Of a stretch of DNA of 64,000 nt, positions 1 to 64,000 are shown one piece after another. A program made the translations under genes and the position numbers. This DNA comes from Pseudomonadota bacterium (lineage in GTDB: Bacteria > Pseudomonadota > Alphaproteobacteria > Rhizobiales > Aestuariivirgaceae). The notes beneath the pieces were generated by a model that was given only the letters and a program-made list of their open reading frames with translations, searched no databases and had not been told where the DNA came from. Within the stretch, counting starts at the first letter, position 1. The number at the start of each line of letters is the position of its first letter. The stretch is from assembly GCA_020161855.1 (NCBI GenBank), contig JAIUNJ010000004.1, positions 124,001 to 188,000 on the forward strand, written 5' to 3'.

Positions 1-328
1 GCATCACCAGCGAGTTCTGCACGCTCATGGCCGAACGGTATCCGGAATCCACGCGCTCCACTTCGCGCGCCACAAGACCATAGGCCACATAGCCGAGGCC
101 CGAGCCGCCATAGGCATCCGAGGTCATCACGCCCAGGAAACCCATCTCGCCCAGCTCATTCATGATCTCGCGGTCGAAGCGCTCTTCACGGAAAGCGCTC
201 TTCACCCGTGGCATGAGCTTGTCGGCGGCAAAGGCGCGCGCCGAGTCGCGGATCATGCGCTCGTCTTCGCTGAGCAGGCTTTCGAGGTCGAGAGGGTCTT
301 CCCAGTTGAAGTCGGCGAGCTTGGCCAT
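1..328 (-). CDS. gcdH: glutaryl-CoA dehydrogenase, N-terminal part (runs off window start)
   Basis: Only the first 109 residues are present; the gene continues beyond position 1. The product would oxidise and decarboxylate glutaryl-CoA to crotonyl-CoA with FAD in lysine/tryptophan catabolism. The N-terminal acyl-CoA dehydrogenase helical domain is clear ([13 protein letters not shown], then [30 protein letters not shown]), and the [15 protein letters not shown] stretch is characteristic of the glutaryl-CoA branch rather than general acyl-CoA dehydrogenases. The start is the ATG at 328. It lies 93 bp downstream of the isochorismatase-family gene on the same strand and may belong to the same transcript. 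The catalytic Glu lies outside the window, so subfamily assignment rests on the N-terminal signature. Confidence 0.85.
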
Positions 329-421
329 GATGAACCTTGTCTGTTGTCTTGCCGCCTTTTCGCAGGCGCGCACCGGCAGAGTCAAATCGCCAAAGGGCGC
401 ACTTCAGAAGGCCAGATGCTG

Positions 422-970
422 CTATCGGATGAGGGCCGAGAGCGCCTTGAACTGCGGGGTTCCGGCCTGGCCAAGAAGCTCGAAGAGCGCCATCTCGGTG
501 TTCACCGTTTCGATTCCGGCGTGGCGCAGGCGCTTGAAGGCAAGATCGGCGGAGGCCGTCTTGCGCGAGGACATGGCATCGGTCACGGCAAAGACGCCGA
601 AGCCGGCATTGGAAAGATCAATGCAGGTCTGCAGTACGCAGACATGGGCCTCGATCCCGGCCACGATGATAAGCGGCCTGCCCTTTTCATGCAGATTGAT
701 GAAATGCGATTTCATCGGCTTGTCGCGCCAGCAGGAGAAGGTGAGCTTCTCAAGGGTCGCCGCGTCATTGGCGGCGAGTTCCGGCACGGTGCGGCCAAGC
801 CCCTTTGGATATTGCTCGGAGATCGTGACCGGCAGGCCAAGCTCCCGCGCCGCTGCGAGCAGGATTTTCGACTTGGCCACCACCTGTTCCGGTTCCGCCA
901 TGGCGGGCAGCAGCCGTTCCTGGATGTCGACCAGAAGCAGGGACGATTTGTTGGCCTCAAGCAGCATCAA
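422..970 (-). CDS. isochorismatase-family cysteine hydrolase
   Basis: A 182-residue single-domain cysteine hydrolase of the isochorismatase/nicotinamidase superfamily, closest in look to the ISOC1/YcaC-like branch. The expected catalytic triad is visible: Asp15 in LLLVDIQERL, Lys75 in LEKLTFSC and Cys111 in EAHVCVLQT. Substrate is unknown; family members hydrolyse amides or vinyl ethers. The 5' end overlaps the 3' end of the upstream oligopeptidase gene by 14 bp, implying translational coupling. Two adjacent ATG codons (970 and 967) are possible starts. No signal peptide, so probably cytoplasmic. Confidence 0.85.
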   Translation of the reverse strand: MMLLEANKSSLLLVDIQERLLPAMAEPEQVVAKSKILLAAARELGLPVTISEQYPKGLGRTVPELAANDAATLEKLTFSCWRDKPMKSHFINLHEKGRPLIIVAGIEAHVCVLQTCIDLSNAGFGVFAVTDAMSSRKTASADLAFKRLRHAGIETVNTEMALFELLGQAGTPQFKALSALIR

Positions 971-3053
971 GCTTCCCCGTCACCTTAAGCCCGAAGGCAT
1001 AGACCTCCGCCACTTCCTTGAGCCGGTCGAAGCGGCCCGAGGCACCACCATGTCCAGCCCCCATGTTGATCTTGAGCAGAAGCAGATTCTGCGACGTGTT
1101 CATGGCGCGGAGCTTGGCGATCCACTTGGCGGGCTCCCAATAGGTCACGCGCGGATCAGTCAGGCCGCCCAGCGCGAAGATATGGGGATAAGCCCTGGCC
1201 GCAACATTTTCATAGGGCGCATAGGCGGCGATTGCCTCATAGGCGGCCTTGTCTTCGATGGGATTGCCCCATTCGGGCCATTCCGGTGGCGTCAGCGGCA
1301 GCGTGTCATCGAGCATGGTGGTGAGCGCATCGACAAAGGGAACTTCTGATACAAAGCCACGGAAGAGATCAGGTGCCATGTTGGCGACGGCACCCATGAG
1401 CAGGCCTCCGGCACTGCCGCCATGCGCCACGATATTGCCGCGCGTGGTGAAGCCCTGCGCGACAAGAAATGCGCCGCAGGAGATGAAGTCGCGGAAGCTG
1501 TTCATCTTCTTGTCGAGCTTCCCGGTCTTGTACCAGCGCCGGCCCTTCTCCTGCCCGCCGCGGATATGGGCGGTGGCATAGATGAAGCCGCGATTCACCA
1601 GTGACAGGATGTTGGTGTTGAAGCCCGCGGACATGGAGATGCCGTAGGAGCCGTAGCCATAGAGCCAGAGCGGTGCCGTGCCGTCGAGCGGCGTATCCTT
1701 GCGGTAGAGCAGCGTTACCGGAATCTCTTCGCCGTCATGGGCCGGGGCCAGCAGGCGCCGCGCCATGTAGAGCGATGGATCATGGCCGGAAGGCACTTCC
1801 TGCGTCTTGCGCAGAACCCGCTCGCGCGTCCGCATGTTGTAGTCGAAGACCTGGGCCGGCGTCGTTGGCGAGGAATAGGAGAAGCGCAGCGTGTCGGTGT
1901 CGAATTCGCGCATGTCGCCGAGGCCGAGCGAATAGGCCTCCTCGTCGAAGGCAATGCGATGCTCCGCGCCATCTGTCATGTTGCGGACGACAATGCGGGG
2001 CAGGGCATTCTCACGCTCGAGGATCACCAGCCAGTCCTTGAAGATGGCGAAACCAACGATGAAGATGCCGGGCCGGTGCGGCACGAGATCAACCCAGTTT
2101 GCGGGCGATGGATCGGAGACGGGTGCTGTCACCAGCTTGTAGTCTTCCGCACCGCCGATATTGGTCTTGATGATGAAGCGGTCGCCGTGATGCTCCATGT
2201 CATATTCAATGCCGGGCACGCGCGGCGCCACGAGGCGCGGCGGCTCTTCCGGCCTGTCGGCTTCGATGAGCCAGCATTCCGATGTGTCGTGATCATGGAC
2301 GCTGATGATGATGAAACGGTCCGACTGCGTGGTGCCGATGCCGGTGAACATGCCGGTATCCTTCTCGTCGAAGACGAGAACGTCATCCTTCTGCGCCGTG
2401 CCGAGGCGGTGGCGGAAGGTTTTCAGTGGTCGGTGGTTGTCGTCCTGCAGGGTATAGAAGATGTGTTTGCCATCGGCTGACCAGCAGGCCCCGCCCGATG
2501 TGTTTTCCAGAAGGTCGGCGTGGTCGGTGCCCGTGTCGAGGTCGCGTATCTTCAGCGTGTAGAATTCGCTGCCCTTGTCGTCATAGGTCCAGGCGGCAAG
2601 CCTGTGGTCCATGGAACGGGCCACATCGCCCAGCGAGAAATAGTCTTTGCCTGCGGCCAGTGCGTTGCAGTCGAACAGGACCTGTTCGCTGCCGCCATTG
2701 CGCAGCCTGCGCTTCAGAAGTGGGTATTGACCGCCGATAACGAAGGACGAGTAGTATTCATAAGGTCCATCCGGCGCGGGCACGGACTGATCGTCTTCCT
2801 TGATGCGGCCCTTGAGCTCCTGGAACAGCGTTTCGCGCAGCGCCTCGGTGTCCGCCATGGTGGCCTTGGTATAGGCGTTCTCGGCTTCGAGATAGGCGCG
2901 GATGTCGGCCGGCAACAGGCTCGGGTCATGCATCACCGCCTGCCAGTTGTCGGCCTTCAGCCACTTGTAGTCGTCGGTCTTGGTGTAGCCGTGCCACGTT
3001 TCCGTGACACGGCGCTTCTCCGCCTGGGGCGGGGCAGTCAAGATGTCAGTCAT
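957..3053 (-). CDS. ptrB: oligopeptidase B (S9A prolyl oligopeptidase family)
   Basis: A 698-residue serine peptidase, the usual length for oligopeptidase B, which cleaves short peptides after basic residues in the cytoplasm. Residues about 10-420 form the beta-propeller region and about 430-698 the alpha/beta-hydrolase domain. The triad can be placed: Ser547 in GGSAGGLLMG, Asp633 in GGLTDPRVTYWEP and His668 in GAGHGGASGRF. The TDPRV and RGGQEKGR motifs are typical of OPB. The start ATG at 3053 overlaps the stop of msrB (TGATG arrangement), so the two are co-transcribed and probably coupled. No signal peptide. Confidence 0.93.
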   Translation of the reverse strand: MTDILTAPPQAEKRRVTETWHGYTKTDDYKWLKADNWQAVMHDPSLLPADIRAYLEAENAYTKATMADTEALRETLFQELKGRIKEDDQSVPAPDGPYEYYSSFVIGGQYPLLKRRLRNGGSEQVLFDCNALAAGKDYFSLGDVARSMDHRLAAWTYDDKGSEFYTLKIRDLDTGTDHADLLENTSGGACWSADGKHIFYTLQDDNHRPLKTFRHRLGTAQKDDVLVFDEKDTGMFTGIGTTQSDRFIIISVHDHDTSECWLIEADRPEEPPRLVAPRVPGIEYDMEHHGDRFIIKTNIGGAEDYKLVTAPVSDPSPANWVDLVPHRPGIFIVGFAIFKDWLVILERENALPRIVVRNMTDGAEHRIAFDEEAYSLGLGDMREFDTDTLRFSYSSPTTPAQVFDYNMRTRERVLRKTQEVPSGHDPSLYMARRLLAPAHDGEEIPVTLLYRKDTPLDGTAPLWLYGYGSYGISMSAGFNTNILSLVNRGFIYATAHIRGGQEKGRRWYKTGKLDKKMNSFRDFISCGAFLVAQGFTTRGNIVAHGGSAGGLLMGAVANMAPDLFRGFVSEVPFVDALTTMLDDTLPLTPPEWPEWGNPIEDKAAYEAIAAYAPYENVAARAYPHIFALGGLTDPRVTYWEPAKWIAKLRAMNTSQNLLLLKINMGAGHGGASGRFDRLKEVAEVYAFGLKVTGKLDAA

Positions 3054-3451
3054 CAGGTCTCATCAGGCTTGAAGGTCAGGGCCGCACCATTGATGCAATA
3101 GCGCAATCCGCTGGGGCGCGGTCCATCGGGAAAGACATGGCCGAGATGCGCATTGCAGTCGGCGCAATGCACTTCGGTGCGCCGCATGAAGAGGGAGCGG
3201 TCCTCGGTTTCGCCGACGGAGTCTTCCGCCAGCGGCTTGAAGAAGCTCGGCCAGCCCGTGCCGGAATCAAACTTGGCGTCAGAGCCAAAGAGCTCCTTGC
3301 CGCAGCATATGCAGGCGAACATGCCCTTCCGCTTTTCGTTGTTCAGGGGGCTGGTGAAAGCCCGTTCGGTGGCATGCTGGCGGGTGATGCAGAAGGACTC
3401 GGGCGACAGCTGCTTCTGCCATTCGGCATCAGATTTTTCGATCTTGCTCAT
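3053..3451 (-). CDS. msrB: peptide-methionine (R)-S-oxide reductase
   Basis: A 132-residue MsrB that reduces the R-epimer of methionine sulfoxide in proteins. The structural zinc site is present (Cys47/Cys50 in ACICCGKELF and Cys96/Cys99 in CADCNAHLGHVF), the GWPSF motif is at 67-71, and the catalytic Cys119 lies in RYCINGAAL. The resolving cysteine found in some MsrBs just before GWPSF is Thr66 here, so recycling probably uses another route, as in other family members. I chose ATG 3451, preceded by a GGATCCCCC stretch, over an upstream in-frame start that adds 20 atypical residues. First gene of the msrB-ptrB-hydrolase group. Confidence 0.93.
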   Translation of the reverse strand: MSKIEKSDAEWQKQLSPESFCITRQHATERAFTSPLNNEKRKGMFACICCGKELFGSDAKFDSGTGWPSFFKPLAEDSVGETEDRSLFMRRTEVHCADCNAHLGHVFPDGPRPSGLRYCINGAALTFKPDET

Positions 3452-3645
3452 GGGGGATCCTTTTTGCTTGGCCCAATGTGGGGCCCTTGGGCGCCGAACG
3501 CCAGTGGCCATGACGGGGAATTTACCGGCTGTTTACCATGAGCCCAATCATTAACCACACGACTCCCCTGAATTGCCCCTGATTTAGCAAGTTTGAAGAA
3601 CTCCGCGCCAAGGATCATCACCGGAGTAAAGGATTTCCGGTTCGT

Positions 3646-5661
3646 ATGTCCGATTTGGCGGGTCAGTCTGGCTTTGACGGCGGCGTTGTGGCGCCCGTGC
3701 TGGCTCCTGCTACGGCAAGCCCGCCCAGAAAGGCCATTGGCGCCGATCGCTTCCGTGCCCTGACCGAAAGGCTGAAGAAGCCCGTTGAACCCGTGGCCGT
3801 GGCACCGGCCATGCCTGCCGCACCTGCGCCCATCGTGGCGGCACCTGCCCCTGTTATCACTGAAGAGCCGCTGCCGCCGCGTGTTGCCGAAGCGGTTGTT
3901 GCCGAGGCGGTTGTCGTCGAGCCTGTACTGGACGTGCCCCCGCCGGAGGAACCGGTGGCTGAGGCCGTTGTGCAGCCTGCACCCGCAGAGCCTGAGATTG
4001 ATGTGCCGGCCGCGCCGGTTGTTGTGGCCGAAATGCCGCAACTGGATGCCGAACCGGCAGCCCCCGTTGAGGAGGCGCCGGTTCAGGCGGTGCTGCCCGA
4101 ACCACCGGTACCTGCCCAGCCGGCACCGACGATTTTTGGCTCGTCGCCCTTTGCCAAGATGGAAAAGGAAGCGGTGGAGGGGCTCGACTCCCTGCAGCGC
4201 CGCCTCTCAGGCCTGTTCAGCAGCACGCCCGCCGTGAGCGCCCCGGCGTCTGCCTTGCAGTTTCCGGAAATTCTGCCGCCGCCCCCACCGCCGCCGCCGC
4301 CCGAACCGGTGCAGGAGTTGGATCCCGGCATCGTCGCGCCGTCCATGGAGGAAGTGCAGCAGCGCCTCCGCGAGGATGCAACCGCACGGCTCGAACAACT
4401 CGACCTTGAGAATGTGTGGCGCCAGGTTCTTTCGCTGCCCACCGTTGAGGAGCGGGCGCAGTACCTGAAGGAGGCGGAGGAGTTTGCCGCGCTCCAGGGC
4501 ATTGCCGTCGACAGGGCCGTCGAAATTCCCGTCGAGCACGACCTGTCGCGCATCGAGCCCGAGCCACCAGCCGAAGTGGCGGAAGAGCCGGCGCAACTGC
4601 CGGAAGGCAAGATCTACACACCTCAACTGCCCGCCATGTCCTCCGAGGAGGCCGAGACGGCGGAGGTGGCGCGCTCGCTACTCGACATGATGTCTTCCGG
4701 CAGCAGCGCTGGCCTGCCTCAGGAGCGCGCGCTGGCCGCCGATACGCTGCTGCGCCTCGTACCCAAGCTGGCGCTGAAGCCCCTGATCATGCTGGCCGAA
4801 CGGCTGTCGATCATGGAGAACCCGCCGCATTTGATCGTCGGCAAGTTGCTGCGCGATCCGCGCCCGGAAGTCTCGGGGCCGTTGCTTGAGAACTGCATGC
4901 ACATCAGTGAGAATGATCTCATCATGGTGGCGCAGGAGGAAAATCCCGGCAAGCGCCGCATGCTGGCACGCCGCCGCAAGCTTTCGCCCGCTGTGAGCGG
5001 TGCATTGATCGCAACACATGATCCTTCCGTGATCCTGACCCTTGTCCGCAACGCCCAGGCGGAGATTTCACATGATGGCTTTGCCGCTCTGATTGATCTC
5101 GCGGGCGACATGCCCGACGTGCTTGCACCGCTCAGCACGCGCGCCGATCTCGCAGCACCCTATGCCTTTGAGCTGTTCTGGAAAGCGCCGTCGCAGCTGC
5201 GCCGCTTCCTGCTCAACCGCTTCCTCACCGATTCCGAGACCCTGACGAAGATCCTCAAGATTACACTTTCGACACAAGGCGAGGACAATTCCGGCGACAG
5301 GCTTTCGCTTGGTGAAATGGTCGAGACCCTGAGCAACGCCTGCAAGGGCAAGGTCGACTCCGCCGCCGCGAAATTTGCCGAAGCATTACAGGTCGGCAAG
5401 GAATGCGTGCTGCGCATTCTTTCGGACCGGGCCGGCGAAGCGATTGTCGTCATGCTCAAGGTTGCAGGTTTCTCGCGTGGCAACCTGGGAGACTTGCTCA
5501 AGGCTCTAAAGCGCGGCGATCTGCCACTTCTCGATCAGGACAGGGACATTGACGAATTGCAGGTGATGTTCGACACGCTGTCCTCGAACAAGGCCCGCAT
5601 TCTTCTCACATACTGGGACTGGGCCGTGAAGAAGTCCGGGCCTTACGCGCCCGTGCACTAA
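3646..5661 (+). CDS. DUF2336 domain-containing protein with Pro/Ala-rich N-terminus
   Basis: A 671-residue alphaproteobacterial protein. Residues about 1-230 are low complexity, rich in Pro, Ala, Val and Glu, including a run of nine prolines near residue 210, and probably disordered. From about residue 340 there is an all-helical DUF2336-like region (LALKPLIMLAERLSIMENPPHLIVGKLL, then the FELFWKAPSQLRRFLLNRFLTDSETL segment). The family has no established function; some members lie in regulatory or motility contexts. No signal peptide or membrane segment. It precedes the mucR-type gene by 107 bp on the same strand, a spacing that allows an independent promoter. Confidence 0.8.
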   Translation: MSDLAGQSGFDGGVVAPVLAPATASPPRKAIGADRFRALTERLKKPVEPVAVAPAMPAAPAPIVAAPAPVITEEPLPPRVAEAVVAEAVVVEPVLDVPPPEEPVAEAVVQPAPAEPEIDVPAAPVVVAEMPQLDAEPAAPVEEAPVQAVLPEPPVPAQPAPTIFGSSPFAKMEKEAVEGLDSLQRRLSGLFSSTPAVSAPASALQFPEILPPPPPPPPPEPVQELDPGIVAPSMEEVQQRLREDATARLEQLDLENVWRQVLSLPTVEERAQYLKEAEEFAALQGIAVDRAVEIPVEHDLSRIEPEPPAEVAEEPAQLPEGKIYTPQLPAMSSEEAETAEVARSLLDMMSSGSSAGLPQERALAADTLLRLVPKLALKPLIMLAERLSIMENPPHLIVGKLLRDPRPEVSGPLLENCMHISENDLIMVAQEENPGKRRMLARRRKLSPAVSGALIATHDPSVILTLVRNAQAEISHDGFAALIDLAGDMPDVLAPLSTRADLAAPYAFELFWKAPSQLRRFLLNRFLTDSETLTKILKITLSTQGEDNSGDRLSLGEMVETLSNACKGKVDSAAAKFAEALQVGKECVLRILSDRAGEAIVVMLKVAGFSRGNLGDLLKALKRGDLPLLDQDRDIDELQVMFDTLSSNKARILLTYWDWAVKKSGPYAPVH

Positions 5662-5768
5662 ACCCCGCGTTTTTGCTCAACACGCTCGCGATATTGTATC
5701 TTGCCATGATCTGAACTTGGTTTAATGGGAAGTCTTCTGGGGACAGCAACTTCTTACTGACAGGAACC

Positions 5769-6182
5769 ATGGAAAAATCATCCAATACGATTGAACTCAC
5801 CGCTCAAATCGTCTCCGCCTATGTTACGCGCGCCGATGTACCCCGTGCCGACCTTGCGCAGCTGATCGCGGAAGTGAATGGCGCGCTGATTGCAGCGGCC
5901 GACGGAAAACTTCCTGCAGGTGTCGGTGCCATCACGCCGATGAAGTCGACCATCCGCAAGTCGATTTTTCCCGACTACATCATCTGTCTTGAGGACGGTA
6001 AGCGCTTCAAGTCTCTGAAGCGTCATCTGCGTGTGAAGTACAATCTCACACCCGAGCAGTATCGCGCCAAGTGGGGCCTGCCGCCGGACTATCCGATGGT
6101 TGCGCCGAAATATGCCGAGAAGCGTTCCAAGCTCGCCAAGAGCATCGGCCTCGGACGGAAGCCGAAAAAGAAGGCAAAATAA
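5769..6182 (+). CDS. mucR: MucR/Ros-family transcriptional regulator
   Basis: A 137-residue regulator of the Ros/MucR family, which control exopolysaccharide, motility and cell-surface genes in Rhizobiales and bind AT-rich DNA as H-NS-like proteins. The conserved core runs from about residue 69 (PDYIICLEDGKRFKSLKRHL) to 112 (YPMVAPKYA). The zinc ligand set is degenerate: Cys73, Asp76 and His86 are present, but the position that is the second His in typical MucR (HLMTHY) is Lys90 (HLRVKY). The C-terminal tail is lysine rich. ATG 5769 follows a CAGGAACC stretch. The start has the usual family N-terminus (ELTAQIVSAYV). Confidence 0.92.
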   Translation: MEKSSNTIELTAQIVSAYVTRADVPRADLAQLIAEVNGALIAAADGKLPAGVGAITPMKSTIRKSIFPDYIICLEDGKRFKSLKRHLRVKYNLTPEQYRAKWGLPPDYPMVAPKYAEKRSKLAKSIGLGRKPKKKAK

Positions 6183-6263
6183 TTGCCCCGTGCAACTGCC
6201 TGACTCTTGCGCCGAGTCCGCCGCCGATTCATAACAACTTAAGAATCAGGCGGCGGCGCTGAT

Positions 6264-6782
6264 TTGGGACAAAGGGCGGCAAGCGTGGGACAGGACGGTC
6301 GAGCGTTCCGGGCACAATTGGCAGTGCCGGAGCAGCGTCAGCTTTATGACTACTGGGTAGCGCAGGCGCGCGGCGAATCCATGCCGGCCCGCAGCGACAT
6401 CAACCCCATTGATATTCCACGCATGCTGCCGGGCATCAGCCTCGTTGAAGTGGCAAGCGATATCTCGTTGAGCCGTGTGCGCCTGGCGGGCACGCGGCTG
6501 CGCGATATCTTCGAGCGCGAGATCACCGGCCTCACGCTGCGCGATCTCGATTGGGCCGACAAGCATGCCTACTGGATGGCGGCGTTCCAGCGCACCATCG
6601 GCAAGGGTGTGCCGACGCAGGGCATCGTCAAGGGGCCGCGCGTGCAGAAGGAACACCTCGTTCAATACTGGCTGCGCCTGCCACTGCGCACCAGCGGCAA
6701 GGGCGTGGGCATGGTGCTCTGCTACGATCACTTCCTCACGGCAAGCGACCGGCTGGATGACGGGTTGGCCCATATCGCCTAA
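6264..6782 (+). CDS. PAS-domain protein (PAS_5-like)
   Basis: About 172 residues comprising one PAS_5-type sensor-like domain common in alphaproteobacteria: QLYDYWVAQARG, then IDIPRMLPGISLVEV, SLSRVRLAGTRLRDIFEREITGLTL and a C-terminal strand region. No output domain is attached. The annotated start is a TTG at 6264; a GTG at 6285 preceded by AAAGGGCGG is a reasonable alternative and removes seven residues. It sits downstream of the mucR gene by about 80 bp. Ligand and partner are unknown; such stand-alone proteins may bind a small molecule or act in protein-protein signalling. Confidence 0.75.
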   Translation: MGQRAASVGQDGRAFRAQLAVPEQRQLYDYWVAQARGESMPARSDINPIDIPRMLPGISLVEVASDISLSRVRLAGTRLRDIFEREITGLTLRDLDWADKHAYWMAAFQRTIGKGVPTQGIVKGPRVQKEHLVQYWLRLPLRTSGKGVGMVLCYDHFLTASDRLDDGLAHIA

Positions 6783-6790
6783 ACCTTCTC

Positions 6791-6819
6791 TTGATTCCTA
6801 GTTTCGGAATGAGTATATG
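6791..6819 (+). promoter_or_regulatory. predicted sigma-70-type promoter for the DUF6456 gene
   Basis: A TTGATT -35 element (6791-6796) and a TATATG -10 element (6814-6819) are separated by exactly 17 bp. They lie 26 bp upstream of the ATG at 6846, with an AGGAG ribosome binding site at 6832-6836 between. Seen in sequence only; no transcript data. Confidence 0.55.
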
Positions 6820-6845
6820 AATTCTCTAAACAGGAGAATAAACAT

Positions 6846-7646
6846 ATGCGCATTCACCCGGACATCACTGAAAACGCCAAGCCTGCCAGCCACTTCGGCG
6901 ACTGCCCGAAGCGGGCGGCCGCCTTCCTCGATTCGCTCCTGCGCAGTGGTGGTGCGCTTCTCTGGCGTGAGAATGCCTGGCACGTTCTGACCGGCGCGGC
7001 ACAGAGGTCCTCGCCCGTTTCCCGCTACAAGACGCGCATGATCGCGGGCCTCGCCGCGCGCGGGCTCCTCACTGCCGGCGACGATGGCCTGCTGCGGCCG
7101 CAGAGCCAGCGGGCAGCCCCGGTGACCAACATGTCTGAAAGCCCGTTGTCGCGGCTTTCGCTTGTAAAGCGTGAAGATGGCAGGCCGTTCTTTGACGATG
7201 CCCAGATCAGGGGTGGCGAGCGCCTGCGCCGGGACTATGAGCGGGCGCAGCTTTCACAGCGCGTGACCGTCAACTATGCGGCCGCGGAAGGTGGCAGTGG
7301 CCAGCACTGGCGGATGAGCGACAACGCCGTCGAGAAGCTGAGTGCTGCGGCATTGTCGGCGCGCCAGCAAGTGCATGCGGCCCTCTCGGCGGTGGGGCCT
7401 GAGCTTTCAGGAATCCTGCTCCACGTCTGCTGCCTCGTGGCGGGTCTTGAGGAAGCAGAGCGGCAACTGGCGCTGCCACGCCGTTCCGGCAAGGCCATCC
7501 TCGCACTCGCACTCACGCGCCTGGCGCGCCATTATGGGCTGAAGCCTGCGCTCAGGCATGGCGGCCCGCAGCGGATCGGCCATTGGGCCGTACCCGGCTC
7601 CAGGCCGGAGATCAGGCCTTCAGCGCCGCCGCGGCATCTGCCTTGA
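6846..7646 (+). CDS. DUF6456 domain-containing protein, putative DNA-binding
   Basis: A 266-residue protein of a family found in Rhizobiales. The N-terminal half resembles a helix-turn-helix layout (FLDSLLRSGGALLWRENAW, then SRYKTRMIAGLAARGLL). The C-terminal region (LSRLSLVKREDGRPFFDDAQIRGGERLRRDYERAQLSQRVTVNY) matches what I know of the DUF6456 core. Function is not established; a regulatory role is inferred only from the helical architecture. It has its own promoter and a good AGGAG site. The last 35 bp overlap the 3' end of the convergent sufE gene, so the final 12 residues are encoded over sufE. Confidence 0.7.
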   Translation: MRIHPDITENAKPASHFGDCPKRAAAFLDSLLRSGGALLWRENAWHVLTGAAQRSSPVSRYKTRMIAGLAARGLLTAGDDGLLRPQSQRAAPVTNMSESPLSRLSLVKREDGRPFFDDAQIRGGERLRRDYERAQLSQRVTVNYAAAEGGSGQHWRMSDNAVEKLSAAALSARQQVHAALSAVGPELSGILLHVCCLVAGLEEAERQLALPRRSGKAILALALTRLARHYGLKPALRHGGPQRIGHWAVPGSRPEIRPSAPPRHLP

Positions 7647-8052
7647 TGCGCGCTACCATGGAGGCGAGCCCGTTCGAGCGTTGTGGTGTGAGATGCTCGC
7701 TCAGGCCCAGTTCGCGAAAGATGGCGACGGCATCGGTGGCGACAATCTCCTGCACGGTGAGAGGCGCGAAGATGGCAAAGGCTACGGCGATCAGCCCCTT
7801 GACGATCAGGGCATCGCTGTCGCCTGTGAGCGCCAGCAGGGTTCCTTTCGGGCCAGGCACGGCGCGCGAGAAGATCCACACCTGGCTGGCACAACCGCTC
7901 ACTTTCGTGGCGGGTGTCTTCAGGGCTTCTTCCATGTGCGGCAGGGCCTTGCCGAGTTCGATCACATGGCGGTAGCGGTCTTCCCAGTCGTCGAGGATGG
8001 CGAAGTCCGACTTCAGGTCGTCGAGCGTGAAGTGCTGTGCAGCTTGGTCCAT
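7612..8052 (-). CDS. sufE: SufE family protein (cysteine desulfuration)
   Basis: A 146-residue SufE-like protein that would accept persulfide sulfur from SufS and stimulate iron-sulfur cluster assembly in the cytosol. Features are the DWEDRYRHVIELGKALP motif near the N-terminus and the loop VSGCASQVWI carrying the acceptor cysteine. The start is ATG 8052 (MDQAAQHFTL), with a GGGGGA-like stretch on its 5' side; a longer in-frame extension upstream lacks family similarity. It is alone rather than in a suf operon within this window, and convergent with the DUF6456 gene. Confidence 0.9.
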   Translation of the reverse strand: MDQAAQHFTLDDLKSDFAILDDWEDRYRHVIELGKALPHMEEALKTPATKVSGCASQVWIFSRAVPGPKGTLLALTGDSDALIVKGLIAVAFAIFAPLTVQEIVATDAVAIFRELGLSEHLTPQRSNGLASMVARIKADAAAALKA

Positions 8053-8117
8053 GGGGGACGAGATAGGATGGCGCGCGGATGAACTCAACAGCCACGCCGC
8101 CATCCCTCTCCCCGGTT

Positions 8118-8870
8118 TTACAGGAACAAGCCGCCCGAAGCTTCGATGCGCTGGCCGTTCACCCAGCGGAAATCATCGGACAGCATGGCCGCCGCCAGCG
8201 CGCCGATGTCGTCAGCCTCGCCGACGCGGCCAAGGGCTGTCTGCTCGGAAAGCTGTGAGCGGAAAGCAGCATTGTCACGCACGGCACCGCCGCCGAAATC
8301 AGTAGCGATTGCACCCGGCGCCAACGTGTTGGCTGAGATGCGGCGCGGACCCAGCTCCTTGGCGAGGTAACGGGTGAAAACCTCAATGCCGCCCTTCATC
8401 ATCGCGTAGGGCGCATAGGCGGGATAGGAAAAGCGCGCGAGGCCGGAGGACACATTGATGATGCGTCCGCCATCGGTCATCAGCGGCAGGAGCTTCTGTG
8501 TGAGGAAGAACGGCGCCTTGAGATGGATGGTCATCAGCTGGTCGAAGGTTTCCTCGCTGGCAGAGGCAATGGGCCCCGGCGCGCCGATACCGGCATTGTT
8601 GACGAGATGGTCGAACGTGTCGCGCTTCCAGGTCTGGGCCAATGCCGCCTTCACCTGCGCGGCGAAGGCATCGAAGCTTTCGGGCTTCGACACATCGAGC
8701 TGCAGGGCCACAGCCTTGCGGCCCCTGGCAACAATCTCTTTGACCACCGCGTCGGCGTCGGCCTTCCTGCTGTTGTAGGTGATGATCGAATCCTGGCCTT
8801 GTTCGGCGAGGTTGAGGGCCATCGATTTGCCGAGGCCGCGGCTGCCGCCTGTGATGATGTTGATTTTCAT
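8118..8870 (-). CDS. SDR family NAD(P)-dependent oxidoreductase
   Basis: A 250-residue classical short-chain dehydrogenase/reductase. The Rossmann motif GGSRGLG is near residue 7, the NNAG motif follows, and the active site reads VSSGLARF then YAMMK (Tyr-x3-Lys). The C-terminus ends in the usual GGLFL-type segment. Substrate is unknown. The start is ATG 8870 (MKINIITGG); codons upstream in frame do not belong to the family. It is divergent from an HxlR-type regulator, a common arrangement in which the regulator responds to electrophiles or oxidants and controls the reductase. Confidence 0.9.
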   Translation of the reverse strand: MKINIITGGSRGLGKSMALNLAEQGQDSIITYNSRKADADAVVKEIVARGRKAVALQLDVSKPESFDAFAAQVKAALAQTWKRDTFDHLVNNAGIGAPGPIASASEETFDQLMTIHLKAPFFLTQKLLPLMTDGGRIINVSSGLARFSYPAYAPYAMMKGGIEVFTRYLAKELGPRRISANTLAPGAIATDFGGGAVRDNAAFRSQLSEQTALGRVGEADDIGALAAAMLSDDFRWVNGQRIEASGGLFL

Positions 8871-8956
8871 GTTGTGCTTCTCCTGTGAAGAAGCCCTAAG
8901 TAATTTTGCCCTTGCCAGCCGCAAGACGGCACCCAAAATATCCGTAGCCACGAAAA

Positions 8957-8971
8957 GGTGAGACAGTCACC
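8957..8971. promoter_or_regulatory. candidate HxlR operator palindrome
   Basis: A perfect 5-5-5 palindrome (GGTGA, GACAG spacer, TCACC) lies 14 bp upstream of the HxlR start codon in the divergent SDR/HxlR intergenic region. Position and symmetry fit an autoregulatory operator; the assignment is inference. Confidence 0.35.
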
Positions 8972-8985
8972 GAAAGGAAACCGTG

Positions 8986-9417
8986 ATGGATCAGGAAACG
9001 CAGGCGGGTTTGCCCTCGGCCGCCAACGCCGATGACTGGGGCTGCGACGTGCCCCCCTTCACGGAGAGTGTCGATCGCATGTCACGCGAACTGATCGGCT
9101 ATATCGCGGACCGATGGACGCTGCTGGTCTTCGAGGAACTGGCACAGGGCAGGCCAAAACGTTTCGGAGAATTGCGAAAGGCGCTTCCCGGCATCAGCCA
9201 GAAGATGCTCACACAGACCCTGCGCCAGATGGAAAGCATTGGCCTGGTGACACGGACCATTCACCCGGTCATTCCGCCAAAGGTGGAGTATCGCCGCACG
9301 GAACTGGGCCGTTCGCTCGGGCCTGTGATCTGCCAGCTGTGGACATGGGTTGAAGAAAACGCGGCGGCCATGGAACAGGCACGGGCGGCTTTCGCCGAAG
9401 CCGGCGCAAAGACCTGA
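8986..9417 (+). CDS. HxlR-family winged-helix transcriptional regulator
   Basis: About 143 residues with the HxlR signature: IADRWTLLVFEELAQGRPKRFGELRKALPGISQKMLTQTLRQMESIGLVTR and VEYRRTELGRSLGPV. A single cysteine sits in the N-terminal arm (WGCDVPPF), at the kind of position used as redox sensor in YodB/HypR-type members. ATG 8986 is preceded by GAAAGGAAA; a GTG three bases upstream is possible. It probably controls the divergent SDR gene and itself. Confidence 0.9.
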   Translation: MDQETQAGLPSAANADDWGCDVPPFTESVDRMSRELIGYIADRWTLLVFEELAQGRPKRFGELRKALPGISQKMLTQTLRQMESIGLVTRTIHPVIPPKVEYRRTELGRSLGPVICQLWTWVEENAAAMEQARAAFAEAGAKT

Positions 9418-9421
9418 GCGG

Positions 9422-9844
9422 TCAGCCCTGCGGGGCCTGCCACTCGGGAATGAGATCTTCCAGCGTCAGGGTCGATTGCGATTCCGCCAGCTTGGTCTGC
9501 GGCGACGAGCCCGTGGCGAGTGCGTCAATCCCTGCCAGATCGGAGGGCAGCGGCGGTATTTCGCTGGCCGAGGCGCCAGTTGCCTCGTTGGCCCATTCAT
9601 AGATCAGCTTGGCACTGTATTTGGCCTTGCCTTCGACCGTGACGGCGAAATTATTTGCGGTGACGCAGACGCCGGGATTGCGCAGGCAGAAGCCGCGCAC
9701 ATCGGCGAAGGTGTCGGCCGCCGCCGTGACATAGGCGAAGACATTGGCCGCCGCCATCGGTGGCGCAGCCGGAGTCTTCCCGTCATCTGGCGGCGAAGGC
9801 ATGGCGGCGATCAGGGCCACCAGCACGATTGTCTTTTTCAGCAT
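9422..9844 (-). CDS. DUF5330-like exported protein
   Basis: A 140-residue protein starting with a hydrophobic export signal (MLKKTIVLVALIAAM). The mature part contains DVRGFCLRNPGVC and a KAKYSAKLIYEWANEAT segment, which match my memory of the DUF5330 family of alphaproteobacteria. Function unknown; periplasmic location is likely, and the two cysteines may form a disulfide. I chose ATG 9844 because an AAGG lies about nine bases upstream; ATG 9850 is also possible. It converges with the HxlR gene four bases away. Confidence 0.7.
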   Translation of the reverse strand: MLKKTIVLVALIAAMPSPPDDGKTPAAPPMAAANVFAYVTAAADTFADVRGFCLRNPGVCVTANNFAVTVEGKAKYSAKLIYEWANEATGASASEIPPLPSDLAGIDALATGSSPQTKLAESQSTLTLEDLIPEWQAPQG

Positions 9845-10044
9845 CCCCATCCTTGCACCTGTATCCGGTGATTGTTGGATGCCTTTCCAATAGCAGCGGC
9901 CACTTGCCATGGCTTTTCCGCGCGGCCCTGCTTTCGACTCAACTTGTTAGGAAGCTGTTTACGAATGGGGCCGCGACAGCTTCGGGAAAGGACGTGTTAA
10001 CCAGAGCTTGGCAAAGTGCCGGTCGAGTCGAAGGTGAGTTGAGT

Positions 10045-10812
10045 ATGGCGCGCGCCAGGAAGAAAACGCCGGATGTTTATGAAGATGAGCGGCGGGGCCT
10101 TCGGCCCGGCTCGGCGTTGCTGCTGCTCGTGGCCCTTGGCTTTGGCAGTGCCATTGTCTGGAATGCCTTCAACGGTTCGCACCAGCCGCGCAGCCTGGAG
10201 AATCTCCTGGCGGAAATCCCGGAAGGGGCAACGACCAGCATTGTCGTGCCCGCACCCCAGCATGCGGTGCCCAAGACCATCACCATCAAGTATGATCCTG
10301 CCGTTGAGGACATTCAGCGCGAGCTGATGGCGACCGGGCAGTATCGCGGGCTTGTCGATGGCGTCATGGGCGCCCAGACGATGCTCGCCATCAAGCAGTT
10401 CCAGGAGGAGAACGGCCTCGTTGTCGATGGCCGGGCCAGCCCCGAACTGCTGGAGAAGATCCGCTTCACCCGCAAAGTGCAGCAGGCCGCGAACCAGACA
10501 GGGAGCGTCGATCCCGCTGTGACAGTTCCTGCCGTGGCAAAGCCTGTGAAGGTGGTGGCGAAGCCGGTGAAGGCTGCGGCCAAGCAGCCCGCCCAGGACG
10601 ACAGGCGCCTGCGTATTCTCGATGTGCAGATGCGGCTTGCGCGCCTCGGTTATGATCCGGGCGAGAGCAACGGGCTTGTCGGCGAGGGTACGAAATCTGC
10701 CATTCTTCAGTTCGAACTGGAGAACGGCCTGTCCATGGACGGCGAAATCAACGCCGCCTTCATGACAGCCCTCAAGGCTGTCGAATCGGGCCAGTCCGTC
10801 GCGGCGCAATAA
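10045..10812 (+). CDS. membrane-anchored peptidoglycan-binding-domain protein
   Basis: A 255-residue protein with a short cytoplasmic head, one membrane segment (SALLLLVALGFGSAIVW, about residues 22-38) and a periplasmic part with two PG_binding_1 repeats: DIQRELMATGQYRGLVDGVMGAQTMLAIKQFQEENGL at about 95-135, and a second LDVQMRLARLGYDPGESNGLVGEGTKSAILQFELENGL copy near the C-terminus. The repeats are joined by a basic linker rich in Ala, Lys, Val and Pro (AKPVKVVAKPVKAAAK). It probably tethers the inner membrane to the cell wall. ATG 10045 gives a sensible membrane topology; the open frame extends further upstream without similarity. The DUF1491 gene follows after two bases. Confidence 0.85.
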   Translation: MARARKKTPDVYEDERRGLRPGSALLLLVALGFGSAIVWNAFNGSHQPRSLENLLAEIPEGATTSIVVPAPQHAVPKTITIKYDPAVEDIQRELMATGQYRGLVDGVMGAQTMLAIKQFQEENGLVVDGRASPELLEKIRFTRKVQQAANQTGSVDPAVTVPAVAKPVKVVAKPVKAAAKQPAQDDRRLRILDVQMRLARLGYDPGESNGLVGEGTKSAILQFELENGLSMDGEINAAFMTALKAVESGQSVAAQ

Positions 10813-10814
10813 CC

Positions 10815-11165
10815 ATGACGGATGTTCCGCGTCTCAAGACGGAACTCTGGGTGCAGGCTTTTCTCAGGGCCTGCGAGACACGCGGACAATATGGTGCGGT
10901 GGTACACAAGGGCGCTGCCGAAGCCGGTGCCTTGCATGTGGCGGTCAATCATCTCGATGGCAGCTATGACCTGCTGTCACCGGCGCCGGGCCCTGCCTTC
11001 GACGACAAGGGCGAGCGCCGCTTCAGCAATGGTTTCGGGCGGCGCGTGAGCTGGCCGGAGATTGCCGAGCGCATGCAGCGGGCGCGGCGCATCGATTCCG
11101 ATCTCTGGCTTGTCGAGGTTGAGGACCGCACCGGCCTTGCAGGTCTGCAACAGTTGGATGATTGA
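10815..11165 (+). CDS. DUF1491 family protein
   Basis: A 116-residue soluble protein. RLKTELWVQAFLRACETRGQYGAVVHKGAAEAGALHV at the N-terminus and the DSDLWLVEVEDRTG motif near the C-terminus are the two conserved blocks I associate with DUF1491 of alphaproteobacteria. No function is known. It starts two bases after the stop of the peptidoglycan-binding gene, so the pair is almost certainly one operon. Confidence 0.85.
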   Translation: MTDVPRLKTELWVQAFLRACETRGQYGAVVHKGAAEAGALHVAVNHLDGSYDLLSPAPGPAFDDKGERRFSNGFGRRVSWPEIAERMQRARRIDSDLWLVEVEDRTGLAGLQQLDD

Positions 11166-11220
11166 AGTCTTCCCCTGCATCTGATTAGGTGTTTGTTAAC
11201 TATCAATACCCAAAAACCGC

Positions 11221-11253
11221 TTCATGGACGAAGGGTTGCAAGCCCTTCATGAA
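11221..11253 (+). promoter_or_regulatory. leader hairpin upstream of the 58-aa ORF
   Basis: Arms TTCATG/CATGAA and AAGGG/CCCTT form an 11-bp stem with a 4-nt bulge (GACG) and a 7-nt loop, 17 bp ahead of the ATG at 11271. It may be a regulatory leader or a weak terminator of the upstream DUF1491 operon; there is no T-run. Confidence 0.35.
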
Positions 11254-11270
11254 ATCAGAGGCAAGAGTTC

Positions 11271-11447
11271 ATGGCGTTGGTCGTTGAATTCCAGTTGCGT
11301 GAAAGACAGCCCCGCAAGAAGAGCGAGGCAGAGGGTGTTGCGGAGATCATTATCTTCCCGGGCGTGCGGTTTGAGCGCCTCGACAGCGTGCCCGAAGTGC
11401 CGGAGCCCAATACGCCGGACAAGCGCGTGCGCGCCGGCAAGCACTGA
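11271..11447 (+). CDS. small conserved-looking hypothetical protein (58 aa)
   Basis: The frame MALVVEFQLRERQPRKKSEAEG...VRAGKH runs 58 codons from ATG 11271 to TGA 11447. Codon third positions are mostly G or C like the neighbours, and GAGGCAAG lies just upstream as a plausible ribosome site. The product is highly charged with a short hydrophobic centre (EIIIFPGVRFERL). It is intergenic between the DUF1491 operon and a minus-strand gene and fills a space otherwise empty. No family recognised; function unknown. Confidence 0.55.
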   Translation: MALVVEFQLRERQPRKKSEAEGVAEIIIFPGVRFERLDSVPEVPEPNTPDKRVRAGKH

Positions 11448-11477
11448 GCTATTGCTTCCTTCCCGAGCCTTCTGACT

Positions 11478-11849
11478 TCACTTTCCGCGGCGGGGCGAGC
11501 CGTGATGCTGCGCAATGCGCCAGCTGCCCCCGCGCTTCACCAGCACCCAGGTCATGCGATAGGGCACCGGCGTATCGCCATCGGCAAAATCCACATGCCC
11601 GGCGGTGACGGCGATGTCGGGTGACAGCATCGTCACGCGCGGCATGGGATAGACCCTCACCTTCACATCGGGTGCGCGCCCCTTGAAATACTCGCGGATG
11701 GCAGCGCGGCCGACTTGCAATTCATCGACGGCGCCGAAAAGCGTGGCATCCTCGAGATAGAGCGCCATGTGCGCATCGAGGTCGTGGGCGTTGAAGGCGG
11801 CGATCCATTGCGCAAGGAATGTTTCGATGCCTGATGTGTCATTGGCCAT
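11478..11849 (-). CDS. SnoaL/NTF2-like (SgcJ/EcaC family) protein
   Basis: A 123-residue single-domain cone-fold protein: FLAQWIAAFNAHDLDAHMALYLEDATLF at the N-terminus, then VGRAAIREYFKG and the strand VPYRMTWVLVKRGGSWRIAQHHGS at the C-terminus. The pattern matches the SgcJ/EcaC-type NTF2 family, whose members bind small hydrophobic ligands or act as enzymes of unknown substrate. No signal peptide. Substrate cannot be deduced. It is downstream of the DUF1254 gene on the same strand after about 87 bp. Confidence 0.8.
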   Translation of the reverse strand: MANDTSGIETFLAQWIAAFNAHDLDAHMALYLEDATLFGAVDELQVGRAAIREYFKGRAPDVKVRVYPMPRVTMLSPDIAVTAGHVDFADGDTPVPYRMTWVLVKRGGSWRIAQHHGSPRRGK

Positions 11850-11936
11850 GATGATCCTCCCCGCTGCGCCCGTGTTCGGGCTGCAGGCGCCAGTCCAACC
11901 GAAAGCGAGAGGATTGTCCAGCGCGGAAGAGGAGGA

Positions 11937-12515
11937 TCAGCCGCCGCTGACCTGCGCGGACTTTGGTCCGCAGCGGCTCGTCTTGAGGCGCGCCTCGGCC
12001 GCCGTCCTGAAAACATGATCAGCGAGCGGCACCCAGACGACGGCAAGCCCCTTCTTGTCCGAGACGCTGATGCGCCAGCCTTCATTGCTGATCGCTTCCT
12101 GTTCGGCCTGCGTGGCATCGACGGCGCTGAGAAACTTCTTGATGATGTCGGGGTTCTCGGTGAGCTCGACGGCGAAGGAGTCGCCGACCTGCGATTGCGT
12201 CAGTGCATAGGCCTGGGTGCCGGTCTCGGTATAGACCGAGAGCGTCCAGAAGCCCTTGGGCGGTGTTGTCTGCAATACGACCGGCCCCTTGCTGAGATCG
12301 AAGCGGCAGAGGCCGACGATGTCGCTGGGCCCGCTGGCAGGCACGAGCTGCTGTGCCTGGTCGCTGCTGAGGATGAGGAATCGGTTGCTGCTGTCAGGGC
12401 CCACGGTCTGCACCAGCTTGTCGTCGAAGGTCCGGCCCGGCACGAAGAGCACGTAAGCTGCATGCGAGGCGATGGCCGTGAGCAGGAAGAGCGTGAACCA
12501 GTAGAACCTGAACAT
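11937..12515 (-). CDS. DUF1254 domain protein (short form)
   Basis: A 192-residue exported or membrane-anchored protein with an N-terminal hydrophobic segment (FYWFTLFLLTAIASHAAYVLFVPG). The body carries the DUF1254-type stretch DDKLVQTVGPDSSNRFLILSSDQAQQLVPASGPSDIVGLCRFDLSKGPVVL and FWTLSVYTETGTQAYALTQ. In many bacteria DUF1254 and DUF1214 are parts of one large protein; here they are two adjacent short genes. The start ATG 12515 follows the stop of the DUF1214 gene in a TGAGATG junction, so the two are surely one operon. Function unknown; probably periplasmic. Confidence 0.8.
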   Translation of the reverse strand: MFRFYWFTLFLLTAIASHAAYVLFVPGRTFDDKLVQTVGPDSSNRFLILSSDQAQQLVPASGPSDIVGLCRFDLSKGPVVLQTTPPKGFWTLSVYTETGTQAYALTQSQVGDSFAVELTENPDIIKKFLSAVDATQAEQEAISNEGWRISVSDKKGLAVVWVPLADHVFRTAAEARLKTSRCGPKSAQVSGG

Positions 12516-12516
12516 C

Positions 12517-13053
12517 TCAGCAGCTCACCTTCTTGACCGTCGGCAGGACCACGGGGATGTCCACATCCTGCGGTTCATGCACGACATAGGTGAGCGTGAG
12601 CGTGCTGCCCGGTGGCGAAAGAATGCGGCTGCCGGGCACCGGATAGGGCGCGATAAAGAGGCGAAGGCTGCCATCGCCCTCGAGAATCACGTCGGCGGCG
12701 CCGATGGCGTTGAAGCGGCCCTGGGCATTGCCGAGCGCCATGGTCCACCAGCGCGCCTCGAGCGGAACGCCGCCCACCACATAGACGCATTCACCGCGGA
12801 TCAGGCTGCCGTCATCATCGGTGGTGCGCACGAAGAAGCGGGCGCTGGCCGGCGGCGGAACCCGGCCCTGTTCGATGAAATAGCCGGTGGAATAGGGCGA
12901 GAAGGGCTCGCCGGGGCCGGCGCGGCGCTCCTGCCAGTGGGGATTGCCGGCCACGGCCATCAGACCGAAGTTCTCGATCATGCCAATGGCGCTAATCCCT
13001 CCGACCGCCGTTCCGACGATCATGGCCAGCAGGATATGGAGAAAGCCACGCAT
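12517..13053 (-). CDS. DUF1214 domain protein (short form)
   Basis: A 178-residue protein with an N-terminal membrane anchor (LHILLAMIVGTAVGGISAIG) and a DUF1214-like beta-rich body: SPYSTGYFIEQGRVPPPASARFFVRTTDDDGSLIRGECVYVV, RWWTMALGNAQGRF and the C-terminal LTLTYVVHEPQDVDIPVVLPTVKK. Upstream partner of the DUF1254 gene in the same transcript. The anchored topology of both suggests a periplasmic complex, which is inference. No enzymatic activity is established for the short forms. Confidence 0.8.
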   Translation of the reverse strand: MRGFLHILLAMIVGTAVGGISAIGMIENFGLMAVAGNPHWQERRAGPGEPFSPYSTGYFIEQGRVPPPASARFFVRTTDDDGSLIRGECVYVVGGVPLEARWWTMALGNAQGRFNAIGAADVILEGDGSLRLFIAPYPVPGSRILSPPGSTLTLTYVVHEPQDVDIPVVLPTVKKVSC

Positions 13054-13116
13054 TCAGTTCCGATCAGCCCCGATTGCCCAGAAGGAGCCCCAGGCACTCC
13101 CGCACCACTTCCCGGC

Positions 13117-15453
13117 TCAAAAATCAAGCCCGCTGTTTTTCTTCTTCTTCTGGTTCTTGTCGGCGGGCTTCTTTTTACCGAACAAGGTGTCGATCAGGTT
13201 CTTGCGCCCAGGCTTGCTGGTGCTGGTTGTGTTGGTTTTCGGCAGTTCCAGCGTGGCGGGAACCGCGGGCTCGATGGTGAGGACGGCGGTATTGGCGGGC
13301 TTCGCCGTTTCCACCTTGCGCTTGCCGATGGGCTTTGCATCCTTCTCGAAGAGCTGGAACATGCCGTTCAGCACATCCTCCACTTCGCCCTTGGGCGCGG
13401 CCGAGGATTCCTCCGAAAGATCGGGTTTTTCATCGACGGCGAGCGGCGCATCCGGATCATCGGCAGCATGGGCCTCGGCCACCTGGATGAAGGAGGCATC
13501 GAGCGGAATGCCGGCGAGTGCCGTTGGCCGGGCATCGCGGTCAGCCACCTGGGTCACGCGCTTCCAGATGGGGGCCGGGATGAGGCCGCCGGTGATGTCC
13601 TTCATCGGCGAGAAGTCATCGTTGCCGACCCATACGCCGGTGACGGAATGGGCCGTGAAGCCGATGTACCAGGCATCACGATAGGACTGGTTGGTGCCGG
13701 TCTTGCCGGCCTGCGGTGTTGTCTTGAGGTCAGCCTTGGTGCCGGTGCCGTGCTTCACGACTTCCGCCATCATGTGATTGAGCTCGCCCACCTTCTCGGC
13801 CGGGGCCACCTGCGGTGCCGGTACGCTTGAGCGGGCCCGGCTGTAGAGAATGTCACCCGTCGGCCTGAGGATTTCCAGGACGGTATAGGGCCGCGCCAGC
13901 TTGCCGCTTTGCGCGAAGGTGGCATAGCCGGTGGTGAGGTCCATCAGCGTCAGTGCACTGGTGCCCAGCACCATGGGCGGCCAGGTTTCAAGCTCGCCCT
14001 TGATGCCCATGTCATGCGCTGTCTTGATGATGGCCGGACGGCCGATCGCCACCGAAAGCTTGACCGGGATGGAGTTGTAGGATTTCGCGAGCGCCGTCGT
14101 CAGCGTGGTCTTGCCGCCGTAGCGGCCCATGTAGTTCTTGGGCGACCAGCCGCCGACGGCCACGGGGCCATCGACCATCACGTCATCGGGCTTGTATCCC
14201 TCGAGGAGGGCCGCGAGATAGACGAAGGGCTTGAAGGCCGAACCGGACTGGCGCTTGGCGTCGGTGGCCCGGTTGAACTGGCTCTCGCCATAGTCCTTGC
14301 CGCCGATGATGGCGCGGATGGCGCCGTCAGGAGACATGGTGACGCTCGCCGCCTGCTCGAAGTTGCCCGCGGGCCCTTCCAGCGCGATGAACTCGTTGAT
14401 CACCTTCTGGCTCTCTTCCTGCAGGCGGATGTCGATCGCCGTTTTCACCTCGATCACGTATTCGCCGGTGATGCGGTACTGTTGCAGAAGATCGAGCGTT
14501 TCGCGATAGGCAAAGTCGAGATACCAGTCGGGAGCGGCACCGCGGCGGCGGGCCACGATGGTCGGCTGCTCACGCCGCGCCTTCAGCATTTCGCCCTGAG
14601 TGATGAAGCCCGCATCGAGCATGCGGTAGAGCACCACATTGGCGCGGGCGCGGGCGGCCTCGGGATTGGCATGCGGGGCATAGCCTGTCGGCGCCTTGAA
14701 GAGGCCCGCGAGGATTGCTGACTCCGGCAGGGTCACGTCGCGCACCGACTTGCCGAAATAGAACTGCGAGGCCGCCTCGACGCCATATGTGCCGCCGCCC
14801 ATGTAGGAACGGTCGAGATAGAGTTTCAGGATTTCTTCCTTGGAGAGCCGGGCTTCGATCCACAGCGACAGGAAGGCCTCGTGCACTTTTCGGCGGATGG
14901 TGCGCTCAGGCGAGAGGAAGATGTTTTTCGCGACCTGCTGCGTGATCGTCGAACCACCCTGGCGCACGCCCTCGGCGCGGGTGTTCTGCACGATGGCGCG
15001 CAGCGTGCCGTAGATGTCAACGCCGAAGTGGTCGAAGAAGCGCGCGTCTTCGGTGGCCAGCACGGCCTTGATCAGGTACGGCGGGATCTCGTCGAGCGGG
15101 ATGGCATCGTCCTGCCTGATGCCGCGCATGCCGATCACCTCGCCATTGGGATCGGTGAAGGTCACCGCATATTCGCGGCCGCGGTTCCACCAGTCTCCGG
15201 TGCCAGAGAAGGGCGGCAGGGCATAAGCGATGAGCAGGAAGGCGAAGGCCGTGCCGAAGGTCGCCATGTCGTCGGCGATATCGACGATCCAGCGCATCGG
15301 GCCGGTGATCTTGAAGTAGCGGTAGAGGAAGGAGGAATAGGCCGAGCCGGCGCGCTTCAAGCCGTCCCAGATCTCGAACATGCTGCTCGAGAACACGGCA
15401 TCGCCCGACCAGAGCGAGCGGAACAGGAAGTTGCGTGTCGGGAGCTTGGCCAC
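13117..15453 (-). CDS. bifunctional penicillin-binding protein 1A-type (GT51 and transpeptidase)
   Basis: A 778-residue class A PBP that polymerises and crosslinks peptidoglycan at the periplasmic face. A membrane anchor lies at about 66-82. The GT51 domain spans about 105-290, with catalytic Glu135 in ATEDARFFDHFG and GGSTITQQVAKN at 167-177. The transpeptidase domain has Ser405-x2-Lys408 (SGSAFKPF), SYN at 458-460 and KTGT in AGKTGTNQ. The C-terminal 150 residues are Lys/Pro rich and end in a strongly basic tail (GKKKPADKNQKKKKN). The start is GTG 15453 with AAGG six bases upstream. It is monocistronic as far as can be seen. Confidence 0.92.
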   Translation of the reverse strand: MAKLPTRNFLFRSLWSGDAVFSSSMFEIWDGLKRAGSAYSSFLYRYFKITGPMRWIVDIADDMATFGTAFAFLLIAYALPPFSGTGDWWNRGREYAVTFTDPNGEVIGMRGIRQDDAIPLDEIPPYLIKAVLATEDARFFDHFGVDIYGTLRAIVQNTRAEGVRQGGSTITQQVAKNIFLSPERTIRRKVHEAFLSLWIEARLSKEEILKLYLDRSYMGGGTYGVEAASQFYFGKSVRDVTLPESAILAGLFKAPTGYAPHANPEAARARANVVLYRMLDAGFITQGEMLKARREQPTIVARRRGAAPDWYLDFAYRETLDLLQQYRITGEYVIEVKTAIDIRLQEESQKVINEFIALEGPAGNFEQAASVTMSPDGAIRAIIGGKDYGESQFNRATDAKRQSGSAFKPFVYLAALLEGYKPDDVMVDGPVAVGGWSPKNYMGRYGGKTTLTTALAKSYNSIPVKLSVAIGRPAIIKTAHDMGIKGELETWPPMVLGTSALTLMDLTTGYATFAQSGKLARPYTVLEILRPTGDILYSRARSSVPAPQVAPAEKVGELNHMMAEVVKHGTGTKADLKTTPQAGKTGTNQSYRDAWYIGFTAHSVTGVWVGNDDFSPMKDITGGLIPAPIWKRVTQVADRDARPTALAGIPLDASFIQVAEAHAADDPDAPLAVDEKPDLSEESSAAPKGEVEDVLNGMFQLFEKDAKPIGKRKVETAKPANTAVLTIEPAVPATLELPKTNTTSTSKPGRKNLIDTLFGKKKPADKNQKKKKNSGLDF

Positions 15454-15740
15454 TGATCACCTTGGGAAGAGCCTGTGTTAGCGGCTTTCACCGACTCTTG
15501 GAACCCGCAACACTGCCCATAAGCATGAGAATGCTTTGGCCGAAGCTGGCGGCGAAATCATGGCTGTCCGCGCCGCTCGCAGAGGTCGCATGCGCATGCT
15601 TCCTGCATCATTTATTATTTATATATCAATATCTTGAGATTCCTTGTTGAATCATTGTCTGAGGATGGAATCAACCCAGAGCTTCGCCGGGTTTCCCGGC
15701 CGCGTTGACAGATTCCACTGCGCAGGCGCATGCAAACTCA

Positions 15741-16199
15741 ATGTCCGAGCCGTTCTGGAAAACCAAAGCCCTTGCAGAGATGACGCGCGCCGAGTGGGAA
15801 AGCCTATGCGATGGCTGCGGGCGCTGCTGTCTCAACAAGCTCGAGGACGAGGATACGGGCGAGTTTCTCTACACGCGCGCGGCCTGCAAACTGCTCGATC
15901 TCAAGACCTGTCAATGCACCGACTACCCCAACCGGGCGAAGCGCGTGCCCGACTGCGTGACGCTGACGCCGAAGAACGTCGGCAGTCTTGGCTGGCTGCC
16001 CGCGACCTGCGCCTACCGGCTGCTCGATGAAGGCAAGAAGCTGCCCTGGTGGCATCCGCTTGTCTCGGGCCGCAAGGAAACGGTGAGCGAAGCGGGCATC
16101 AGCGTCGAGGGGCAAGTCTATCCGGAAACCGGCATCACCGTCGACGAGCTCTGGCTCCATATCTGGAAGCTGCCGCGCGCCAAGCGGCGCGGATATTGA
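15741..16199 (+). CDS. YcgN family cysteine-cluster protein (UPF0260)
   Basis: A 152-residue protein of the UPF0260/YcgN family. The cysteine pattern is clear: [12 protein letters not shown] near residue 29, [20 protein letters not shown] and ATCAYRL, consistent with binding of a metal or Fe-S centre, which is inferred from the family. [18 protein letters not shown] is a conserved block. No defined function. ATG 15741 gives the family N-terminus ([14 protein letters not shown]). The 287 bp upstream contain an AT-rich stretch (about 15607-15640) that may carry its promoter. Confidence 0.88.
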
Positions 16200-16398
16200 G
16201 CACCGTGCAAGGGAGTGCCGCACGGAAGCTCCTGGGTGACCTGGGGCATCACCCGTTCAACCATCTGGTTCGCCCGCCGCGCTGTTTCTGGCCGCTGTCT
16301 GGCTCCTGGTGTTCAAGCGGCGGGCAGCCATCACCGCGGCCTTTGCCGGATCTGGAGCAGGGAAGATGCCAGCGCCGGACAAGGCCATCTGAAATAAT
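16200..16398. other. intergenic stretch with no convincing gene
   Basis: About 200 bp between the Cys-cluster gene and the ArsR operator. One frame ends in a short hydrophobic piece (AALFLAAVWLLVFKRR, about 16279-16326) but is closed upstream by a stop, so it could be a decayed membrane-protein end. Nothing else seen. Confidence 0.4.
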
Positions 16399-16414
16399 TC
16401 AACCAAACGGTTGA
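16399..16414. promoter_or_regulatory. ArsR operator copy 1, overlapping the -35 box
   Basis: Inverted repeat TCAACC-AAAC-GGTTGA. The right arm overlaps the -35 hexamer TTGACA (16411-16416). Same half-site (TTCAACC) as copy 2. Confidence 0.65.
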
Positions 16415-16439
16415 CAATTATTCCGGCCCCGCATACATT
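16411..16439 (+). promoter_or_regulatory. promoter of the arsR-SRPBCC operon
   Basis: Consensus TTGACA at 16411-16416 and TACATT at 16434-16439 with a 17-bp spacer. A start of transcription about seven bases after the -10 would fall at or next to the ATG at 16447, so the message is probably leaderless. Confidence 0.65.
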
Positions 16440-16456
16440 CAACCACATGGTTGAAT
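16437..16456. promoter_or_regulatory. ArsR operator copy 2, perfect palindrome across -10 and start codon
   Basis: ATTCAACCA-CA-TGGTTGAAT is a perfect 9-2-9 palindrome that covers the last bases of the -10 box and the first codons of the arsR gene. It shares the half-site with copy 1, 38-40 bp apart centre to centre. Confidence 0.7.
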
Positions 16457-16815
16457 TACAGACAACACAGCTCGACTCGGTCTTTCACGCCCTGGGAGAC
16501 GCCACCCGCCGGCATATTCTGAATGAACTGGCCAAGGGTGAGCGCACCGTCAGCGAGCTTGCCGCACCCTTCGACATGTCGCTCGCCGCTGCTTCCAAGC
16601 ACATCAAGGTGCTGGAGGCATCGGGCCTTATCCGCCGCGAGGTGCGCGGGCGCACCCATGTCTGCAGCCTGGAGGCGGGGCCGCTCTCGAGCGCCCATGA
16701 ATGGCTGAGCTTCTACACGCGCTTCTGGACGCAACGCCTCGATGCCCTCGAGCACCTCCTGCGCGCGGACGACAAGAAAGCTGCAACTCTTCGCAAGAAA
16801 GGAAAACTGCAATGA
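16447..16815 (+). CDS. ArsR-family winged-helix repressor
   Basis: A 122-residue ArsR-type regulator: VFHALGDATRRHILNELAKGERTVSELAAPFDMSLAAASKHIKVLEASGLIRREVRGRTHVCSL. No ELCVCDL-type metal-binding cysteine motif is visible in the recognition helix region, so it belongs to the non-metal group that usually pairs with SRPBCC proteins. Its stop overlaps the start of the SRPBCC gene (ATGA), a translationally coupled pair. It likely represses its own operon through the two palindromes around the promoter. Confidence 0.92.
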   Translation: MVELQTTQLDSVFHALGDATRRHILNELAKGERTVSELAAPFDMSLAAASKHIKVLEASGLIRREVRGRTHVCSLEAGPLSSAHEWLSFYTRFWTQRLDALEHLLRADDKKAATLRKKGKLQ

Positions 16816-17345
16816 CCGACGCTGCCACGCTGGACGCCTATGGCGTTCTCACCGAACCGACGACCCTGCGCATTGAGCGCCTCTTGCCCGGCCCTGTCGA
16901 GCGCATCTGGTCTTACCTGACGGACAGCGATCTCCGACGCAAATGGCTCGCATCGGGTGTCATGGAGCCCAAAGCCGGTTCCTCCTTCGAGTTCGTCTGG
17001 CGCAATGATGAACTCGGCATCGCAGCCGGAAAGCGGCCGGAAGGCATGCCCGAGGAGAACCGCATGAAGTGCCTCATCCTGGCCTTCGAGGCGCCGCGCA
17101 AACTGGTCTTCACCTTTGGCGAGAAGGCCGAAGTGACATGGGATCTCACGCCGCGGGGGCGGGATGTGCTCTTCACCATCACGCACCGCCGCATCACCGA
17201 CCGCAATGTGCTGCTCAGCGTGAGTGCCGGCTGGCATGCCCATGTCGACGTGCTCGTGGCCATCACGGAAGGAAAGTCAGCGCAACCCTTCTGGGACAGC
17301 TGGAGCGGCCTGCGCAAGGAATACGACCAGCGCCTGACGGCCTGA
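16812..17345 (+). CDS. SRPBCC family protein (AHSA1-like)
   Basis: A 177-residue START-like protein: LRIERLLPGPVERIWSYLTDSDLRRKWLASG is the typical AHSA1/SRPBCC opening, followed by beta strands and a C-terminal helix (PFWDSWSGLRKEYDQRL). The fold binds hydrophobic ligands in a deep cavity. Members downstream of ArsR regulators are common, but their ligands are usually unknown. The start ATG 16812 lies within the arsR stop (4-bp overlap). Cytoplasmic. Confidence 0.9.
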   Translation: MTDAATLDAYGVLTEPTTLRIERLLPGPVERIWSYLTDSDLRRKWLASGVMEPKAGSSFEFVWRNDELGIAAGKRPEGMPEENRMKCLILAFEAPRKLVFTFGEKAEVTWDLTPRGRDVLFTITHRRITDRNVLLSVSAGWHAHVDVLVAITEGKSAQPFWDSWSGLRKEYDQRLTA

Positions 17346-17963
17346 TCAGATCAACTCCGCTTCGACGATGTAGCGTTCGTTGCCGCGTGTCACGGCATCG
17401 AAGGGATAGCAGGTCGAAAGCACGAGGTTGAAGCCGGGGGCGTGGCGGTCGATGCCGCTGCGGTTCCAGTCCGCAACGCGCATGCCTGTCACCTTGTAGG
17501 TGAAGGTGAGGCCGTCGCTGCGTGTGACCGAGATCACGTCGCCCACCACGACATCGCGCAGATATGCGAAATGGGTGTCACGGTGGGCGGCGATTACAGA
17601 TGTGCCGCGCTCGCCGGGCCTGGCGGTCTCGTTGAGGAGCGCCGGCCCGAAGGCCAGCGCTTCACCGGATGCGCCCTGCAACACGATCGAGCGGGTGCCA
17701 AGCCGGGCGATGCGGATCTCCGCTACCGGCCAGGTATCAGCCCAGCCCCAGGCCTTCACCGCCTCGCCGCTTGCCAGCGATTTGGTGAAGGCCCTGTCGA
17801 GCAGCACCTGCGCCACTTCGGCCTTGAGCATGATCCAGCTGGATTTGCCCATCATGACGACGGCTCCTGCGAGGCAGAGAAGGGCGAGGAGATTTAGGAT
17901 GGCCCGGCGGCGGGGGTTCGCCGGGCCATCCAGGTGTGAAGTGAGACACGCAGTCACGTTCAC
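17346..17963 (-). CDS. class GN sortase
   Basis: A 205-residue sortase of the Gram-negative type. One membrane anchor near residues 22-38 (ILNLLALLCLAGAVVMMG) is followed by the sortase barrel. The catalytic residues are His127 (AAHRDTHF), Cys185 (VLSTCYPFD) and Arg197 (GNERYIVEAEL). The family cleaves a C-terminal LPxTxxP-type signal on one dedicated neighbour protein. It starts at GTG 17963, overlapping the stop of that substrate gene by three bases. It acts at the outer face of the inner membrane. Confidence 0.92.
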   Translation of the reverse strand: MNVTACLTSHLDGPANPRRRAILNLLALLCLAGAVVMMGKSSWIMLKAEVAQVLLDRAFTKSLASGEAVKAWGWADTWPVAEIRIARLGTRSIVLQGASGEALAFGPALLNETARPGERGTSVIAAHRDTHFAYLRDVVVGDVISVTRSDGLTFTYKVTGMRVADWNRSGIDRHAPGFNLVLSTCYPFDAVTRGNERYIVEAELI

Positions 17964-20206
17964 ACTCCAACGGGTTTGCTACGGACCGCCAGGAAGCGGA
18001 GCACGGCGGCCACCAGCGAGAGCAGCAGGCCCATGATGCCGAGCAGCAGCGAGGGCGTTGCCGTCTGCGGCAGGTTCACCTGCTGCGGAGCGCTGGCCGA
18101 GGTCACCGGCTTTTCCAGCACGGCAAGCTGGGTGAAGCCCTCAAGCGCAGCGTCACGTTCCTTCGGCGACTGCGGCGAAGGCGCGGGCTGGTCCTTGCCG
18201 AACACCTTCTCGAAGTTCCAGCCGGCAGGCAGGTTGAGCGGGATGTCGGCACGCGTCAGCTTCTCGCCGGCCGGACGCTTCGGCGTCTTGTCGACGGCGA
18301 TCAGGCTGGTCTGGCTCGAGACGATCTGGTGGGTGAGGGCGACGGCCAGGACGAGCTTGTTGGACTCATCCGGTGCCAGCTGGCCGAGCGTTGCCGCCGT
18401 CTCGATCTCGGTGATCTTGCGATGCGCCCAGAGCTTCGAGATGCCGTTGCCATTGGCGGCGCGGGCGAGCGGCAGCGTGACACTCCATGGCGTCTCGCCG
18501 ATCATGCCCGAGACCTTGAGGTCACCGGCAAGTGACGGGGCTTCCGCCATCATCAGCACCGGTTCGCCGCGATAGAGATCAGGCAGGACCGAAGGCGAAA
18601 GTACGGCGTTCGAACCCGGAAGTTCGGCCACCAGACCGGTCACCACTGGCTGGCCGATCTTGGTGAAGAGCTCGTCCATGCGATCCTTCACCTGGGCCAC
18701 GTCACCGATGAAGGTGAAGGTACCACGGCCCATCTCGGCGGCGCGCGTCATCAGGTAGCTGTTGGGTGCCGAGCCGATGCCGACCATGAAGATGGTGGAG
18801 CGGCCGCGGTTCTGGCCGATGGTGGCGAAGAGCTCCTGCTCGTTGCCCACCGCACCGTCGGTCATGAACACCACCTGGCGCAGATGCGTGCGGTCATTGG
18901 GGTTGCTGTCGACAAGGGCTGCCTTCAGCGGTGCGATCATTTCCGTGCCGCCATTGGCGTTGAGCGACTTCACGAAGATGCGGGCCTGGTCGAGGTGCTC
19001 CTTGTCAGCCGGAACGGCATCGCGGAACAGCACATCGAAAGTGTCGTCGAAGCGGATGACGTTGAAGCGGTCTGCAGGGGTCAGCTTGTCGAGGCCGAGC
19101 AACACGGCTTCACGGGCCTGCACCATCGAGGGGCCGTCCATGGAGCCGGAATTGTCGACGACGAAGATCGTCTCGCGCGGTTTGACCGGGCCCACGGGGG
19201 CAACCGACGGCGGCGTCACCGTGGCGAGGAGATAGTCCTTGCCGTTCACGGTTTCCTTGAAGAGGCCCACCTGCGGGGCAGCACCCTTGGCAGTCCAGGT
19301 CAGCACGAAGTCCTTGTCGGCCGGCACTTCCGCTGCATCGAGCGTGATGCTGCGGGCCATGTCGCCGTCATTGACGATCTTCACCGGATGATAGGCGCTC
19401 TTGACCTCATCCAGCGAGAAGCCGGCATTGAGCTTGACCGAGATCGACACGGGGTTGACCGGGTCGTGCTTGGCGGGATCGAGCACCGGCGGCGTGATGC
19501 GGTCACGGTCGGGCACCGGGTCGCTGACCGAGACGCCATAGCCATTGCCGCTGGCATCGAAATCGACGGTCTGGATCACCGGAGCCGGATTGTAGCGCGG
19601 CGCCACGACCAGCGGCAGGCGCAGGTCATAGGTGCCGTTCGACTGGTGGATGGCCTCCTGATACTCGATCTGCACCACGACGGTTTCATGCGGGCCGATG
19701 TTGGCCACCGAGTTGGTGAAGATGTTGGGCCGTTCCTGTTCGAGGAGGGCGGCGGTCTGGCCGGCTTCCTTGGCCTTCTCGTAGATGACTTTGGCTTCCT
19801 GCTTTTCCTTCACCTCGCCAACGATGATGCGTTCGCCGGCCACAATCTTGAGCGTGTCGACGGCGGCGTTCTCGGAAAGCGGGAAGACATAGACGCCTTC
19901 GACCCAGCCATCGGCGGGGTTGGAGAAGCGCTGGGTGAGAATAGTCCGGGCCGTGGGGCCGGAGATGCTGACGGTATAGTCAGAGCCGAGGCGCGGCGCC
20001 TCGATATAGCCGCCATCCTTGCGCTTGAGCAGCAGGCTGCCGGAGGTCATGTCTCCGGGGCGGACGGCGCTTGCCGTCTGGGTGGCGCCCGCAGCCCCCG
20101 CAACGGCGGCCAGGGCCATGACGGCCAGGATGATCCAGGCCATGAGCGTATCGAGTGTGGATTTGAGCTGGCTGTTTGGGCCACCAGCAGGCCGCGTGCG
20201 TGTCAT
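17960..20206 (-). CDS. dedicated sortase substrate: VIT/vWA protein (marine proteobacterial sortase target type)
   Basis: A 748-residue exported protein. An N-terminal membrane/signal segment (LMAWIILAVMALAAVAGAAG, 21-40) is followed by a VIT domain (about 55-185, with FPLSENAAVDTLKIVAGERIIVGEVKEKQEAKVIYEKAKEAGQTAALLEQERPNIFTNSVANI) and a von Willebrand A domain whose MIDAS motif is Asp351-x-Ser353-x-Ser355 (FVVDNSGSM). The C-terminus carries the sorting signal LPQTATP at 712-718, a hydrophobic stretch and a short basic tail. ATG 20206 is preceded by GGAGGAACTCA. Domain order resembles inter-alpha-trypsin inhibitor heavy chains. Role unknown; probably surface or periplasmic adhesion. Confidence 0.92.
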   Translation of the reverse strand: MTRTRPAGGPNSQLKSTLDTLMAWIILAVMALAAVAGAAGATQTASAVRPGDMTSGSLLLKRKDGGYIEAPRLGSDYTVSISGPTARTILTQRFSNPADGWVEGVYVFPLSENAAVDTLKIVAGERIIVGEVKEKQEAKVIYEKAKEAGQTAALLEQERPNIFTNSVANIGPHETVVVQIEYQEAIHQSNGTYDLRLPLVVAPRYNPAPVIQTVDFDASGNGYGVSVSDPVPDRDRITPPVLDPAKHDPVNPVSISVKLNAGFSLDEVKSAYHPVKIVNDGDMARSITLDAAEVPADKDFVLTWTAKGAAPQVGLFKETVNGKDYLLATVTPPSVAPVGPVKPRETIFVVDNSGSMDGPSMVQAREAVLLGLDKLTPADRFNVIRFDDTFDVLFRDAVPADKEHLDQARIFVKSLNANGGTEMIAPLKAALVDSNPNDRTHLRQVVFMTDGAVGNEQELFATIGQNRGRSTIFMVGIGSAPNSYLMTRAAEMGRGTFTFIGDVAQVKDRMDELFTKIGQPVVTGLVAELPGSNAVLSPSVLPDLYRGEPVLMMAEAPSLAGDLKVSGMIGETPWSVTLPLARAANGNGISKLWAHRKITEIETAATLGQLAPDESNKLVLAVALTHQIVSSQTSLIAVDKTPKRPAGEKLTRADIPLNLPAGWNFEKVFGKDQPAPSPQSPKERDAALEGFTQLAVLEKPVTSASAPQQVNLPQTATPSLLLGIMGLLLSLVAAVLRFLAVRSKPVGV

Positions 20207-20381
20207 TGAGTTCCTCCGGGTTAGCCCCCGGGGTGATCAATTAAGCCAGTGCGATCCGTCGCTTAAACGTGAACTCCGTCTTTCTTCGGTCGAAATCCAC
20301 CAGCGGCGTGTTGCCCTGTCCGGCCCTGTGTGGGAATGTGCGGAAGCGTGCGGGGCAGTACGGACAGGGTGAACGGGACGG

Positions 20382-21137
20382 ATGACGGATGAACTTCTCT
20401 CGGCCGATGAGAACCGGTCGATCAGCGCGGCGATTCGCGAGGAACTGGCCAAGCTGCGGCTGACGCGGCAGCATCTTGCCGACAAGGCCAAGATCAGCCT
20501 GTCGACGCTGGAAAAGGGCCTCGCCGGACAGCGCCCCTTCACGCTGGCCACGGTTGTGCGGCTGGAAGAGGCCTTGGGCCACAGCCTGCGCAAGCCACGC
20601 ATGAGCTTTCACCAGGACATGGCCGTCGCCCCCGACGCGCTCGGCAACTATGCCCGCCCCGCCGTGAAATGGCTGGAAGGCCGCTACGTGACGATCCGGG
20701 CCTCTTTCAGCAATCCGGCCTCGCTCTATACATATATGACGGAGATCCATTGGGATTCGACGCTGTCGCATCTGGCCTATCGTGAGTCCGAGCGCATCGA
20801 TGCCGATTTCAAGCATGATGGCGCCGTGTCGGTGCCGCACCAGTCGGGCTACATCTATCTCGTCACCAACCGCCACGGGCAATACCGCCTCGCCATCCTC
20901 TCGCGCCCGACCATCGCGGGCGAGATGTATGGGCTGCTGACCACGCTGCAGCTTGGCCGTGGCTCGCAACTGACCCCGGTTTCGACACCCATCGTTCTGG
21001 TGCCGATCCAGGCCCTGGGCGAGGATGTGGCTTTCGGGCGGATCGATGCCTCGATGGCGGCCCATGCCCGCTATCTGGCGCTCCTCCGCCGGGCTGTCGA
21101 CGATCCCTTCGTGCTCATGGTGCAGGCGGAGGTTTAG
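20382..21137 (+). CDS. XRE-type helix-turn-helix transcriptional regulator with ligand-like C-terminal region
   Basis: A 251-residue protein. Residues about 12-66 form a helix-turn-helix (REELAKLRLTRQHLADKAKISLSTLEKGLAGQRPFTLATVVRLEEALG). The remaining 180 residues are a mixed alpha/beta region (VKWLEGRYVTIRASFSNPASLYTYMTEIHWD, then YLVTNRHGQYRLAILSRPTIAGEMYGLLTTLQLGRGSQLTPVSTPIVLVPI) that I do not recognise as a named domain. It is divergent from the sortase substrate gene across 175 bp, so control of the sortase pair is possible but unproven. Confidence 0.8.
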   Translation: MTDELLSADENRSISAAIREELAKLRLTRQHLADKAKISLSTLEKGLAGQRPFTLATVVRLEEALGHSLRKPRMSFHQDMAVAPDALGNYARPAVKWLEGRYVTIRASFSNPASLYTYMTEIHWDSTLSHLAYRESERIDADFKHDGAVSVPHQSGYIYLVTNRHGQYRLAILSRPTIAGEMYGLLTTLQLGRGSQLTPVSTPIVLVPIQALGEDVAFGRIDASMAAHARYLALLRRAVDDPFVLMVQAEV

Positions 21138-21208
21138 CCGGGCCGGGGCTTTGCGCCGTTGCGCAGCCGTCGCATTTCGTGGTGAGATTTGCCGTGAGGA
21201 GAACCGCC

Positions 21209-22162
21209 ATGACCCGTACCGTCCTTGCCACCCTTGCCGCGCTCGCCCTTTCATCCACCAGCGCCTTCGCCACCGAACTGACCGTGATGAGCTTCAACAT
21301 CTGGGGCGGCGGCGGCAACGAGCAGAAGCCCGTTGATGAGACCGTGGCGGTGATCAAGGCCGTGGGCGCCGATATCATCGGCGTTCAGGAGACAAAGCTG
21401 GAAGGCGAGGACTGCACCGCCGAATCCTGCCCGCCGCAGGGCGAGAGCGTTGCTGGCAAGATCGCCGCCGCCCTCGGCTTTCACTACTATGAGCAGACGG
21501 CCACCAATGACGCGCTCTGGTCCAACGCCATCCTGAGCCGCTATCCGATCACCGCCAAGGGCCTGCCGAATGACACGGGCGTGACCCTCGATGTCGACGG
21601 CCGCAAGGTCAATGTCTTCAACATCCACCTCGATGATGCGCCCTACCAGCCTTATCAGCTGCTCAACATCGAATATGGCCCCTATCCCTTCCTGAAGACG
21701 GCCGACGAGGCCATCAAGTCGGCTGCCGATACGCGCGGGCCCGGCCTGAAGCTGCTCTTTGCCGACATGGAGACGGCAGGCGCGGCGGACGCCTCATTTG
21801 TTTTCGGTGACTTCAACGAACCATCGCACCGCGACTGGACCCAGGCGGCCGTTGACGCCAAGCACCAGCCGCTGGTCGTGGCCTGGCCCACGGTGAAGGC
21901 CATCGAGGAAAAGGGCTTTGTCGATACCTATCGCGCCATCTTCCCCGATGCCGGTGCCAAGCCGGGCTTCACCTGGACGCCCACCTCGGAACCGACCGTG
22001 ACCGACGACCACCATGACCGCATCGACTATGCGCTGGCCAAGGCAGAGAAGCTTGAAGTGCTGAAGGCCGGGATCGTCGGCGAGAAGGCGCCCTTGGCCG
22101 ATCTCATCGTGACGCCATGGCCGAGCGACCACCGCGCCACCTATGCGCGGGTGAAGTTCTGA
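21209..22162 (+). CDS. secreted endonuclease/exonuclease/phosphatase-fold protein
   Basis: A 317-residue protein with a signal peptide (MTRTVLATLAALALSSTSAFA) and the metal-dependent EEP fold: MSFNIWGGG, IGVQETK (metal-binding Glu), HLDDAPYQPYQ, FGDFNEPSHRDW, HHDRIDYAL and WPSDHRATYARV (catalytic Asp/His). Members hydrolyse phosphodiesters in nucleic acids, lipids or inositol phosphates; the substrate cannot be told. The start ATG 21209 follows GAGGAGAACCGCC. A disulfide is likely between the cysteines in EDCTAESCPP. Follows the XRE gene by 71 bp on the same strand. Confidence 0.88.
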   Translation: MTRTVLATLAALALSSTSAFATELTVMSFNIWGGGGNEQKPVDETVAVIKAVGADIIGVQETKLEGEDCTAESCPPQGESVAGKIAAALGFHYYEQTATNDALWSNAILSRYPITAKGLPNDTGVTLDVDGRKVNVFNIHLDDAPYQPYQLLNIEYGPYPFLKTADEAIKSAADTRGPGLKLLFADMETAGAADASFVFGDFNEPSHRDWTQAAVDAKHQPLVVAWPTVKAIEEKGFVDTYRAIFPDAGAKPGFTWTPTSEPTVTDDHHDRIDYALAKAEKLEVLKAGIVGEKAPLADLIVTPWPSDHRATYARVKF

Positions 22163-22171
22163 GGGCCAGCG

Positions 22172-22396
22172 TCAGGCGGCCTCGGCCGGGCGCCTCACCT
22201 TGCTGGCGGCTTTCTTGACGATATCGCTCAGGCCTTCACCGCCCTGATCGAGCAAGGCGAAGAAACTGCGCCGCATGCGTGGCTCCCAGTAGGCATTCAT
22301 GTGGTTGGAGATTTCCTTGACCGCTTCGGCCTCGCCATAACCTTTGAAGTAGTCGCCAATCTGGTTGGCCATGCGCACCATGTCGCCGGTTTCCAT
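22172..22396 (-). CDS. fdsD: formate dehydrogenase delta subunit
   Basis: A 74-residue small protein (METGDMVRMANQIGDYFKGYGEAEAVKEISNHMNAYWEPRMRRSFF) typical of FdsD, found with Mo/W NAD-dependent formate dehydrogenases and needed for activity or assembly. The start is ATG 22396, with AAGGAG properly spaced; an in-frame ATG five codons upstream lacks such a site. Last gene of fdsGBACD, one base after fdhD/fdsC. Confidence 0.92.
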   Translation of the reverse strand: METGDMVRMANQIGDYFKGYGEAEAVKEISNHMNAYWEPRMRRSFFALLDQGGEGLSDIVKKAASKVRRPAEAA

Positions 22397-22397
22397 C

Positions 22398-23231
22398 CTA
22401 TTCTCCTTCAAAGATCATGACGCCCTGCTTCGACAGGGCGGCGAGTTGCAGGCCGGCCTCGCGGGCCAGCCGCCAGGCCAGCGCTGTGGGGGCCGATACG
22501 GTGGCCAGCGCGGCGATGCCGGCGATGGCGCATTTCTGCACCAGTTCGAAAGAACAGCGCGACGACATGACGACAAAGCCGTCGCGCGGATCAGATCCCG
22601 CCCGCGCCATGGCGCCGATGAGCTTGTCGAGGGCGTTGTGGCGGCCCACGTCCTCGCGCGCAAAGCGGATGCGGCCCTCGGGCGATACCCAGGCGGCAGC
22701 ATGGACCGTGTGGTTGACAGCATTCATCGGCTGGAAGCGCGGCAGTTCGGCAAAGGCGCGGGCGATGGCATCCGGCGTCAGCGCCGCCATGCCAAGGCGT
22801 CCTTCCGGCATGCGGATGGCGTCGGCCATCTCGGAAACGCCGCATAGCCCGCAACCGACCCGGCCTTCAAGCGTCCGTGAAACCATCCGTTCACGGATCA
22901 ATTTCCCCTCAGCAACGGCAATATCGGCAGTGAAGCCCTCGCCGGAAGGAAAGGCCAGAACATTGGCAATGTCGCCCACGCGCTTCACAAGGCCTTCCGA
23001 CAGGGCGAAGCCCATGGCGAAATCCTCGAGATCAGCAGGCGTCGCCATCATCACGGCATAGGGCGCGCTGTTGAGCAGCAGGGCCACCGGCACCTCTTCG
23101 GGAAGCGCCCATGTGGCGGGCCTGCCAGACAGCGAGCCGGTGACGCTCAGCGAATGCGTGTTGCCCGCAGCCTGCGGGCCCTCGTCCCCCTCCGTCAGGA
23201 AAGGGCGGGAACTCGCAAGATTGCCTTTCAC
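22398..23231 (-). CDS. fdhD: formate dehydrogenase accessory sulfurtransferase FdhD/FdsC
   Basis: A 277-residue FdhD-type protein that binds the bis-molybdopterin cofactor and passes sulfur from IscS/SufS-type desulfurases to it before insertion into the formate dehydrogenase. The catalytic CxxC is Cys127-Gly-Leu-Cys130 in VGCGLCGVSEM. Other family marks are EVPVALLLNSAPYAVMMATPADLEDFAMGFALSEG and FAREDVGRHNALDKLIG. It overlaps the fdsA stop by four bases, in the usual fdsGBACD order. Confidence 0.95.
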   Translation of the reverse strand: MKGNLASSRPFLTEGDEGPQAAGNTHSLSVTGSLSGRPATWALPEEVPVALLLNSAPYAVMMATPADLEDFAMGFALSEGLVKRVGDIANVLAFPSGEGFTADIAVAEGKLIRERMVSRTLEGRVGCGLCGVSEMADAIRMPEGRLGMAALTPDAIARAFAELPRFQPMNAVNHTVHAAAWVSPEGRIRFAREDVGRHNALDKLIGAMARAGSDPRDGFVVMSSRCSFELVQKCAIAGIAALATVSAPTALAWRLAREAGLQLAALSKQGVMIFEGE

Positions 23232-26095
23232 TCGGCCGCCACGCGCTTGTTCTCGCGCTCACGCTCTTCCCATTCATCCTGCCAGTCGGACTGGCGGTTG
23301 GAGAGGGTGACCTGCACGGCCGTCACCTTATATTCCGGGCAGTTCGTGGCCCAGTCCGAGAACTCGGTGGTGATCACGTTGGCGCCGCTCACCGGATGAT
23401 GGAAGGTCGTGTAGACCACGCCCTGCGGCATCCGGTCGGTGAGGGTGGCGCGGAGCGATGTGGCGCCCATGCGGCTGGCAATCGATACGAGCTGGCCCTC
23501 ATGGATGCCGCGCACCTCGGCGTCATGCGGGTGAATCTCGAGCACATCCTCCGGATGCCAGGTCACGTTCTCCGTGCGCCGCGTCTGGGCGCCGACATTG
23601 TATTGCGAGAGAATGCGGCCTGTTGTGAGGATGAGCGGGAACTCGCGGTTGGTGCGTTCCGGTGTCGGCACATACTCGGTGATCATGAAGCGGCCCTTGC
23701 CGCGCACAAAACCACCGACATGCATGATCGGCGTGCCGTCCGGTGCCTTGTCGTTCACGGGCCACTGCAGCGAACCCAACTGGTCGAGGCGCTTGAAGGA
23801 GACACCCTTGAAGGTCGGCGTCACGGCGGCGATCTCGTCCATGATCTCGGACGGATCACTGTAGTGCATGTCGTAGCCCATGGCGCGGGCCAGTTCGCAC
23901 ACGGCCTCCCACTCGTGCTTGCCGGTGAGCGGCTTCTTGACCATGCGGACGCGGTTGATGCGGCGTTCGGCATTGGTGAAGGTGCCGTCCTTCTCGAGGA
24001 AGGACGTGCCCGGCAGGAAAACATGGGCGAAGGCTGCGGTTTCGTTCAGGAAGAGATCCTGAACCACCACGCATTCCATGTTCTCGAGGGCTTCCGTCAC
24101 ATGCTTGGTGTTGGGGTCGGACTGGGCAATGTCTTCGCCCTGCACGAAGATGCCCTTGAAGGTGCCCTCCACGGCGGCATTGAGCATGTTGGGGATGCGC
24201 AGGCCCGGCTCGGCATCAAGTGTCGTTTCCCAGACGCTTTCGAACATCTGGCGCACCGTGTCGTCGCTGACATGGCGGTAACCGGGGAATTCATGCGGGA
24301 AGGAACCCATGTCGCATGAGCCCTGCACATTGTTCTGGCCGCGCAGCGGGTTCACGCCGACGCCGCGCCGGCCGATATTGCCGGTGAGCATGGCGAGATT
24401 AGCCATGCCCATGACCATGGTCGACCCCTGGCTGTGCTCGGTTACACCGAGGCCATAATAGATCGCGGCATTGCCGCCGGTGGCATAGAGGCGCGCCGCG
24501 CCCCGGATCGCTTCCGGATCGACTCCGGCGATGGGGCCGAGCACCTCCGGCGAATTGCTCCGGTCACGGATGAATGAAACCCAGCGGCCAAACTCCTCCG
24601 TGTCGCAGCGCTCGGCGATGAAGGCCTTGTTCTCGATGCCTTCGGTGACGATCGTATGCGCCATGGCATTGACGATGGCGACATTGGTGCCCGGCATCAG
24701 CGGCAGATGATAATCCGCCTTCACATGCGGGCTCTTGACCGAATCCGTGCGGCGCGGATCGACCACAATGAGGCGGGCGCCGGCGCGGATGCGCTTCTTC
24801 ATGCGGCTGGCAAAGACCGGGTGGCCGTCGGTTGGGTTGGCGCCGATCACCATGATGACATCCGCTTCCTCGACAGAGCGGAAATCCTGCGTGCCGGCCG
24901 AGGTGCCGAAGGTCTTGGACAGGCCATAGCCGGTGGGCGAATGGCAGACGCGGGCGCAGGTGTCGGTGTTGTTGTTGCGGAAGGCGGCGCGGATCATCTT
25001 CTGCACCACATAGACTTCCTCGTTGGTGCAGCGGGACGAGGTGATGCCGCCGATCGAGGTGCGGCCATATTTATCCTGAATGGCCTTGAAGCGGGTGGCG
25101 GCATGGGTGATCGCTTCATCCCAACTCACTTCGCGCCAGGGATCGGTGATCTTCTCGCGCACCATCGGCTTGGTGACGCGGTCCTTGTGGGTGGCATAGC
25201 CCCAGGCGAAGCGGCCCTTGACGCAGGAGTGACCCTCATTGGCGCCGCCGTCCTTGTAGGGAACCATGCGCACCACATCGTCGCCCTTCATCTCGGCCTT
25301 GAAGGAACAGCCCACGCCGCAATAGGCGCAGGTCGTGACCACGGAATGTTCGGGCTGGCCCTTGGCGATCACCGATTTCTCGCTGAGCGTGGCGGTGGGG
25401 CAGGCCTGGACGCAGGCACCGCAGGAAACGCATTCCGAGTTCAGGAAGCCCTCATCCATGCCGGCAGACACATGCGAGGCGAAGCCGCGGCCATCGATGG
25501 TCAGCGCGAAGGTGCCTTGCACCTCCTCGCAGGCGCGGACGCAGCGTGAGCAGACAATGCACTTGGCCGGATCGAAGGTGAAATAGGGATTGGATTCATC
25601 CTTCGCCTTGAAGCGGAAATTCTCTTCGCCGCCTTCGCGCGACTTGAACACGTGGTTGTCGCCGGCATAGCCGTAGCGGACATCGCGCAGGCCGACGGCA
25701 CCCGCCATGTCTTGCAACTCGCAATCGCCATTGGCGGCGCAGGTGAGGCAATCGAGCGGGTGATCGGAGATGTAGAGTTCCATGACGCCGCGGCGCAGGC
25801 CGGCGAGGCGATCCGTCTGTGTACGGACTTTCATGCCGGGAGCCACGGGCGTGGTGCAGGAGGCGGGCGTGCCCTTGCGGCCCTCGATCTCGACGAGGCA
25901 GAGGCGGCAGGAACCGAAGGAGTTGAGCGAGTCCGTGGCGCAGAGCTTGGGGATCTTGGTGCCAAGCTCCATGGCGGCGCGCATGATGGAGGTGCCTTCC
26001 GGCACGCTCACTTCGAGGCCGTCGATCTCCAGCGTGACAAGCGCCTCGCTCTTGGACTTCGGGGTGCCGTAGTCGGTTTCCTTGATCAGAGTCAT
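23228..26095 (-). CDS. fdsA: NAD-dependent formate dehydrogenase, catalytic alpha subunit
   Basis: A 955-residue molybdenum/tungsten enzyme subunit oxidising formate to CO2. N-terminal [2Fe-2S] domain: Cys52, 63, 66, 80. His-containing [4Fe-4S] motif: His112, Cys116, 119, 125. Two ferredoxin-type clusters: Cys179, 182, 185, 189 and Cys222, 225, 228, 232. A further cluster, Cys256, 259, 263, 291, opens the molybdopterin domain. The metal-ligating Cys384 is followed by His385 (ARVCHSPT), as in formate-specific enzymes. The C-terminal molydopterin dinucleotide-binding domain is intact (QTRRTENVTWHPEDVLEIHPHDA). Cytoplasmic, no Tat signal. Works with FdsB and FdsG to reduce NAD. Confidence 0.95.
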   Translation of the reverse strand: MTLIKETDYGTPKSKSEALVTLEIDGLEVSVPEGTSIMRAAMELGTKIPKLCATDSLNSFGSCRLCLVEIEGRKGTPASCTTPVAPGMKVRTQTDRLAGLRRGVMELYISDHPLDCLTCAANGDCELQDMAGAVGLRDVRYGYAGDNHVFKSREGGEENFRFKAKDESNPYFTFDPAKCIVCSRCVRACEEVQGTFALTIDGRGFASHVSAGMDEGFLNSECVSCGACVQACPTATLSEKSVIAKGQPEHSVVTTCAYCGVGCSFKAEMKGDDVVRMVPYKDGGANEGHSCVKGRFAWGYATHKDRVTKPMVREKITDPWREVSWDEAITHAATRFKAIQDKYGRTSIGGITSSRCTNEEVYVVQKMIRAAFRNNNTDTCARVCHSPTGYGLSKTFGTSAGTQDFRSVEEADVIMVIGANPTDGHPVFASRMKKRIRAGARLIVVDPRRTDSVKSPHVKADYHLPLMPGTNVAIVNAMAHTIVTEGIENKAFIAERCDTEEFGRWVSFIRDRSNSPEVLGPIAGVDPEAIRGAARLYATGGNAAIYYGLGVTEHSQGSTMVMGMANLAMLTGNIGRRGVGVNPLRGQNNVQGSCDMGSFPHEFPGYRHVSDDTVRQMFESVWETTLDAEPGLRIPNMLNAAVEGTFKGIFVQGEDIAQSDPNTKHVTEALENMECVVVQDLFLNETAAFAHVFLPGTSFLEKDGTFTNAERRINRVRMVKKPLTGKHEWEAVCELARAMGYDMHYSDPSEIMDEIAAVTPTFKGVSFKRLDQLGSLQWPVNDKAPDGTPIMHVGGFVRGKGRFMITEYVPTPERTNREFPLILTTGRILSQYNVGAQTRRTENVTWHPEDVLEIHPHDAEVRGIHEGQLVSIASRMGATSLRATLTDRMPQGVVYTTFHHPVSGANVITTEFSDWATNCPEYKVTAVQVTLSNRQSDWQDEWEERERENKRVAAE

Positions 26096-26171
26096 GTGCG
26101 TGGCTCCTTCGATCCGTCATATGCCGTGGCCGCAGAACATGCGGGCAAAAGATGCGATGATTGTGACATGG

Positions 26172-27734
26172 TCATTCCGCCGCCATCTTCATTCTGGGTT
26201 TCTTCGCCCCGAAATCCTCGGGGAAGTGCTTCAGCGCGCTCATGACCGGCATGGGCGTGAGGCCGCCCATGGCGCAGAGCGAGCCGTCGGTCATGGTCTG
26301 GCAGAGGTCTTCGAGCAGCGTGAGATTGGCCTCGCGCTCCTCGTTTGCGGTGATGCGGTCGATCACTTCCATGCCGCGCGTCGAACCGATGCGGCAGGGC
26401 GTGCACTTGCCGCAGGACTCAATGGCGCAGAATTCCATGGCGAAGCGGGCCTGGGCTGCCATGTCGACATTGCTGTCGAAGACGACGATGCCACCATGGC
26501 CCACCATTGCGCCATTGGCGGCGAACGTCTCGTAGTCCATGGGCATGCCAAGCTGGGCCGCCGGCACATAGGCGCCGAGCGGGCCACCGATCTGCATGGC
26601 GCGAACCTTCTTGCCTGATGCCGTACCGCCGCCGAAATCATTGACCAGTTCGCCGAGCGTGACGCCAAAGGCCTTCTCGACGAGGCCGCCGCGCTTGATG
26701 TTTCCGGCGAGCTGGAAGGGCAGCGTGCCATGCGAACGGCCCATGCCATAATTCTTGTAGGTGGCGGCCCCCTTGGCGAGGATGAAGGGCACGGCAGCAA
26801 AGGACAGCACATTGTTGATGACCGTGGGCTTGCCGAAGAGGCCCTGCAGCGCCGGGATCGGCGGCTTGGCGCGCACCATGCCACGCTTGCCTTCGAGGCT
26901 TTCCAGCATGGCCGTCTCTTCGCCACAGATATAGGCGCCGGCCCCGCGGCGGACCTCGAGCCTGAACGATCTGTCCGTACCCTGAATATTCTGGCCAAGG
27001 AAACCCGCCGCTTCGGCAATGATGATTGCCTGTTTCATGGTGGCGATGGCTGCAGGATATTCCGAGCGGATATAGACGAAGCCCTTGGTGGCTCCCGATG
27101 CCAGCGCGGCGATGGTCATGCCTTCGATGAGCATGAAGGGGTCACCTTCCATCACCATGCGGTCGGCGAAGGTGCCGCTGTCGCCTTCATCGGCGTTGCA
27201 GCAGACATATTTCTGGTCGGCCCTGGCGTCGTGCACCGTCTTCCACTTGAGGCCGGTGGGGAAGCCCGCACCGCCGCGGCCGCGGAGGCCTGAATCCGTG
27301 ACTTCCGTGACGATGGCGGAACCCGCCAATGTGAGCGCCTTTGCCAAGCCTTCATAGCCGCCATGGGCGCGGTAATCGTCGATCGAGAGCGGGTCGGTGA
27401 GACCAGCGCGGGCGAAGGTCAGGCGCTCCTGGTTCTTCAGATAGGGCAACTCCTCCACAAGGCCGACCGACAGCTTGTGCGGCTTGCCTTCGTGGAAGCG
27501 GGCCTTGAACAGGGCCTTCACATCCTTCTCGCTGACCGGGCCATAGCCGACGCGGCCTTGCGGCGTCTCGACCTCGACAAACGGCTCAAGCCAGAACATG
27601 CCGCGCGACGAGTTGCGGATGATCTGTACACTGAGTTTCTGCGCGGCGGCTTCCTGCGCAATGGCCCTGGCCACCTCATCGGCGCCGACGGCGGTTGCGG
27701 CGGAATCGCGCGGAATGAAAATCTTCATGCTCAT
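26172..27734 (-). CDS. fdsB: NAD-dependent formate dehydrogenase, beta subunit (NuoF-like)
   Basis: A 520-residue flavoprotein carrying FMN, the NAD site and a [4Fe-4S] cluster. Motifs: LRGRGGAGFPTGLKW (NAD/FMN glycine-rich loop), CNADEGDSGTFADR, YICGEETAMLESLEGKRGMVRAKPP and the cluster motif ESCGKCTPCRIGSTRG. Residues 1-110 form an N-terminal extension found in FdsB. Start ATG 27734 overlaps the fdsG stop by four bases; an in-frame ATG at 27728 is equally usable. A gap of 76 bp separates it from fdsA. Confidence 0.95.
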   Translation of the reverse strand: MSMKIFIPRDSAATAVGADEVARAIAQEAAAQKLSVQIIRNSSRGMFWLEPFVEVETPQGRVGYGPVSEKDVKALFKARFHEGKPHKLSVGLVEELPYLKNQERLTFARAGLTDPLSIDDYRAHGGYEGLAKALTLAGSAIVTEVTDSGLRGRGGAGFPTGLKWKTVHDARADQKYVCCNADEGDSGTFADRMVMEGDPFMLIEGMTIAALASGATKGFVYIRSEYPAAIATMKQAIIIAEAAGFLGQNIQGTDRSFRLEVRRGAGAYICGEETAMLESLEGKRGMVRAKPPIPALQGLFGKPTVINNVLSFAAVPFILAKGAATYKNYGMGRSHGTLPFQLAGNIKRGGLVEKAFGVTLGELVNDFGGGTASGKKVRAMQIGGPLGAYVPAAQLGMPMDYETFAANGAMVGHGGIVVFDSNVDMAAQARFAMEFCAIESCGKCTPCRIGSTRGMEVIDRITANEEREANLTLLEDLCQTMTDGSLCAMGGLTPMPVMSALKHFPEDFGAKKPRMKMAAE

Positions 27735-28219
27735 TTCAGCCCCGCAACGATGGCCTTGAAGGTCTTGGCATCGACGCGCGCCACCGGACGCTCATCCACC
27801 ATGATGGCGGGCGAGGAGGCGCAGAGGCCGAGGCAATAGGTTGCTTCCAGCGTGATCTGGCGGTCGGCGGTCGTCTCGCCCAGTTTCACCTTGAGGAATT
27901 TTTCCGCCATGGCCTGCAATTCGCGGGCGCCCATGGACTGACAGGCCTCGGCCCGGCAGATCTTGATCACATGCGCGGCCTTCGGCTTGAAATGGAAATC
28001 GTGATAGAAGGTGGCGACGCCATAGACCTCGGCGCGCGACAGGTTCAGCGCCTTGGCGATGACCGGCAGCGAGGCCTCGGGCACATGGCCCTGTTCGTGC
28101 TGCAGGTCATGCAGGATTTCCAGGAGGGCATCAGACCTGTTGCCGTGCTTCTGGCAGATGGCAAGCGCGGGGTCCGCCGTCTTGCCGGTGAAATCGAGAA
28201 GGGTCGCTTTTCCTGACAT
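27731..28219 (-). CDS. fdsG: NAD-dependent formate dehydrogenase, gamma subunit (NuoE-like)
   Basis: A 162-residue thioredoxin-fold [2Fe-2S] subunit. The cluster cysteines are in KICRAEACQSMG (Cys-x4-Cys) and YCLGLCASSPA (Cys-x3-Cys). The HDLQHEQGHVPEASLPVIAKALNLSRAEVYGVATFYHDF segment is typical of NuoE/FdsG. It passes electrons between FdsB FMN and the FdsA clusters. First gene of the operon; the 104 bp upstream (28220-28323) are AT-richer than the surroundings and probably hold the operon promoter, though I see no consensus pair to call. Confidence 0.93.
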   Translation of the reverse strand: MSGKATLLDFTGKTADPALAICQKHGNRSDALLEILHDLQHEQGHVPEASLPVIAKALNLSRAEVYGVATFYHDFHFKPKAAHVIKICRAEACQSMGARELQAMAEKFLKVKLGETTADRQITLEATYCLGLCASSPAIMVDERPVARVDAKTFKAIVAGLK

Positions 28220-28323
28220 GGTGCATTATCGCGCGCAGAGCGGGAAAACGCCAATCGACGCCACCGATGGACCTATAGGCCGATCAAATATGATTCCGAG
28301 TAATCCATTCGGATTTTTGAGCC

Positions 28324-28899
28324 TTAATAGAGCGAACTCGACACATCTTCGACCGGTTCCGCCATGGCCTTCAGTTTGACTCCCGCGGCGGCAGTTTTCC
28401 GGGCCGCGCGAACCGCAGGCTTGCCGGCTGCTGGTTGCGGTGCACCGTTGCCCCAGCCTTCGGCAGCCCAGGGATCAGTGACATTGGCGGCCGCAGTATT
28501 CAGCGATCCGGAAAGGCCCATGCGCGCCAGTTGCAGTTCCATCTGCAGGCGCTGAATCTCAAGTTCGTAGATGCGTGTGCAATCGACCCGGGGCGGACGG
28601 TAGCCGAGCGGCACGACGACCCGGCCATAGGCCGCCGCTGATCCTTGCATGTCGGTGTTCTCCGGAGAGCCGATCACGCCAAGATCGAGAAATGTGCCGT
28701 CGCCGCCAACTGCCGAACGGCAGGAGGTGCCATCTGCGGCGCGCACCTCATCCTGGCCTGAAGGCATCGTGGGTGTGGGCAGGCTCATGCCGAACTGCGA
28801 ATAGTTCTGGAAGTAGTTGTTGTCGGCCCAGGCTGCCTCACCGGCGAGGCATGACAGCGCTAGGGCGCAGAGACATGCTGCGCAAGAAAGCGTCCGCAT
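28324..28899 (-). CDS. exported hypothetical protein, third gene of a fimbria-like trio
   Basis: A 191-residue protein with a cysteine-rich signal peptide (MRTLSCAACLCALALSCLAGEAAWA). The mature protein has YFQNYSQFGMSLPTPTMPSG, a Gly-rich central part, RPPRVDCTRIYELEIQRLQMELQLARMGL (helical) and an Ala/Lys-rich end. Two cysteines (TSCRS and VDCTR) could pair. I recognise no family. Its start lies 40 bp inside the 3' end of the preceding chaperone-like gene, so the trio is one transcript. A role as accessory or outer-membrane partner of the pilin-like protein is inference from context. Confidence 0.6.
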   Translation of the reverse strand: MRTLSCAACLCALALSCLAGEAAWADNNYFQNYSQFGMSLPTPTMPSGQDEVRAADGTSCRSAVGGDGTFLDLGVIGSPENTDMQGSAAAYGRVVVPLGYRPPRVDCTRIYELEIQRLQMELQLARMGLSGSLNTAAANVTDPWAAEGWGNGAPQPAAGKPAVRAARKTAAAGVKLKAMAEPVEDVSSSLY

Positions 28900-29252
28900 A
28901 CCTGTGTCCTTATTGTTGTTGTGGCCGATGTGTCCGAGAAGGCTTCCGCACACAGCCTGATCTTGCGCTGGGATTGTCCATCGAAGGCAATGCGCGCCGT
29001 CACCTGGCGCGTGTCATTGGGGAAGAGCCTCAGAACCGGGGGAAAGATGACGCCCGGCACCGGCTGAAAATTCTCGTCGTAGAGACGGATAAGGAAAGCC
29101 TTCGGTGTGTCATAGGGATTTCCGACGGTGACGCGCAGTGCGAACTGATCGGCGAAACCCCGGACCACGCCGCGCATCGGCGTAACAGACTGGGCTGCTG
29201 CCGAGACGGACAGGCCGAGAAGCATTGCCGCCGCGATGGACCACCTATTCAC
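28860..29252 (-). CDS. putative periplasmic chaperone-like protein
   Basis: A 130-residue protein with a clear signal peptide (MNRWSIAAAMLLGLSVSAAAQ). The mature part is about 110 residues of Ig-like beta strands: LRVTVGNPYDTPKAFLIRLYDENFQPVPGVIFPPVLRLFPNDTRQVTARI, which resembles the N-terminal domain of pilus-assembly chaperones (including the buried F-P-x-x-x-x-x-P strand and NDTRQV), but the second domain is missing. It overlaps the pilin-like gene start region by eight bases. Probable partner of the neighbouring SCPU-like protein. Confidence 0.6.
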   Translation of the reverse strand: MNRWSIAAAMLLGLSVSAAAQSVTPMRGVVRGFADQFALRVTVGNPYDTPKAFLIRLYDENFQPVPGVIFPPVLRLFPNDTRQVTARIAFDGQSQRKIRLCAEAFSDTSATTTIRTQVCGRFLAQHVSAP

Positions 29253-29706
29253 AGCGCACCGTCACGATTGCGCTATAGGCACCGGCCGAGAAATTGCCGG
29301 AAGACTTCTGGGCATCAAGGCCGACCGAGACCGTTGTCGTGCCGAGATTGAGGGTCGTCTGGGTGGCACCGGCAACGCCGCTCGCGGTTGTGACACCGTT
29401 GAGGTTATAGTCGGCAGAAAACGTAACGCTGGTGCTGTCACCGGTAACAAAGGACGAGGGCGCCAGAGCCGAGATCTTGAAGCCTGTGCCCGTGGTCAGC
29501 GCGACCACCGTGCTGCGTGCGCCGCCTGCATTGGTGGAAGCGAGGTCGTTAAAGCTGGAGTTGTTGGTCAGAACGCCTGCCGTGCCCGCCGTCAGAACGC
29601 AGGTACTCAGGACGAGGCCGGCGAAAGTGGCCGGCATATCCCCGGCAGACGCGCCCCCGGACAACAGGCCGGCGGCCAGCAGGCATGAAACAAGACGCAT
29701 CCTCAT
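29245..29706 (-). CDS. putative fimbrial/spore-coat-U-like secreted subunit
   Basis: About 153 residues: a signal peptide (MRMRLVSCLLAAGLLSGGASA), a Thr/Ser/Ala-rich beta-strand body with one N-terminal cysteine (LSTCVLTAGTAG) and a second as the penultimate residue (VTVRCE), as in pilin-like or SCPU-type subunits where a disulfide clamps the Ig-like fold. Few charged residues and many Gly/Thr/Ser. Start ATG 29706 is chosen for the signal peptide; ATG 29700 and a frame extension to 29724 are possible. No usher gene is in the window. Family placement is tentative. Confidence 0.6.
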   Translation of the reverse strand: MRMRLVSCLLAAGLLSGGASAGDMPATFAGLVLSTCVLTAGTAGVLTNNSSFNDLASTNAGGARSTVVALTTGTGFKISALAPSSFVTGDSTSVTFSADYNLNGVTTASGVAGATQTTLNLGTTTVSVGLDAQKSSGNFSAGAYSAIVTVRCE

Positions 29707-29831
29707 CGCAAACACCCCACACAATGGTGCGTATCAACAGTTTGTTCACCATAAAGTTGAGTTATTGAGAAAGAATTAAATATCTGTGGTTGCAATGGAT
29801 TGCTAGATGACGTGATTCGCCCGCGGCGCGT

Positions 29832-30728
29832 CTAGGTGCCGAGCGCCTCGGATACGCTTTTGAGCAGGGCGGAGACGAGCGGCGACAGGGGCTCGCGATC
29901 CACCGCCACCAGCCCTACCTTGTGGCTGACCACAGGTTCGCTCAGTGGAATGGCGATGACCCCTTCGAGCGCGCCCAGCGCATTGCGGAGATAATCCGGC
30001 ATGATCGAGCACAGGCCCATGCTGCGCACCGAGGCGAGCAGGTTCATGATCGAGTTGGTTTCCAGCCGCGCCGTGGGCCTGACCTTGGCGGCAGCGAAGG
30101 CGCGGTCGATGATGCGGCGGTTCTGCATGTTGGGGGTGAGGAGGCAGAGCGGCTGCTGGGCCGCCTCGAACCAGGTGACGCTTGGCCGCCCCGCAAGCTC
30201 GTGGCCCTCGGCGACGAAGAGGCTGTAGCTCTCCCGGTAAAGCTCGGCCTGCATGAGGCCTTCGACCGGTTCGTTGTCGAGATAGGTGATGCCGGCATCA
30301 ATCGAGAAATCATTCAGTGCACGGATGATTTCCTCGGAAGAGTGCGACAGGATGGTGAAGTCCACCGACGGGTGGGCGGCATTCATGGCGCGGGTGAGAA
30401 GCGAGGCCTTGGGCAGGGCCGAGGGAATGACGCCGAGAACGAGGCGGCCGACGAGTTCGCCCTTCTTGCCCTTGATCTGCTGCAACTCGCTTTGCAGCGA
30501 CTGCCAGTCATCGAGGATACGGTGGGCCCACTTCAGCACGCGCTCGCCTTCCGAGGTGAGGCCGACGAAGCGCTGGCTGCGCTCGAGCAGGGGAACGCCC
30601 AGTTCCTGCTCAAGCTGCCTGATCCGGCCTGAGAGCGTGGGCTGGGTGATGTTGCAGGCCGCCGCCGCGCGCGTGAAATGCTTTTCGCGGGCCAGCGCCG
30701 CCAGGTACTGCAACTGCCGAATGTCCAT
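29832..30728 (-). CDS. LysR-family transcriptional regulator
   Basis: A 298-residue LTTR. The winged helix is at about residues 2-60 (DIRQLQYLAALAREKHFTRAAAACNITQPTLSGRIRQLEQELGVPLLERS), with the periplasmic-binding-like effector domain at about 92-295. Start ATG 30728 gives the canonical LTTR N-terminus. LysR regulators (FdsR) control fds operons in some bacteria; here it lies upstream of the trio and fdsG on the same strand, so regulation of fdsGBACD is plausible but not shown. It is divergent from the GTA-like cluster, with 388 bp between the start codons. Confidence 0.9.
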   Translation of the reverse strand: MDIRQLQYLAALAREKHFTRAAAACNITQPTLSGRIRQLEQELGVPLLERSQRFVGLTSEGERVLKWAHRILDDWQSLQSELQQIKGKKGELVGRLVLGVIPSALPKASLLTRAMNAAHPSVDFTILSHSSEEIIRALNDFSIDAGITYLDNEPVEGLMQAELYRESYSLFVAEGHELAGRPSVTWFEAAQQPLCLLTPNMQNRRIIDRAFAAAKVRPTARLETNSIMNLLASVRSMGLCSIMPDYLRNALGALEGVIAIPLSEPVVSHKVGLVAVDREPLSPLVSALLKSVSEALGT

Positions 30729-30923
30729 GCAATCACAATAACTTGTGGCAGGGTGCGGGGCACGGTGAAAAATAATACTCACAAGGCATGAATTTAGCGA
30801 TTGAGGGTTGTAACCCATGAGGTGCCGGCGCGGCGGGACTCCTGCCGCCCGGCCCTGACCCCAAGGAGAGGGCCAGCCAGATCAAGCACTTATAAAATAA
30901 ATCCTGTGAACGGAATTTAGTGT

Positions 30924-30952
30924 TTGACAGGCGCGCGGTGTTTCACTAGATT
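30924..30952 (+). promoter_or_regulatory. predicted promoter of the GTA-like cluster
   Basis: Consensus TTGACA (30924-30929), a 17-bp spacer and TAGATT (30947-30952). A transcript from about 30959 would carry a leader of about 158 nt before the small-terminase ATG at 31117. The rest of the 388-bp gap contains a small GC hairpin near 30828-30850 and no ORF. Confidence 0.55.
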
Positions 30953-30991
30953 TGTGGACAATCCAGAAATGGGTTCAAACGCAAGAACAGG

Positions 30992-31037
30992 GCCTTTGCC
31001 CTCGGGTTCCGGACGAGTGGAACCAGAGGGCAAGGGC
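30992..31037 (+). promoter_or_regulatory. long leader hairpin upstream of the small terminase gene
   Basis: A 19-nt arm (30992-31010) pairs with 31019-31037 with two non-Watson-Crick positions and an 8-nt loop. It lies wholly inside the predicted 5' leader and is followed by CTTTCC rather than a long T-run, so an attenuator, RNA-stability or protein-binding element is more likely than a simple terminator. Confidence 0.5.
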
Positions 31038-31116
31038 CTTTCCATTTGACTGCCACGCCGCGCCACAGGGCAGCGGCCGCAGGCAGGACCACAACACACA
31101 ACACAGGAAGACGACC

Positions 31117-31719
31117 ATGACGACAGTGGCCACGCCACCGCCGGATGATCCGGCATGGGCAGGGATCCGCGCCCGCTATGAGAAGGGCGAGGAGAAGGTG
31201 AAGGATATCGCCGCCGGCATCGGCCTCCCGGGCATCGGGCTTTCCAGCCTGGCCAAGAGGCTGGGCTGGCTGATGCGCGGCCTGCCGCGGGTGAAGCGCA
31301 CAGCCGCTCCCAAGGCCAAGGCGAAGCCCGAGACCACGCGCGCCACCATCCTGCGGCTCAAGGAGATGCTGCAGACACGGGTGAAGCAGGTGGAAGCCGA
31401 ACTGAAGGATATCGGCACCGAGCTCGACGCGGTGAAGAATGAACGCGGCATCAAGAACATCGGCATCCTGGTGCGCACCATCGAAAAAGTTCTGGATCTC
31501 GAACGCAATGACACGCTCAAGCGCCGCAAGGCCATCCGTGAGTTCAAGTATTTTGATGACGAGCAGCGTCGTCAGCTTGCGGCAAAAATTGACCGGCTCG
31601 AAGCAGAGAGGGACCGGGACCTCGTTGTCGCGGGACCTGACGCTGGAGGAGGTGGTGGATCTGAACAACCAGTGGCTCTACTGGGTGAGGCCGGGCCAGC
31701 AACTGCCGCCGATGATTGA
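31117..31719 (+). CDS. putative terminase small subunit-like protein (GTA cluster)
   Basis: A 200-residue protein immediately upstream of, and overlapping, the large terminase gene. The N-terminal third has a helix-turn-helix feel (WAGIRARYEKGEEKVKDIAAGIGLPGIGLSSLAKRLGW), followed by a basic Ala/Lys linker and a long charged helix/coiled coil (ATILRLKEMLQTRVKQVEAELKDIGTELDAVKNERG), then a Gly-rich tail. DNA recognition in packaging is inferred from position and architecture. ATG 31117 follows AGGAAGACGACC. The 3' end overlaps the terminase start by about 95 bp. Confidence 0.65.
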   Translation: MTTVATPPPDDPAWAGIRARYEKGEEKVKDIAAGIGLPGIGLSSLAKRLGWLMRGLPRVKRTAAPKAKAKPETTRATILRLKEMLQTRVKQVEAELKDIGTELDAVKNERGIKNIGILVRTIEKVLDLERNDTLKRRKAIREFKYFDDEQRRQLAAKIDRLEAERDRDLVVAGPDAGGGGGSEQPVALLGEAGPATAADD

Positions 31720-32881
31720 CTGCCGCAACTGGCTGGTGCTCGGCGGGCGCGGCGCGGGCAAGACCCGGGCCGGGGCCGAATGGGTGAAATTCCTGGCAAT
31801 TGGCCATCTCGACCCGGTGGTGCGGCGCTGCCAGCGCATCGCCATCGTGGCGCCGACCTTTGACGAGGCCCGCATGGTGATGATCGAGGGCAGTTCCGGG
31901 CTCATGGCGGTTCATCACGACCGGGAGCGGCCGCGCTTCGAGCCGTCGAAGCGCACCATCACCTGGGAGAATGGCACGGTTGCCCAGATCTTTTCGGCGG
32001 AGGAGCCGGATGGCCTGCGCGGCCCGCAATTCGATGCCGCCTGGTGCGACGAGATGGCGAAATGGAAGCAGGGCGAGAAGGCCTGGATGAATGTGCAGAT
32101 GGCCTTGCGGCTGGGGGAGGTTCCCCATGCCGTGATCACCACAACACCGCGCCCGACGAAACTCGTCCGTGAGCTGATCAATGATGCGGCAACCGTGATC
32201 AGCCGGTCGCGGACTGCCGACAACCACGCCAACCTCTCGCCCGCTTTCCTCCGGGATGTGGTGGCGCGCTACGCCGGGAGCAACCTCGGCCGCCAGGAAC
32301 TGGATGGCGAGGTGCTGGCGCAGGATGAGGAGGCGCTGTGGACGCGCGACCTGATCGAACGCTTCAGGGTGCGCAGCCTGCCCGAACTGAAACGCATCGT
32401 CGTGGCAGTCGATCCGCCGGCAACGGCGGGCGAAAGGGCCAATGCCTGCGGCATCATCTGCGCCGGCCTGGGCACGGATGACCGGGCCTATGTGCTCGAT
32501 GACGCCAGCTGCCGCCGCCTGCGCCCGCTGCAATGGGCGAAACGTGTGGCCGATCTCTATCACACGCGCGGCGCCGACAAGGTTGTAGCCGAGGTGAACC
32601 AGGGCGGCGACATGGTGCGGAGTGTGCTGGCGCAGGCCGACGGCACGGTGCCGGTGAAGCCGGTGCATGCGGCGCGTGGCAAGCAGGCGCGGGCCGAACC
32701 GGTGGCGGCACTCTACGAACAGGGCCGCGTCTCGCATCTCGGTGCGTTCCGGGAACTGGAAGACGAGATGTGTTCACGGATCGGCGAGGGCGGCAGCCCG
32801 GACCGGCTCGATGCGCTGGTCTGGGCGCTGAGCGAGTTGCTGCTGCGCAAGAAGATGGAACCCCGGGTGCGAGGGTTGTGA
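31625..32881 (+). CDS. terminase large subunit / DNA-packaging ATPase-nuclease
   Basis: About 418 residues. The packaging ATPase has Walker A GGRGAGKTRAG (Gly40-Thr47 from the assumed start), Walker B FDAAWCDEM, and the coupling motif ITTTPRP. The RNase H-like nuclease half begins VVAVDPPATAGERANACGI, with VVAEVNQGGD and DRLDALVWALSEL carrying further acidic residues. It resembles the GTA gp2-type terminases, which package random host DNA by headful. The start is uncertain: TTG 31625 (LSRDLTLEEVVDLNNQWLYW) with AGAGGGA upstream is my choice, overlapping the preceding gene. Confidence 0.92.
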   Translation: MSRDLTLEEVVDLNNQWLYWVRPGQQLPPMIDCRNWLVLGGRGAGKTRAGAEWVKFLAIGHLDPVVRRCQRIAIVAPTFDEARMVMIEGSSGLMAVHHDRERPRFEPSKRTITWENGTVAQIFSAEEPDGLRGPQFDAAWCDEMAKWKQGEKAWMNVQMALRLGEVPHAVITTTPRPTKLVRELINDAATVISRSRTADNHANLSPAFLRDVVARYAGSNLGRQELDGEVLAQDEEALWTRDLIERFRVRSLPELKRIVVAVDPPATAGERANACGIICAGLGTDDRAYVLDDASCRRLRPLQWAKRVADLYHTRGADKVVAEVNQGGDMVRSVLAQADGTVPVKPVHAARGKQARAEPVAALYEQGRVSHLGAFRELEDEMCSRIGEGGSPDRLDALVWALSELLLRKKMEPRVRGL

Positions 32882-32895
32882 TCCACGAAATGAGC

Positions 32896-32925
32896 CTTCC
32901 CCCGTCGCGCCAGCGATGGGGGAGG
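32896..32925. repeat. REP-like hairpin A between terminase and portal
   Basis: A 13-bp stem with a GCCA loop (left arm CTTCCCCCGTCGC, right arm GCGATGGGGGAGG, two G-T pairs). Part of a C/G-rich repeat block filling 32896-33022. Confidence 0.6.
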
Positions 32926-32987
32926 GTGCCCGAAGGGCGGGAGAGGGACTGGTTTCGAGCCACGCCCTCTCCCCCGCGTTCCGCGGA

Positions 32988-33022
32988 CCCTCTCCCATGT
33001 CCTTCACGGACACGGGAGAGGG
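32988..33022. repeat. REP-like hairpin B between terminase and portal
   Basis: A 15-bp stem with one mismatch and a five-base loop (left arm begins CCCTCTCCCATGTCC). Lies 25 bp before the first, truncated copy of the portal start. Confidence 0.6.
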
Positions 33023-33046
33023 CAGCTGCGGCCACAGGAGAATGAA

Positions 33047-33076
33047 ATGCTGAACTATCTGAAACCCTTCTTCACC
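33047..33076 (+). pseudogene. 5' remnant of a portal gene (direct-repeat copy 1)
   Basis: These 30 bp are identical to the first 30 bp of the intact portal gene (33579-33608) and encode MLNYLKPFFT. Similarity continues for a few codons (QAARVK versus KASKAG) and then enters the DUF559 cassette, where the frame stops at about 33190. It has its own ribosome site (AGGAGAATGAA). Confidence 0.8.
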
Positions 33077-33095
33077 CAGGCGGCGCGCGTGAAAA

Positions 33096-33147
33096 TCTAT
33101 CCTCCCCCCTTTGCGGGGGAGGTGCCGCGAAGCGGCGGAGGGGGCTG
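33096..33147. repeat. left terminal inverted repeat of the DUF559 cassette
   Basis: Starts TCTATCCTCCCCC, continues GGGGGAGGTGCCGC and GCGGCGGAGGGGGC. Matches the reverse complement of 33491-33547 apart from two short loop segments. Each end folds as two hairpins (CCTCCCCC/GGGGGAGG and GCCGC/GCGGC), the layout of a REP doublet. Confidence 0.8.
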
Positions 33148-33489
33148 TTGCAAGGCTTCCTCTATGCGCAAGACGACACCATCAAGTGCGTGATTGATGT
33201 CGATGTTCCAGAAACGGAGCACGCGGAAACCCTGCGCGGTGAAGTGCCGGTCGCGTATTTGATCTGAAGCGAAGCGCGGACCTTCAGCGTGCTGTGATCC
33301 ATCGACTTCGATGATGATGCGATGACCGAACTCGGCGAAGTCAAGAATATAGCCATCAAGCGGCACCTGCCTCCGGAAGTGAAAGCCGCGTCGGTTGAAC
33401 GACCGAAGGCAGACCCAGAGCCTGACCTCTTCCCGAGTCATCGACTTCCGAAGTGCGCGCGCTCTTCCGACAAGTCTTGAACGAACCAC
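33097..33489 (-). CDS. DUF559 (Vsr/PD-(D/E)XK-like) endonuclease inside a REP-flanked cassette
   Basis: A 130-residue protein of the DUF559 family: VGRARALRKSMTREEVRLWVCLRSF, then RGFHFRRQVPLDGYILDFAEFGHRIIIEVDGSQHAE, with the nuclease-fold residues Asp (ILDF) and Glu-x-Asp (IEVDGSQH), and ending FRVLRFWNIDINHALDGVVLRIEEAL. The start is probably GTG 33489; an upstream frame to 33567 only reads through the inverted repeat. Its 3' end runs through the other inverted repeat, so gene and element are coextensive. It is on the opposite strand to the phage genes it separates. Biochemical role unknown; see findings. Confidence 0.82.
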   Translation of the reverse strand: MVRSRLVGRARALRKSMTREEVRLWVCLRSFNRRGFHFRRQVPLDGYILDFAEFGHRIIIEVDGSQHAEGPRFASDQIRDRHFTAQGFRVLRFWNIDINHALDGVVLRIEEALQQPPPPLRGTSPAKGGG

Positions 33490-33490
33490 C

Positions 33491-33547
33491 GGCCCCCTCC
33501 GCCGCTGCTGTGCAGCGGCACCTCCCCCGTGACAGGGGGAGGATAGA
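33491..33547. repeat. right terminal inverted repeat of the DUF559 cassette
   Basis: Reverse complement reads TCTATCCTCCCCC, GGGGGAGGTGCCGC, GCGGCGGAGGGGGCC around two loops, the same blocks as at 33096-33147. The first codons of the DUF559 gene lie immediately inside it. Confidence 0.8.
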
Positions 33548-33578
33548 CACAATTGAACAACTGGCAAAGGAACGACCG

Positions 33579-34700
33579 ATGCTGAACTATCTGAAACCCT
33601 TCTTCACCAAGGCGTCGAAGGCGGGGGCGCTGATCGCGCTGCATGGCGCAGGGCGGCCGCAATGGACGCCGCGCAACCTCGCGGCACTGGCGCGCGAAGG
33701 CTTTGCCGGAAATGTCATCGGCTACCGCTGCGTGCGCATGATCGCCGAGGCCGGCGCCTCCGTGCCGCTGCTGACCTATGTGGACGGCAAGGAGGTGGAG
33801 CAGCACAGGCTCGCCAGCCTGCTGGCACGGCCCAACCCGTCGCAAAGCGGCCGCGACCTGATCGAGACGCTGCTGGCCCAGCTCATGGTGGCGGGCAATG
33901 CCTATGCCGAACTCGTGTCGCTCGATGGTGAGCCGCGCGAGATCTTTGCCTTGCGGCCCGACCGCATGGCCGTTGTGCCGTCACGCTCCGGCTTCCCGGA
34001 GGCCTATGACTATGCCGTCAACGGATCGGCCCTGCGGCTGCCGCGCGAGGCGGTGCTGCATCTGAAGCTGTTTCATCCGCTTGACGATTTCTATGGCCTC
34101 GCACCACTGGAGGCGGCGCGGCGGGCGATCGACACGCACAATGCCGCCAGTGCCTGGAACAAGGCCATGCTCGACAATGCGGCGCGGCCTTCCGGCGCGC
34201 TGGTCTTCGCCGCGGGCGACGGCCAGCTCACCGGCGAACAGTTCGACCGGCTCAAGGCGGAACTGGAAGCGACCTATCAGGGCGCGGCCAATGCCGGGCG
34301 GCCCATGATCCTCGAAGGCGGGCTCGACTGGAAGGAAATGGGCTTCAGCCCCAAGGACATGGAATTCAACGAAGCCAAGAACATGGCGGCCCGCGAGGTG
34401 GCGCTGGCCTTCGGCGTGCCGCCCATGCTGCTCGGCATTCCGGGCGACAACACCTACGCGAATTATGCCGAGGCCAACCGCGTGTTCTGGCGGCAGACGG
34501 TGGTGCCGCTGCTGGCCCGCACCTGCGAGGCGCTGGCGCTGTGGCTTGAGCCCCATGCCGACGGCAGGCTTTCGGTCCGGCCCGACCTCGATCAGGTCGA
34601 GGCCCTGGCGCCCGACCGCGACGCGCTGTGGAAGCGGGTGAACGAGGCGGTCTTTCTCACTGTCCCCGAGAAGCGGGCGGCGGTGGGCTACGGGGCATAG
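33579..34700 (+). CDS. phage/GTA portal protein (HK97 family)
   Basis: A 373-residue portal: VIGYRCVRMIAEAGASVPLLTY, RPNPSQSGRDLIETLLAQLMVAGNAYAELV, VLHLKLFHPLDDFYGLAPLEAARRAIDTHNAASAWN and the C-terminal AREVALAFGVPPMLLGIPGDNTYANYAEANRVFW block typical of HK97-type portals. Twelve copies would form the DNA channel at one capsid vertex. The first 30 bp are a direct repeat of 33047-33076. The ribosome site is AAAGGAACGACCG. The gene is intact despite the cassette placed just in front of it. Confidence 0.95.
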   Translation: MLNYLKPFFTKASKAGALIALHGAGRPQWTPRNLAALAREGFAGNVIGYRCVRMIAEAGASVPLLTYVDGKEVEQHRLASLLARPNPSQSGRDLIETLLAQLMVAGNAYAELVSLDGEPREIFALRPDRMAVVPSRSGFPEAYDYAVNGSALRLPREAVLHLKLFHPLDDFYGLAPLEAARRAIDTHNAASAWNKAMLDNAARPSGALVFAAGDGQLTGEQFDRLKAELEATYQGAANAGRPMILEGGLDWKEMGFSPKDMEFNEAKNMAAREVALAFGVPPMLLGIPGDNTYANYAEANRVFWRQTVVPLLARTCEALALWLEPHADGRLSVRPDLDQVEALAPDRDALWKRVNEAVFLTVPEKRAAVGYGA

Positions 34701-34751
34701 CGGGGCGCATCCCGCACCCATCTAAAACGATCTGTATACTGAGGAAATGTC

Positions 34752-35288
34752 ATGAACCAGCGTTTGCTGAAACGCGGGGACGGAAAGCCATTGTCTGTGC
34801 TCTCCGGCTCCGGCGTCTTCCAGGGCTATGCCAGCCTTTTCCATCACCGTGACCCGTCGGGCGACATCGTCATGCCCGGCGCCTTTGCCGACAGCCTGAA
34901 GCGGCGGCGGCCCGCCGACATCCGCATGCTCTTCCAGCATGACCCGGCAGAGCCCGTCGGCACCTGGATCGACATGACGGAAACGCCGCGCGGGCTTTTC
35001 GTGCGCGGGCGGCTTGACCGCAACGTGCAGCGCGGGCGCGAGCTGATCTCGCTGCTCGAGACGGGCGGCCTCGACGGCCTTTCCATCGGCTTCCGCACCA
35101 CGCTGGCCCGCCACGACCGGGTGAACAAGGCGCGGCGGCTCATTGCCGTCGACCTTCTGGAAATTTCGCTCGTCACCTTCCCGATGCTGGACGGTGCGCG
35201 CGTGACAAGGACGAAAGCCGCTCTCTGGGCCCTGGCGCAGTCCTTCTTCGGCAAGGGGCCCAACACCATCCAACACGGAGCAAACTGA
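34752..35288 (+). CDS. HK97-family prohead protease
   Basis: A 178-residue S78-type protease that removes the scaffold part of the capsid precursor. Motifs: SGVFQGYASLFHHRDPSGDIVMPGAFADSL at the N-terminus, MLFQHDPAEPVGTW with the catalytic His, and LDGLSIGFRT with the catalytic Ser. GAGGA lies six bases before ATG 34752. The capsid gene starts two bases after its stop. Confidence 0.93.
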   Translation: MNQRLLKRGDGKPLSVLSGSGVFQGYASLFHHRDPSGDIVMPGAFADSLKRRRPADIRMLFQHDPAEPVGTWIDMTETPRGLFVRGRLDRNVQRGRELISLLETGGLDGLSIGFRTTLARHDRVNKARRLIAVDLLEISLVTFPMLDGARVTRTKAALWALAQSFFGKGPNTIQHGAN

Positions 35289-35290
35289 AC

Positions 35291-36499
35291 ATGGACTATG
35301 CAACAACACTTGAAACAAAGGTGGCAGGCAGCACCACGCAGGACGATGTGCTCATCGCCTTCGAAGCCTTCAAGGCGGCCAATGACGAAAGGCTTGCCGA
35401 GATCGAAAAGCGTATGAGCGCCGATGTGCTGACCGGCGAAAAGGTGGAGCGCATCAGCCGCGCCATCGACGAGCTGACGCTGAAGGCAAAACGCCCGCAG
35501 CTTGCCGCCGAAACGAAGGAGGAGCCGAGCGAGCACAGGCGCGCCTTCGACTCCTATGTGCGCAAGGGCGAGGCGCAGGGGCTTTTCGCACTGGAGCTGA
35601 AGGCCATGTCGGTCGGCTCCAATGCCGACGGCGGCTATCTGGTGCCGCAGGAGACCGAGGCCGAGATCGGCAGGCTTCTGAGCCGGGCATCGCCGCTGCG
35701 GGCGATTGCCGATGTGCGCCAGGTATCCTCCGCCATCTATAAGAAGCCCTTCGCCACGGCGGGCGCTGCCGCAGGCTGGGTGGGCGAGACGGGCGCGCGC
35801 AGCCAGACCAACACGGCGACCATCGCCGAGCTGCAGTTTCCGGCCATGGAACTCTACGCCATGCCGGCGGCAACGCAGGCGCTGCTCGACGACAGCGCCG
35901 TGAACCTCGACCAGTGGATCGCCCAGGAGATCGAGACGGTCTTTGCCGAGCAGGAGTCGGAGGCCTTCGTCACCGGCAACGGCAGCAACAAGCCCAAGGG
36001 CTTCATGGACTATACCAAGGTGGCGCAGGGCTCGTGGAGCTGGGGCAACACCGGCTACATCGCCACGGGCGTGGACGGCGCCTTTGCCGCCTCTAACCCG
36101 AGCGACAAGCTGGTGGACCTGATCTACGCGCTGAAGGCGGGCTTCCGCCAGAACGGCAGCTGGATCATGAACCGGGCCACGCAGGCGGCGATCCGCAAGT
36201 TCAAGGACACGGCGGGGCATTATCTCTGGCAGCCGGCGGCCAGTGCTGAAGGCCGCGCCACGCTGATGAACTTTCCGATCGTGGAAAGCGAACACATGCC
36301 TGACATCGGCAGCGACGCCCATGCGCTGGCCTTCGGCGATTTCCGCCGCGGTTACCTGATCGTCGACCGGGTGGGCGTGCGCCTGCTGCGCGATCCCTAT
36401 TCGGCCAAGCCCTATGTGCTCTTCTACACCACCAAACGCGTGGGCGGCGGCATCCAGGATTTCGACGCCATCAAGACGCTGAAGTTCGGCACCGCCTGA
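35291..36499 (+). CDS. major capsid protein (HK97 fold)
   Basis: A 402-residue precursor. The first 100 residues are helical/charged (scaffold-like delta domain: AFEAFKAANDERLAEIEKRMSADVLTGEKVERISRAIDEL), presumably cleaved by the upstream protease. The HK97 core starts near VGSNADGGYLVPQETEAEIGRLLSRASPLRAIADV, with YAMPAATQALLDDSAVNLDQWIAQEIETVFAEQE and the C-terminal GDFRRGYLIVDRVGVRLLRDPYSAKPYVLFYTTKRVGGGIQ. Closely resembles GTA gp5-type capsids. Confidence 0.95.
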   Translation: MDYATTLETKVAGSTTQDDVLIAFEAFKAANDERLAEIEKRMSADVLTGEKVERISRAIDELTLKAKRPQLAAETKEEPSEHRRAFDSYVRKGEAQGLFALELKAMSVGSNADGGYLVPQETEAEIGRLLSRASPLRAIADVRQVSSAIYKKPFATAGAAAGWVGETGARSQTNTATIAELQFPAMELYAMPAATQALLDDSAVNLDQWIAQEIETVFAEQESEAFVTGNGSNKPKGFMDYTKVAQGSWSWGNTGYIATGVDGAFAASNPSDKLVDLIYALKAGFRQNGSWIMNRATQAAIRKFKDTAGHYLWQPAASAEGRATLMNFPIVESEHMPDIGSDAHALAFGDFRRGYLIVDRVGVRLLRDPYSAKPYVLFYTTKRVGGGIQDFDAIKTLKFGTA

Positions 36500-36513
36500 G
36501 AGCGGCCGGACAG

Positions 36514-36539
36514 TTCCTCCCCCGCTTGCGGGGGAGGAA
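36514..36539. repeat. REP-like palindrome between capsid and connector genes
   Basis: Perfect 12-bp arms (TTCCTCCCCCGC / GCGGGGGAGGAA) around TT. The core CCTCCCCC/GGGGGAGG is the same as in the ends of the DUF559 cassette, so this is a solo copy of the element type. Confidence 0.75.
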
Positions 36540-36559
36540 GCCCATTGGAGATTCAAGAC

Positions 36560-37129
36560 ATGCCCCTGATCCAAACCGCTCCACCGGAGACGGAACCCAT
36601 CACCGTGGCCGAAGCCAAGACGCATCTGCGCGTGACCCATGACAGCGATGACGTCTATATCGGCAAGCTCATCGCAGCGGCGCGGCGCGCCTGCGAGCAG
36701 CGCCTCAACCTCCGCCTCATCACGCAGAACTGGTCGCTCTATGTGGACCGCTGGCCCGGCATCGGCGCGCTGATGCTGTGCCTGGCGCCGGTGAGCGCCA
36801 TCGATGACGTGGTGATCTATGGCGAGGATGGAACGCCAGCCTTGCTCGATCCGGCGCATTATGTGCTCGATCATGTGTCGAGGCCCGCCCGCCTTGCGCT
36901 GCGCGCCGACCGGCCGCGGCCACAACCGGGCCGCATGCTCAACGGCATCGAGGTGAAGATGACGGTGGGCTTCGGACCGACGGCCGAGGATGTGCCGCAG
37001 GAGATCCGCCAGGCCATCCTCGTGACCGTGTCGCACTGGTATGACCGGCGCGGCGAGGGCGAGGGTGCGAGCCTGCCCCTGGCCGCCCTCGAACTGCTGA
37101 CACCGCACCGCCCGGCGAGGGTGGCATGA
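36560..37129 (+). CDS. head-tail connector (gp6-like adaptor)
   Basis: A 189-residue protein: PITVAEAKTHLRVTHDSDDVYIGKLIAAARRACEQRLNLRLITQNW is the classic phage gp6/head-tail connector opening, and VPQEIRQAILVTVSHWYDRRGEGE is the C-terminal helix. Binds the portal to start the neck. ATG 36560 is used; an extra in-frame ATG at 36545 adds five residues. It overlaps the DUF3168 gene by four bases. Confidence 0.9.
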   Translation: MPLIQTAPPETEPITVAEAKTHLRVTHDSDDVYIGKLIAAARRACEQRLNLRLITQNWSLYVDRWPGIGALMLCLAPVSAIDDVVIYGEDGTPALLDPAHYVLDHVSRPARLALRADRPRPQPGRMLNGIEVKMTVGFGPTAEDVPQEIRQAILVTVSHWYDRRGEGEGASLPLAALELLTPHRPARVA

Positions 37130-37530
37130 ACGCTGCCCTGAGTGTGCAGACGGCCATGCGCGCGCTGCTGCTGGCCGATGCGCCGCTGCTGGCGCTGCTC
37201 GGCGGCGGCCATGTCTTCGACGAGGTGCCGCGCGGTGCCAAGCCGCCCTTGGTGGAGTTCACCGCCATCGAGACCCGCGACTGGAGTGTCATGGACCAGA
37301 AGGCCCATGAGCACATGCTGCAGCTCGCCGTCGCCACGGCAGAACGCAGCCGCGCTGCCGCACAGGCGATCTGCGAGCGCATCGAAACGGTGCTCGACAA
37401 TGCTGCGTTGACGCTGGAGGGCCACAGGCTGGTGAACCTGCGGCTTGTCTTCTGGAGCGTGGCGCGAAGCCGCGACCAGAGCTTCGGCGCGACCCTGCGT
37501 TTCCGCGCCGCCACCGAACCCGACATATGA
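37126..37530 (+). CDS. DUF3168 tail-completion/terminator protein
   Basis: A 134-residue DUF3168 protein: SVQTAMRALLLADAPLLALLGGGHVFDEVPRGAKPPLVEFTAIETRDWSVMDQKAHEHMLQLAVATAE. In GTAs (gp8) it caps the tail tube at the head-proximal end. Starts inside the connector stop (ATGA). In related clusters a stopper gene normally lies between these two; none is present here. Confidence 0.9.
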   Translation: MNAALSVQTAMRALLLADAPLLALLGGGHVFDEVPRGAKPPLVEFTAIETRDWSVMDQKAHEHMLQLAVATAERSRAAAQAICERIETVLDNAALTLEGHRLVNLRLVFWSVARSRDQSFGATLRFRAATEPDI

Positions 37531-37540
37531 GGACATCATC

Positions 37541-37954
37541 ATGACTGCCCAGAAAGGCCGGGACCTTCTGCTGAAGGTCGACGCTACCGGCGACACTTCC
37601 TTCCAGACCGTGGCGGGACTGCGCGCCACGACACTTTCCTTCAATGCCGAAAGCGTCGATGCCACGGCGCAGGATTCACCCGGCGCCTGGCGCGAATTGC
37701 TGGCGGGTGCGGGCCTCAAGCAGGCAAGCTTGCGCGGCAACGGCATTTTCAAGGATGCCGCGAGCGATGCCACCGTGCGCGGTCTCTTCTTCAACGGCAC
37801 GATCCGCAACTGGCAGGCCATCATCCCCGATTTCGGCATGATCGAAGGGCCCTTCCAGATCACGGCGCTGGAATTCTCCGGCCGCCATGATGGGGAAGTG
37901 ACCTTCGAACTGGCGCTGGCTTCGGCGGGCGCGCTGAGCTTCGAGGTGCTGTGA
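37541..37954 (+). CDS. major tail tube protein (TP901-1 family, gp9-like)
   Basis: A 137-residue tail tube subunit: MTAQKGRDLLLKVDATGDTSFQTVAGLRATTLSFNAESVDATAQDSPGAWRELLAGAGLKQASLRGNGIFKD matches TP901-1-type tail proteins of GTA clusters. It polymerises as rings of six along the tape measure. The stop overlaps the ATG of the next gene (TGATG). Confidence 0.93.
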   Translation: MTAQKGRDLLLKVDATGDTSFQTVAGLRATTLSFNAESVDATAQDSPGAWRELLAGAGLKQASLRGNGIFKDAASDATVRGLFFNGTIRNWQAIIPDFGMIEGPFQITALEFSGRHDGEVTFELALASAGALSFEVL

Positions 37955-38325
37955 TGGCCAATCGTCACCGTGGCGAGATCGAGGCGCAACTGTCGGGCCA
38001 GAGCTACACCCTGTGCCTGACGCTGGGGGCACTGGCCGAAATCGAGGATGCCTATGGCGGCGAGGATCTCCTCGCCATCGCCGAGCGCTTCGAGACCGGC
38101 CGCATCCGCGCCAGCGACGCCATCCGCGTGATCGGGGCAGGGCTTCGCGGCGCCGGCCACGACATCACCGATGGCACCGTTGCCAATCTCAGGGCCGAAG
38201 GTGGCGCCGCCGGCTACCTCCGCATCGTGGCGGAGCTGCTGCGCGCCACATTCGCGGTCGAGGAGGGCGCGCCGCCGGGAAAAGCCCAGGCGCTGCCGGA
38301 GCCCGCTTCCCCTGGCAGCGCCTGA
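37954..38325 (+). CDS. GTA tail assembly chaperone, zero-frame product (gp10-like)
   Basis: A 123-residue protein of the gene transfer agent tail chaperone family: RGEIEAQLSGQSYTLCLTLGALAEIEDAYGGEDLLAIAERFETGRIRASDAIRVIGAGLRGAGHDI. Near its end the frame passes through the heptamer G-GGA-AAA (38277-38283) followed by a strong stem, where ribosomes may slip by -1 into the second chaperone frame (to 38495), giving a predicted 180-residue fusion. ATG 37954; GTG 37951 also in frame. Confidence 0.9.
   Translation: MANRHRGEIEAQLSGQSYTLCLTLGALAEIEDAYGGEDLLAIAERFETGRIRASDAIRVIGAGLRGAGHDITDGTVANLRAEGGAAGYLRIVAELLRATFAVEEGAPPGKAQALPEPASPGSA
38277..38324 (+). promoter_or_regulatory. predicted -1 programmed ribosomal frameshift signal
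   Basis: Slippery heptamer GGGAAAA (38277-38283) is in the correct X-XXY-YYZ phase of the upstream gene. A perfect 11-bp inverted repeat follows after 3 nt: CAGGCGCTGCC (38287-38297) and GGCAGCGCCTG (38314-38324), with a 16-nt loop. A -1 slip leads exactly into the frame that ends at 38495. Confidence 0.8.
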
Positions 38326-38495
38326 TCATCTGGGCCGTGCGCGAACTGAAACTGGCGCCCGAGGCCTTCTGGAAAAGCACCCTGCGCGAACTCCTGCCGC
38401 TGCATGCGGGAGGGCCTGCGGCGGCCGAGTTGCGGGCCCGCCTCGCGGCCATGGCGCAGCGCTGGCCCGACATGAGGATAACAAAACATGACTGA
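38283..38495 (+). CDS. tail assembly chaperone, -1 frame extension (rcc01693/TAC-like)
   Basis: The open frame ends at 38495 and encodes RFPWQRLIIWAVRELKLAPEAFWKSTLRELLPLH..., the pattern of the small phage tail assembly chaperone next to gp10 in GTA clusters (Trp/Phe-rich start, APEAFW motif). Between 38223 and the conserved FPWQRL block it has no ATG, GTG or TTG; the first is GTG 38337, inside the conserved part. The coordinates given are the predicted transframe part (70 residues after the slip). It overlaps the tape measure start by eight bases. Confidence 0.75.
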   Translation, partial: SPGAAGARFPWQRLIIWAVRELKLAPEAFWKSTLRELLPLHAGGPAAAELRARLAAMAQRWPDMRITKHD

Positions 38496-39006
38496 ACGGA
38501 CAGGCACCGCCCTTTCACTCCGGGCGCAGGAATTGCGGCAGGAGATGGAGGGCCTCAACACACTGGCCGACTCCTTCGGGCAGAAGCTGGTGACATCGCT
38601 CGCCGGCGCCGTGATCCATGGCCGCAAGCTCTCCGATGTCTTTCGCGGGCTGGCACTGTCGATGGCGAACCAGGCGCTTGGACAGGCGCTGCGCCCGCTC
38701 GGCAACCTGCTGGGCGGTGCGCTTGCCGGCAGGGCTACGCCCTTCGCGGCGGGCGGCATCGTCAACAGCCCGGTGCTCTTCCCGCTGGCGCAGGGTGCGG
38801 GACTGATGGGCGAAGCGGGCCCCGAGGCCATCATGCCGCTGGCACGCGGCAGCGACGGCAAGCTCGGCGTGCGGGGTGGCGGCGGACGGGCTGTGCAGGT
38901 GACCATCAACATCGCGACGCCCGATGTGGCCTCCTTCCGGCAGGCCCAGGGGCAGATCGCGGCGCAACTCGCCCGCGCCGTCACACGCGGAGAAAGGAAC
39001 AGCTGA
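38488..39006 (+). CDS. tail tape measure protein (short, gp11-like)
   Basis: A 172-residue protein: an amphipathic N-terminus (SLRAQELRQEMEGLNTLADSFGQKLVTSLAGAVIHGRKLSDVFRGLALSMANQAL), a Gly-rich hydrophobic middle (LRPLGNLLGGALAG) and the GGIVNSPVLFPLAQGAGLMGEAGPEAIMPLARG motif of phage tape measure C-termini. It sets tail length and helps DNA delivery. It is very short for the class, implying a very short tail. Confidence 0.88.
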   Translation: MTERTGTALSLRAQELRQEMEGLNTLADSFGQKLVTSLAGAVIHGRKLSDVFRGLALSMANQALGQALRPLGNLLGGALAGRATPFAAGGIVNSPVLFPLAQGAGLMGEAGPEAIMPLARGSDGKLGVRGGGGRAVQVTINIATPDVASFRQAQGQIAAQLARAVTRGERNS

Positions 39007-39007
39007 C

Positions 39008-39637
39008 ATGGGCTTCGACAATGCGAGATTTCCAACCGGCATCGCCCGCGGCAGCAGCGGCGGGCCGGAGCGGCGCACCGAGGTCGTGACCACGGCCTCG
39101 GGACGCGAGGAACGCAACAGCCGCTGGGCCCATTCGCGGCGCAGCTACAATGTGGGGCTCGGCGTGAAGACGCTCGATGACCTGCATGCGGTGATCGCCT
39201 TCTTCGAGGAGCGGCGCGGACGGCTGCATGCCTTTCGCTTCAAGGATCATGCCGATTTCAAATCCTGCCCGCCGCAAGGCGAGATCACGCCCTTCGACCA
39301 GGTGATCGGCGAAGGCGATGGCATCACGGCCGGTTTCCAGCTCAGCAAGCTCTATGGCGAAGGACTGCGGAGCTACCGGCGCGACATCAGCGCGCCCGTT
39401 GCGGGCACGGTGCGTGTGGCCGTCGATGCGGTCGAAAGCAGCGATTTCATCGTGGACGAAACAACCGGCATCGTGAGCTTTGCGGAAGGACACGTGCCAG
39501 CCGCTGGTGCTGTGGTGCAGGCGGGCTTCGCCTTCGACGTGCCGGTGCGCTTCGACACCGACCGCATCGCCATCAACCTGGCGCATTTCGAGGCCGGAGA
39601 AATTCCCGACATTCCGCTGCTGGAGGTGCGGCCATGA
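39008..39637 (+). CDS. DUF2460 distal tail protein (gp12-like)
   Basis: A 209-residue DUF2460 protein: MGFDNARFPTGIARGSSGGPERRTEVVTTASGREERNSRWAHSRRSYNVGLGVKTLDDLHAVIAFFEERRGRLHAFRFKDHADFKSC. In GTAs it is the distal tail ring joining the tube to the hub. The start is ATG 39008. Overlaps the DUF2163 gene by four bases. Confidence 0.93.
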   Translation: MGFDNARFPTGIARGSSGGPERRTEVVTTASGREERNSRWAHSRRSYNVGLGVKTLDDLHAVIAFFEERRGRLHAFRFKDHADFKSCPPQGEITPFDQVIGEGDGITAGFQLSKLYGEGLRSYRRDISAPVAGTVRVAVDAVESSDFIVDETTGIVSFAEGHVPAAGAVVQAGFAFDVPVRFDTDRIAINLAHFEAGEIPDIPLLEVRP

Positions 39638-40512
39638 GGACCTTGCCGGAGGGCCTGCAGGCCCATCTCGACAGCGGCACCACAGGCCTGTGCCACTGCT
39701 GGAAGCTGATGCTGGCCTCCGGCGAGACGCTGGGCTTCACCGATCACGACCGGACCCTGAGCTTCGCCGGAACCAGCTTCGAGGCAGCGGCGGGTTTCAG
39801 CGGCAGCGAGATCGAATCCTCGCTCGGCCTCTCCGTCGACAATCTTGAGGCCAGCGGCGCGCTGCAATCAGGCCTGCTCGATGAGGCGCGCCTGCGGGCC
39901 GGTGACTTCGACCATGCGGCAATCGAGATCTGGCGGGTGAACTGGCAGGAGGTGAGCCAGCGCGTGCTGCTGCGCAAGGGCCATCTCGGCGAGGTGACCT
40001 ATGGCGGCACGGCCTTCACGGCCGAGGTGCGCGGCCTCGCCCATCTCATGAACCAGCCCAAGGGCCGGCTCTACCAGCATGGCTGCGACGCCATGCTGGG
40101 CGACAGCCGCTGCAAGGTGAACGCCGCCGCCTTCTCCGAGACAGGGACGATCCTTGCCGCCGCGGGCGCGAGCCTGACGGCCGCCGAAATTGCAGGCGCC
40201 GATGAGCGCTACTCGCGCGGCACCATCAGCTTCCTGTCGGGGGCCGGAATGGGACGTACACTGACGATCCGCCGACATCGCAAGGTGGAGGGACAGGCCA
40301 AACTCGAGCTTCAGGCCACGCCCGCCTTCGCGGTGCTGGCGGGCGACACGGTCAAGCTGGTCGCCGGTTGCGACAAGCAGCTCGCCACCTGCCGCGCAAA
40401 ATTCGCCAATGCCGCGAACTATCGCGGCTTCCCGCATATGCCGGGCACGGATTTCGTGGCGGCCTTCCCGCGCACCGGCGATCCGGCGCTGGATGGCGGC
40501 CGGCGCGGCTGA
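39634..40512 (+). CDS. DUF2163 tail hub protein (gp13-like)
   Basis: A 292-residue protein: LPEGLQAHLDSGTTGLCHCWKLMLASGETLGFTDHDRTLSFAGTSFEAAAGF and the cysteine-containing KGRLYQHGCDAMLGDSRCKVN, KLVAGCDKQLATCRAKFANAANYRGFPHMPGTDF blocks typical of DUF2163/phage BR0599 hub proteins. The conserved cysteines probably bind a metal or Fe-S centre in the hub, as seen in related GTA hubs. Followed after 34 bp by the peptidase. Confidence 0.93.
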   Translation: MRTLPEGLQAHLDSGTTGLCHCWKLMLASGETLGFTDHDRTLSFAGTSFEAAAGFSGSEIESSLGLSVDNLEASGALQSGLLDEARLRAGDFDHAAIEIWRVNWQEVSQRVLLRKGHLGEVTYGGTAFTAEVRGLAHLMNQPKGRLYQHGCDAMLGDSRCKVNAAAFSETGTILAAAGASLTAAEIAGADERYSRGTISFLSGAGMGRTLTIRRHRKVEGQAKLELQATPAFAVLAGDTVKLVAGCDKQLATCRAKFANAANYRGFPHMPGTDFVAAFPRTGDPALDGGRRG

Positions 40513-40546
40513 CCTCTTCACTCCAGAATTTCAGAAAGCCTCCTTC

Positions 40547-40978
40547 ATGAGCAAACGGCACGACATCGTGGCGGCCGCCCGCGGCTGGCGCGGCACGCCC
40601 TATCGCCATCAGGCAAGCCTGCGCGGCGCTGGCTGCGACTGCCTCGGACTTGTGCGCGGCGTCTGGCGCGAGGTTTGCGGCCCCGAGCCGGAAGCCCCGC
40701 CCGCCTATTCCCCCGACTGGGCCGAGAGCGGCGGCTGCGAGGCACTGGCACAGGCGGGGTTCCGCCATCTGCGGCCAGCGCCCGCTCTCAGCTTCGCGGC
40801 AGGCGACGTGCTGCTCTTCCGCTGGCGGGCGCATCTGCCTGCGAAACATGCGGGCATCGCCACAAGCCCGGCGGCGATGATCCATGCCCAGGACGGGCAC
40901 GGTGTTGCTGAAGTGCCCCTGTCGCCCTGGTGGCTGCGGCGGCTCGCCTTTGTGTTCCAGTTTCCGGGAGTGACCTGA
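40547..40978 (+). CDS. NlpC/P60 family tail peptidase (gp14-like)
   Basis: A 143-residue cell-wall peptidase: IVAAARGWRGTPYRHQASLRGAGCDCLGLVRGVWREVCG with the catalytic Cys32, then LSFAAGDVLLFRW and AKHAGIATSP with His101. In GTA/phage tails it opens peptidoglycan of the recipient during DNA entry. Start ATG 40547; earlier in-frame codons lie inside the DUF2163 gene. Confidence 0.93.
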   Translation: MSKRHDIVAAARGWRGTPYRHQASLRGAGCDCLGLVRGVWREVCGPEPEAPPAYSPDWAESGGCEALAQAGFRHLRPAPALSFAAGDVLLFRWRAHLPAKHAGIATSPAAMIHAQDGHGVAEVPLSPWWLRRLAFVFQFPGVT

Positions 40979-40981
40979 ACC

Positions 40982-43900
40982 ATGGCCACCGTTGTTCTAT
41001 CCTATGCTGGTGCTGCCCTCGGCAGCATGATCGGCGGGCCGCTGGGCGGTGTCATCGGGCGGGCCGCAGGCGGCATTGCCGGAAACATCATCGATCAGGG
41101 ATTGTTCGGTGCCAAGCGCCGCCGCATCGAGGGGCCGCGCCTGCAGGATCTGCGCGTCATGGCCTCGGAGGAAGGGGCCGCCATTCCCGTGGTCTGGGGC
41201 CGCATGCGGATCGCCGGGCAGGTGATCTGGGCCACCAACATCCTCGAGGTGAAGGAAACCTCGACCGAGCGCGAGTCCTCGAAGGCGGCGGCAGGCCCCA
41301 GCAGCAAGGTGACGCGCTACAGCTATTTCGCCAGTTTCGCGATCGGCCTCTGCGAAGGCGAGATCGATGGCATTGGCCGCGTCTGGGCCGATGGCCGCGA
41401 GATCGATGCCAGCGGTTTCACGCTGCGGGTCTATCGCGGCACGGAAACGCAGGCGCCCGACAGCCTGATCGTGGCGGTGGAAGGCACAGGGAAGGCGCCC
41501 GCCTATCGCGGGCTGGCCTATGTGGTGTTCGAGCAGCTGCCGCTTGCCGACTTCGGCAACCGCATTCCGCAACTCTCCTTCGAGGTTCTGCGGCGCGGCA
41601 ATGACACGGCGGAGCGCGTGCGTGGCATGTGCCTGATCCCGGGATCGACAGAGTTCGGCTACGACACACGGCGCGTGGCCCGCAAGCTGGGTGACGGCGA
41701 AGTGGCGAGCGAGAATGCCCATGCCTCGACCCAGCGCAGCGACTGGAGCGTGTCGCTCGACCAGTTGCAGGAGACCTGCCGCAATCTCGATGCGGTGTCG
41801 CTGGTGGTGGCCTGGTTCGGCACGGACCTGCGCTGCAACCATTGCCAGGTGAGGCCGGGTGTCGATCAATCCGTGAAGGCGACGAAAGGCGACACGTGGA
41901 AAGTGGCGGGCCTGTCGCGCGGGGCCGCGCATGAGGTGAGCCGCGTGGCGGGCCTGCCTGCCTTTGGCGGAACACCTTCCGACGGCAGCGTGAAGCGGGC
42001 CATCGCCGATCTCAAGGCGCGCGGGCTGAAGGTCGTCTTCTATCCCTTCATCCTCATGGACGTGGCCGCGGGCAACAGCCTGCCCGATCCCTACGGCGGC
42101 ACGGGGCAGGCGGTCTATCCTTGGCGTGGCCGCATCACCGCCAGCATCGCGCCGGGCCGGCCGGGCACACCCGACAAGACGGCAACGGCGGCGGCACAGG
42201 TGGCGAGTTTTACGGGTAGTGCTGCCGCAGGTGACTTCAGCATTTCCGGTGGCGAGGTCATCTATGATGGCCCGGCGGAATGGTCGTTCCGGCGCATGAT
42301 CCTGCACTATGCCAAGCTCTGCGCCGCGGCGGGTGGTGTCGATGCCTTCCTGATCGGCAGCGAATTGCGCGGGCTGACGACGCTGCGATCCTCCGCCTCG
42401 GGCTATCCCTTCGTGAGCGCGCTGGTGGCTCTGGCGGCGGAGGTGAAGGCGATCCTGCCGGGCGCCAAGGTCTCCTATGCCGCCGACTGGTCGGAGTATT
42501 TCGGCCACCAGCCGCCGGACGGAACGGGCGATGTGCATTTTCATCTCGATCCGCTCTGGGCTTCGGCGCACACGGATTTCATCGGCATCGACAACTACAT
42601 GCCGCTCTCCGACTGGCGTGACGGCGGCGGCCATCTCGACGCGCAGGCCGGCGTGCCTTCGCTCCATGATCTTGCCGCGCTGAAAGCAAACATCGCAGGC
42701 GGCGAGGGATTCGACTGGTACTATGCCTCCGATGCCGACAGGGAGGCGCAATTGCGCAGCCCGGTCAGCGACGGCGCCTATGGCAAGCCCTGGGTCTACC
42801 GCTACAAGGATCTGAAGGGCTGGTGGAGCAACCCGCATGTCAACAGGCCGGGCGGCATCGAAAGCGCCTCGTCCACCGCCTGGGTGCCGCAATCCAAGCC
42901 CATCTGGTTCACGGAAGCGGGCTGCCCTGCCATCGACAAGGGAACGAACCAGCCCAATGTGTTTTTCGATGCCAAGTCTTCCGAAAGTGCCGTTCCATAT
43001 TTTTCGAGTGGCGACCGCGATGACCTGATCCAGAACCGCTATGTGCGGGCGGTGCAGGACTATTGGGCGGCGGCAGGCGGGCATAATCCTCCGTCTACGG
43101 AATATATGGGCCGCATGGTGGATGCCACCCGCATCTTCTACTGGGCCTGGGACGCAAGGCCATTCCCGCAGTTTCCTGCCCTGACCGGCGTCTGGTCCGA
43201 CGGCGTCAACTTCTCCCGCGGCCATTGGCTCAACGGCAGGCTGGGGGCGGTTGATCTCGGGGAACTGGTGGAAGCAGTGGCGGCGCGCTTCGGGCTTGAA
43301 TCCGTGGGCGCTGGCAGGATTGCAGCACAGGTCGATGGTTTCGTGATCGACCGGCCCATGTCGGGCCGCGAGGCGCTGGAGAGCCTGCTCAATGTCTTTG
43401 CCGTCGATGCCGTGGAATCGGGTGGCGCCCTGCATTTCGTGCCGCGCGAACAGCTGCGCGCCACGGTGCTGGCCGACGATGCCCTGGCCGAGATCAAGGC
43501 CGATGCGCCCCTGCTGCAGGAGACACGCGCCCAGGAGGCGGACGTGCCGCAGGCCTTGCGCCTTGGCTATGTGGAGGCGGGGCTCGACTATCGCTCCGGC
43601 GCGGTGTGGCAACGCAACAGCAGCGGGGCGAGCCAGCGCGAGCTGATCCTGAACCTGCCTGCCGCTGTCTCGCAGGCGCTGGCCCAGGCGCGGGCCGATG
43701 TGCTGCTGGCCGACGCCTGGCAGCAGCGCACCACGGCGCGCTTTGCCCTGACGCCGCGCAGCCTGGCGCTTGAGCCCGGCGATGTGGTTCGCCTGCGCGG
43801 ACAGGATTGGCGCATCGGCAGCATCGTCGATGGTACGGCGCGGCAGGTGGAAGCCGCGGCCCATGACGCCTCGGTGTTCCGCAGCTTCCCTGCACCCGGA

Positions 43901-44857
43901 CGCGTGCCCGTCCTCACGCCAGAGCCGCATTATGCCGAACCGGATGTGGAGATGATGGATCTCGCCACGGGCGAGAGGGCAGCACCATGGATCGCCGCGC
44001 AGGCCTTGCCCTGGCCGCGCCACCTGGCCCTGTTCCGCCAGCGCGACGACGGCAGCTTCGACTTCAGCCGTCTTGTCTCGGCACCCGCCACCATGGGGCG
44101 CACGCGCGATGCCCTACCGGCGGGGCTGGTGGACCGCCTCGATCATGCGCATGTGTTCGAGGTCGAACTTTCCAGCGGAGCGCTGTCATCGGTTTCGCTC
44201 CTGCAGATGCTGGCGGGCGCCAATCGCGCCGCCATCGGCACGGCGGAGGACGGCTTCGAGATCATCCAGTTTCTCAGCGCCGAACTGACCGGCCCCAGGA
44301 CCTACAGGCTTTCCGGCCTGCTCCGGGCCCGCGGCGGATCGGCTGCGGAAATGCAGGACCTGCGCGCGGCGGGGCAGCGCTTCGTGCTACTCAATGCCGC
44401 CGTGGTGCAGCCCGAAACGACACTCGCCGAAGCGGCAAGGCCATCGCAGTGGCGCATCGGCCCGCAGCTCTACGATCACGGCCATGAAAGCTATGCCGAA
44501 ATTTCCCTGCCGCCCGTCCTGAAGGCGCTGCGGCCGCTGGCGCCGGTGCATCTGCGCGGCGACCGCACCGCAGAGGGCACGGCCCTGTCATGGATCCGCT
44601 GCACCCGCAATGACGGCGACGGCTGGGAACTGGCCGATGTGCCGCTGGGCGAGGCCAACGAGTTTTACCGTGTCACCATCCTTGATGGCGGCACGCAGAA
44701 GCGCAGCGCCGATGTTCCGGCACCATACTATCTCTACGGAACCTCCGAGATGGCCGCCGACTTCGGCGCTGTGCCCGCTTCATTCACCGCCCGCGTGCAG
44801 CAGGTGAGCACCACCTTCGGCCCGGGCATCGCCATCGAAAGGATCATCCATGTCTGA
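40982..44857 (+). CDS. GTA TIM-barrel baseplate/megatron protein (gp15-like)
   Basis: A 1291-residue baseplate protein, the largest gene of the cluster. It opens with a Gly-rich hydrophobic region (LSYAGAALGSMIGGPLGGVIGRAAGGIAGNIIDQGLFG) and the phage tail_3-like RIEGPRLQDLRVMASEEGAAIPVVWGRMRIAGQVIWATN block. A TIM-barrel domain follows at about 400-760 (WSFRRMILHYAKLCAAAGGVDAFLIGSELRGLTTLR, HTDFIGIDNYMPLSDWRDGGGH, WFTEAGCPAIDKGTNQPN), and the C-terminal 500 residues are receptor/penetration-type beta regions. It is the tail tip in GTAs. Starts three bases after the peptidase stop. Confidence 0.95.
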   Translation: MATVVLSYAGAALGSMIGGPLGGVIGRAAGGIAGNIIDQGLFGAKRRRIEGPRLQDLRVMASEEGAAIPVVWGRMRIAGQVIWATNILEVKETSTERESSKAAAGPSSKVTRYSYFASFAIGLCEGEIDGIGRVWADGREIDASGFTLRVYRGTETQAPDSLIVAVEGTGKAPAYRGLAYVVFEQLPLADFGNRIPQLSFEVLRRGNDTAERVRGMCLIPGSTEFGYDTRRVARKLGDGEVASENAHASTQRSDWSVSLDQLQETCRNLDAVSLVVAWFGTDLRCNHCQVRPGVDQSVKATKGDTWKVAGLSRGAAHEVSRVAGLPAFGGTPSDGSVKRAIADLKARGLKVVFYPFILMDVAAGNSLPDPYGGTGQAVYPWRGRITASIAPGRPGTPDKTATAAAQVASFTGSAAAGDFSISGGEVIYDGPAEWSFRRMILHYAKLCAAAGGVDAFLIGSELRGLTTLRSSASGYPFVSALVALAAEVKAILPGAKVSYAADWSEYFGHQPPDGTGDVHFHLDPLWASAHTDFIGIDNYMPLSDWRDGGGHLDAQAGVPSLHDLAALKANIAGGEGFDWYYASDADREAQLRSPVSDGAYGKPWVYRYKDLKGWWSNPHVNRPGGIESASSTAWVPQSKPIWFTEAGCPAIDKGTNQPNVFFDAKSSESAVPYFSSGDRDDLIQNRYVRAVQDYWAAAGGHNPPSTEYMGRMVDATRIFYWAWDARPFPQFPALTGVWSDGVNFSRGHWLNGRLGAVDLGELVEAVAARFGLESVGAGRIAAQVDGFVIDRPMSGREALESLLNVFAVDAVESGGALHFVPREQLRATVLADDALAEIKADAPLLQETRAQEADVPQALRLGYVEAGLDYRSGAVWQRNSSGASQRELILNLPAAVSQALAQARADVLLADAWQQRTTARFALTPRSLALEPGDVVRLRGQDWRIGSIVDGTARQVEAAAHDASVFRSFPAPGRVPVLTPEPHYAEPDVEMMDLATGERAAPWIAAQALPWPRHLALFRQRDDGSFDFSRLVSAPATMGRTRDALPAGLVDRLDHAHVFEVELSSGALSSVSLLQMLAGANRAAIGTAEDGFEIIQFLSAELTGPRTYRLSGLLRARGGSAAEMQDLRAAGQRFVLLNAAVVQPETTLAEAARPSQWRIGPQLYDHGHESYAEISLPPVLKALRPLAPVHLRGDRTAEGTALSWIRCTRNDGDGWELADVPLGEANEFYRVTILDGGTQKRSADVPAPYYLYGTSEMAADFGAVPASFTARVQQVSTTFGPGIAIERIIHV

Positions 44858-46262
44858 GACCACACATCTGGGCCTGCCCTATCTGGCGGCGGCCCAGGCG
44901 CAGAAACACGTCACCCACAACGAAGCCCTCGCCATGCTCGACGGGCTGGTGCAGCTCAGCGTCATCTCGCGCGGGCTGACGGCGCCGCCCGCCACGCCCG
45001 ACGAAGGGGACCGCTATCTCATTGCGAGTGCCGCCAGCGATGGCTGGGCCGGTCGTGACGGCATGATTGCCCTGTGGCTGGCCGGCCTCTGGCGCTTCCT
45101 TGCGCCGCGCGAGGGCTGGACGCTCTGGGTCGATGACGAGGATGTGCTTCTGAGCTTCGATGGCAGTGGCTGGAATCCGACCAGTGGTGTTGTTGCAGCC
45201 TATGCGGCGATGAGCGACGGCAGCAGCACGGCGCATGCCACACTCAGCGACACATTCAACTTCCGCGCCGCGCCAGGCCTCAGCGCCAGCATCGGCAGCG
45301 ACGACCCGAGCCATGGCGACAACCTGCTGATCGCCCCCGACCTGCCGGGACTTCCGGCGCTCACGGCACCGGCAGGCGATGACGAGCTTCTCGTGCATGA
45401 TGCCAGCGGCGCGGCCCATGCCCGGCTCACGCTCGCTGCGGCGCTGAAGGTCGCGGGCCTGCTCAATGACGTGGCGGACCCCGAGGTGTCGGCGGATACG
45501 CTGCTGCTCTTCGATCACTCGGCGGGAGATGCCGGCAAGATCACGCCCGCCGTGCTCGACTTCGCCCGGTCGCAGGCGCGCGGGCGCCTGGGCTTTGAAT
45601 TCTTCACCGACTTCATCCAGGACACGTCGAGCACCGCCTCCGACAACAGCCTGGTGGAGGTGAACAGCGGCATTGGCGCTGCGTCATCGCCTGTCGCCCT
45701 CACCGGCAGTGCCCAGGTGGGCGTGGTGCAGAGCACGACGGGCACCACATCAACAGGCCGGGCCGCGCTGGCAAGCGGCACGTCGGTGCTGCGCTTTGGT
45801 GCTGCGGTATGGCTGTTCGAGGCATCCCTGCAGGTGCCAACACTTTCAACCTCGGGCGAGCGCTTCGCACTGCTCATCGGTTTCATCGACACGCATACGG
45901 CGGTGAACCAGGCCGATGCTGCCTATTTTCTCTACGATGAAGGCGGCGTGGCGCTGGGGTCCACCGCCTCCGGTAACTGGCAATGCGTGACCGCGAACAA
46001 TGCAACACGCAGCGTGAGCGCCACGGCCACGGCGGTGAGCACAGGCTTCGTGCGCCTGGGGATCGCCGTCAACGCGGCTGGCACGTCGGTCGATTTTCTC
46101 ATCGACGGCAGCGTGGTGGCAACACACACCGCCAATGTCCCGACGGGATCGGGCCGCGACACCGGCTTCGGCGGCCTCATCATCAAGAGCATCGGCACGA
46201 CGGCCCGCGCCGTGAACTACGACTACATGCTGGCGACAGCGAAATTCCAGACGCCGCGCTGA
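44850..46262 (+). CDS. DUF2793 domain protein, putative receptor-binding/tail fibre
   Basis: A 470-residue protein. Residues 1-150 are DUF2793 (HLGLPYLAAAQAQKHVTHNEALAMLDGLVQLSVISRGLTAPPATPDEGDRYLIASAASDGWAGRDGMIALWLAGLWRFLAPREGWTLWVDDED), a domain found in GTA-type clusters. The C-terminal half is Thr/Ser/Ala rich with beta repeats and a lectin-like look (SGERFALLIGFIDTHTAVNQADAAYFLYDEGG, SVDFLIDGSVVATHTANVP). Start overlaps the megatron stop by eight bases. Host-surface binding is inferred from position. Confidence 0.88.
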   Translation: MSETTHLGLPYLAAAQAQKHVTHNEALAMLDGLVQLSVISRGLTAPPATPDEGDRYLIASAASDGWAGRDGMIALWLAGLWRFLAPREGWTLWVDDEDVLLSFDGSGWNPTSGVVAAYAAMSDGSSTAHATLSDTFNFRAAPGLSASIGSDDPSHGDNLLIAPDLPGLPALTAPAGDDELLVHDASGAAHARLTLAAALKVAGLLNDVADPEVSADTLLLFDHSAGDAGKITPAVLDFARSQARGRLGFEFFTDFIQDTSSTASDNSLVEVNSGIGAASSPVALTGSAQVGVVQSTTGTTSTGRAALASGTSVLRFGAAVWLFEASLQVPTLSTSGERFALLIGFIDTHTAVNQADAAYFLYDEGGVALGSTASGNWQCVTANNATRSVSATATAVSTGFVRLGIAVNAAGTSVDFLIDGSVVATHTANVPTGSGRDTGFGGLIIKSIGTTARAVNYDYMLATAKFQTPR

Positions 46263-46290
46263 GACGCCGGCTGGATGAATGGAGATTGCA

Positions 46291-46512
46291 ATGCCCCTTC
46301 TGGAACGTGAGATCGGAAATCTCGAGGCGCGCATGGAAACCGTCGAGGCTGAGCTTCAGGCCATCCGCCAGGACGTGCGCGAAATCCGCGATGCGCTGGT
46401 GAAGGCGCGCGGCGGATGGATGGCGCTGACCCTGATGCTGGCCTGTGCCGCCTCGGCGGGAGCCTGGGCTTCAAAGCTTCTGCCCGCGCTGCTGCAGGCG
46501 CCGCTGCGCTAG
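46291..46512 (+). CDS. small coiled-coil membrane protein of the GTA cluster
   Basis: A 73-residue protein: a coiled-coil first half (LEREIGNLEARMETVEAELQAIRQDVREIRDAL) and one hydrophobic segment near the C-terminus (WMALTLMLACAASAGAWASKLLPALL). The layout resembles small phage proteins sometimes called holin-like or haemolysin XhlA-like. ATG 46291 has GGAG six bases upstream; ATG 46279 is an alternative. Its last four bases overlap the convergent SDR gene. Confidence 0.65.
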   Translation: MPLLEREIGNLEARMETVEAELQAIRQDVREIRDALVKARGGWMALTLMLACAASAGAWASKLLPALLQAPLR

Positions 46513-47279
46513 ATCCAGCCGCCGTCGACGGTGAATTGCTGGCCCGAGCATCGGGCGCTGTCATCGGCGGCGAGGAACAGCACGAGTGCGGCCACATCAT
46601 CCGGCATGATGCGATCGGCAAGCGCCTGATTGCGTTCCAAGAGGGCGATGCCCGCCTCATCGAGATTGAGGGTCAGCTGGCGCTCGGTCATGATCCAGCC
46701 GGGGACAACGGTGTTGAGACGCACAGCGCATTTGCCTGCCTCAGTGAGGAAAGAGCGGGTGAGGCCGTGCACCGCCGCCTTGGCGGTGGTGTAGGCCGGC
46801 ATGGCGCCGAATTTCGCCGTCCACGAGATCGAACCGAAATTGATGATGGAGCCACGGCGGCGCTGCATCATGCCGGGCAGGACCGCCTGGCAGGCGAAGA
46901 ACATGGGCCGGAGATTGATCGCCATGACCCGGTCCCACTGTTCGGGCGTGACCTCGCGCCAGTCATGGCGGGTGTCGTTGGCGGCATTGTTGACGAGGAC
47001 ATCGACAGCGCCGTTGCGCGCCTCGATCCCGGCGAGCGTGTCCCGCAGCCGGTCGCAGTCGGTGACATCAACATGATGAAAGCTGACATCATGCCCGGCC
47101 GCCGCCAGCGCCTCGGCATGGCGGGCTCCGGCGTCGGCAGCGATATCGCAGAAGTGCACGCGCGTGCCCTGCCGCGCGAGGGCCGCCACAATGGCTTCAC
47201 CGATGCCGGTGGCGCCGCCGGTGACGAAAGCGGTCCGCCCGCCGAGGCTCGGATAGCGGGCGCTGTTGCCTGAAGTCAT
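46509..47279 (-). CDS. SDR family oxidoreductase interrupting the GTA cluster
   Basis: A 256-residue short-chain dehydrogenase: TAFVTGGATGIGEAIVAALARQG, VDVLVNNAANDTRHDW, NFGSISW and the catalytic YTTAK (Tyr-x3-Lys), with TVVPGWIMTERQ and C-terminal SGQQFTVDGGWI. Probably a sugar or polyol dehydrogenase by general look; substrate unknown. It lies on the opposite strand between the tail genes and the lysozyme-holin pair and has no evident link to phage functions. Confidence 0.9.
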   Translation of the reverse strand: MTSGNSARYPSLGGRTAFVTGGATGIGEAIVAALARQGTRVHFCDIAADAGARHAEALAAAGHDVSFHHVDVTDCDRLRDTLAGIEARNGAVDVLVNNAANDTRHDWREVTPEQWDRVMAINLRPMFFACQAVLPGMMQRRRGSIINFGSISWTAKFGAMPAYTTAKAAVHGLTRSFLTEAGKCAVRLNTVVPGWIMTERQLTLNLDEAGIALLERNQALADRIMPDDVAALVLFLAADDSARCSGQQFTVDGGWI

Positions 47280-47384
47280 GACTGATCAATCCATTCTTGT
47301 CCGGGCGGCAAACTAGCCTGCCGGGACGGGCAACAAAAGCGGCGTTGCGCGCCGCCCCGAAAATCATTCAAAGAGGAGAAACAA

Positions 47385-47921
47385 ATGCAGATGACGGAAG
47401 AGGGCTATGCCCTGATCAGGGCGCAGGAGGGCTTCCGCGGCGAAGCCTATCGCGATCCCGCGGGCGTGTGGACCATTGGCTTCGGGCACACATCCGCAGC
47501 AGGCCCGCCGGAGGTGCGCCCCGGATTGCGTGTGAGCCGCGCGGAGGGCGAAGCCATCTTCCTGCGCGACGTCGATCAGGTGGCGCGGCGCGTGCAGCGG
47601 CTGGTCACCACACACCTCAGCGACCGGCAGTTTTCGGCCCTTGTGTCCTTCGCCTACAATGTGGGGACAGGGGCCTTTGCCAGTTCGAGCGTGCTGCAGG
47701 TGGTCAATGCCGGTGATCTTGCCCGCGTGCCTGAACGCCTGACGCTGTGGAACAAGGCCGGTGGCCGCGTCCTTCCCGGGCTGGTGAAGCGCCGGGCCGC
47801 CGAGGCAGCACTGTTCATGATGGATGCCGCTCCGGCGCCTGGCACCGTGCCGGAGGGATTCCTTGCCAGCCTCTGGCAGGCACTGATCTCGCTCTTTGCC
47901 ACCGGCAGGGGAGGCAAGTGA
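47385..47921 (+). CDS. phage-type lysozyme (GH24 muramidase, endolysin)
   Basis: A 178-residue T4-like lysozyme with the catalytic residues at the right spacing: Glu15 (AQEGF), Asp24 (YRDPAG) and Thr30 (VWTIGFGHT). The lower helical lobe includes LSDRQFSALVSFAYNVGTGAF and GLVKRRAAEAALF. No signal peptide, so release needs the downstream holin. A strong AAAGAGGAG site precedes ATG 47385. The C-terminus has a short hydrophobic tail (LASLWQALISLFA). The stop overlaps the holin start by one base. Confidence 0.95.
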   Translation: MQMTEEGYALIRAQEGFRGEAYRDPAGVWTIGFGHTSAAGPPEVRPGLRVSRAEGEAIFLRDVDQVARRVQRLVTTHLSDRQFSALVSFAYNVGTGAFASSSVLQVVNAGDLARVPERLTLWNKAGGRVLPGLVKRRAAEAALFMMDAAPAPGTVPEGFLASLWQALISLFATGRGGK

Positions 47922-48367
47922 TGCCCCTTGCCCTGATCGTGAAGTTTGTGACCGCCCTCATGGCCGGCCCCTTCGGCAAGCTGATCGAGGCCCATGTCAA
48001 GGATGCCGAATTGCGCCGCAAGATCGAGGCGGAGCTGCAGGTGCAGATGCTGGCCGAACTCGGCAAGGAAGCGGCACTGGGCCAGGCCGTGGTGCTGGCG
48101 GAGGTGCAATCCGAGCACTGGCTCACGCGGAGCTGGCGGCCGCTCCTGATGATGACGCTGCTCGGTTTTCTCGTGCTGGTGGGGCTCGTGCTGCCCGTGG
48201 CGGACCTGATTGCAGGATATCCTGTGCCTTTCAATCCGCGGTGGAGTGCATTGCCGGAAGGTTTCTGGCAGTTTCTCAGCGTCGGTGTGGGGGGCTATAT
48301 CGGCGGCCGTTCGGTGGAGAAGATCATCCAGAAGGCACCCCTTCCGGGGCCCCGGCGCAAGGCTTGA
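47921..48367 (+). CDS. holin of the lysozyme cassette
   Basis: A 148-residue membrane protein: MPLALIVKFVTALMAGPFGKLIEAHVKDAELRRKIEAELQVQMLAELGKEAALGQAVVLAEVQSEHWLTRSWRPLLMMTLLGFLVLVGLVLPVADL, then GFWQFLSVGVGGYIGGRSVEKI. The WRP motif before a hydrophobic stretch and the GGYIGGRS end are typical of the 3TM-type phage holin family. It would permeabilise the inner membrane for the lysozyme. Last recognisable gene of the cluster. Confidence 0.88.
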   Translation: MPLALIVKFVTALMAGPFGKLIEAHVKDAELRRKIEAELQVQMLAELGKEAALGQAVVLAEVQSEHWLTRSWRPLLMMTLLGFLVLVGLVLPVADLIAGYPVPFNPRWSALPEGFWQFLSVGVGGYIGGRSVEKIIQKAPLPGPRRKA

Positions 48368-48501
48368 ACTGACCCTGGTTCACACTACGTAAACCATGGC
48401 AAAGCCTTGAAATTCGCTGTTTTTCCGGGGATGGAGATGTTCATCCAGCGTTCAGGTTGGAATCGCTAGAAATGTAACCGTTAGCCGGGGAGTGGACTGA
48501 C

Positions 48502-48816
48502 GTGAGAATGACGGTTGCAAAGACTGGTTTTGTACTGCTGAGCCTGATGCTGGCGACGGCCTCCCTGGCGCGTGCCGACTCGCTCCAGTCCAGCTTCGGT
48601 CTTGTGGCCCAGCAGGCTCCCTTCATCCAGATGGCCCAGGACAACAATCTGCCGATCAGCGAGCGTGAGGCAGCCAACATCGCCCAGGGCATGGTGCCCG
48701 GCGCCCGCGTGCTCAAAGTGAAGCTCTTGCCCTCGGGCACTTATGCTGTCACCCTGCGCGGAGATGGCAAGCTGACTCGCGTCATGGTCGATGGCCAGAC
48801 AGGCGCCGCCAACTGA
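48502..48816 (+). CDS. PepSY-like periplasmic protein
   Basis: A 104-residue exported protein with a signal peptide (VAKTGFVLLSLMLATASLARA) and a PepSY-like domain: NLPISEREAANIAQGMVPGARVLKVKLLPSGTYAVTLRGDGKLTRVMVDGQTG. Such small proteins often lie in front of OmpR/HK pairs and may modulate the sensor. Start taken as GTG 48502 with GGGGAG nine bases upstream; ATG 48508 is close. The next gene, a response regulator, starts 153 bp downstream. Confidence 0.8.
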   Translation: MRMTVAKTGFVLLSLMLATASLARADSLQSSFGLVAQQAPFIQMAQDNNLPISEREAANIAQGMVPGARVLKVKLLPSGTYAVTLRGDGKLTRVMVDGQTGAAN

Positions 48817-48969
48817 CGTTGGTCTGTTTGCCTCGCCGGAACAGCCGGACGTCACATGGATCATGTGGCGGCATGGACTGCCCGGAAATCAATTGTAGTG
48901 GCGCAACCCTCCACGCTCAGATCGTTCCGGTTTGATTGTTCGTTGCGTCTGCCGGAGACCTGACCTGCC

Positions 48970-49641
48970 ATGCGGCTTCTCGTTGTTGAGGATGATGCTG
49001 ATCTCAATCGCCAGCTTGTGACGGCGCTGACCGATGCGGGCTATGTGGTCGACAAGGCGCTCGACGGCGAGGAAGGTCATTATCTCGGTGAGTCCTCGCC
49101 CTATGATGCCGTGATCCTCGACCTCGGCCTGCCGGTTCTCGACGGCGTCAGCGTGCTGGAAAAATGGCGCCGTGCCGGGCGCAAGATGCCGGTGCTGATC
49201 CTCACCGCCCGTGACCGCTGGAGCGACAAGGTGGCGGGCTTCGATGCCGGCGCCGACGACTATGTGACCAAGCCATTCCATATGGAAGAAGTGATGGCCC
49301 GGGTGCGCGCCCTCGTGCGGCGCAGCGCGGGGCATGCCTCGACCGAACTCACCTGCGGGCCGGTGGTGCTCGACACCAAGGGCGCCAAGGTGATGGTGAA
49401 CGGCATGCCGATCAAGCTCACTTCGCTTGAGTACCGGCTGCTGGAATATCTCATGATGCACGGCGGCAAGGTGGTCTCGCGCACGGAACTGGTGGAACAT
49501 CTCTACGACCAGGATTTCGACCGCGATTCCAATACCGTGGAAGTCTTTGTGGGCCGCCTGCGCAAGAAGCTCGGCGTTGACGTGCTGCATACGATCCGCG
49601 GCATGGGCTATTGCGTCCAGCCGCCCAGCGATGCCGACTAA
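48970..49641 (+). CDS. OmpR/PhoP-family response regulator
   Basis: A 223-residue response regulator. Receiver domain at 1-115 with phosphoacceptor Asp51 (AVILDLGLPVLDG), the acidic pair in VVEDDADLN and Lys in DDYVTKPFHMEE. The winged-helix output domain lies at 125-220 (LTSLEYRLLEYLMMHGGKVVSRTELVEHLYDQDFDRDSNTVEVFVGRLRKKLG). Resembles PhoP/QseB-type regulators. Overlaps the kinase gene by 11 bp. Confidence 0.94.
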   Translation: MRLLVVEDDADLNRQLVTALTDAGYVVDKALDGEEGHYLGESSPYDAVILDLGLPVLDGVSVLEKWRRAGRKMPVLILTARDRWSDKVAGFDAGADDYVTKPFHMEEVMARVRALVRRSAGHASTELTCGPVVLDTKGAKVMVNGMPIKLTSLEYRLLEYLMMHGGKVVSRTELVEHLYDQDFDRDSNTVEVFVGRLRKKLGVDVLHTIRGMGYCVQPPSDAD

Positions 49642-51010
49642 CTCACTTGCCTTCCGCCTGATGCTGTCGTCCGCGGCTGTCGCGGTCGTCCTGCTTTTGG
49701 CAACGGGCCTCCTCCTCAATTCACTGTTCCAGGCGGCCCTGCAGCGAAGTTTCGACGCCAGGCTGCGCTCGGTGATGGACAGCCTGCAGGCCAATCTCGA
49801 ACTGAAGCCCGACGGCATGCCTGCCGTGATCGGGCAGTTGGGCGATACGCGCTTCAGCAACCCGGCGTCGGGCTGGTACTGGCAAGTGCGCCGAGTCGAG
49901 CCGGGAGCGGCACCCCTCTTGTCAGATTCGCTGCTCAAGACCGAGCTCCAGCCACCGGAGGAGGCGCTTGCCACGCGCGATGCCGATGGCTTCGCCGTCT
50001 TTCTGATGAGCGACTACGAAGGCAAGGAGCTGCGGGCCGTGGAGCAGCGCCTGAAGCCCTTTGGTGCGGTTGACGACTATTCCTTCCTCGTCACCGGCAA
50101 TTACGCCGAGCTGCAGGACGAAGTGGAGTCCTTCCGGCGCGCACTCTACATTTCTCTGGGCCTGCTCGGGGCGGGGCTCATTGCCGCCACGCTGTTCCAG
50201 ATCCTCTTCGGCCTCAGGCCGATGAAGGAGATGCAGCGCAAGCTCAACGACATCCGCAGCGGCAAGGTCGAGATGCTCGACGGCAATTTCCCTTCCGAGA
50301 TGCAGCCTGTCGCCGACGAGCTGAACCTGCTGATCCAGTCCAACTTCGAGATCATCGACCGGGCGCGCATGCAGGTGGGCAATCTGGCGCATGCCCTGAA
50401 GACGCCGATCAGTGTGCTCACCAATGAGGCGCGCGATCCCAAGGATCCGCTGGCGCAGAAAGTGCGCGAGCAGATCTATGTGATGCGTGACCAGGTCAAT
50501 CTCTATCTCGACCGGGCCAGGCGCGCAGCGCGCGCCCAGACCATCGGTGCCGCAACCGATGTTGATCCGGTGCTGCAATCGCTTGCCCGCACGCTGCAGC
50601 GAATCAATCGCGACAGGGGCATCGAGGTGACGGTGGAGCCGGTACCCGAGCGTCTCAAGTTCCGCGGCGAGCGCCAGGACCTCGAGGAAATGGTAGGCAA
50701 CCTGATGGACAATGCCTGCAAGTGGGCGAAGTCCAAGGTGGCGGTGCGCGCCAAGCTGCAAACCCAGGCCGGCGACGATGGCCGTCCATGGATGCTGATC
50801 GAGGTTGATGACGACGGGCCGGGCCTCAAGCCTGAGCAGCGGGCAACCGCGATGATGCGTGGACAGCGCCTTGATGAGACGAAACCAGGGTCGGGATTGG
50901 GCCTTAACATCGTTTCAGAAACTGCGGCAATGCACGGTGGCAAAGCCGAGTTGGGCAATGCGGATCTTGGTGGCCTGCGGGCCATCTTGCGGCTTCCGGC
51001 ACTGCTTTGA
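49631..51010 (+). CDS. PhoQ-type sensor histidine kinase
   Basis: A 459-residue kinase. First membrane segment at about 11-33, periplasmic sensor loop at about 34-170 with GWYWQVRRVE and DYSFLVTGNYAELQDEV, second membrane segment at about 172-195, then HAMP and the H-box with His254 (NLAHALKTPISVL). The N-box is in EMVGNLMDNACKWAKS, and DDGPGL and GSGLGLNIV complete the ATPase. The sensor features resemble the PhoQ/QseC branch; signal unknown. ATG 49631 lies inside the regulator gene end. Confidence 0.93.
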   Translation: MPTNSLAFRLMLSSAAVAVVLLLATGLLLNSLFQAALQRSFDARLRSVMDSLQANLELKPDGMPAVIGQLGDTRFSNPASGWYWQVRRVEPGAAPLLSDSLLKTELQPPEEALATRDADGFAVFLMSDYEGKELRAVEQRLKPFGAVDDYSFLVTGNYAELQDEVESFRRALYISLGLLGAGLIAATLFQILFGLRPMKEMQRKLNDIRSGKVEMLDGNFPSEMQPVADELNLLIQSNFEIIDRARMQVGNLAHALKTPISVLTNEARDPKDPLAQKVREQIYVMRDQVNLYLDRARRAARAQTIGAATDVDPVLQSLARTLQRINRDRGIEVTVEPVPERLKFRGERQDLEEMVGNLMDNACKWAKSKVAVRAKLQTQAGDDGRPWMLIEVDDDGPGLKPEQRATAMMRGQRLDETKPGSGLGLNIVSETAAMHGGKAELGNADLGGLRAILRLPALL

Positions 51011-51331
51011 CCTGTCGAGGATACCCCTCGGCCAGGGCGAGTTCGTCGTTCTGTCGGGTTCAAAATCCATCTCAGGTGGAAAATATTGCACTGCTTTGCA
51101 GCCAGGGGTAGCTTTGCTGCATTGCGATGTCACAAAACTGCCCCAGCTTTCTGGCGATTTGGACCCTTGCGAGTGGTTCCACTTGCAGGCGAGTATCAGT
51201 GGGGCTAAGGCTGCAGCTCCCGTTTGAAACGTTTAAACCGATGCCGGCGAAGTTTTATTTCGCCGCTGACGTTGAATGTGGCTCAGCGTCGTTCCGTTTG
51301 CTGCCCCCGGTCGCGGGACGAACGCACGAGA
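51011..51331. other. intergenic region, no gene seen
   Basis: Together with the terminator below it forms a 385-bp gap between convergent genes. I see short palindromic bits (for example GTTTGAAACGTTTAAAC near 51219) but no frame with coding character. Confidence 0.4.
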
Positions 51332-51358
51332 GGGGGGCGGACTTCACGTCCGCTCCCC
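51332..51358. terminator. bidirectional terminator-like hairpin
   Basis: An 11-bp GC-rich stem with one G-T pair (arm GGGGGGCGGAC with GTCCGCTCCCC) and a TTCAC loop. It sits 37 bp beyond the end of the minus-strand regulator gene, between convergent genes. No strong T-run, so Rho-independent function is uncertain. Confidence 0.5.
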
Positions 51359-51395
51359 AACTCCACTCGATCATGAATTTGAGCGAATGACCGGC

Positions 51396-52382
51396 TTACA
51401 TCGCCGCGGCCTGAGCCGTGGGGATGCCACGCTCGCGATAGGGCGTGCGGCCATAGTGAGCCCGATAGCATTTCGAGAAATGCGACGGTGAAGAGAAGCC
51501 GCAGGCGAGCGCCACGTTGATCACCGACATGTCGGTCTGCAGCAGCAGCGAGCGCGCCTTCTTGAGCCGCAGTTCGAGATAATAGCGCTTCGGCGAGCGG
51601 TCGAGGTAGCGCCGGAACAGGCGTTCGAGCTGGCGCGTCGAGAGGCCTGCCTGCTTTGCGAGCACGCTGGGCGACAGCGGCTCTTCCAGGCTCTCCTCCA
51701 TCTTCTCGATGATCGACACGAGCTTGGGATGGCGCGCACCGATGCGGGCCGGAAGCGACATGCGCTGGTGTTCGCTGTGATGGCGGATAGGAGAGTGCAG
51801 GATGGTTTCCGCAACCTGCGAGGCGAGATCGGGTCCGTGCTGCGAGGCGATCATCGTCAGCATCATGTCGAGGCCGGTCGTGCCGCCGGCACTGGTGAAG
51901 CGGTCCTCGTCGATCTCGAAGAGGCCGCCGGTGGCATCGATGTCGGGATAGGCTTCCGAGAAGCCCGGCAGGTTTTCCCAGTGAATGGTACAGCGGTAGC
52001 CATCGAGCTGGCCTGCTTCCGCCAGCACATGGGCGCCGGTGCAGACCGCACCGATATCGACACCACGGCGCGACACCTTGCGCAGCCAGCTCACCAGGCG
52101 CTTGTCGGTGTTCTTCTGTACGTTGAGGCCGCCACAGATGATGATGGTCGCTTCCGGCGGTACGGATTCGAGATCGCCATTGACCATGGCGAGGATGTGG
52201 TTGGAGGCGGCGACCGGCTGGCCATCCACCGAATGCATCGTCCACTTGTAGAGCTGCTTTTCGGCAACCCGGTTCGCGAGGCGCAGGGGCTCGATCGCGG
52301 AGGTGACCGGCATCATCGTGAATTCTGGCATGAGCACGAAGGCGAAGTGCTGGGGCAGGGCTTTGGGCTTGTCACCAAACAT
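51396..52382 (-). CDS. GlxA-family AraC-type transcriptional regulator
   Basis: A 328-residue regulator. N-terminal DJ-1/PfpI-like domain (about 12-185; FAFVLMPEFTMMPVTSAIEPLRLANR, IICGGL, VDIGAVCTGAHVLAEAGQLDGYRCTIHWEN) and C-terminal AraC double helix-turn-helix (about 225-320; LEEPLSPSVLAKQAGLSTRQLERLFRRYLDRSPKRYYLELRLKKARSLLLQTDMSVINVALACGFSSPSHFSKCYRAHYG). The group includes GbdR, which governs glycine betaine/dimethylglycine use in Pseudomonas. Given the MTHFR-like gene and sox operon nearby, control of that pathway is likely. Confidence 0.9.
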   Translation of the reverse strand: MFGDKPKALPQHFAFVLMPEFTMMPVTSAIEPLRLANRVAEKQLYKWTMHSVDGQPVAASNHILAMVNGDLESVPPEATIIICGGLNVQKNTDKRLVSWLRKVSRRGVDIGAVCTGAHVLAEAGQLDGYRCTIHWENLPGFSEAYPDIDATGGLFEIDEDRFTSAGGTTGLDMMLTMIASQHGPDLASQVAETILHSPIRHHSEHQRMSLPARIGARHPKLVSIIEKMEESLEEPLSPSVLAKQAGLSTRQLERLFRRYLDRSPKRYYLELRLKKARSLLLQTDMSVINVALACGFSSPSHFSKCYRAHYGRTPYRERGIPTAQAAAM

Positions 52383-52451
52383 GGCTTTTCGGTTCCTGAA
52401 GGCGTTTCCGGTGCTGTTCTTTTTGCGACCTCATGCGCCAAAAACGGCATG

Positions 52452-52481
52452 TTGTCCATATGCGTCATCGGCTTGTCCATA
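52452..52481. promoter_or_regulatory. tandem direct repeats, candidate AraC-family operator
   Basis: TTGTCCATA occurs at 52452-52460 and 52473-52481, exactly 21 bp apart (two helical turns), each followed by a GCG at +2. This is the usual geometry for AraC-type dimers. It lies in the divergent promoter region between the regulator and the MTHFR-like gene. Confidence 0.6.
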
Positions 52482-52592
52482 AGCGACGGATACTCTTGGG
52501 AAAAGTCGCTGACAGGCAAGGCGTGTCGCAAAAGTGGCAGCCGTTTTCGGCCCATCTGGCAGATTTGCGACATCACCCTGATCGAGACGAGG

Positions 52593-53501
52593 ATGCCTAT
52601 GGACGCCAGTTCAAAGTTCCCTGCCGCTGTTTCCGCGACCATGGCCAATCCCCTTGGTGCCTTCCTGGCCAAGGCTTCGATCGAAGTGACCGGCAAGCAG
52701 ATCGAGAAGTTTCCGCTGCTCTCGGATAATCTGGCGCCGGGTACGAAGGTGTTCATCGCGCTGATCGAGGTGCAGGACCTCGAGGCACAGATTGCCGCCG
52801 CCATCGATCTGCGCGCCCGTGGCTTCGAACCCATCCCGCATGTGCCGGCCCGTTTCGTTTCCGATGAGGAAGATCTCAAGCGCCGCATCGGGGCCTTCAC
52901 CGAGAAGGCCAAGGTCAACACCATTCTCGCGCTTGGCGGCGGCGCGCCGCAGCCCGTTGGCAAATATGACGCCGCGATCCAGCTGATGGAAACCGGCGTG
53001 TTCCAGAAGGCCGGCATCACGCGCGTCGGCATTGCGGGCCATCCCGAAGGCAATCCCGACATCAGCAAGGCGCGCGGCGAAGCAGCCCTTCTGCAAGCCC
53101 TCAAGGACAAGAGCGCCTGGCTCGCAGCCAACAAGGTCGAAGGCTTCCTCGCCACCCAGTTTCTCTTCGAGGCTGGCCCATTGGCGCTGTGGGCCTCGCA
53201 GCTGCGCGAGGCGGGCATCAACCTGCCGATCTCCGTTGGCGTGCCGGGACCGGCCACCATCAAGACGCTGGTGAAATATGCCGCCATGTGCGGTGTCGGC
53301 AATTCCGCCCGGTTCATCCGCAAGCAGGCCCTCAACATCACCAAGCTGCTCACTGTTTCGGAACCGACCGAATTCGTTGACCAGCTGGCGACACTTCATT
53401 TCGACCGGCCGGAACTCAACATCGCGTCTCCGCATCTCTATCCTTTCGGCGGCTTCGACAAATTGCTCGGCTGGTACAAGGCACAACTGCAGGCCGGTTG
53501 A
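52593..53501 (+). CDS. methylenetetrahydrofolate reductase-family protein
   Basis: A 302-residue (beta/alpha)8-barrel protein of the MetF superfamily: SIEVTGKQIEKFPLLSDNLAPGTKVFIALIE, AAIDLRARGFEPIPHVPARFV, ILALGGGAPQPVGKYDAAIQLMETG, RVGIAGHPEGNP, ATQFLFEAGPLALWASQLREAGINLPISVGVPGPA and HLYPFGGFDKLLGWYK. This short form occurs next to methylated-amine genes rather than as the biosynthetic MetF. It probably works on the methylene-THF pool fed by sarcosine or dimethylglycine demethylation. Start ATG 52593 after GAGACGAGG. Confidence 0.85.
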   Translation: MPMDASSKFPAAVSATMANPLGAFLAKASIEVTGKQIEKFPLLSDNLAPGTKVFIALIEVQDLEAQIAAAIDLRARGFEPIPHVPARFVSDEEDLKRRIGAFTEKAKVNTILALGGGAPQPVGKYDAAIQLMETGVFQKAGITRVGIAGHPEGNPDISKARGEAALLQALKDKSAWLAANKVEGFLATQFLFEAGPLALWASQLREAGINLPISVGVPGPATIKTLVKYAAMCGVGNSARFIRKQALNITKLLTVSEPTEFVDQLATLHFDRPELNIASPHLYPFGGFDKLLGWYKAQLQAG

Positions 53502-53554
53502 CGTCCCAGGACCGCTCGGGCAGCTTTTGCCCGCCGGGGATTGGGAGCGAAATC

Positions 53555-55549
53555 ATGAACGGATGGAAGGCCAGCCTGCTTTGCGGGCTCTCGGCATTTG
53601 TGCTCGGCGGCAATCTCGCATGGGCCGACCCGGCGGCGGATGCCAGGGCCTGTGACGTGCTGGCGGCAAGTCCGCACGACAGCACGCGGCCTGCCGATGT
53701 GGCCGGAGTCGCGGCTGACGATGTTGCAGGCCCTGCTGCTGTTGCAGCCTGCGAGAAGGCGCTGGCCAGCAATCCTGACTCTGCACGGATCACCTTCCAG
53801 CTTGCCCGCGCCCTAGCGCTGACCGGGCAACAGCCGCAGCGCGTCTTCGATCTGGACAGCAAGGCCAGCGCGGCGGGTCATCTGATGGCGACGTTCAACC
53901 TTGCGGCCTCCTATGCGGATGGCATTGTGGTGCCCGCCGACCCCGCCAAGGCCGCGGAACTGCGCTGCAAGGTGGCGGAATCCGGTATCGTGCTCGCCAT
54001 GTCTCTCTGCGGGCGCGCCTATCTTGGCGGCGAAGGCATTGCGGCCGATGGCGCGAAGGCGGTGTTCTGGCTGCAGAAGGCCGTCGATGGCGGCGACGTG
54101 ACTGCGGCAGCACTGCTCGGCCGCGTCTATGATGAAGGCAAGCTGGCGCCTGCCGATCCGGTCAAGGCTGTGGCCCTCATGGAGAAGGCGGGGCGTGCCG
54201 AAGATCATCTCTGGCTGGCGCACGCCTATGAAGACGGCAAGAAGCTGCCGCGCGACCCTGCAAAGGCGATTGCCCACTACGAGGCGGCGATCAGGCAGGG
54301 CAGCAGCAATGCCGCCAACGACCTGGGTTATGCCTATGTCGAAGGCCTGCTCGGCCCGCAGAAGCTTGAAGAGGGCGTGGCGCTGCTGAAGCGGGCGGCT
54401 GAGAAGAACAACATGTATGCCCTGCACAATCTTGGCCGCCTGAGCGACGACGGCAAGGGCATGCCCAAGGATGCAAAGGCCGCCGCGGATTTTCATGAGC
54501 GCGCCGCCTATGCCGGCCATATCGACTCGCAGCTGGTGGTGGCGAAGCTTTATGAAGCGGGCCTCTATCGCACCAAAAACCTTGGAACGGCGGCCTACTG
54601 GTATGTGCGGAGCGGTGAAAAGACGCCCGAAATCAAGGCGCGGCTGATCGAACTCTACAAGGCAGGCGCCACCATCCCGGCTACGGCGCCCACCTACCGC
54701 TTCCGCTTGGCGGAGACGGCGGCCTATGCGGGCATCCCGGCGGCGCAGAAGGAAGTGGCGGCGCTCTACTTCGATGGCGTTGGTGTCGAGAAGAACGCAG
54801 AGAAGGCGATTGCCTGGTATGAGCGCGCGGTGGAGTCAGGCTCGACCGATGCCATGGTCGATCTCGCCTATCTGCTCGAGAACGGCAACGGCATTGCCAA
54901 GGACCTGAACCGCGCGGTGCTCCTGCTGGAAGCGGCCGCGGCGAAGGACAATCACTATGCCCTGCGCAACCTGGCGCGCTTCTACCAGGAGGGCCTGACC
55001 GTGCCGCCGGATGAAAGAAGGGCTTTCGACCTGCTTCAGCGGGCCGTCGACAAAGGCAACGTTACGGCACTCGCCGAGCTCGGCTATTTCTTCCATGTCG
55101 GCAAGACCGTGCCCGCTGATCCCGCCGCAGCCATGAAGCTCTATCTCCGGGGCGCAGAACTTGGCGATCCCATGGCCATGAACAATCTCGGCTACTCGCT
55201 GGCGGTGGGCGAGGGTGTGCCCGCCAATCTGAACGAGGGGCTTTACTGGCTCTACAAGGGCACCATGCTGGGCGGTGACTGGGCACCGCAAAGCCTGGGC
55301 GAGATCTATGACGCCGGAAAAGCCGTGCCGTTTGATGGCGCCAAGGCGGCCGAATTCTACCTCATGGCCCTGAAGCGCAAGAACACGGTTGCCCGCGGCA
55401 TACTTGTCGACAAGGCGGGGGCAGGACTGAAGCCTGAAACGCTCGACGCCATTCAGGCGCGCCTGCTGAAGGAAGGCTACAGTTTTACCCCTGCGAAGGG
55501 CAGCCTGCCGCCGGAGGCTGTGCAAGCGCTCGGAGGATATGCGGGTTAG
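53555..55549 (+). CDS. exported SEL1-like tetratricopeptide repeat protein
   Basis: A 664-residue protein with a signal peptide (MNGWKASLLCGLSAFVLGGNLAWA) and about a dozen Sel1-type repeats of about 36 residues from residue 110 to 610 (for example CGRAYLGGEGIAADGAKAVFWLQKAVDGG, AYEDGKKLPRDPAKAIAHYEAAIRQGSS, LGYSLAVGEGVPANLNEGLYWLYKGTMLGG). Such solenoids mediate protein-protein contacts, here in the periplasm. ATG 53555 with GGGAGCG upstream. Starts 53 bp after the MTHFR-like gene on the same strand and may be co-transcribed. Function unknown. Confidence 0.88.
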   Translation: MNGWKASLLCGLSAFVLGGNLAWADPAADARACDVLAASPHDSTRPADVAGVAADDVAGPAAVAACEKALASNPDSARITFQLARALALTGQQPQRVFDLDSKASAAGHLMATFNLAASYADGIVVPADPAKAAELRCKVAESGIVLAMSLCGRAYLGGEGIAADGAKAVFWLQKAVDGGDVTAAALLGRVYDEGKLAPADPVKAVALMEKAGRAEDHLWLAHAYEDGKKLPRDPAKAIAHYEAAIRQGSSNAANDLGYAYVEGLLGPQKLEEGVALLKRAAEKNNMYALHNLGRLSDDGKGMPKDAKAAADFHERAAYAGHIDSQLVVAKLYEAGLYRTKNLGTAAYWYVRSGEKTPEIKARLIELYKAGATIPATAPTYRFRLAETAAYAGIPAAQKEVAALYFDGVGVEKNAEKAIAWYERAVESGSTDAMVDLAYLLENGNGIAKDLNRAVLLLEAAAAKDNHYALRNLARFYQEGLTVPPDERRAFDLLQRAVDKGNVTALAELGYFFHVGKTVPADPAAAMKLYLRGAELGDPMAMNNLGYSLAVGEGVPANLNEGLYWLYKGTMLGGDWAPQSLGEIYDAGKAVPFDGAKAAEFYLMALKRKNTVARGILVDKAGAGLKPETLDAIQARLLKEGYSFTPAKGSLPPEAVQALGGYAG

Positions 55550-55681
55550 GCTGAAATCGCCTTGCTGCCGGCGGCCGGTTCTTTTTCCTTGTTATCCGGG
55601 GGCGGGGTACCCACGTAGGTTTTAACCCACGGCACGACATGTGCTTGCCAAGGCGTTCCGTAACGACGAAAGGATTTTCCT

Positions 55682-55963
55682 ATGCCCCGTCGCCCCAGCC
55701 TCAAAGACGAACTCGAAACCCTCCGCGAAGAACTCGCAACGCTGCGCGCCAGCGCGGGCGAGAAGCTTGCTGACGCCAAATCGGCCGCGCGCGATGCCAA
55801 GGATCGCATTGCCGATGCCGTCGATGAACACAGCGAGGAACTGAACAAGGCCGTTGGCGGCTTCTTCAAGGACGCCGAGGATCTGGTGGCCGATCACCCG
55901 CTGGCAACAGTGGCAGGCGCACTCGTCGTCGGCATCCTGATCGGGCGCCTGACATCGCGGTGA
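55682..55963 (+). CDS. DUF883/ElaB-like small membrane-anchored protein
   Basis: A 93-residue protein: a long charged helix (LKDELETLREELATLRASAGEKLADAKSAARDAKDRIADAVDEHSEELN) and a C-terminal membrane segment (DHPLATVAGALVVGILIGRLTSR), the DUF883/ElaB layout of ribosome-associated inner-membrane stress proteins. AAAGGA precedes ATG 55682. The holin-family gene follows nine bases after the stop. Confidence 0.85.
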   Translation: MPRRPSLKDELETLREELATLRASAGEKLADAKSAARDAKDRIADAVDEHSEELNKAVGGFFKDAEDLVADHPLATVAGALVVGILIGRLTSR

Positions 55964-55971
55964 GGTGAGAG

Positions 55972-56442
55972 ATGAGCATGCAATCGCTTGTGCGCAACGC
56001 GCGGCTTGCCGTCCGGGCTGAAGTTCTCGCGGCCGAGATCAAGCTGCGCGTCTACATGCGCAAGGCCGTGCTGCTGCTCCTGGCGCTCGCCGTCGGGCTG
56101 ATTGCCGTGGTGCTCGTCAACATCGCGGTCTATCAGTATCTCGTGCTGCAATGGGGACCGGTGGCCACACCGCTGGCCCTGGCGGCCGTTGATGTTGTGC
56201 TCGCCGCACTTGCTCTCATCTGCGCCATGACCGCAAAGGCAGGCCCCGAGCTTGAGATTGCCGAAAGCCTGCGACGCACCTCTGCGGCCGCCGTCGAGGA
56301 TGACCTCAAGGGCTTTTCCTCAGGGCAGGGGCTTTTCGGCCTCGTGTCCGGGTCTTCAGCGGAGCATCGTTCGCTGTCGCTGATCTTGCCGCTGATCAGC
56401 ACATTCCTTGCCGTGCTGCGCAAGAAGAAGTCCACGCGCTAG
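55972..56442 (+). CDS. phage holin family (PF07332-type) membrane protein
   Basis: A 156-residue protein with two membrane segments (AVLLLLALAVGLIAVVLVNIAVYQYLV and ATPLALAAVDVVLAALALICAM) flanked by amphipathic parts. The layout matches the holin superfamily III / YqjE-like family found in operon with ElaB/YqjD proteins (yqjD-yqjE arrangement). It is a housekeeping membrane protein, not a phage gene. Start ATG 55972; a second ATG two codons later is possible. Confidence 0.82.
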   Translation: MSMQSLVRNARLAVRAEVLAAEIKLRVYMRKAVLLLLALAVGLIAVVLVNIAVYQYLVLQWGPVATPLALAAVDVVLAALALICAMTAKAGPELEIAESLRRTSAAAVEDDLKGFSSGQGLFGLVSGSSAEHRSLSLILPLISTFLAVLRKKKSTR

Positions 56443-56451
56443 GCGAAAAGA

Positions 56452-57324
56452 TTATTCCGTCTTCTGCGGTTTCGGCTCTGTCTGGATTAGCAGGATGGCG
56501 GCAAAGACCAGCGCCGCACCCATCCAGCCGATGAGACTCAGGCGCTCGCCGAGCAGGAGGAAGCCTGCCGCTGCCGCAAAGAGTGTTTCCGTGGAGAGCA
56601 GGATCGAGGCCCGCGCCGCCGGAATATGCTGCACCGACACCGAGAGCAGCGCGAAGGTGAGCGCACTTGAAAGAATGCCGACATAGAGCATGGGCACGGC
56701 AGCATCAGCAAGCGACTGGAAGCTTGGCTGCTCGGTGAGCAGCGAGACAGGAAGGCAGATGAGCGCTACCGTGGCAAAGCTGTAGCAGGTGTATTGCAGG
56801 GGCCGCGCCGCCTTGGATGAGGCACTGGTGGCGACCATGTACAGCGCCCAGAAGATGGCGCAGGCGGCGACGAGCCAGTCGCCCCTTGAGAAGCCATCCA
56901 GGGTGCCGCCACCCAGGGCCCAGATGCCGAAGAAGGCGACGATCGCCGCGATCCACACGCGCAGCCCCGGGCGCTCGCTGCGGATGAGCCAGAGCAGGAA
57001 GGGCGTCAGCACCACATAGAGCGCCGTGAGGAAGCTGGTGTTGGTGACGGTTGCGGTGGTGATGCCCGCCTGCTGCAGCACGCCGGCGGCGGTGAAGGCG
57101 AGACCACCGAAGATCGCAATCGGAAAGAGCGACAGAGGCTCGGCGGGGCCGTTGCGGCGCTCGCGCAGCGCAAAGGGCGCCAGAACGAGGGCCGCGATGA
57201 CGGCGCGGCTGCCGGTGAACAGGAATGGCCCGACATGATCCATGGCCACCTTCTGGAAATAGAAGGCCACGCCCCAGATCAGGGCGGCGGCCAGCACCAG
57301 AAGATCGGCCTTAAAGCGGTTCAA
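56452..57324 (-). CDS. EamA/DMT family transporter
   Basis: A 290-residue protein with about ten membrane segments in two EamA repeats (LLVLAAALIWGVAFYFQKVAMDHVGPFLFTGSRAVIAALVLAPFALRERR; second repeat LVAACAIFWALYMVATSASSKAARPLQYTCYSF and LLSTETLFAAAAGFLLLGERLSLIGWMGAALVFAAILLIQ). Drug/metabolite transporter superfamily; substrate unknown. Its start overlaps the soxG stop by four bases, so it is the last gene of the sox operon and may export or import a metabolite of that pathway. Confidence 0.9.
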   Translation of the reverse strand: MNRFKADLLVLAAALIWGVAFYFQKVAMDHVGPFLFTGSRAVIAALVLAPFALRERRNGPAEPLSLFPIAIFGGLAFTAAGVLQQAGITTATVTNTSFLTALYVVLTPFLLWLIRSERPGLRVWIAAIVAFFGIWALGGGTLDGFSRGDWLVAACAIFWALYMVATSASSKAARPLQYTCYSFATVALICLPVSLLTEQPSFQSLADAAVPMLYVGILSSALTFALLSVSVQHIPAARASILLSTETLFAAAAGFLLLGERLSLIGWMGAALVFAAILLIQTEPKPQKTE

Positions 57325-57926
57325 GCAGCGCCCTTGGCTTCAGGCGCAAGCAGCGCCACTTCGCTGCCCTTGCGCGCTGCCTTGATCAGGAACTCCCAGG
57401 CGTAGTCGGCATAGGAGCGGAACACATAGATCTCGATGACGGCGTCTTCGAGGATCGAGAGCAGGGCGGCAATTTCGGCAAAGCGCATGCGGCGCACCGT
57501 ACCCGGCACGTAGCTGCCGTCAAAGAGATCGAGGGTTGAACCCTTCATGACGACTTCGCGCGCCCGCTCGCCCTCCAGGCGGATGACGGCGCGCATATCC
57601 GAGACATTGACGGCGAGCGAATGGATGCCCTGCAGCGCAGCCGTCAGCTCCTGCGTGAGTGCCTCGGCGCGGTGGCGCGGGCAGGTGACAAGCCACTGGT
57701 CGGTGGACAGCCAGAGCACGCGGATATCGCCCCAGGTGGCGGAGGTGCGTGGCGCCTTGGGCAGGTCGACCGCGAGGATATCCTTGACGGCAGCCATGAA
57801 TTTCTTGTCGCCTGGCTGGCCGCGCAGGTCGATCATACCGCGCTCACTCACTTCGCGGATATCGACATAGGTTTCCGCCGCGGACTGGCGATGAGCCAGC
57901 GGGCTCTCGAATTTGCTCTCAAGCAC
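57321..57926 (-). CDS. soxG: sarcosine oxidase gamma subunit
   Basis: A 201-residue SoxG: ETYVDIREVSERGMIDLRGQPGDKKFMAAVKDILAVDLP, RVLWLSTDQWLVTCP and MKGSTLDLFDGSYVPGTVRRMRFAEIAALLSILEDAVIEIYVFRSYADYAWEFLIKAARKG. It is the small subunit of the heterotetrameric enzyme, related to GcvT-fold proteins. Overlaps the soxA 3' end by eight bases. Confidence 0.93.
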   Translation of the reverse strand: MLESKFESPLAHRQSAAETYVDIREVSERGMIDLRGQPGDKKFMAAVKDILAVDLPKAPRTSATWGDIRVLWLSTDQWLVTCPRHRAEALTQELTAALQGIHSLAVNVSDMRAVIRLEGERAREVVMKGSTLDLFDGSYVPGTVRRMRFAEIAALLSILEDAVIEIYVFRSYADYAWEFLIKAARKGSEVALLAPEAKGAA

Positions 57927-60900
57927 TGATGCGCCCTCCGTCCTTGTCGTAGAACACGGTGTCGGTGATCTTGGCCTTCACCACCTTTCCGCCTTCCAGC
58001 GGGAAGGAGATGACCTCGCCCATGCGGGCCTTGCCATTCTCGATCAATGCCATGGCGATGGAGCGGCCAAGGGTGGGGGACATATAGGTCGATGTCACCT
58101 GGCCGATCATCTCCATCGGCGGCTTGTCCTTCACCTCGCGCACGGCATAGGCGCCATCGGGCAGGACTTCCTGCGGGTCTTCCGTGAGAAGGCCCACGAG
58201 CTGCTTGCGGTTCGGCCCCTTGAGATAGGATTGCTCGAGCGAGCGCTTGCCGATGAAATCGGCCTTCTTCTTCGACACCAGCCCGTCAAGGCCGACATCA
58301 AAGGGCGTGACCGTACCATCGGTTTCGTCGCCGATGACGATGTAGCCCTTCTCGGCACGCAACACATGAAGGGCCTCGGTGCCATAGGGCTCGATGCCAT
58401 ACTCGCGCCCCGCATCCAGGATCGCATCCCACAGGCCGCGGCCCAGATTGGCCGGCGTGGCCACTTCATAGGACTGCTCGCCCGAGAAGGAGATGCGGAA
58501 GATGCGGACCGGATAGGCGCCAAGCCGCCCGGTCTTGAAGGACATGTGCGGGAAGCCTTCGTTCGAAACATCAAAATCGGATTCGAGCTTCTGCAGCACT
58601 TCGCGGGCGCGCGGGCCGGCGATGGCAAACTGCGCCCATTGCTCGGTCACAGGTGTCACGAAGACCTTGTAGTGCGTCCACTCCGTCTGCAACCATTCCT
58701 CAAGCCAGGCTGAAATGCGGTCGGCCCCACCCGATGTCGTGTGCATCAGATAATGGTCATCAGCGAGGCGCACCGTGACACCGTCGTCGGTGAGAAAGCC
58801 CAGCTCGTTCATCATCAGGCCGTAGCGGCACTTGCCGACCTTCAGTGTACTGAAGGTATTGGTGTACATGCGGTCGAGGAACTCGGCGGCATCGGGACCC
58901 TTGATCTCGATCTTGCCGAGCGTGGAGGCGTCGAGCAGGCCGACCTTGTTACGCACCCCGAGAATCTCGCGGTTGATCGCGGCATGCTTGTCTTCGCCAG
59001 CGCCGGGGTAGGTATAGGCGCGGCGCCACTGGCCAACGGGCTCAAAGACAGCACCACGCTCCGTATGCCACTGGAAGATGGGCGTGCGGCGCACGGGTAG
59101 GAAAAGCTTGCCGGTAAGGGCGCCCGCGATGGAGCCGAAGGAATAGGGCGTGTAGGGCGGGCGGTAGGTGGTGATGCCGATTTCCGGGATCGATTTGCCG
59201 GTCGCTTCCGAGAGCACGCCGAGGCCGTTGATGTTCGAGGTCTTGCCCTGGTCGGTGGCCATGCCGAAGGTGGTGTAGCGCTTGGTGTGCTCGACCGATT
59301 CATAGCCTTCGCGCTGGGCGAGTTCGAGATCGGCGGCCGTCACATCATTCTGGAAGTCGATGAAGTGCTTGTTGCCTTCGTTGTAGCCGCCGGTGGCGGG
59401 CGCAAACCACAGGGGTTCGAGCGCGCCGCGCTGCGGTTCATCGATGGCGGGCAGCTTGATCTTGCTGGCCTTGGCCTTGCCGTTCACGGCCCGGGCCGCC
59501 GCTTCGCCCGCTGCCACCGCTTCGTTCATGGTTTCGGCAAGATTCATGGTGCCGTTGGCGGCACCGATGGCGGCAATGGCGTCACCATGGGTGTTGGGAC
59601 GGAAGCTGGCGATCGCGTCGTCGAACTTGATCTTGCCACCGTTGTGGCACCAGAGATGAAGGGCGGGATTCCAGCCTCCCGACATGGCGACGAAATCGCA
59701 ATCGACGCGCGTCTCGGTGATCACCCGGCCCTGGCCCTTGCGGTAGGCGGCGATCTTGACGGCCTTGACGCCGTGCGAACCTTCAACGGCCGAGATCACC
59801 GATGCGGCATTGACCTCGATACCGGCGGCACGGGCCTGCTGCACCAGCGCACCATCGGGCCGGGCGCGGCTGTCAGCGACGCGAACGCCAACACCAGCCT
59901 GCTTCAGCACCAGCGCGGTGAGATAGGCATCGTCATTGTTGGTGAAGACGACACCATTCTTGCCGGGGGCAACGCCATAGCGCTCGACCAGCGCACGCAC
60001 GGCGGAGGCAAGCATGATGCCCGGCCTGTCGTTGTTGGCAAAGGCGAGGGGCCGTTCCAGCGCACCGGAAGCGAGGATGACCTGGCCTGCGCGGATCTTC
60101 CACAAGCGGTGACGCGGCGCTCCGGCCGCCAGCAGCGCCGGATCATGATCGCCGACACGCTCGAAGGCCATGAGGTAGTTGTGGTGAAAGTGCCCGACGA
60201 CGGTGGTGCGTGTCAGGATGTGGACATTGCTGAGGCCGCGCAGACGTGCTTCGGCCGAGGCTGCATAGGCAGCCGGCGTGGTGTCGCCGATCTTGCCCGC
60301 CGAGAGATCGGCAATGCCGCCCAGCACGGGATTCTCGTCGACGAGAAGGACTTTGACACCGGATGCGGCCGCAGCTTCAGCCGCCGTGAGACCGGCTATG
60401 CCGCCGCCCACGATGAGCACATCGGCGTGGATGTGCATGTGTTCGTAGGAATCCGGATCACGCTCCTCCGGCGCTTTGCCGAGGCCCGCCGCACGGCGGA
60501 TGAAGGGTTCATAGACATGCTTCCAGAAGCTCTTCGGCCACATGAAGGTCTTGTAGTAGAAGCCGCCGGGGAAGAAGCGCGAGAGCTTGTTGTTGACCGA
60601 ACCGATGTCAAAGGACAGCGACGGCCAGCGGTTCTGCGAGACAGCGGCAAGGCCGTTGTAGAGCTCGACCTGCGTGGCCCGCAGGTTGGGCTCGTGGCGG
60701 GCGCCGACACCGACACCGACCAGCGCATTCATCTCCTCGGAGCCGAGACCCACGACACCGCGCGGGCGATGATATTTGAAGGAGCGGCCGAAAAGGCGCT
60801 GGCCTGATGCCAGCACGGCGGAGGCGACTGTGTCGCCGGCAAAGCCCTGCAGCGACTTGCCGTCGAATGAAAACGAGATGCTCTTCGCGCGGTCGATGCA

Positions 60901-60939
60901 GCTGCCACCGGCAGGCAGGCGATAGGGTTTTCCGGACAT
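57919..60939 (-). CDS. soxA: sarcosine oxidase alpha subunit
   Basis: A 1006-residue subunit. An N-terminal Fer2_4-like domain (SFSFDGKSLQGFAGDTVASAVLASGQRLFGRSFKYHRPRGVVG) is followed by an NAD-binding pyridine-nucleotide-disulfide domain (HADVLIVGGGIAGLTAAEAAAASGVKVLLVDENPVLGG, about 155-200) and a C-terminal GcvT-like tetrahydrofolate domain (from about 610: VGLLDASTLGKIEIKGPDAAEFLDRMYTNTF). It oxidises sarcosine to glycine with SoxB and passes the C1 unit to THF. Starts three bases after soxD. Confidence 0.95.
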   Translation of the reverse strand: MSGKPYRLPAGGSCIDRAKSISFSFDGKSLQGFAGDTVASAVLASGQRLFGRSFKYHRPRGVVGLGSEEMNALVGVGVGARHEPNLRATQVELYNGLAAVSQNRWPSLSFDIGSVNNKLSRFFPGGFYYKTFMWPKSFWKHVYEPFIRRAAGLGKAPEERDPDSYEHMHIHADVLIVGGGIAGLTAAEAAAASGVKVLLVDENPVLGGIADLSAGKIGDTTPAAYAASAEARLRGLSNVHILTRTTVVGHFHHNYLMAFERVGDHDPALLAAGAPRHRLWKIRAGQVILASGALERPLAFANNDRPGIMLASAVRALVERYGVAPGKNGVVFTNNDDAYLTALVLKQAGVGVRVADSRARPDGALVQQARAAGIEVNAASVISAVEGSHGVKAVKIAAYRKGQGRVITETRVDCDFVAMSGGWNPALHLWCHNGGKIKFDDAIASFRPNTHGDAIAAIGAANGTMNLAETMNEAVAAGEAAARAVNGKAKASKIKLPAIDEPQRGALEPLWFAPATGGYNEGNKHFIDFQNDVTAADLELAQREGYESVEHTKRYTTFGMATDQGKTSNINGLGVLSEATGKSIPEIGITTYRPPYTPYSFGSIAGALTGKLFLPVRRTPIFQWHTERGAVFEPVGQWRRAYTYPGAGEDKHAAINREILGVRNKVGLLDASTLGKIEIKGPDAAEFLDRMYTNTFSTLKVGKCRYGLMMNELGFLTDDGVTVRLADDHYLMHTTSGGADRISAWLEEWLQTEWTHYKVFVTPVTEQWAQFAIAGPRAREVLQKLESDFDVSNEGFPHMSFKTGRLGAYPVRIFRISFSGEQSYEVATPANLGRGLWDAILDAGREYGIEPYGTEALHVLRAEKGYIVIGDETDGTVTPFDVGLDGLVSKKKADFIGKRSLEQSYLKGPNRKQLVGLLTEDPQEVLPDGAYAVREVKDKPPMEMIGQVTSTYMSPTLGRSIAMALIENGKARMGEVISFPLEGGKVVKAKITDTVFYDKDGGRISA

Positions 60940-60942
60940 GGT

Positions 60943-61284
60943 TTAAGCCTTCGCTCGCGATTTGAAATAGTCAGCCCACGGACCTTTGGCCTGCGCCTGC
61001 AATTCTTCGGGCGGCAGTTCGCTGATGCCATAGAACGCCTTGAACTCCATGCTCACGGTATCGCGCGCAGCATGGAACCATTTTCCGCAGCCGCGATCAC
61101 AGCGCCAGCGTTCGAAATGCAGGCCCTTGGGATTGTGGCGGATGAAGAGATAGTCGCGCTGCTCCTCGTCCGAGATGTTGGCGGGATCATGCGTGGCGGG
61201 GCGGCGCACATGGGCCTGGCCGCCATAGTGGAAATCCGTTTCATCGCCTTCGGCGCCGCAGACGGGGCAGGTTACGACGAGCAT
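60943..61284 (-). CDS. soxD: sarcosine oxidase delta subunit
   Basis: A 113-residue SoxD with a zinc-binding cluster: Cys6 and Cys9 (VTCPVCGAEG), and RWRCDRGCGKWFH downstream, with FIRHNPKGLHFERW and MEFKAFYGISELP also typical. It stabilises the heterotetramer. Start ATG 61284, preceded by GGAGAAG; upstream in-frame sequence lies in soxB and is not family-like. Confidence 0.93.
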   Translation of the reverse strand: MLVVTCPVCGAEGDETDFHYGGQAHVRRPATHDPANISDEEQRDYLFIRHNPKGLHFERWRCDRGCGKWFHAARDTVSMEFKAFYGISELPPEELQAQAKGPWADYFKSRAKA

Positions 61285-61297
61285 CTTGTCTTCTCCG

Positions 61298-62551
61298 TCA
61301 GTGTGCCACAGCCGCAGCGACGCTTTCGTCGATGAGCCGGCCTTCGAGGAAGCGGTTGAGTGAGAAGGGTTCCGCGATGGGATGCGGACGGTCATTGGCG
61401 ATGGTGTCGGCAAAGACCCAGCCGGACCCGGGAATGGCCTTGAAACCGCCGGTGCCCCAGCCGCAGTTGACATAAAGGCCCTGCACATCCGTCTTCGACA
61501 GGATTGGCGAGCGGTCGCCGGTCATGTCGACGATGCCGCCCCACTGGCGCAGCATGCGCAGCCGCGAGATGATGGGGAAGGTTTCGACGAGTGCCGTGAC
61601 CGTATGTTCAAGGGCCGTGAAGGATCCGCGCTGCGAATAGTTATTGTAGGGGTCGGTGCCGCCGCCGACCACCAGTTCGCCCTTGTCGGACTGGCTGATG
61701 TAGCCATGTACGGTGTTGGCCATGACGACGCAGTCGATGACGGGCTTGATCGGTTCCGAGACAAGCGCCTGCAGGCACATGCTCTCGATCGGCATGCGCA
61801 CGCCCGCCATGTCCATGATGGTGGAGACATGGCCCGCTGTGACGACGCCGATCTTCTTCGTGCGGATCGTGCCGCGCGTGGTGTCGAGGCCGGCCACCTG
61901 GCCACCCTCGCGGCGGATGCCGGTCACTTCGCAGTTCTGGATGATGTCGACGCCCATGGCGTCGGCTCCGCGGGCATAGCCCCAGGCCACGGCGTCATGA
62001 CGGCCGGTGCCGCCGCGCGGCTGATAATAGGCACCGAGCACCGGATAGCGGCAGGCCGGATCGTCGTTGATGATCGGCACGATTTCCTTGACCTCGGCCG
62101 GCGTGATCATCCGGCAGTCGAGGCCGGCAAGGCGGTTGGCGTGCGAGGTGCGCTTCATGGCGCGGAATTCATGTTCGGTCTGGCAGAGCATCATCAGGCC
62201 GCGCGGGCTGAACATGGTGTTGAAGTTCAGGTCCTGCGACAGGCCTTCATAGAGCGAGCGCGCCAGCTCATAGATGGCGATCGAGGAATCCTGCAGATAG
62301 TTGGAGCGGATGATGGTGGTGTTGCGGCCCGTGTTGCCGCCGCCGAGCCAGCCCTTTTCGACCACGGCGATGTTGGTCATCTTGTGGTTCTTGGCGAGAT
62401 AATAGGCCGTGGCAAGGCCGTGGCCGCCAGCCCCGACAATGACGGCATCATATTCGGCCTTGGGATCGGGCGAACGCCACGCCTTTTCCCAATCCTTGTG
62501 GTAGTTCATCGCGTTGCGCGCGAGCGAGAAGATGGAATAGCGGGTCTTCAT
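61298..62551 (-). CDS. soxB: sarcosine oxidase beta subunit
   Basis: A 417-residue FAD/FMN subunit. Dinucleotide motif at 38-45 (VIVGAGGHGLATAYYLAK), RNTTIIRSNYLQ, RHDAVAWGYARGA with the His expected to hold the covalent flavin, and C-terminal NCGWGTGGFKAIPGSGW. It is first in soxBDAG. ATG 62551 (MKTRYSIFSLARNAMNYHKDWEKAW) is the family start; the longer frame is not conserved. Divergent from ccmI across 153 bp. Confidence 0.95.
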   Translation of the reverse strand: MKTRYSIFSLARNAMNYHKDWEKAWRSPDPKAEYDAVIVGAGGHGLATAYYLAKNHKMTNIAVVEKGWLGGGNTGRNTTIIRSNYLQDSSIAIYELARSLYEGLSQDLNFNTMFSPRGLMMLCQTEHEFRAMKRTSHANRLAGLDCRMITPAEVKEIVPIINDDPACRYPVLGAYYQPRGGTGRHDAVAWGYARGADAMGVDIIQNCEVTGIRREGGQVAGLDTTRGTIRTKKIGVVTAGHVSTIMDMAGVRMPIESMCLQALVSEPIKPVIDCVVMANTVHGYISQSDKGELVVGGGTDPYNNYSQRGSFTALEHTVTALVETFPIISRLRMLRQWGGIVDMTGDRSPILSKTDVQGLYVNCGWGTGGFKAIPGSGWVFADTIANDRPHPIAEPFSLNRFLEGRLIDESVAAAVAH

Positions 62552-62704
62552 GCGGCAAATCCGGTTGTGGCGCCCTCTTAACAAAGCCTGCCCGGCGACT
62601 CCACGCATTTCCGACACGCGCAAAAAGCTCTGCGACAATCGGGCATGGCCATTTGCGCCCCTGCGCCTCTATCTAGGGACCGACATGAACAGGCTTGCTA
62701 TCAC

Positions 62705-63808
62705 ATGCTGATCTGGCTCGTGGCTGCGGCCCTGGGCGGGTTAACCGTATTGCTGCTGGCGGGCGGTTCGACACGCCTTGCGCAGCGCGTGGGCCGCCCT
62801 GGCCGCGAGACGCATCTGGCCGTCTACAAGCAGCAGCTTGCGGAGATTGAGCGCGATGTGGCGCGCGGCGTTCTCGGGGCAACAGAGGCCGCACAGCAGA
62901 AGACCGAAGTGTCGCGACGCCTGCTGGCCGCCGCCCGCGATCCCGAGACCGGCACGGCCGCCCGCAGCCCCTTGCTGGCCTGGCTGTCGGCGCTGCTGGT
63001 GCCTGCCGTGGCCCTTCTGCTTTATGCCCATTATGGCTCGCCGCGCCTGCCCGACCTGCCGCAGGCCGAGCGCCTCGCCACCGCTGAGGCGACCGGCGAT
63101 CTCGATGCACTTGTCTACAAGGTGGAGCGCCATCTCGCCGTCAATCCGGATGACGCCACGGGCTGGGATATTCTGCTGCCCGTCTATCAGTCGCTCAACC
63201 GTTATGACGGGCTTGCCAATGCCTATGAAAACCTGATCCGCATCAAGGGGTCGAGTGCGCCCCTGCAGGCGGGCCTCGCCGAGGCGCTGACACTGGGCAA
63301 CGGCGGCGTGATGACGCCGGCGGGCGCTGCCGCGGCGCGCGCCGCCGTGGCGCTCGATCCCATGAACCCGCAGGCCCGCTACTTCAATGCGCTGGGCCTG
63401 GCCCAGGAAGGTAAGGCCACGGAAGCGCTCGCCGCATATCGCGCCTTGCTGGCGGACTCAGCCGCCGATGCGCCGTGGCGCACTGCCGTGCACCAGCGCA
63501 TCAGCGATCTCGAGGCGCAGAAGGGCACCGTGCCGATGCCGGGGCAGGAGCAAGCTGGCAGCGTGCTGAACCAGTCGCCTTCCGATCAGCAGGCCATGAT
63601 CCGCGGCATGGTGGACGGGCTTGCCGCGCGGCTTGAGAGCAATCCCGATGATCTTGACGGCTGGTCGCGCCTGATCCGGGCGCGCAGCGTGTTGCAGGAA
63701 CTTGATGTGGCTCAAGGCGCGCTCGACAAGGCGCGGCAAACATTCGCCGGCAATCCGCCCGCCTTGGATTCGCTCAATTCGCTCGCCACGGAACTCAAGC
63801 TGAAATGA
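62705..63808 (+). CDS. ccmI: c-type cytochrome biogenesis protein CcmI
   Basis: A 367-residue cytochrome c maturation chaperone. First membrane segment at residues 2-20, a cytoplasmic loop with [43 protein letters not shown] (typical of CcmI/CycH), a second membrane segment ([22 protein letters not shown]) and a periplasmic TPR region to the end. It holds apocytochromes for heme ligation. Its stop overlaps the ccmE start (ATGA), as in the ccmIEFH arrangement. Confidence 0.93.
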
Positions 63809-64000
63809 CCCGCAAGCAGACCCGCACCGCCTTCATCCTGGCGTCGCTCGCCATCCTCGGGCTGGCAGCGGGCCTGATCCTCTACGCCATCCGCGACACC
63901 ATCGTGTTTTTCTACACCCCGAGCGAGGTGACAGAGAAAATGGTGCAGCCCGGAACGCGCCTGCGGCTTGGCGGGCTGGTGGAAAAGGGAAGCTTCAAAC
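63805..64000 (+). CDS. ccmE: cytochrome c maturation heme chaperone CcmE, N-terminal part
   Basis: The first 65 residues: [63 protein letters not shown]. The signal-anchor and [18 protein letters not shown] blocks are diagnostic of CcmE. The heme-attaching His is beyond the window. Coupled to ccmI by a four-base overlap. Confidence 0.94.

Follow-up and report, generated by a model that had tools for sequence, protein, structure and literature searches.

How does a gene for a Vsr-like nuclease come to lie between a terminase gene and a portal gene, enclosed by inverted repeats and with the portal 5' end present on either side, and what could have carried it there? This question is raised by a stretch of 64,000 nucleotides (the window) from an alphaproteobacterial genome of the Aestuariivirgaceae (G000; 3.36 Mb, 92% complete), in which terminase, portal, prohead protease and capsid genes cluster as in prophage-like or gene-transfer-agent-like regions. 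The gene for the terminase large subunit (31439..32881, plus strand, open frame as listed; PF03237 and PF17289) is the upstream neighbour, and the DUF559 gene (33097..33489, minus strand) encodes a product that matches PF04480 at E 1.1e-30, the domain spanning 33151-33471. We chose a GTG as its start codon, giving a protein of ~130 aa; the open frame runs to 33567. As the first-pass annotation had reported, this gene lies between inverted repeats. We matched repeats with three models (R1 for the clade IV repeat, R2 for the clade III repeat and R3 for TM repeats in general): the left terminal repeat occupies 33096..33145 (plus strand; R1 E 2.9e-4), and the right one, at 33492..33547 (minus strand), is an inverted copy with different loops. 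The arms are 88% complementary over 33 nt and 90% over 20 nt, and the reported confinement of their differences to two loops holds in the sense that, read from the sequence, they lie mainly there. The left repeat is ordered as hairpin 1 (CCTCCCCC/GGGGGAGG), T, hairpin 2 (GCCGC/GCGGC), G and a purine tail, GAGGGGG, on the gene-facing side, and it contains the final ~15 codons and the stop codon of the DUF559 gene. The purine tail of the right repeat would sit where the ribosome site of that gene is expected. An exact pattern (0 mismatches) for this repeat type matched the two arms only in the window's genome.

The portal 5' end is indeed duplicated, and the 30 identical nucleotides recorded at first extend to a direct repeat of 37/39 identical positions (33047-33085 versus 33579-33617). 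Copy 1 is a truncated remnant (33047..33085, plus strand), and copy 2 forms the first 39 nt of a complete portal gene (33579..34700, plus strand; PF04860, E 1e-89), which is left intact, as had been noted. Copy 2 has a leader of 31 nt that differs from that of copy 1, and the copy 1 leader resembles, by eye, the portal leader of the closest relative, G030 (AGGGAATGAAAATG versus AGGAGAATGAAATG). Copy 1 is thus probably the ancestral start, and the resemblance suggests that copy 2 and its new leader arrived or formed with the cassette.

Two further features accompany this layout. Upstream of portal copy 1 lies a gene-less inverted doublet (32896-33021) that is absent from the first-pass annotation and whose type differs from that of the cassette arms; its halves are clade-IV-type repeats at 32896..32947 (plus strand; cmsearch with R1, E 4.4e-13) and 32965..33021 (minus strand; R1 E 5.5e-9). 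The same genome holds one further DUF559 gene, placed between sdhA and sdhB (sdhB by NCBIfam, sdhA read from the sequence) and inside inverted repeats (39 nt, 92% complementary) of a sequence type unlike the window's.

The arms had been described as REP-like, and an identity as RAYT-type REPs did not survive. The cassette's product is PF04480 and not an HUH tyrosine transposase (Y1_Tnp), and we rejected a RAYT-type REP because Y1_Tnp was not found in the 92%-complete genome of the window and was unlinked to the repeats (over 142 genomes of the class, Y1 transposase family versus TM repeats, 11/32 versus 25/110, p 0.25). Similarly, none of 15 clade IV and 13 clade III repeats bore a GTAG or CGTC tag at either end, the tails being GGATGAGGG and GGGTGAGGG. 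Instead, the repeats open on the outside with a pyrimidine-purine hairpin and a short linker, followed in many cases by a variable second hairpin (parsable in 76/126 arms of the genus), and close on the inside with a purine tail. The BoxC/PIT/TM motif combines its stems with a loop of TTA or CCG and a purine strand as the third; E. coli MG1655 carries 23 TM copies, with five inverted A+B pairs, and the E. coli motif is reported to form a triplex in solution (PMC4666352). TM loci are reported there as unstable, the repeats are described without mobility functions nearby, and the main text, as far as accessible, makes no mention of DUF559, ycjD, endonuclease or Vsr (PMC4666352).

Several measurements bear on this assignment. 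Among 63 clade IV model matches (59 distinct), compensatory stem changes filled 73 double-changed cells, compared to a shuffle mean of 18 and to 3-9 when the alignment was slid, a comparison that leans favourable in that the alignment was fitted to the structure tested and the model was built partly from the same repeats. G-T oppositions occurred at two clade IV stem positions (29/44 and 48/57 cells) and are only a hint of a link to T:G mismatch cutting by Vsr. The repeat tail resembles the mirror of the purine stem with a moderate difference (0.83 mirror, 0.775 direct, 0.72 shuffled; 80/126 arms usable), and better evidence comes from a strict triplex motif (loop 1-5 nt), which was present in at least one arm at 32/75 wide loci and in both arms at 18, versus 11/2226 control windows. 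We place the repeats in the BoxC/TM "intrastrand triplex" class, into which the window's own arms fit loosely because enlargement of the second loop into another hairpin is frequent in this genus: in these arms a second hairpin stands in place of the short loop, the strict motif and R3 fit over the first hairpin only (E 0.0057 for R3 on the left repeat), and R3 gives a single match in the window's genome.

A consistent lack of such ends at DUF559 genes elsewhere would, by the first-pass annotation, have told against a mobile element; most of these genes have them. PF04480 was present in 32/37 genomes of the genus, at 80 places and with up to six paralogues per genome. Scoring inverted arms within 200 nt flanks (one place was dropped, its flank being too short), we obtained scores of at least 15 at 63/79 genes and at least 20 at 58/79, versus 1/693 at either threshold for gene-sized positions in 11 control stretches and the window. 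Arms paired across different loci reached 15 in 14.9% and 20 in 7.7% of cases, because repeat types are common to several loci. In a wider set, scores of at least 15 were reached at 52/79 loci of named genomes (the best 80 of at least 567 confirmed relatives, with domain-based gene ends and L180 excluded for runs of N) and at 23/29 loci of a class sample, compared to 4/873 controls; within the 52, the L169 match consists of a run of C and is possibly trivial, and L135 duplicates a locus of the genus set, L016. Loci with arms beyond the genus come from Caulobacter, Sphingopyxis, Mesorhizobium, Xanthomonas, Sulfuritalea, Desulfobacca, a Chloroflexi MAG, Gastranaerophilales and Rickettsiales. A gene between inverted palindromic repeat copies, the layout by which REP-RAYT systems are recognised, is therefore found in all three sets. 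Scores stayed below 15 at 16/79 genes of the genus and 27/79 named loci.

We then compared repeats and nucleases. Over 61 loci (1769 pairs without shared flanks), arm similarity followed protein identity (Mantel r 0.36), and 0/2000 permutations were as high, the best reaching 0.12. Arm similarity rose from 0.25 at 35-45% protein identity to 0.67 at 65-75% (22 pairs) and 0.92 above 75% (3 pairs), and in 49 same-genome pairs unlike proteins went with unlike repeats, with few exceptions. On the alignments, then, repeat type is seen to follow nuclease clade, a co-specificity that inheritance of the whole unit could also explain. At the level of genomes in the genus, clade IV repeats outside cassettes were more numerous in the 10 clade IV carriers (one of which, G014, has a partial domain) than in other genomes (median at least 38.5 versus at least 17, p 0.014) and showed no enrichment with clade III genes among the matches listed (p 0.57). 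Strong clade III repeats (at least 60 bits) averaged at least 1.86 in the 7 clade III carriers (G013 being counted by arm type and not by protein) versus at least 0.17, p 0.0006; clade IV carriers, too, showed a mild enrichment of R2 matches (p 0.024, among the matches listed), so that the match of clade and repeat is not clean at this level. The five genomes of the genus without DUF559 had few R1 matches (median at least 1 versus at least 25.5, p 0.009), with the exception of G035, which has at least 30 copies.

The association extends beyond the genus. Among 142 alphaproteobacterial genomes, TM repeats were found in 26/37 with a strong DUF559 match (E <1e-20) versus 10/105 others, among which we placed 14 genomes with weak matches (p 4e-12, a value obtained without control for genome size or base composition). 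The link persisted when weak matches were counted as carriers (29/51 versus 7/91, p 2e-10), when 6 genomes whose repeat types were known in the TM model were removed (20/31 versus 10/105, p 2e-9) and when two arms were subtracted per carrier (p 2e-10). Mismatches comprise 11/37 DUF559-positive genomes without TM repeats and 10/105 others with them, 3 of these being weak-DUF559 genomes.

The association of repeat and DUF559 gene is solid. On this basis we propose, with a probability of about two in three, that the cassette is an autonomous, nuclease-bearing repeat element of the TM/BoxC type and that its DUF559 protein drives spread into junctions between co-transcribed genes. The role in mobility is a well-supported hypothesis, within which we infer both cleavage and movement. 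Of the first-pass view of a compact, repeat-associated mobile or homing element using a Vsr-like nuclease, the recurrent architecture of repeat and nuclease thus stands, the RAYT-type REP identity is given up, and mobility keeps its conditional status.

What kind of enzyme would drive this spread? In an 18-row alignment E47, D76, E87, D102 and R105 were invariant and D89 and H93 nearly so, and the catalytic residues are presumably to be sought among E47, D76, E87, D89 and H93. Relatives of known structure detected by profile include a protein of a mobile intron, 3r3p (E 4.8e-5), which we take to be I-Bth0305I. Fifteen overlapping pairs showed 229/144/649 differences at codon positions 1/2/3, the pattern of purifying selection. 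Together, conserved residues, kinship to 3r3p and purifying selection suggest an active nuclease. A YcjD profile detects Vsr (PMC1189080), and Caulobacter VsrA, which has a DUF559 domain, is reported as a repair-like enzyme with ties to DNA damage and a cytosine methyltransferase (PMC12907096). According to the same report, the SOS response in methylation-deficient Caulobacter cells requires one DUF559 protein, which is compatible with a cutting enzyme (PMC12907096). As for anti-phage defence, PADLOC gave no convincing match for these proteins (best E 0.0025, L001) and none for the window protein.

The link of VsrA to a methyltransferase and DNA damage (PMC12907096), the purifying selection on DUF559 and the same-site copies in several genomes described below would also suit a host Vsr-like mismatch repair endonuclease next to which the repeats are incidental or regulatory. 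We consider this unlikely: such an enzyme predicts neither the inverted arms at 63/79 loci nor an arm type that tracks the nuclease clade, and it accounts neither for up to six paralogues in a genome nor for a repeat presence that tracks the gene.

The element reading put forward here also concerns the sites. At 20 terminase-portal junctions, classed by eye, DUF559 genes were present in 2, the window's and that of G006, whose protein is 52% identical to the window's and is flanked by different repeats. The remaining 18/20 orthologous junctions without the gene, a comparison that the first-pass annotation had proposed, argue against uniform vertical presence. In G030 (portal 80% identical) the junction measures 28 nt and contains no repeats, and at L088, L091 and L092 it holds gene-less repeat doublets. 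For sdhA-sdhB we inspected 27/30 listed loci, of which 26 show both genes and were again classed by eye: 13 junctions are empty (4-15 nt), 5 contain DUF559 (one of them, L243, without repeats), 4 contain only repeats (L251, L252, L253 and L233, the last with repeats of the cassette type) and 4 other sequence. Insertion and loss can be told apart at some junctions only. In 49 pairs of loci from different genomes the site is shared, as expected under vertical descent or domestication. At loci checked with NCBIfam, cassettes separate genes that belong to a single complex or pathway (gatA-gatB, gcvH-gcvP, glyQ-glyS); further sites are the interval between cysS and a citramalate-synthase-like gene and the positions upstream of sdhB and of pheT, pheS being identified by reading only; several queries were pieces of 250-300 aa, so that cysS, gcvP and citramalate synthase fell below the whole-protein cut-off. 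At nine loci chosen for a next gene in the same direction, the right arm ends 9-38 nt upstream of that gene's start codon; among the 63 there are other loci at which the next gene does not run in the same direction.

Is the duplicated 5' end a regular part of such insertions? The first-pass annotation had the cassette carry the 5' end of its target; a duplicate of that end is real at the portal and rare overall, with 3 clear cases in 133 loci (60 of the genus and 73 wider), at portal, pheT and gatB. At L020 (G012) the pheT leader and 5' end occur twice (63-nt repeat, score 60.5), in the order decayed upstream remnant behind a palindrome, cassette, intact pheT, and at L118 (a Robiginitomaculum MAG) the leader and start of gatB are duplicated (31/31 nt) in the same layout. 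Flanking direct repeats scoring at least 30 were found at 6/133 loci, versus 0/906 control positions (from the window's genus only). L002, L020 and L118 have them at gene starts; at L153, L190 and L191 they are, by eye, longer stretches that include the palindromes themselves. Weaker direct repeats at L168, L211 and L062 are none of them at gene starts, and the test is blind below ~12 nt. A fixed target-site duplication, as of a DDE insertion sequence or MITE, was rejected as a general rule: the lengths are unequal (31, 39 and 63 nt) and not all copies abut the arms.

Duplicated downstream 5' ends at 3 independent loci, the repeated use of the same junctions and the kinship to a mobile intron protein would also fit a free-standing homing endonuclease that cuts cassette-less operon junctions and is copied with its flanks, the repeats then being passengers or end protection. 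This reading leaves unexplained the gene-less doublets, including the same-type one of L233 at the same junction, and the genome-wide link of repeat and gene, and we deem it unlikely as well, a little less probable than a host repair enzyme. Least probable of all, and in our view very unlikely, is that the repeats are spread by other machinery or by structure-induced instability, that DUF559 hitchhikes in doublets and that the 5'-end duplications are repeat-driven tandem duplications, a reading with which the instability of TM loci (PMC4666352), the large excess of repeat copies over cassettes (at least 1068 R1 matches over 37 genus genomes) and the L020 left copy behind an apparent palindrome scar agree and against which speaks, as a weak test, that the search of the window's genome yielded no Y1/RAYT enzyme and that this family shows no link to TM repeats.

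For a nuclease-bearing TM/BoxC-type element, we picture the following course. The repeat can be read as a hairpin with a purine third strand, and a DUF559 protein, most likely acting on its own repeat type, would recognise this folded repeat, probably in single-stranded form. It would nick or cut either the folded repeat or a junction that lacks the cassette, and the cassette would then enter through repair templated on a molecule that already has it. One-sided, homing-like repair might leave a 5' remnant, as in the three loci, and loss of the internal gene could produce gene-less doublets, so that both whole cassettes and gene-less repeat doublets would spread.

Does the proposal reach beyond these genomes? 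E. coli K-12 has a DUF559 gene in ycjD, and between ycjD and fabI lies a repeat of the TM form with a TTA loop. No inverted pair was found around E. coli ycjD (score 9; a clear copy on the fabI side only), so that ycjD looks like a degenerate cassette. In two E. coli strains without ycjD the site holds regulator and efflux genes, known as eef (PMC12817139), and no clean empty site. These observations allow a broader and tentative version of our proposal, in which DUF559 proteins would be the mobility enzymes of TM/BoxC repeats throughout bacteria. Such a system would have evolved independently as a second counterpart of REP-RAYT, its Vsr-type nuclease acting on the folded repeat (a triplex, or a hairpin with a G-T opposition) and spreading by repair from the cassette-bearing allele, and ycjD would be a relic of the BoxC source. 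The data suggest that DUF559 is the missing engine that spreads a widespread, orphan class of repeats. DUF559 thereby becomes a candidate mobility family open to testing in E. coli K-12 and in Caulobacter. If true, the proposal supplies the role of a Pfam domain of unknown function, accounts for the spread of a cross-phylum repeat class and adds a second kind of enzyme for REP-like elements.

How does the cassette compare to known systems? It shares with REP-RAYT (REPtrons, REPINs; TnpA_REP) short palindromic extragenic repeats, inverted doublets, many gene-less copies and a gene set between two opposed copies of the repeat type that goes with it. RAYT systems show co-specificity of gene and repeat, as do the DUF559 cassettes. 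Unlike RAYT systems, with their HUH tyrosine transposase, the cassettes encode a PD-(D/E)XK Vsr-like nuclease, and GTAG/CGTC tags are absent from the repeats examined. Inverted pairs are common to the cassettes and BoxC/PIT/TM, and part of the cassette family also has the pyrimidine and purine stems, the short loop and the third purine strand; here, however, a nuclease gene lies between the pair, and in its accessible part PMC4666352 describes no mobility function. EDxHD or Vsr-like homing endonucleases (I-Bth0305I) are alike in a catalytic domain related by profile, in recurrent junctions and in duplicated target 5' ends, and differ in that the cassettes have repeat flanks, that no intron or intein was seen and that no further Pfam domain was found in the ~130-aa window protein. 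The Vsr mismatch endonuclease belongs to the same fold group (PMC1189080), and Caulobacter VsrA contains the DUF559 domain itself (PMC12907096). In the open literature searched (titles and abstract openings, with subscription journals and bioRxiv mostly outside this scope), no published link of DUF559 to TM/BoxC-type repeats was found. We rate the pairing of DUF559 and repeat as new, because neither REP-RAYT nor the homing endonucleases take it in as a member, and as a union of two partners, repeats and protein family, each of which was known before.

A second DUF559 cassette of the window's genome was found between sdhA and sdhB (L001, 1362-1896), where its arms are of a repeat type unlike that of the cassette at the terminase-portal junction and where an additional repeat lies near position 1455. 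Because other sequence, 383-1058 nt in length, is also present in the sdhA-sdhB gap of four genomes (L235, L237, L247 and L249), this gap could be a hot spot for insertions in general. On contig 41 of G024, a genome of the window's genus, two cassettes (L056 and L059) lie approximately 8 kb apart, encode proteins that are 89% identical and carry near-identical arms, and no homology was detected between their flanks; the pair looks like a recent local copy. At two loci on MAG contigs (L190 and L191), the cassette is abutted by long direct repeats that include the palindromes, and the L190 cassette sits within an open frame of 1460 codons.

Repeats also occur in the window outside the cassette. 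An inverted doublet of another repeat type, with no gene between its members, occupies 32896-33021, upstream of portal copy 1 (the truncated portal 5' end), and a perfect palindrome, CCTCCCCCGCTTGCGGGGGAGG, is located at 36516-36537 in the gap behind the capsid gene. Elsewhere, the 363-nt terminase-portal gap of G031 (L077) is home to a tandem array of several almost identical units, each about 35 nt long. The corresponding gaps at L085 and L086 contain inverted repeats of the CGTCA...CCCGGC type, which we take to be CGTC-type REPs.

The region of ycjD, the DUF559 gene of E. coli (K-12, L257 1541-2261), is at least 80% present in 3333 of 5426 E. coli genomes, and efflux genes occupy the ycjD position in both ycjD-less strains examined. 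In K-12, part of the ycjD 3' end recurs immediately downstream of the gene, and this partial repeat adjoins a BoxC-like repeat (intrastrand-triplex type).
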